Assembly: GCA_013002105.1 (NCBI GenBank)
Contig: JABDKS010000141.1
Coordinates: 1-11,349 of the forward strand
Origin: Pirellulaceae bacterium
Lineage (GTDB): Bacteria > Planctomycetota > Planctomycetia > Pirellulales > Pirellulaceae
DNA: 11,349 nt
Direction of reading: 5' to 3'
A program made the position numbers and the translations under genes. Below the pieces are notes generated by a model. That model had not been told where the DNA came from, searched no databases, and was given only the letters and a program-made list of their open reading frames with translations. Below, one piece after another: positions 1-11,349 of the stretch (positions are counted from its first letter, which is position 1; each line of letters opens with the position of its first letter).

Positions 1-247
1 GCAACAGCAGAAACATGCCTACGATACCCACCAGCGCTGCGATGCCTGTTTGCGACGGGCCCAGCATTTCGCTGGCGTGCGGCAGCAAGTGCAGCAACGA
101 AATGCCGAGCATCAAGCCACCCACGAAGCTGTTGAGCAACTGCGTGCGCAAGTGCGTCATCTTCATCATCGATGGCAAGTGTCCGCCCCCCACCGAGGCG
201 AGCACGATCAAGACGCAATAGACAATCAGTAGGGATTCAACAGCCAT
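1..247 (-). CDS. ZIP-family metal transporter, N-terminal part (cut by window edge)
   Basis: The first 82 residues are visible, reading leftward from an ATG at 247; the frame stays open to base 2. ZIP proteins are inner-membrane permeases that move Zn, Fe or Mn into the cytoplasm. Three hydrophobic segments can be seen: about residues 5-20, 37-56 and 67-82. The second contains SFVGGLMLGISLLHLLPHAS, the Gly-rich helix with a HxxP(E/H)A-type ending (H53, P56, H57) typical of ZIP transmembrane helices. The GGxLPS segment at 20-26 after helix 1 is also usual. No Shine-Dalgarno precedes the ATG; a TTG lies directly upstream at 250 as an alternative. It is 81 bp downstream of the outer-membrane protein gene on the same strand and could share its transcript. 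The metal ion cannot be assigned, because the metal-site helices 4 and 5 are outside the window. Confidence 0.82.
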   Translation of the reverse strand, partial: MAVESLLIVYCVLIVLASVGGGHLPSMMKMTHLRTQLLNSFVGGLMLGISLLHLLPHASEMLGPSQTGIAALVGIVGMFLLL

Positions 248-260
248 CAAGTACTTCAAA

Positions 261-289
261 CGTAGGAGGATTCGGCTGCTTATCCTACG
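261..289 (-). terminator. Weak hairpin between the outer-membrane protein gene and ZIP gene
   Basis: A perfect 7-bp inverted repeat, CGTAGGA at 261-267 and TCCTACG at 283-289, encloses a 15-nt loop. Read on the minus strand it lies 40 bp past the stop of the outer-membrane protein gene and is followed by only TTTG, so it is at best a weak or partial intrinsic terminator. It sits 14 bp before the ZIP ATG, so a role as an operator or leader hairpin for that gene is equally possible. Confidence 0.3.
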
Positions 290-328
290 CGATTGCCGCT
301 TTGCTGCAACTCAGGCGTGTGCGGGTCA

Positions 329-1294
329 CTACCGCCAGCGAAAAGACAGGCCAGTACCGACAAAATAGTCATCGGAATTGTCATCCAGTCCAACACCCCC
401 ACGGATGTCCCAGAGCACATCATGGTTGACCAGAAAGGTGAATCCACCGTTGAAATAGTTTTCCGATCGAGCAGTATCGGCGCTGGTCGGGTAAAACCCA
501 AAATACTCCGCATACGCACCGACACGATCCGCTAATGAAACTCCAATTGTCCAAGACTGGGCCCACTGCGTATAGGCGTCGCCACTGCCATCATCGATTG
601 CACGATTGAATTGAGTGCTGCCGGCGGTGGAAATCGAGTCATTGAGATCCCAACCGTAAAGCAAATTCAAACCGGGCAACGTTTCGTCGGCAGTAAAACG
701 CGCCGCGCCGGTTGGCACGGTCATCTGAGGGATGATCGCCATTTCGGGTAACACACCCTGTTGTGCGGTCAATCCAATCTTGAAACCCAAATACAAATCG
801 TCACTGCCGGAGGCATCCACGTTGTTTACCGAGTCGCCCAGGTACGTCCAACCAATTCGTAACTCCAACCAATCGCGGGCGATTCCGTACCGCAATAGCG
901 ATTCCGGGTATGAATGTGACTTCGTCGAAACACCACCGTCGTCGTTTGCGGTAAACGTATAGCCCATTTCCAATTGCGCCACACCAAGTCCAACCACCGA
1001 ACTCGCTTCAGTGAAATCAGGTCGGTCGGTCACAATCGGTTCATCGAGTCCCGCCAAGTCGGACGAACAGGGATTCGCTGACCAACGCAGCAAAGCACCC
1101 GGACCTTGCGAAGGGCGATGCTTACGGAGAAATCCGCCGCGCATCCAACCATCATGATTTCGTAATGCGGCAATGCTGTTGCCGATGTAGCCAGGTCGAT
1201 TTGCCGCTGCCGTACAGGGTTGCCCACCATGACAGGTGGTTGCGACCGCCGTCACGACAATCAGAGGCAAAAGGCAGAGGGAGAAAGCACGCAT
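329..1294 (-). CDS. Outer-membrane beta-barrel protein, PF13557-like ('MetA-pathway' transporter family)
   Basis: A predicted 321-residue exported protein. Residues 1-20 form a signal peptide (Arg2, then a hydrophobic run ending AVATT). Residues 24-83 are a low-complexity linker. From about residue 86 the sequence EPIVTDRPDFTEASSVV opens the pattern seen in the phenol-degradation MetA-like/'transporter' family. Alternating amphipathic strands follow to the C-terminus (RYGIARDWLELRIG, DDLYLGFKIGL, YFVGTGLSFRWR), as expected for a beta-barrel. The cited function of the family, moving small molecules across the outer membrane, is poorly tested. I chose the ATG at 1294 because it starts the signal peptide. 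The same frame stays open to a TTG at 1468, but the extra 58 residues are not signal-like and would bury the export signal. No Shine-Dalgarno is visible. It is 281 bp downstream of troD, on the same strand, so a link to metal uptake is possible but unproven. Confidence 0.78.
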   Translation of the reverse strand: MRAFSLCLLPLIVVTAVATTCHGGQPCTAAANRPGYIGNSIAALRNHDGWMRGGFLRKHRPSQGPGALLRWSANPCSSDLAGLDEPIVTDRPDFTEASSVVGLGVAQLEMGYTFTANDDGGVSTKSHSYPESLLRYGIARDWLELRIGWTYLGDSVNNVDASGSDDLYLGFKIGLTAQQGVLPEMAIIPQMTVPTGAARFTADETLPGLNLLYGWDLNDSISTAGSTQFNRAIDDGSGDAYTQWAQSWTIGVSLADRVGAYAEYFGFYPTSADTARSENYFNGGFTFLVNHDVLWDIRGGVGLDDNSDDYFVGTGLSFRWR

Positions 1295-1575
1295 AGGGAA
1301 TCCAATTCGTGTGCGGCGTAAATCAATGGCGGTCGGGTCCTTGGCAATCGAGCATTCAATCTGCTCGTACCAACCGGGGTTCATACCCCTGATCAGGCCG
1401 AGCCCGGAGTCGACTACCAGCACAGCCTGATACATCCGTTTTAAATCGGCGATCGACGTCGTTTGCAATCAATCGAATCGACCTAACCTGGGGATCTCGT
1501 GATGCTCCCCCCGACGATAGCGTCGCATGAATCGAAACTTACGCAGTACTCACAATCCGCACGACGTCTACATCC
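1295..1575 (-). other. Non-coding gap and probable 5' leader of the outer-membrane protein gene
   Basis: This 281-bp gap holds no convincing gene. Three inverted repeats lie close together: ATCAGGC/GCCTGAT at 1392-1398 and 1425-1431 (26-nt loop), GGGGT/ACCCC at 1376-1380 and 1385-1389 (4-nt loop), and CGAGC/GCTCG at 1349-1353 and 1363-1367 (9-nt loop). Read on the minus strand they would form successive hairpins in the leader. Arms this short are expected by chance in a stretch of this length, so a regulatory role is not established. No U-tract terminator for troD and no MntR-like box were found here. Confidence 0.4.
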
Positions 1576-2901
1576 CTATTGCTGCTTCTCGCTCGGAATA
1601 GGCCTGCCGTGAGGGTCTTCGTCCGGCGTTTCGGTGACTCGGTCCAGCTCATCTCGAAGCGGTCGGTCGGTAAAATGCTCGAAACGCTCTGCCTTGTCGT
1701 GAATTCGATTCGATTCAACGCTCGTCTGATCCACCAGGTACTGCTCCCACAACCGGTGCGACCGGATCAACTCGCGTGCTCGATCACGTCCTGCTTGAGT
1801 CAACTGTAGTGAGTCGCTGGCGATGATTTCTCCGCGTCGTCGCAACATCGACAGCGCGGCTGCCAAGACCCATCGGCCGGCGAAAAGATGCTCGGCCACC
1901 TCTGACCGCGACGGTTCGCCGATCGATCGTTCTTCGCGGCGATACAACATCGCGACCACATCGTCACAGAGAATCTGCAACGACAGGAGTTGACGGCGTC
2001 CCCATTTGATCGCGACACCGTGTTTGGGACTAAACCCTGCAGCCAGCAAAAACAAAATCCCTGCCATGACAGCCATCATGCCGGATGTCGTCGTGCTGCC
2101 ATATCCAAACCAGCCAGGCACAACGATAGCAGCCAAATGCCCTGTAACGGCCGACACAATCGCGACGGCAACACTGACGAAAATCATCACGGCCAAACGA
2201 TCCGTCAGCATATAAGCCGCCGCGGCTGGAACAACAAACATGGCGACCACCAAGATGCTGCCGACGCTTTCGAAACTGGCCACCGCTGTGACGCTGACTA
2301 AAACCATCAGCGCGTAGTGCATCAACTTGGCCGAAAAGCCCATCGTTGTCGCCAGCGCGGGATCAAACGATGAAATTTTCAACTCCTTAAAGAACAACAA
2401 CACGAATAATACGTTCACTAACGTGACGACGCTCAGGATCAGTGCGGCCTGCGGTACGGCGAAACCAAAAACCGGAATCATGTTTGCTGGTGTCGTTTCG
2501 ATCGAACCGTACAAAACGCAATCGGTATCCAGATGAACACGATCCGCTGCCTGCACCATCATCACCAGCCCCAGTGCGAACAGTGATGTGAACACAACTC
2601 CCATCGACGCTCCTTCGTCAACTTTCCCAACCCGACGGATCCACTCGGTAAAAAACGCCGTCAGAACGCCAACGATCACCGCTCCGATAAACATCGGAAT
2701 GCTGTTTCGACTATGGCTGACCAAAAACGCTACGACGATACCGGGCAAGACGGCGTGCGTCACCGCATCACCCAGCATGCTCAGTTTTCGCAACACCAAA
2801 AAATTACCCAACAAAGCCGACGCGGTCGCGCACAGCATGCCGACCACGACAATCCAGCCATCAAATGACCAACTCCAGTTCAACGCTGCTGACAGGTTCA
2901 T
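1576..2901 (-). CDS. troD: Metal ABC transporter permease TroD/MntD fused to a DtxR-like domain
   Basis: A 441-residue inner-membrane permease of the ABC-3 family (TroCD/ZnuB/MntB), normally about 280-300 residues. Residues 1-298 are the permease: repeated hydrophobic helices, the early LRKLSMLGDAVTHAVLPGI motif at 38-55 (the family's GDxxSHxxLPG signature), and FKELKISSFDP at 171-181, typical of the ATPase-contacting loop. Residues 303-436 form an extra cytoplasmic domain like DtxR/IdeR: a winged-helix-like part (311-370), then RSHRLWEQYL (H382, E386), IHDKAERFEHF (H401, E405, E408, H409) and DPHGRPIP at 429-436, a motif kept in DtxR/IdeR proteins. The domain lacks one of the two N-terminal ligands of MntR (D314 present, Ala where Glu is expected), and its putative recognition helix (GRWVLAAALSML) is hydrophobic. 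It probably pairs with TroC as a heterodimeric channel. Its ATG overlaps the troC stop (ATGA at 2898-2901). Confidence 0.93.
   Translation of the reverse strand: MNLSAALNWSWSFDGWIVVVGMLCATASALLGNFLVLRKLSMLGDAVTHAVLPGIVVAFLVSHSRNSIPMFIGAVIVGVLTAFFTEWIRRVGKVDEGASMGVVFTSLFALGLVMMVQAADRVHLDTDCVLYGSIETTPANMIPVFGFAVPQAALILSVVTLVNVLFVLLFFKELKISSFDPALATTMGFSAKLMHYALMVLVSVTAVASFESVGSILVVAMFVVPAAAAYMLTDRLAVMIFVSVAVAIVSAVTGHLAAIVVPGWFGYGSTTTSGMMAVMAGILFLLAAGFSPKHGVAIKWGRRQLLSLQILCDDVVAMLYRREERSIGEPSRSEVAEHLFAGRWVLAAALSMLRRRGEIIASDSLQLTQAGRDRARELIRSHRLWEQYLVDQTSVESNRIHDKAERFEHFTDRPLRDELDRVTETPDEDPHGRPIPSEKQQ
1594..1995 (-). other. C-terminal DtxR/IdeR-like metal-binding domain of TroD
   Basis: This part codes for TroD residues 303-436. 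By hand alignment to Corynebacterium DtxR, the equivalents of H79, E83, H98, E105 and H106 are all present, and the C102 position holds Glu, as at the matching site in MntR. The PHGxPIP motif is also present. The metal site therefore looks intact, while the putative DNA-recognition helix is alanine-rich and lacks polar contacts. I infer a sensor or gating role rather than DNA binding; this is not shown by the sequence alone. Confidence 0.75.
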
Positions 2902-4361
2902 GTCACCGCTCCTTCACCGCTGGTGGTCGATGACAGGTCGTGGGGACTTTGCGGCACCTGCATCATCAACTTCTGTTCCTCTAACAGATCCTCCAACTGG
3001 TCAATGATCTCCGGTTCCAACACATGTTCGATATCATCCGCGTCACGATCGACCAAACCGGGAGCCACGTCGGCGTAAGCAATCAAATACATTTCCCACA
3101 TTCGATGCTGCCGAGTCAATCGCGCCGCTTCGACGAAACCGGCACGCGTTAAGTGCACCCCATCGTTTCGACTTCGCACCAGGTCGTCGTCTTCCGCCCC
3201 CGCGATGACACGCAGCAATCGACTCCGATTCCAACTTCGCAACTGCAACAATTGATCAACCGAGACCGATGCCTTGGAATTAAATGTCCGAACCGCGCGA
3301 TCCGGCTCGATGACCTCGTAAATGGCTCGCAGCAGATGCTGGCGTTCGATGCGGTGATTCAAACGACGACGACGCATCCAGCGAATCAAAACCCCGCGAG
3401 ATGACCCTATCAACATGCTGATAAAGAAAAAGAACGCGCACACCAGCACAATCATCGCGCCCGACGGCACCCTGGGAAACATCGCACTAATCATTGCGCC
3501 GACAATGCAACCGACCGCACCAATTAAAACACTGTACAGAGCCATTCGCCAAAGCGTATCGGTCCAGAACCGCGCCGCGGCGGCAGGAATAACCATCAAA
3601 GCGATCATCAAGATCAAACCAACCGCCTGCAATCCCACAATCGTGATCAAGACCACGGCCGACATCAACGCGACATCCAACAACACAGTGGGAAACCCGC
3701 GAGAACCAGCGAACCCTTCGTCAAAACACAACAGTTTCAATTCTTTAAACAACAACATGCAAACAACAATCACGATCACCGATGCGCTCGCGATCAGTTG
3801 AGCATCGACGGCACGCATCGATGCCGTTTTGCCGTAGATAAAACTCTCCAATCCAGCCGCGCTCCCGGTTTCCATCTGCTGCACCACACCCAGCAATGCA
3901 ACACCGGCACCATAGAAAACGCTCAGAATGATCCCCAGCGCAGCATCCTCCTTTAACCGTGTGTGGTTTCGGATCCACAGAATTCCGCCCACACCCAACA
4001 AGCCACTGAGCGTTGCACCGCCCAACAGATACGGCAGCGACTTGCCGTCCAGACCCCAAGTGGTCGTCAAGATAAACGCGATCGCGATCCCCGGCAAACT
4101 AGCGTGGCTGAGCGCATCACCCATCAAGGCTCTTTTTCGCAGCAGCGTAAAACTGCCGACAAAACCGGCGCCCGCGCCAAGCATCGCCACTCCAAAAACG
4201 ACGACTCTTGTGTTGTAATCCTTCAACAGAAAAACTCGAGACCAGTCATCCGATCGGCTGTCCGCGAAGTCGACGATGTCGGCCGCAGCGACGATTCCCA
4301 AATCAGCCCACAAAGCAATGACGGACGCCGCCAATAGCAAAATCGCGGGACGACCGCTCAT
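2898..4361 (-). CDS. troC: Metal ABC transporter permease TroC/MntC fused to a DtxR-like domain
   Basis: A 487-residue inner-membrane permease of the ABC-3 family. An N-terminal hydrophobic segment (6-28) is followed by a short polar stretch. The transporter core runs to about residue 328, with LLRKRALMGDALSHASLPGI at 73-92 (the GDALSHASLPG signature) and FKELKLLCFDEGFA at 205-218 facing the ATPase. Residues 335-465 are a DtxR-like extension: a winged-helix-like part (341-405), HLTRAGFVEAARLTRQHRMWE (H419, E423) and ADDIEH (D442, E445, H446). The N-terminal metal ligands of MntR (Asp8, Glu11) are replaced by His and Arg, and the DtxR H98 position is Asp, so the metal site is partly eroded. 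The putative recognition helix NRSRLLRVIAGA is basic and could contact DNA. The fusion is about 190 residues longer than a plain permease. Start and stop both overlap neighbours by ATGA. Confidence 0.93.
   Translation of the reverse strand: MSGRPAILLLAASVIALWADLGIVAAADIVDFADSRSDDWSRVFLLKDYNTRVVVFGVAMLGAGAGFVGSFTLLRKRALMGDALSHASLPGIAIAFILTTTWGLDGKSLPYLLGGATLSGLLGVGGILWIRNHTRLKEDAALGIILSVFYGAGVALLGVVQQMETGSAAGLESFIYGKTASMRAVDAQLIASASVIVIVVCMLLFKELKLLCFDEGFAGSRGFPTVLLDVALMSAVVLITIVGLQAVGLILMIALMVIPAAAARFWTDTLWRMALYSVLIGAVGCIVGAMISAMFPRVPSGAMIVLVCAFFFFISMLIGSSRGVLIRWMRRRRLNHRIERQHLLRAIYEVIEPDRAVRTFNSKASVSVDQLLQLRSWNRSRLLRVIAGAEDDDLVRSRNDGVHLTRAGFVEAARLTRQHRMWEMYLIAYADVAPGLVDRDADDIEHVLEPEIIDQLEDLLEEQKLMMQVPQSPHDLSSTTSGEGAVT
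2967..3359 (-). other. C-terminal DtxR-like domain of TroC
   Basis: This part codes for TroC residues 335-465. The order IYEVIE helix, helix-turn-helix (369-395), LTRAG strand/helix, QHRMWE and DIEH follows the DtxR fold. By hand alignment, the helix-turn-helix stretch has the same length as in DtxR, with Arg379, Arg381 and Arg384 in the recognition helix. Metal ligands are only partly kept: H419, E423, E445 and H446 remain, Asp replaces Cys102/Glu99, and Asp replaces His98. The closest known precedent is Chlamydia trachomatis YtgCR, a permease-repressor fusion. Confidence 0.72.
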
Positions 4362-5164
4362 AATGTCTGCTCCCGCCGCCGCATCGCTTCGGTCACTTCA
4401 TCCAGCAGCGTCAGCCGACCGCCATAGGTCTTTTGCAAATTATCCGGTGTGAACACTTCCTCGACCGGGCCGTGACTGACTATTCGCATGTTCAACAAGA
4501 CGACGTAGTCAAAGTACTCCGGAACGCTTTGCAAGTCGTGATGAATTACCACCGCCGTTTTTTGCCTTGATTTCAGTTCACGCAAAATGTCCACGATCGC
4601 TTGCTCGGTTGCCGCGTCGACCGCCGCAAATGGTTCATCCATCAAATACAAATCGGCATCTTGCACCAACGCACGAGCAAGAAAGGTTCGCTGTTGCTGG
4701 CCACCCGAGAGTTGACTGATCTGACGATTCGCCAAATCCGCAATCCCGACCTGTTCCAATGCAACAAGTGCCTGTTGACGATGCTTCTTTCGGACCGGCA
4801 TGCACCACCCAATATCGTCGTAGAGCCCCATCGTCACGACATCCAACGCACTGACGGGAAATTGCCAATCGACACTTTCACGTTGCGGCACGTAACCGAC
4901 ACGACGACGATTGTGAGCATACGTATCGCCAAAAACACGAACGCGACCGGACGCCCGCGGAATCAAATCCATCACCGCTTTCAACAACGTACTCTTGCCC
5001 GCACCATTGGGACCCACCACGCCAATTAGCTGACCGGCCGGCAAATCAAAACCGACATCCCAAATCACGGGTTTGCGATGGTAGGCGACCGTTAGATCGT
5101 AAATCGAGAGCGGACAATCGGGATTCGCTTGCTTGGCCGGCGACTGATGCGTTGGTGAGATCAT
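4358..5164 (-). CDS. troB: Metal ABC transporter ATP-binding subunit TroB/MntB
   Basis: A 268-residue cytoplasmic ATPase that powers metal import through the TroCD channel. Every motif is present: Walker A GPNGAGKST at 51-59, Q-loop YVPQRE at 91-96, signature LSGGQQQR at 152-159, Walker B LYLMDEP at 172-178 and the switch histidine in VIHHDL near 209. The text YVPQRESVDWQFPVSALDVV around the Q-loop is characteristic of the Zn/Mn (ZnuC/TroB/MntB) branch, where W-FP-SV follows the Q-loop. Length is normal for the family. The ATG at 5164 overlaps the troA stop and the TGA at 4358-4360 overlaps the troC start, so translation is probably coupled through all four genes. Nothing is missing. Confidence 0.96.
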   Translation of the reverse strand: MISPTHQSPAKQANPDCPLSIYDLTVAYHRKPVIWDVGFDLPAGQLIGVVGPNGAGKSTLLKAVMDLIPRASGRVRVFGDTYAHNRRRVGYVPQRESVDWQFPVSALDVVTMGLYDDIGWCMPVRKKHRQQALVALEQVGIADLANRQISQLSGGQQQRTFLARALVQDADLYLMDEPFAAVDAATEQAIVDILRELKSRQKTAVVIHHDLQSVPEYFDYVVLLNMRIVSHGPVEEVFTPDNLQKTYGGRLTLLDEVTEAMRRREQTL

Positions 5165-6222
5165 CGCGCCGCTCCCGTTGCGTCCGTCGTATCCTCCGAT
5201 CCGGATTCCTGGCTCGTCTCAACGCCCAGCTTTCCGTTGAGTCCCTTGGGATCGGCTTTTCCACCGAGCGCTAATGTCACGGTTGTAATATTGTGATCCA
5301 GCATCCCAATGTACGTTCCTTCATAGGTACCACGGGCCCCCATCGCATCGCTGAATAATTCACCCCCCACGACAACGTCATGCCCCTTGGATGCCGCACC
5401 TTCGATCAACGCGTCGATGTTCTTTCGCGAAACACTGCTTTCGATAAAAACCGCTTTCACACCCTTGTCGACAAGCATGTCGACAAGCTTATTGATGCGT
5501 AATACGCCGGCCTCCGACTCGGTCGATAGACCCTGTACTCCCAAAACCTGCAAACCATACGCGCGACCGAAATAGTTAAACGCATCGTGTGAGGTGACAA
5601 GAATCCGACTGCCCTCCGGGATGGTCGCGATGGAGTCAACTCCGTACTGATGCAACCTGTGCAACTCCATACGCAACTTTGCTGCCTCAACTTGATAGTC
5701 ATCGGTGTGCGCCGGATCGAATTCCAACAATGCGTTTTCGACGGCGCTGATACATCGCGACCAAGCACTGACATCCATCCAGACATGCGGATCGTAGTGC
5801 CCGGCAAAGTCCTCCGGTTCCAACAACACGGATTCATCGATCATTTCGGTCACCGCGAACACGGGCTTCGTTCTACCCATTTTGATCAACGTGTCACTCA
5901 TTTTCCCTTCTAGCATCAACCCGCAATAAAACATGATGTCGCTGCCCATCATTGTTTGCACGTCGTCGCGGGTCGGTTTGTAGAGATGCGGATCGACTCC
6001 CGACCCACAAATCTGAGTGACTTTGACATGTTCGCCCCCGACAGTGCGGACAATGTCGGCAACCATTCCAACTGTGGCAACGGCGTTGATCGGATACTGC
6101 CCGGAGAATGCCGAATCCCGCCCGGTCGTGCCACTACTGGTGTCGGACGAGTCTCGATTGCATCCAACAAGTGCGACGGTCAATGCCAAAGCCAGAGAAA
6201 CGAAACAAAATGACGTGCGCAT
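5161..6222 (-). CDS. troA: Metal-binding lipoprotein of the ABC importer, TroA/MntA-like (cluster A-1)
   Basis: A 353-residue periplasmic binding protein tethered by lipid. Residues 1-20 are a lipoprotein signal ending in lipobox LVGC, with Cys21 as the anchor. The mature part shows the cluster A-1 motifs in order: DPHLYKPT (H79), DPHVWMD (H146), VTSHDAFNYFGRAYG (H212), IESSVSRKN and GGELFSDAMG (D292). The ligand set His-His-His-Asp matches Treponema TroA and Chlamydia YtgA; strictly Mn-type proteins such as PsaA have Glu in third place. The His-rich loop of ZnuA is absent. I chose the ATG at 6222, which begins the signal peptide; the frame extends to a TTG at 6255 near the operator region, with no signal logic. 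No Shine-Dalgarno is seen. The acidic tail after residue 335 is low complexity. Expression is probably controlled by MntR from the boxes 42-84 bp upstream. Confidence 0.94.
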   Translation of the reverse strand: MRTSFCFVSLALALTVALVGCNRDSSDTSSGTTGRDSAFSGQYPINAVATVGMVADIVRTVGGEHVKVTQICGSGVDPHLYKPTRDDVQTMMGSDIMFYCGLMLEGKMSDTLIKMGRTKPVFAVTEMIDESVLLEPEDFAGHYDPHVWMDVSAWSRCISAVENALLEFDPAHTDDYQVEAAKLRMELHRLHQYGVDSIATIPEGSRILVTSHDAFNYFGRAYGLQVLGVQGLSTESEAGVLRINKLVDMLVDKGVKAVFIESSVSRKNIDALIEGAASKGHDVVVGGELFSDAMGARGTYEGTYIGMLDHNITTVTLALGGKADPKGLNGKLGVETSQESGSEDTTDATGAAR

Positions 6223-6263
6223 GGGCAATTCGATTAATAGTGGCGAGTACGGCAATCTATAGT

Positions 6264-6279
6264 TTTAGCCAATGCTAAA
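6264..6279. promoter_or_regulatory. Candidate MntR operator, box 1
   Basis: TTTAGC-CAAT-GCTAAA is a perfect palindrome with 6-bp arms and a 4-nt spacer. The core TAGC-N4-GCTA is the same as in the MntR box I recall for E. coli mntH. It lies in the 108-bp gap between divergent troA and mntR, 42 bp upstream of the troA ATG. A weak minus-strand -10-like element, TATAGA (6256-6261), lies beside it on the troA side, so bound MntR would block troA transcription. The assignment to MntR is inference from motif and position. Confidence 0.75.
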
Positions 6280-6281
6280 CT

Positions 6282-6289
6282 TTTATAAA
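6282..6289. promoter_or_regulatory. Palindromic TATA-like element between the two boxes (possible shared -10)
   Basis: TTTATAAA is a perfect 8-bp palindrome, so it offers a TATAAA on both strands. Its centre (6285.5) falls almost exactly midway between the centres of the two MntR-like boxes (6271.5 and 6298.5). A role as the -10 of mntR, of troA or of both is plausible, but good -35 hexamers were not found on either strand. Confidence 0.4.
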
Positions 6290-6290
6290 T

Positions 6291-6306
6291 TGTAGCCATT
6301 GCTAAA
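6291..6306. promoter_or_regulatory. Candidate MntR operator, box 2
   Basis: TGTAGC-CATT-GCTAAA repeats box 1 with one arm mismatch (G for T). An 18-bp unit, TAGCCAATGCTAAACTTT at 6266-6283, recurs at 6293-6310 with a single change, exactly 27 bp further on. The box ends 24 bp before the mntR ATG at 6331, so it is placed for autoregulation, or for cooperative binding with box 1. Confidence 0.7.
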
Positions 6307-6330
6307 CTTTGTGCAAGCACCTAACATTCA

Positions 6331-6810
6331 ATGGGGTGGTTGGTCCGTCACTTTGCTGGAGAAAAACGCTTGAAACGCTCGTCCGGCACCAAAAACCGGT
6401 TTCGCCGAACCCGAAACGACCATGCCCAAGAGACAGCCGAAGACTATGTCGAAGCGGTCGACAGCATCCTGCGCGACCAGGGCGTATGCCGCAGCCGGGA
6501 CTTGGCGAAACAATTCGCTGTCAGCCATGTCACCGTCCATCGCATCGTCAATCGGCTGCACCGCGAAGGATTCTTGAACACCGAACCCTATCAACCGATC
6601 ACGCTGACTCCGAAAGGAAAGCGACTGGCCAAGAAGTCACGTCAGCGCCACGAAATCGTGTACCGATTCTTGCTATCCATCGGTGTCGATCCAGAAGTCG
6701 CAGCGATCGACGCAGAAGGAATCGAACACCACGTTAGCCAACAAACGCTCGACCGACTAGCGGAATCGATCACGCTGGACAAACAATCGACGCGCTCACG
6801 CGACCGCTAA
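6331..6810 (+). CDS. mntR: Manganese-responsive transcriptional repressor MntR (DtxR family)
   Basis: A 159-residue DtxR-family regulator. The winged helix-turn-helix spans about residues 35-95 (AEDYVEAVDSIL, then RDLAKQFAVSHVTVHRIVNR) and the dimerisation/metal domain about 96-150 (RHEIVYRFLL, DAEGIEHHVS). All six metal ligands of Bacillus subtilis MntR (D8, E11, H77, E99, E102, H103) appear here as D38, E41, H107, E129, E132 and H133: a constant offset of 30, so the spacing is exact. Asp at the first position is the MntR type (DtxR has Met there), which favours Mn. It is a short form with no SH3-like third domain. Start: the ATG at 6331 has no Shine-Dalgarno, whereas a TTG at 6370 in the same frame has GGAG 8 nt upstream and would give 146 residues; either keeps the whole domain. 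It diverges from troA across the tandem boxes. Confidence 0.95.
   Translation: MGWLVRHFAGEKRLKRSSGTKNRFRRTRNDHAQETAEDYVEAVDSILRDQGVCRSRDLAKQFAVSHVTVHRIVNRLHREGFLNTEPYQPITLTPKGKRLAKKSRQRHEIVYRFLLSIGVDPEVAAIDAEGIEHHVSQQTLDRLAESITLDKQSTRSRDR
6358..6361 (+). promoter_or_regulatory. Shine-Dalgarno favouring an alternative TTG start of mntR at 6370
   Basis: GGAG stands 8 nt before TTG 6370-6372, an ideal spacing. The ATG at 6331 has no comparable sequence upstream. Since most genes here lack such a site, this one could mark the true start, removing 13 residues ahead of a basic N-terminal tail. Confidence 0.4.
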
Positions 6811-7535
6811 CCATTTGCGCATTCGGCATCTTGTTCGTATCGGTACCCCGCACCGTAGACAGTTTGGATGATTCTGGGGTTCTTCGGATCATGCTCGATC
6901 CGCTTTCGCAATTGGCTGATCGTTTGGTCCAACGTTCGGCTATTGGGGATGTGGTTTTCTTCCCAACCAACGCGGAATAGTTCATGCCGGTCCACCACCT
7001 CACCGGGCTTGCTTGCGAGCAACTGCAGGATTCGCAATTCACGCGGCGTCAATTCGATCGCGTGTTCGTCACGACGTGCTCGCAATTGACGTGGCAACAC
7101 TTCCAAATCGTTCATCCAAAAATCGTGTTGCGGTAACCGCGGCGATTCTTCCTCGCAGCCAAAACCACTGATCGAGCGTCGAGCAACGGCACGTATTCGA
7201 GCCAAAACCTCTTTCGCGCCAAATGGTTTGACGATGTAGTCGTCGGCACCCAGTTCCAGACCTACGACCTTATCGATCTCTTCTGCCTTGGCGGTGATGA
7301 ATAATATCGGCATCCGTGGCTGGGTTTGCCGAAAGTGCCGGCAGAGATCGTAACCGCTTAACCCCGGCATCATGACATCCAAGCACGCTAGATCGGGCGG
7401 CTGATTATCGAATAGGAATTTAGCTTGCTGGCCATCTGCTGCTTCGGTCACCTGGTGACCATCGCTTCGTAGCACTTCGGCCAACGCCGCTCGTGTATGC
7501 GTATCATCTTCGGCAACCAGAATTTTTAGACTCAT
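6807..7535 (-). CDS. OmpR/PhoB-family response regulator
   Basis: A 242-residue cytoplasmic DNA-binding regulator of a two-component system. The receiver domain (1-120) has the acidic pair D10-D11, phospho-acceptor D53 in LACLDVMMPG, T81 and K103 in IVKPF. After a linker (120-138), a winged-helix effector of the OmpR type fills 140-235, with ELTPRELRILQLLASKPGEV and ending in the family's VYGAGYRYE. All key residues are intact, so it should be phosphorylated by the kinase encoded just upstream, whose stop overlaps this ATG (ATGA at 7532-7535). Its own stop codon overlaps the mntR stop by 4 bp on the opposite strand. The target genes are not evident from the sequence. Confidence 0.95.
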   Translation of the reverse strand: MSLKILVAEDDTHTRAALAEVLRSDGHQVTEAADGQQAKFLFDNQPPDLACLDVMMPGLSGYDLCRHFRQTQPRMPILFITAKAEEIDKVVGLELGADDYIVKPFGAKEVLARIRAVARRSISGFGCEEESPRLPQHDFWMNDLEVLPRQLRARRDEHAIELTPRELRILQLLASKPGEVVDRHELFRVGWEENHIPNSRTLDQTISQLRKRIEHDPKNPRIIQTVYGAGYRYEQDAECANG

Positions 7536-9310
7536 CGTTCGTTAACCCGTTGCGTTGGAGGCGAGAGAACTTCGTCGTCATCAGTGCTGATCACAGGGAT
7601 ACTGAGTTGAAAACACGCACCACGGTCACTCGGAATCAGTTCAAGCTGTCCACCATGGCGAATCGCCGCGTTTCGAGCGATCGTCAGACCAATACCCGTG
7701 CCACTGGGCGCGTTGATCGAATCATCCAAACGAGCAAACGGGCGAAAAACCATCGAGCGAAATCGACGGCTGATTCCCTGGCCGTGATCGCTGACCGTGA
7801 CAATTAATTCGTCATCGTCCAACCGCGATTTCACCGCGACATAGTTTCCTTCGGCGGCGTACTTTTCGACGTTGCTGAGCAAATTCACCAACACCATTTC
7901 AAATATATCCGCGTCGATCTTCACACAGCAATCGGTTTTCAGATCACGGTGGACCTCCACACCCGACCTCGTAAAACTCGGTTCAAATTGCCCGAGCGTC
8001 TCTTCGATCAAATCATTTGGGTTGGCCGGAGCTAGCTGGGGCCCACGTTGTTGCTTGCCGCCACGAATCATCTCCAACACGCCGGAGACCAGCCGACTGA
8101 GCCGGCGCGTTTCGGTGTCAATTACGCTCAGCCGACGTTGTACCGAGTCGCGTGTTTCACCGCCCGGAAGTTTTTCCAAATCCGATTCGGCCAACTCTGC
8201 GTAGAGCCGAATGTTCGTCAGTGGTGTTCGCAGTTCGTGAGATACCTGGCCCGCAAAACTAACACGATTTCTTGCCGCTCGCATCTGTCGTTGTACGCCT
8301 GTCAACACGTAGACGCCCAAACCCAACAGCACGATCCCGATTCCAGCCAAGGAGGCCAGTAACGGCAATGCGCTGTACTGCGGAATCAGCGGAGCCGTGC
8401 TATGAAACTCCCACTGCCAAGCCGATAGCGGTGCCGACATCGGCGTGACTGCCGCTGGTTGACCAACACGATCCCCTTCGTCGCCCCAGCGATAGACGAT
8501 CTGTTTGGCTTCGTCGACCAACGCGGTAAAACCGGGCGTCACAGCATCAAACTGCGACCGCGAATCAGATCGGGGAATGGAATCGGGCAGAGCGGCCGTT
8601 AAATCTGACGTCCAGCGAGGTCGCTCCAGTACGATCCCCACAGCCGCGCCGTCTTCGCGTGGCAGCCACAATATCAACTGCATCCCTTGATCCATGTACC
8701 AAACTTGCCATTGATGTTCGCCGGTTTTCAACTGTGGTCGGGGAGTCGAACGAACATAGTTGGACGTCTTCTGAGCAAGGATGGCTTTGGTAACTTGCTG
8801 CACCGCCTGCTTGCTGCTGCTCTTGCCCCCTTTGAAAGATTTCCCCACAGATTGGCTCTGGTCGTCGAACGCGGACGAATCGTCGGTGGATTCGGCTCCC
8901 GGTTCAACGATTGCGACCAATTCGGAACGACCACTGATCATTCCTGGCAATGCCGCGTACAACGCCACCGCATCAGGATCATCCGGGTTGGGACGCTCAG
9001 GATAAAGTAGCAGGCCATCAGAACTGACATACAGTCCTTGCCGCACAACCGGCACGGTCCGCTGCAACTGCTGTAATTGCTCGATCACATTCGTTGTCTT
9101 CGCCAGCGATCCCGTCAGGCTCCTGGCATAATCGTCGAATAACTTTGCAGTCGACCGGTCGATTTCTACCAAACGCGATCGCAACAGCAGTCTTAGTTGA
9201 TCGCGTGCGCGTTCCTGTGACGTCGCCATTGCAGTAGCCGACACCCATCCCAACAGCACCAAAGGTGCTGCAACCAGAACAAGCAACGCTAGCAACAATC
9301 TTCGCGGCAT
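7532..9310 (-). CDS. Membrane-bound sensor histidine kinase
   Basis: A 592-residue inner-membrane sensor kinase. Transmembrane helix 1 is at about residues 4-28 and helix 2 at about 315-337. Between them lies a periplasmic sensing region of some 285 residues with a hydrophilic Ser/Asp/Gly-rich insert at about 140-172; I do not recognise its ligand. The kinase core follows: HisKA with SHELRTP (H358 as phospho-acceptor), N-box VNLLSNVEKYA near 474-484, G1 DHGQG at 508-512 and G2 GTGIGL at 537-542, all intact. No HAMP domain is obvious between helix 2 and HisKA. I chose ATG 9310 because it begins the first membrane helix; the frame extends to a TTG at 9364, which lies inside a terminator hairpin. 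No Shine-Dalgarno is visible. It is followed by its response regulator with an ATGA overlap. The signal is unknown. Confidence 0.92.
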   Translation of the reverse strand: MPRRLLLALLVLVAAPLVLLGWVSATAMATSQERARDQLRLLLRSRLVEIDRSTAKLFDDYARSLTGSLAKTTNVIEQLQQLQRTVPVVRQGLYVSSDGLLLYPERPNPDDPDAVALYAALPGMISGRSELVAIVEPGAESTDDSSAFDDQSQSVGKSFKGGKSSSKQAVQQVTKAILAQKTSNYVRSTPRPQLKTGEHQWQVWYMDQGMQLILWLPREDGAAVGIVLERPRWTSDLTAALPDSIPRSDSRSQFDAVTPGFTALVDEAKQIVYRWGDEGDRVGQPAAVTPMSAPLSAWQWEFHSTAPLIPQYSALPLLASLAGIGIVLLGLGVYVLTGVQRQMRAARNRVSFAGQVSHELRTPLTNIRLYAELAESDLEKLPGGETRDSVQRRLSVIDTETRRLSRLVSGVLEMIRGGKQQRGPQLAPANPNDLIEETLGQFEPSFTRSGVEVHRDLKTDCCVKIDADIFEMVLVNLLSNVEKYAAEGNYVAVKSRLDDDELIVTVSDHGQGISRRFRSMVFRPFARLDDSINAPSGTGIGLTIARNAAIRHGGQLELIPSDRGACFQLSIPVISTDDDEVLSPPTQRVNER

Positions 9311-9340
9311 CGACCAATCAAACTGACATGGGGAGACAGG

Positions 9341-9404
9341 ACAAAAAAACACCGTCGTGAACAACGCCTGCTACCGGCATAGCACGCATAGACACGACGG
9401 TGTT
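9341..9404 (-). terminator. Strong intrinsic terminator of the VWA gene
   Basis: Read on the minus strand, AACACCGTCGTG (9404-9393) pairs perfectly over 12 bp with CACGACGGTGTT (9359-9348), and a run of seven T follows (complement of the A-run at 9343-9349, partly inside the stem). The 33-nt loop holds an inner stem, TGCTA/TAGCA around TGCCGG. It starts about 30 bp beyond the VWA stop and ends about 30 bp before the sensor-kinase ATG. Confidence 0.88.
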
Positions 9405-9435
9405 CTAGTTTAAGCAACGCACTGACGCAGCGGGA

Positions 9436-10815
9436 TTACTTTTGCGTCTTGCTGGGAACTTTGTAGGTTCGCTGAGACGTATTGTCACTTTGAGCCTGAC
9501 GCATACCTTTTCGCAAGCGGACCCAATCAGCCGGTTTCGAAATTTCGACCGACTGAACCTGGTTCAACACGACGTTCTTCTTCAACTCGGGAACGACGAT
9601 TAACACACCATTGGATTCACATGCTTCCGCAGTATCGTTAAGCAACCTGACGTTCAGATTCAGCAACTCTTGCGCTGCTTCGATCTGTCCCGCATCACGC
9701 AAAGCGGTCGCCCGTACGTTGCGTTCATTGGCCAATTGGATCGAACAAAACGCATAAGTCTCGTGATCGATTTCCTTTTTGACGGTTGACACTTCATCGG
9801 AAAACCGCACATCGACGCTACTTGATAATTTGTCGGTCGTCTCGGTGATCAAGTTACGATACTTGACGGATACGCTCATCAGAGGTCGCGTTTCCTCTGC
9901 CTCACCAGCGTCGACTTCCACTTCGATCACAAAATAGCGCTGCTGTCGCGAGTACAGCTGCGCCAGCGGGATGTAGATATCCTGTCCCGAGATATCCGCC
10001 TTGGTGCCCAAAACTCGCACTGGACGAACTCCCGCCGCAGCTCGCGCGTGAATTTCAAAATCACCCGCCACGACACTCATCAGATCGTTGAACTCGGCAT
10101 TGAAGACCGCAACAAGATCGTCCGCCTCTTCGACAAAAATATGGTTGCCACTTGCTGAGGATGCCAGCCGACTCATTAAGTCTTCGTTGTAGCCAAGTCC
10201 CAATCCAAGTGTGCTGACACTGATTCCTTCCTTTACCAATGACGCGCCCAACCGTTCCAATTCTCCGGGACTCTTGGGTCCGACATTAGCACGGCCGTCG
10301 GACAGCAGGATCACTCGGTTGACCATTTCTTCGTCCAAGAATTTACGGACTTCCGCAGCCCCCTTACTCACTCCGGCAAACAACGCGGTGCTGCCGCCGG
10401 CTTTGATCGTTTTGATCTTCGCAATCACATCCTGCCGGTCGGTTGCTTTGGTCGCCGGCACAAGCACCTGCGAAGACGAGTTGTAAAGCACGACCGAAAC
10501 AATATCGTCCTTCTTCAAACGATTCACCGCTGCAATTGCAGCATCACGAGCCTGGCGAATTTTTTGGCCACTCATTGACCCGCTCGTGTCGATCACGATC
10601 GATACGTTCACCGGCGGCCGAGACTTGGACTCGGGAAGCTCGAAACCGGTCAGCGAAATTCGTACATGGTTCGTTTCCTTTTCACCGGCCAACATCGTCG
10701 GGTGTGTCGCGCCGACCTGCAATGAGATTTGGTCTGCACGGACTTGCTGGCTATGAGCGCCCAGGCAAGCAAAAAGCACCACCGACACGGTGGTCAAAAT
10801 TCGATTGGTACGCAT
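9436..10815 (-). CDS. Secreted VWA-domain (MIDAS) protein
   Basis: A 459-residue exported protein. Residues 1-27 are a signal peptide (Arg2, Arg5, hydrophobic core, cleavage likely after QVRA). The von Willebrand factor A domain spans about 69-245 and keeps a full metal-ion-dependent adhesion site: DTSGS (D76, S78, S80), T143 in GGST and D173 in LSDG. The C-terminal half (250-459) resembles the beta-rich and helical part of YfbK-like and 'Ca-activated chloride channel homologue' VWA proteins. Such proteins bind partners through a divalent ion, but the partner here is unknown. The start is decided by the ribosome-binding site: AGGAG lies 7 nt before ATG 10815. The upstream in-frame ATGs at 10821 (1 nt after AGGAG) and 10851 are rejected. 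It is a single gene with its own terminator, on the same strand as the kinase genes. Confidence 0.92.
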   Translation of the reverse strand: MRTNRILTTVSVVLFACLGAHSQQVRADQISLQVGATHPTMLAGEKETNHVRISLTGFELPESKSRPPVNVSIVIDTSGSMSGQKIRQARDAAIAAVNRLKKDDIVSVVLYNSSSQVLVPATKATDRQDVIAKIKTIKAGGSTALFAGVSKGAAEVRKFLDEEMVNRVILLSDGRANVGPKSPGELERLGASLVKEGISVSTLGLGLGYNEDLMSRLASSASGNHIFVEEADDLVAVFNAEFNDLMSVVAGDFEIHARAAAGVRPVRVLGTKADISGQDIYIPLAQLYSRQQRYFVIEVEVDAGEAEETRPLMSVSVKYRNLITETTDKLSSSVDVRFSDEVSTVKKEIDHETYAFCSIQLANERNVRATALRDAGQIEAAQELLNLNVRLLNDTAEACESNGVLIVVPELKKNVVLNQVQSVEISKPADWVRLRKGMRQAQSDNTSQRTYKVPSKTQK

Positions 10816-10822
10816 GGTCATT

Positions 10823-10827
10823 CTCCT
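10823..10827 (-). promoter_or_regulatory. Shine-Dalgarno of the VWA gene
   Basis: AGGAG on the minus strand is 7 nt from ATG 10815. This is the best such site among the leftward genes here and fixes the VWA start. Confidence 0.75.
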
Positions 10828-10874
10828 ATTGAACGCGAAAAGTGTCGCCATGCGATTTGCACTAGACGACCATC

Positions 10875-10904
10875 ACTGTATTGAACGATCCAGAACGTTT
10901 TCAA
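10875..10904 (-). promoter_or_regulatory. Candidate sigma70-type promoter for the VWA gene
   Basis: On the minus strand TTGAAA (10904-10899) matches 5 of 6 of the -35 consensus, and TACAGT (10880-10875) matches 4 of 6 of the -10, with an 18-bp spacer. It would give a leader of roughly 50 nt before ATG 10815. Matches of this quality occur by chance, so it is only a candidate. Confidence 0.33.
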
Positions 10905-11055
10905 TGGTCGAAACCTGCTCAGAACATTGTAAAAGGAATGTCAGAGACGAAATCGGCCCCCTCTCCAACGGACAACTGGCCCCCGCAAAAACTGTGACCT
11001 AGTGTTGCTTTGGTTCGATACGTTTCAGTTGATTCCACGCAAGAAGTACAGTTCG

Positions 11056-11349
11056 ATGGGTTATTCCGGTTATAGCACTCCAACACCACCACGCTCAATC
11101 CGCGTCATCTTGGGCGGCAAGCTCGCATTGGGGTGTTTGCTGATTGGCACCATGCTGCTGACCAATCAGTACCACCGCGCCCTGACGATGGGCGAGACCG
11201 CACAGGAGATGGAGTGGGAGCAACTGGCCGAAAACGGCCTCACCAATAACTCTTTTATCTGTTTAACGAACGTCCAACTGCACGACGTGTCACCCAAAGA
11301 AACGCTCGAAGAACTTTTTGGCGGACTCGATCCCAACGCGGACCCCGAA
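11056..11349 (+). CDS. Unrecognised single-pass membrane protein, N-terminal part (cut by window edge)
   Basis: The frame opens at ATG 11056 and runs without a stop to the last base (98 residues). Residues 1-15 are short and polar (Ser/Pro/Thr-rich), residues 16-36 are hydrophobic (VILGGKLALGCLLIGTMLL) and would span the membrane, and the rest is acidic and soluble so far (QEMEWEQL, ETLEELFGGLD). No known motif could be recognised. Base composition and codon choice (GC-rich third positions such as CTG, GGC, ACC) look like the neighbouring genes. It diverges from the VWA gene across 240 bp; no clear promoter or Shine-Dalgarno was found in front. Confidence 0.68.
   Translation, partial: MGYSGYSTPTPPRSIRVILGGKLALGCLLIGTMLLTNQYHRALTMGETAQEMEWEQLAENGLTNNSFICLTNVQLHDVSPKETLEELFGGLDPNADPE

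What the first reader, a model, noticed from the sequence alone, without database searches (positions are those of the whole stretch)
1594..3359. Both permeases of one metal importer carry a DtxR-type repressor domain
TroC (residues 335-465) and TroD (303-436) each end in a winged-helix plus dimerisation/metal domain of the DtxR family, and a stand-alone MntR is encoded next door: three metal-sensor domains in one locus. A single permease-repressor fusion (Chlamydia YtgCR) is known and reported to be cleaved to release a repressor. Tails on both channel halves would put a paired sensor under the pore, because DtxR domains dimerise and the permeases also pair. This suggests metal-dependent closing of the channel, or release of two repressor fragments.
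Basis: partly seen in the sequence, partly recalled or inferred. Interest (0 to 1): 0.72.

Follow-up and report, generated by a model that had tools for sequence, protein, structure and literature searches.

The report
Metal sensors on both importer channels
In this planctomycete-type locus, both membrane halves of a manganese-type importer end in a repressor-like metal-sensing domain held on a rigid helix, which looks more like a built-in brake on uptake than a gene switch, although nobody has tested it.

Summary
Observation confirmed. TroC (2898-4361, minus) and TroD (1576-2901, minus) are ABC-3 permeases that each end in a DtxR-family metal-binding/dimerisation domain (PF02742, E 1.5e-11 and 2.7e-21); predicted folds put a winged helix before it. 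A stand-alone MntR lies next door, with two operator-like palindromes between mntR and troA.

It is not peculiar to this window: 45 of 74 fetched permease loci (chosen for hits, window included) and 9 of 69 sampled Planctomycetota genomes have adjacent permeases that both carry tails.

Metal-ligand positions are nearly invariant. The spacer from the last membrane helix to the first ligand is exactly 19 residues in 104/104 TroC and 110/110 TroD homologues. The recognition motif of stand-alone repressors is not kept, though TroC has a conserved motif of its own. All 20 sampled genomes with tailed permeases also have a PF02742 match outside them. The same domain sits on ATPases, beside FTR1-FtrD iron-uptake genes in the three loci scanned.

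Best reading: cytosolic metal feedback brakes on the transporter, not mainly released repressors. The mechanism is inferred, not shown. Fusion on one permease is known (Chlamydia YtgCR); I found no report of both.

The parts
1576..2901 (-). troD: ABC-3 permease (441 aa) with C-terminal DtxR-type tail
   Evidence: ORF; Pfam; AF2 pLDDT 88.6
2041..2850 (-). TroD permease domain, residues 18-287
1960..2019 (-). TroD coupling spacer: invariant Gly295 to first ligand-position residue Asp314 (19 residues)
   Evidence: 19 residues in 110/110 homologues; one helix 296-325 in the model
1594..1995 (-). TroD tail, residues 303-436: winged helix plus metal/dimerisation domain
   Evidence: PF02742 368-436 E 2.7e-21; DtxR 13-134 aligned; IdeR rmsd 1.8
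2898..4361 (-). troC: ABC-3 permease (487 aa) with C-terminal DtxR-type tail
   Evidence: ORF; Pfam; AF2 pLDDT 87.2
3408..4208 (-). TroC permease domain, residues 52-318
3336..3395 (-). TroC coupling spacer: invariant Gly323 to first ligand-position residue His342 (19 residues)
   Evidence: 19 residues in 104/104 homologues; one helix 324-351 in the model
2943..3359 (-). TroC tail, residues 335-473: winged helix plus metal/dimerisation domain
   Evidence: PF02742 405-462 E 1.5e-11; profile hits SloR, ScaR, DtxR, MntR; fold (weak for the metal domain)
4358..5164 (-). troB: ATPase of the importer, no DtxR tail
   Evidence: PF00005 E 2.4e-30
5161..6255 (-). troA: metal-binding protein (ZnuA/TroA family); longest frame, the start may lie further in
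   Evidence: PF01297 E 7.4e-69
6264..6279 (.). MntR-operator-like palindrome 1 (TTTAGC-N4-GCTAAA)
   Evidence: 0 mismatches, none in 200 shuffles; TAGC-N4-GCTA enriched upstream of troA homologues
6291..6306 (.). MntR-operator-like palindrome 2 (one mismatch)
6331..6810 (+). mntR: stand-alone DtxR-family repressor, divergent from troA
   Evidence: NF008273 165 bits against cut-off 153; PF01325 and PF02742

Best explanation
A TroABCD importer of the Mn/Zn/Fe (ABC-3) family, probably for Mn(II) because the neighbouring repressor is MntR. Each of its two different permeases ends in a DtxR-type metal sensor fixed to the last membrane helix by a rigid 19-residue helix. When cytosolic metal rises, ions occupy the sensors, the two tails pair or change their pairing beneath the pore, and the pull or lock on the last membrane helices stops the transport cycle: substrate transinhibition, quick and reversible. 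MntR, bound to the two palindromes before troA, shuts down transcription on a slower scale. Shown here: the domains, ligand-position residues, spacer constancy, neighbouring MntR and the palindromes. Inferred: metal identity, cytosolic side (from homologues), pairing of the tails, MntR as the protein that binds the palindromes, and inhibition as the outcome.
For: 1) Ligand positions H79, E83, E105, H106 (DtxR numbers): 49, 49, 49, 50 of 50 TroD tails (one row gapped at H79 and E83), 54, 55, 54, 55 of 55 TroC tails, 13/13 single-permease tails and 5/5 ATPase tails. 2) Gly to first ligand = 19 residues in 104/104 TroC and 110/110 TroD homologues (104 and 110 of the 120 listed by each search), and in 50/50, 55/55 and 13/13 tails from fetched loci; the models show one continuous helix there. 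3) The stand-alone recognition segment (consensus LgVspgTVTsMlKtL) is replaced in the tails; no PF01325 match. The TroD tails of L101 and L102 have a much shortened winged helix yet still match PF02742 (L101; G043 = L102). 4) All 20 sampled genomes with tailed permeases hold a PF02742 match outside a permease, against 19 of 49 others. 5) Of 16 adjacent permease pairs with at least one tail in the survey, 9 have both; 3 more genomes have the tail on a permease without an adjacent partner, where a homodimer would again give two tails per pore. 6) Five loci carry a PF02742 domain on an ABC ATPase; FTR1-FtrD genes lie beside it in the three scanned (L111, L113, L119). 7) In Bacillus anthracis MntBC, truncating the cytosolic extension of the last permease helix left membrane expression unchanged and abolished activity (PMC8487065, passages). 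8) MetNI and ModBC are precedents for transinhibition by paired C-terminal domains (PMC10710835, passages).
Against: No transport, binding or complex data. YtgR of Chlamydia is cleaved and binds DNA (PMC5599777, PMC7755916, passages). TroC keeps a conserved RSW-x-R-x-RL segment where the recognition helix lies (R375 and W377 invariant in 104), and winged-helix net charge is higher in TroC (mean +3.3) and TroD (+2.2) than in stand-alone proteins (+0.9; SD about 2 in each): DNA or another acidic surface may be bound. Winged-helix length is no strong argument: TroD is 67-70 in 83 of 110, and TroC's 76-111 is largely a loop after helix 1. The 19-residue spacer is also kept in Verrucomicrobial TroC-type proteins (106 of 109 matched by a pattern), where winged-helix length is fixed too (74 in 100 of 106), so the spacer alone does not rule out repressors. 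7 of 16 tailed adjacent pairs have only one full tail, and 66 of 96 permease matches have none. The operator core was found before only 12 of 72 SBP genes, not in the close relatives L001-L004. ATPase tails lack H98 (0 of 5). Known transinhibition domains sit on ATPases, not permeases.
Confidence: 0.5

Rival explanations
1. YtgCR-like: one or both tails are cut off and act as free metal-dependent repressors, TroC's tail more likely than TroD's.
For: YtgR precedent (PMC7755916, PMC5599777, PMC6504234, passages). The winged-helix fold persists and TroD matches DNA-bound IdeR structures. TroC keeps a conserved RSW segment at the recognition helix.
Against: Rigid invariant spacer with no loose cleavable stretch; no PF01325 match in either tail; much shortened winged helix in some TroD tails; PF02742 match outside the permeases in 20/20 sampled genomes with tails; operator-like sites beside MntR.
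Confidence: 0.17
2. Membrane-tethered regulator: uncut tails bind DNA at the membrane, so that the loaded transporter reports metal status to promoters.
For: Net positive charge of TroC and TroD winged helices; conserved TroC recognition segment; helix-turn-helix fold.
Against: The stand-alone recognition motif is not kept in the tails; some TroD winged helices are much shortened; the ATPase-borne versions have a gap at the recognition helix.
Confidence: 0.1
3. Metal acceptor or buffer: the tails catch incoming ions under the pore and hand them on, making import one-way, without regulating it.
For: Nearly invariant ligand positions and a place just after the last membrane helix.
Against: A dimerisation-type sensor fold and rigid coupling are more than a buffer needs; the domain also sits on ATPases beside another importer.
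Confidence: 0.12
4. Vestigial or purely structural tails that only help the permeases pair.
For: Single-tail and short-tail lineages exist; a TroD tail was probably lost in the L012/L107 lineage (support 81-88).
Against: Ligand positions are kept almost without exception over distant relatives.
Confidence: 0.05

Closest known systems
Chlamydia trachomatis YtgCR (CT069/CTL0325)
   Same: ABC metal permease with a C-terminal DtxR-type domain in an SBP-ATPase-permease-permease operon (PMC5599777, PMC6504234, passages).
   Different: In Chlamydia the fusion is described for YtgC; YtgR is cleaved, binds DNA, and is called the only identified iron-dependent regulator there. Here both permeases have tails and a separate MntR exists.
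DtxR / IdeR / MntR / SloR repressors
   Same: PF02742 domain, ligand pattern and, for TroD, fold.
   Different: Membrane-anchored, no PF01325 match, recognition motif not kept.
MetNI and ModBC transinhibited ABC importers
   Same: C-terminal cytosolic domains that bind the imported substrate and pair (PMC10710835, passages); works like, as proposed here.
   Different: Those domains are on the ATPase and of other folds; here they are on the permeases.
OpuA
   Same: A positively charged, membrane-near helix-turn-helix in an ABC importer that tunes its activity (PMC10710835, passages).
   Different: On the ATPase, senses osmotic change; no DtxR metal domain is mentioned there.
PsaBC / MntBC manganese ABC importers
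   Different: Homodimeric (PMC11779740, abstract); no sensor domain mentioned in the passages I saw.

Membership tests
ABC-3 metal importer (TroABCD/MntABC type) | SBP, ATPase and ABC-3 permeases in one operon | tested here: met
   PF01297, PF00005, PF00950 x2 above cut-offs; overlapping genes
DtxR family (metal-binding/dimerisation domain) | PF02742 above the gathering score | tested here: met
   TroC 44.6, TroD 75.8 bits, cut-off 27
DtxR family (DNA-binding domain) | PF01325 profile match | tested here: not met
   No hit at E<=1 in TroC or TroD; MntR hits. The winged-helix fold itself is seen in the models
DtxR family | Metal-ligand residues | tested here: met
   TroD D314, H382, E386, H401, E405, E408, H409; TroC H342, H419, E423, D438, D442, E445, H446 (first ligand position placed through). 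Roles of the positions recalled
DtxR family | Dimerisation and metal-dependent DNA binding | not testable with these tools
   No complex prediction or assay available
YtgCR-type permease-repressor fusion | ABC-3 permease with C-terminal DtxR domain | tested here: met
   both TroC and TroD
YtgCR-type permease-repressor fusion | Cleavage that frees a DNA-binding repressor | not testable with these tools
   Sequence shows a rigid 19-residue spacer and altered recognition segment
YtgCR-type permease-repressor fusion | Tail is the only regulator of its kind identified in the cell (as stated for Chlamydia) | tested here: not met
   MntR at 6331-6810; 20/20 sampled genomes with tailed permeases have a PF02742 match outside them
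Transinhibited ABC importer (MetNI/ModBC) | Substrate-binding paired C-terminal domain on the ATPase | tested here: not met
   troB has no extra Pfam domain; the domain is on the permeases. It is on an ATPase in other loci
Transinhibited ABC importer (MetNI/ModBC) | Uptake inhibited by cytosolic substrate | not testable with these tools
   Needs transport assay
MntR stand-alone repressor (6331-6810) | NCBIfam MntR equivalog NF008273 | tested here: met
   165 against cut-off 153 bits

The most novel reading that the evidence does not exclude
The DtxR repressor fold has been turned into a plug-in feedback brake for metal ABC importers, often two copies per transporter: on both permeases of heterodimeric systems, on the one permease of presumably homodimeric systems (with a longer, perhaps FeoA-like end), and on the ATPase of FTR1-FtrD/MacB-type iron systems. 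Chlamydia's YtgCR would then be a reduced descendant in which the brake works as a released repressor.
Probability: 0.3. Interest if true: 0.82.

Novelty: new variant of a known kind. Interest (0 to 1): 0.6.

Why it matters
No ABC transporter of the ABC-3 metal family is known to me (recalled, not searched exhaustively) to be switched off directly by the metal it imports; the control described is of transcription. If the tails are brakes, a large set of planctomycete and verrucomicrobial importers has post-translational feedback built from a repressor fold, and the odd Chlamydia YtgCR gains an evolutionary setting. The prediction can be tested directly by mutating ligand residues in one operon.

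Tried and rejected
Own genome of the window: not held, so prevalence comes from relatives. Paper searches aimed at a dual fusion, or at DtxR plus permease in Planctomycetes or Verrucomicrobia, gave no report of it (search listings read; two searches returned nothing at all; held library only, most subscription journals missing). Thompson et al. 2012 (PMC3387080) is not held, so the cleavage data are taken from later papers. The Chlamydia sequence could not be brought in: a third protein search, with a Verrucomicrobial TroC-type protein, showed no Chlamydia name among its 120 best of 1501 (most rows bear no organism; the named ones are Verrucomicrobial apart from one MAG named Pseudoalteromonas). 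Internal start in troC as a source of a free repressor: considered because of Met330, rejected because the family consensus there is L. The repeat finder missed the operators; I saw them by eye and a pattern search counted them. Winged-helix length as evidence for lost DNA binding: weakened on recount. A tree of all tails (150 rows) was poorly resolved; the thinned one (72 rows, five long or odd rows dropped and groups sampled at random) puts permease tails on one side (SH-aLRT 91, not starred), TroC 94, TroD 97, single-permease 98; it does not settle whether fusion happened once (all fused tails held together: p-AU 0.279; TroC+TroD: 0.841). Covariation between the two tails and a model of the complex were not done: too few pairs and no complex prediction.

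Rows dropped: leave out nine loci, five that repeat a genome (L015, L038, L041, L095, L098) and four short ones (L045, L048, L049, L050) that show a tailed permease with its partner unseen; one search then used 58 of 130 permease rows, picked by hand. In one search I left out the 15 weakest ABC-3 rows (E 8e-10 or weaker) and joined split matches in G013, G043 and G057; other fragments stayed as separate matches. 'PF02742 within 450 bases downstream' misses tails that keep only a winged helix. In one search the PF02742 matches outside tailed permeases were taken as stand-alone by position and frame, not scanned one by one; G012 and G029 (ATPase fusions) were not counted as stand-alone. The 74 loci were chosen for a TroC or PF02742 hit and give no prevalence. 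The 30 listed loci and the match lists were cut short by the tool.
Full report
What is there. The window carries troA (5161-6255 -), troB (4358-5164 -), troC (2898-4361 -) and troD (1576-2901 -) as overlapping genes, and a divergent mntR (6331-6810 +). Pfam gives ABC-3 plus Fe_dep_repr_C (PF02742) in both permeases, over the cut-off, while PF01325, the DNA-binding profile, matches only MntR. MntR passes its NCBIfam cut-off.

Metal sites. Structural offsets (for example TroD 310 on DtxR 6; TroC 335 on DtxR 3 and 337 on MntR 3) put TroD D314 and TroC H342 at the first-ligand position (DtxR M10, MntR D8; roles of these residues recalled). Among 123 tails (with 59 stand-alone proteins in the same alignment), positions 79, 83, 105 and 106 are H, E, E, H nearly everywhere: TroD 49, 49, 49, 50 of 50; TroC 54, 55, 54, 55 of 55; single-permease tails 13 of 13; ATPase tails 5 of 5. 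Position 98 is H or D in all TroC and single-permease tails and in 49 of 50 TroD tails, but in none of the 5 ATPase tails. Position 102 is E or D in most, H in 8 of 13 single-permease tails, and C in 5 of 5 ATPase tails (the iron-type residue of DtxR, recalled). The first ligand varies more: D in 44 of 50 TroD; H in 38 and N in 13 of 55 TroC.

Spacer and winged helix. From the invariant glycine at the end of the last membrane helix to the first ligand there are 19 residues in 104/104 TroC and 110/110 TroD homologues and in 50/50, 55/55 and 13/13 tails of fetched loci. The stretch from first ligand to H79, which holds the winged helix, is 76-111 in TroC, largely through a loop after helix 1, and 67-91 in TroD with 83 of 110 at 67-70; stand-alone proteins have 69 or 71 in 49 of 59 cases, range 66-83. 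Length is thus a weak argument. The stronger one is sequence: the recognition segment of stand-alone proteins is not kept in tails, PF01325 does not match, and the TroD tails of L101 and L102 have a much shortened winged helix. Against a simple loss of DNA binding: TroC has its own conserved RSW segment, TroC and TroD tails are positively charged there, and Verrucomicrobial TroC-type relatives keep a fixed winged-helix length (74 in 100 of 106 matched, 109 examined) and the same 19-residue spacer.

How common. Tail searches gave 408 and 630 proteins and 1501 for a Verrucomicrobial TroC-type tail; some database entries there already name the product as permease plus DtxR regulator, so the single fusion is known to annotators. 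In 69 Planctomycetota genomes, 62 have an ABC-3 match and 41 a PF02742 match; 20 have at least one tailed permease (30 of 96 permease matches): 9 with adjacent permeases both tailed, 1 (G033) with two tailed permeases apart, 5 with the first only, 2 with the second only, 3 with a tailed permease that has no adjacent partner. Among 74 permease loci, the window included (chosen for hits), 45 have both tails, 4 one tail and a bare partner, 6 one full and one short tail, 4 a single tailed permease, 13 a single permease with a tail about 80-100 residues longer, 2 none. Of three of these 13 scanned, one (L086) had a FeoA match, below its cut-off, and two (L088, L106) had none, so 'FeoA-like' is only a lead. 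Nine fetched loci from the phylum of a Verrucomicrobial genome (L051-L059) all have both tails. In the permease tree, bare TroD of L012 and L107 sits among tailed TroD (support 81-88): one-tail systems can arise by loss.

Other carriers. In five loci (L111, L112, L113, L119, L120) a PF02742 domain sits at the end of an ABC ATPase. Neighbours were scanned in three: L111, L113 and L119 have FTR1-FtrD, L111 two FtsX/MacB-type permeases, L113 a Fur gene. This looks like a different importer family using the same sensor, on the subunit where MetNI and ModBC carry theirs.

Transcription has its own likely repressor. Two palindromes TTTAGC-N4-GCTAAA lie at 6264-6279 and 6291-6306 between troA and mntR, none in 200 shuffles. 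The core TAGC-N4-GCTA occurs 14 times in 25.2 kb upstream of SBP genes and 7 times in 1.42 Mb elsewhere (binomial 2e-20; related loci are not independent). It was found before 12 of 72 SBP genes, and in 6 of the 9 permease loci with an MntR match above 60 bits; the close relatives L001-L004 lack it. All 20 genomes with tailed permeases have a PF02742 match outside them, against 19 of the other 49.

Mechanism. A rigid, length-fixed link from the last membrane helix to the first metal ligand, conserved ligands, an altered DNA-binding part and an independent repressor suggest that the tail acts on the transporter. That region is functionally sensitive: in B. anthracis MntBC, cutting the cytosolic extension of the last permease helix abolished activity without loss of membrane expression (PMC8487065, passages). 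Transinhibition by paired C-terminal domains is established for MetNI and ModBC, and OpuA uses a charged helix-turn-helix near the membrane to tune transport (PMC10710835, passages). I therefore favour a metal-driven brake at about 0.5; pairing of the tails and the direction of the effect remain inference.

Novelty. The single fusion is known from Chlamydia YtgCR, where YtgR is cleaved and represses (PMC5599777, PMC7755916, PMC6504234, passages). I found no report of tails on both permeases in searches. This is a new variant of a known kind, recurrent in the groups sampled, with an untested and interesting function.

Noticed in passing
L111:4465-5568, L112:5238-6344, L113:4369-5475, L119:12941-14842, L120:2800-5622: ABC ATPases with a C-terminal Fe_dep_repr_C domain and a cysteine-rich end; FTR1-FtrD genes beside them in the three loci scanned.
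   Followed up: partly
L085-L090, L093, L094, L096, L097, L099, L103, L106: Single ABC-3 permease genes whose tail is about 80-100 residues longer; of three scanned, one (L086) has a FeoA match below cut-off.
   Followed up: partly
L068, L069, L070, L081, L082, L083: TroC with a full tail but TroD with a shortened tail of 84-96 residues; in L081 the remnant still resembles a winged helix.
   Followed up: partly
L091:3743-5431 and L110:5802-6794: PF02742 proteins with two FeoA stretches each, the first as a 563-residue frame overlapping a second DtxR-type frame.
   Followed up: no
window 2-259 -: Start of a ZIP-like metal transporter running off the left edge (PF02535, below cut-off).
   Followed up: no
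window 6807-9364 -: Response regulator and histidine kinase genes on the opposite strand; the regulator's 3' end overlaps that of mntR by 4 bases.
   Followed up: no
L019:6944-8846: Tail-less permease pair in a Chloroflexaceae MAG whose permeases fall beside planctomycete ones with full or short tails: transfer and loss, or binning error.
   Followed up: no
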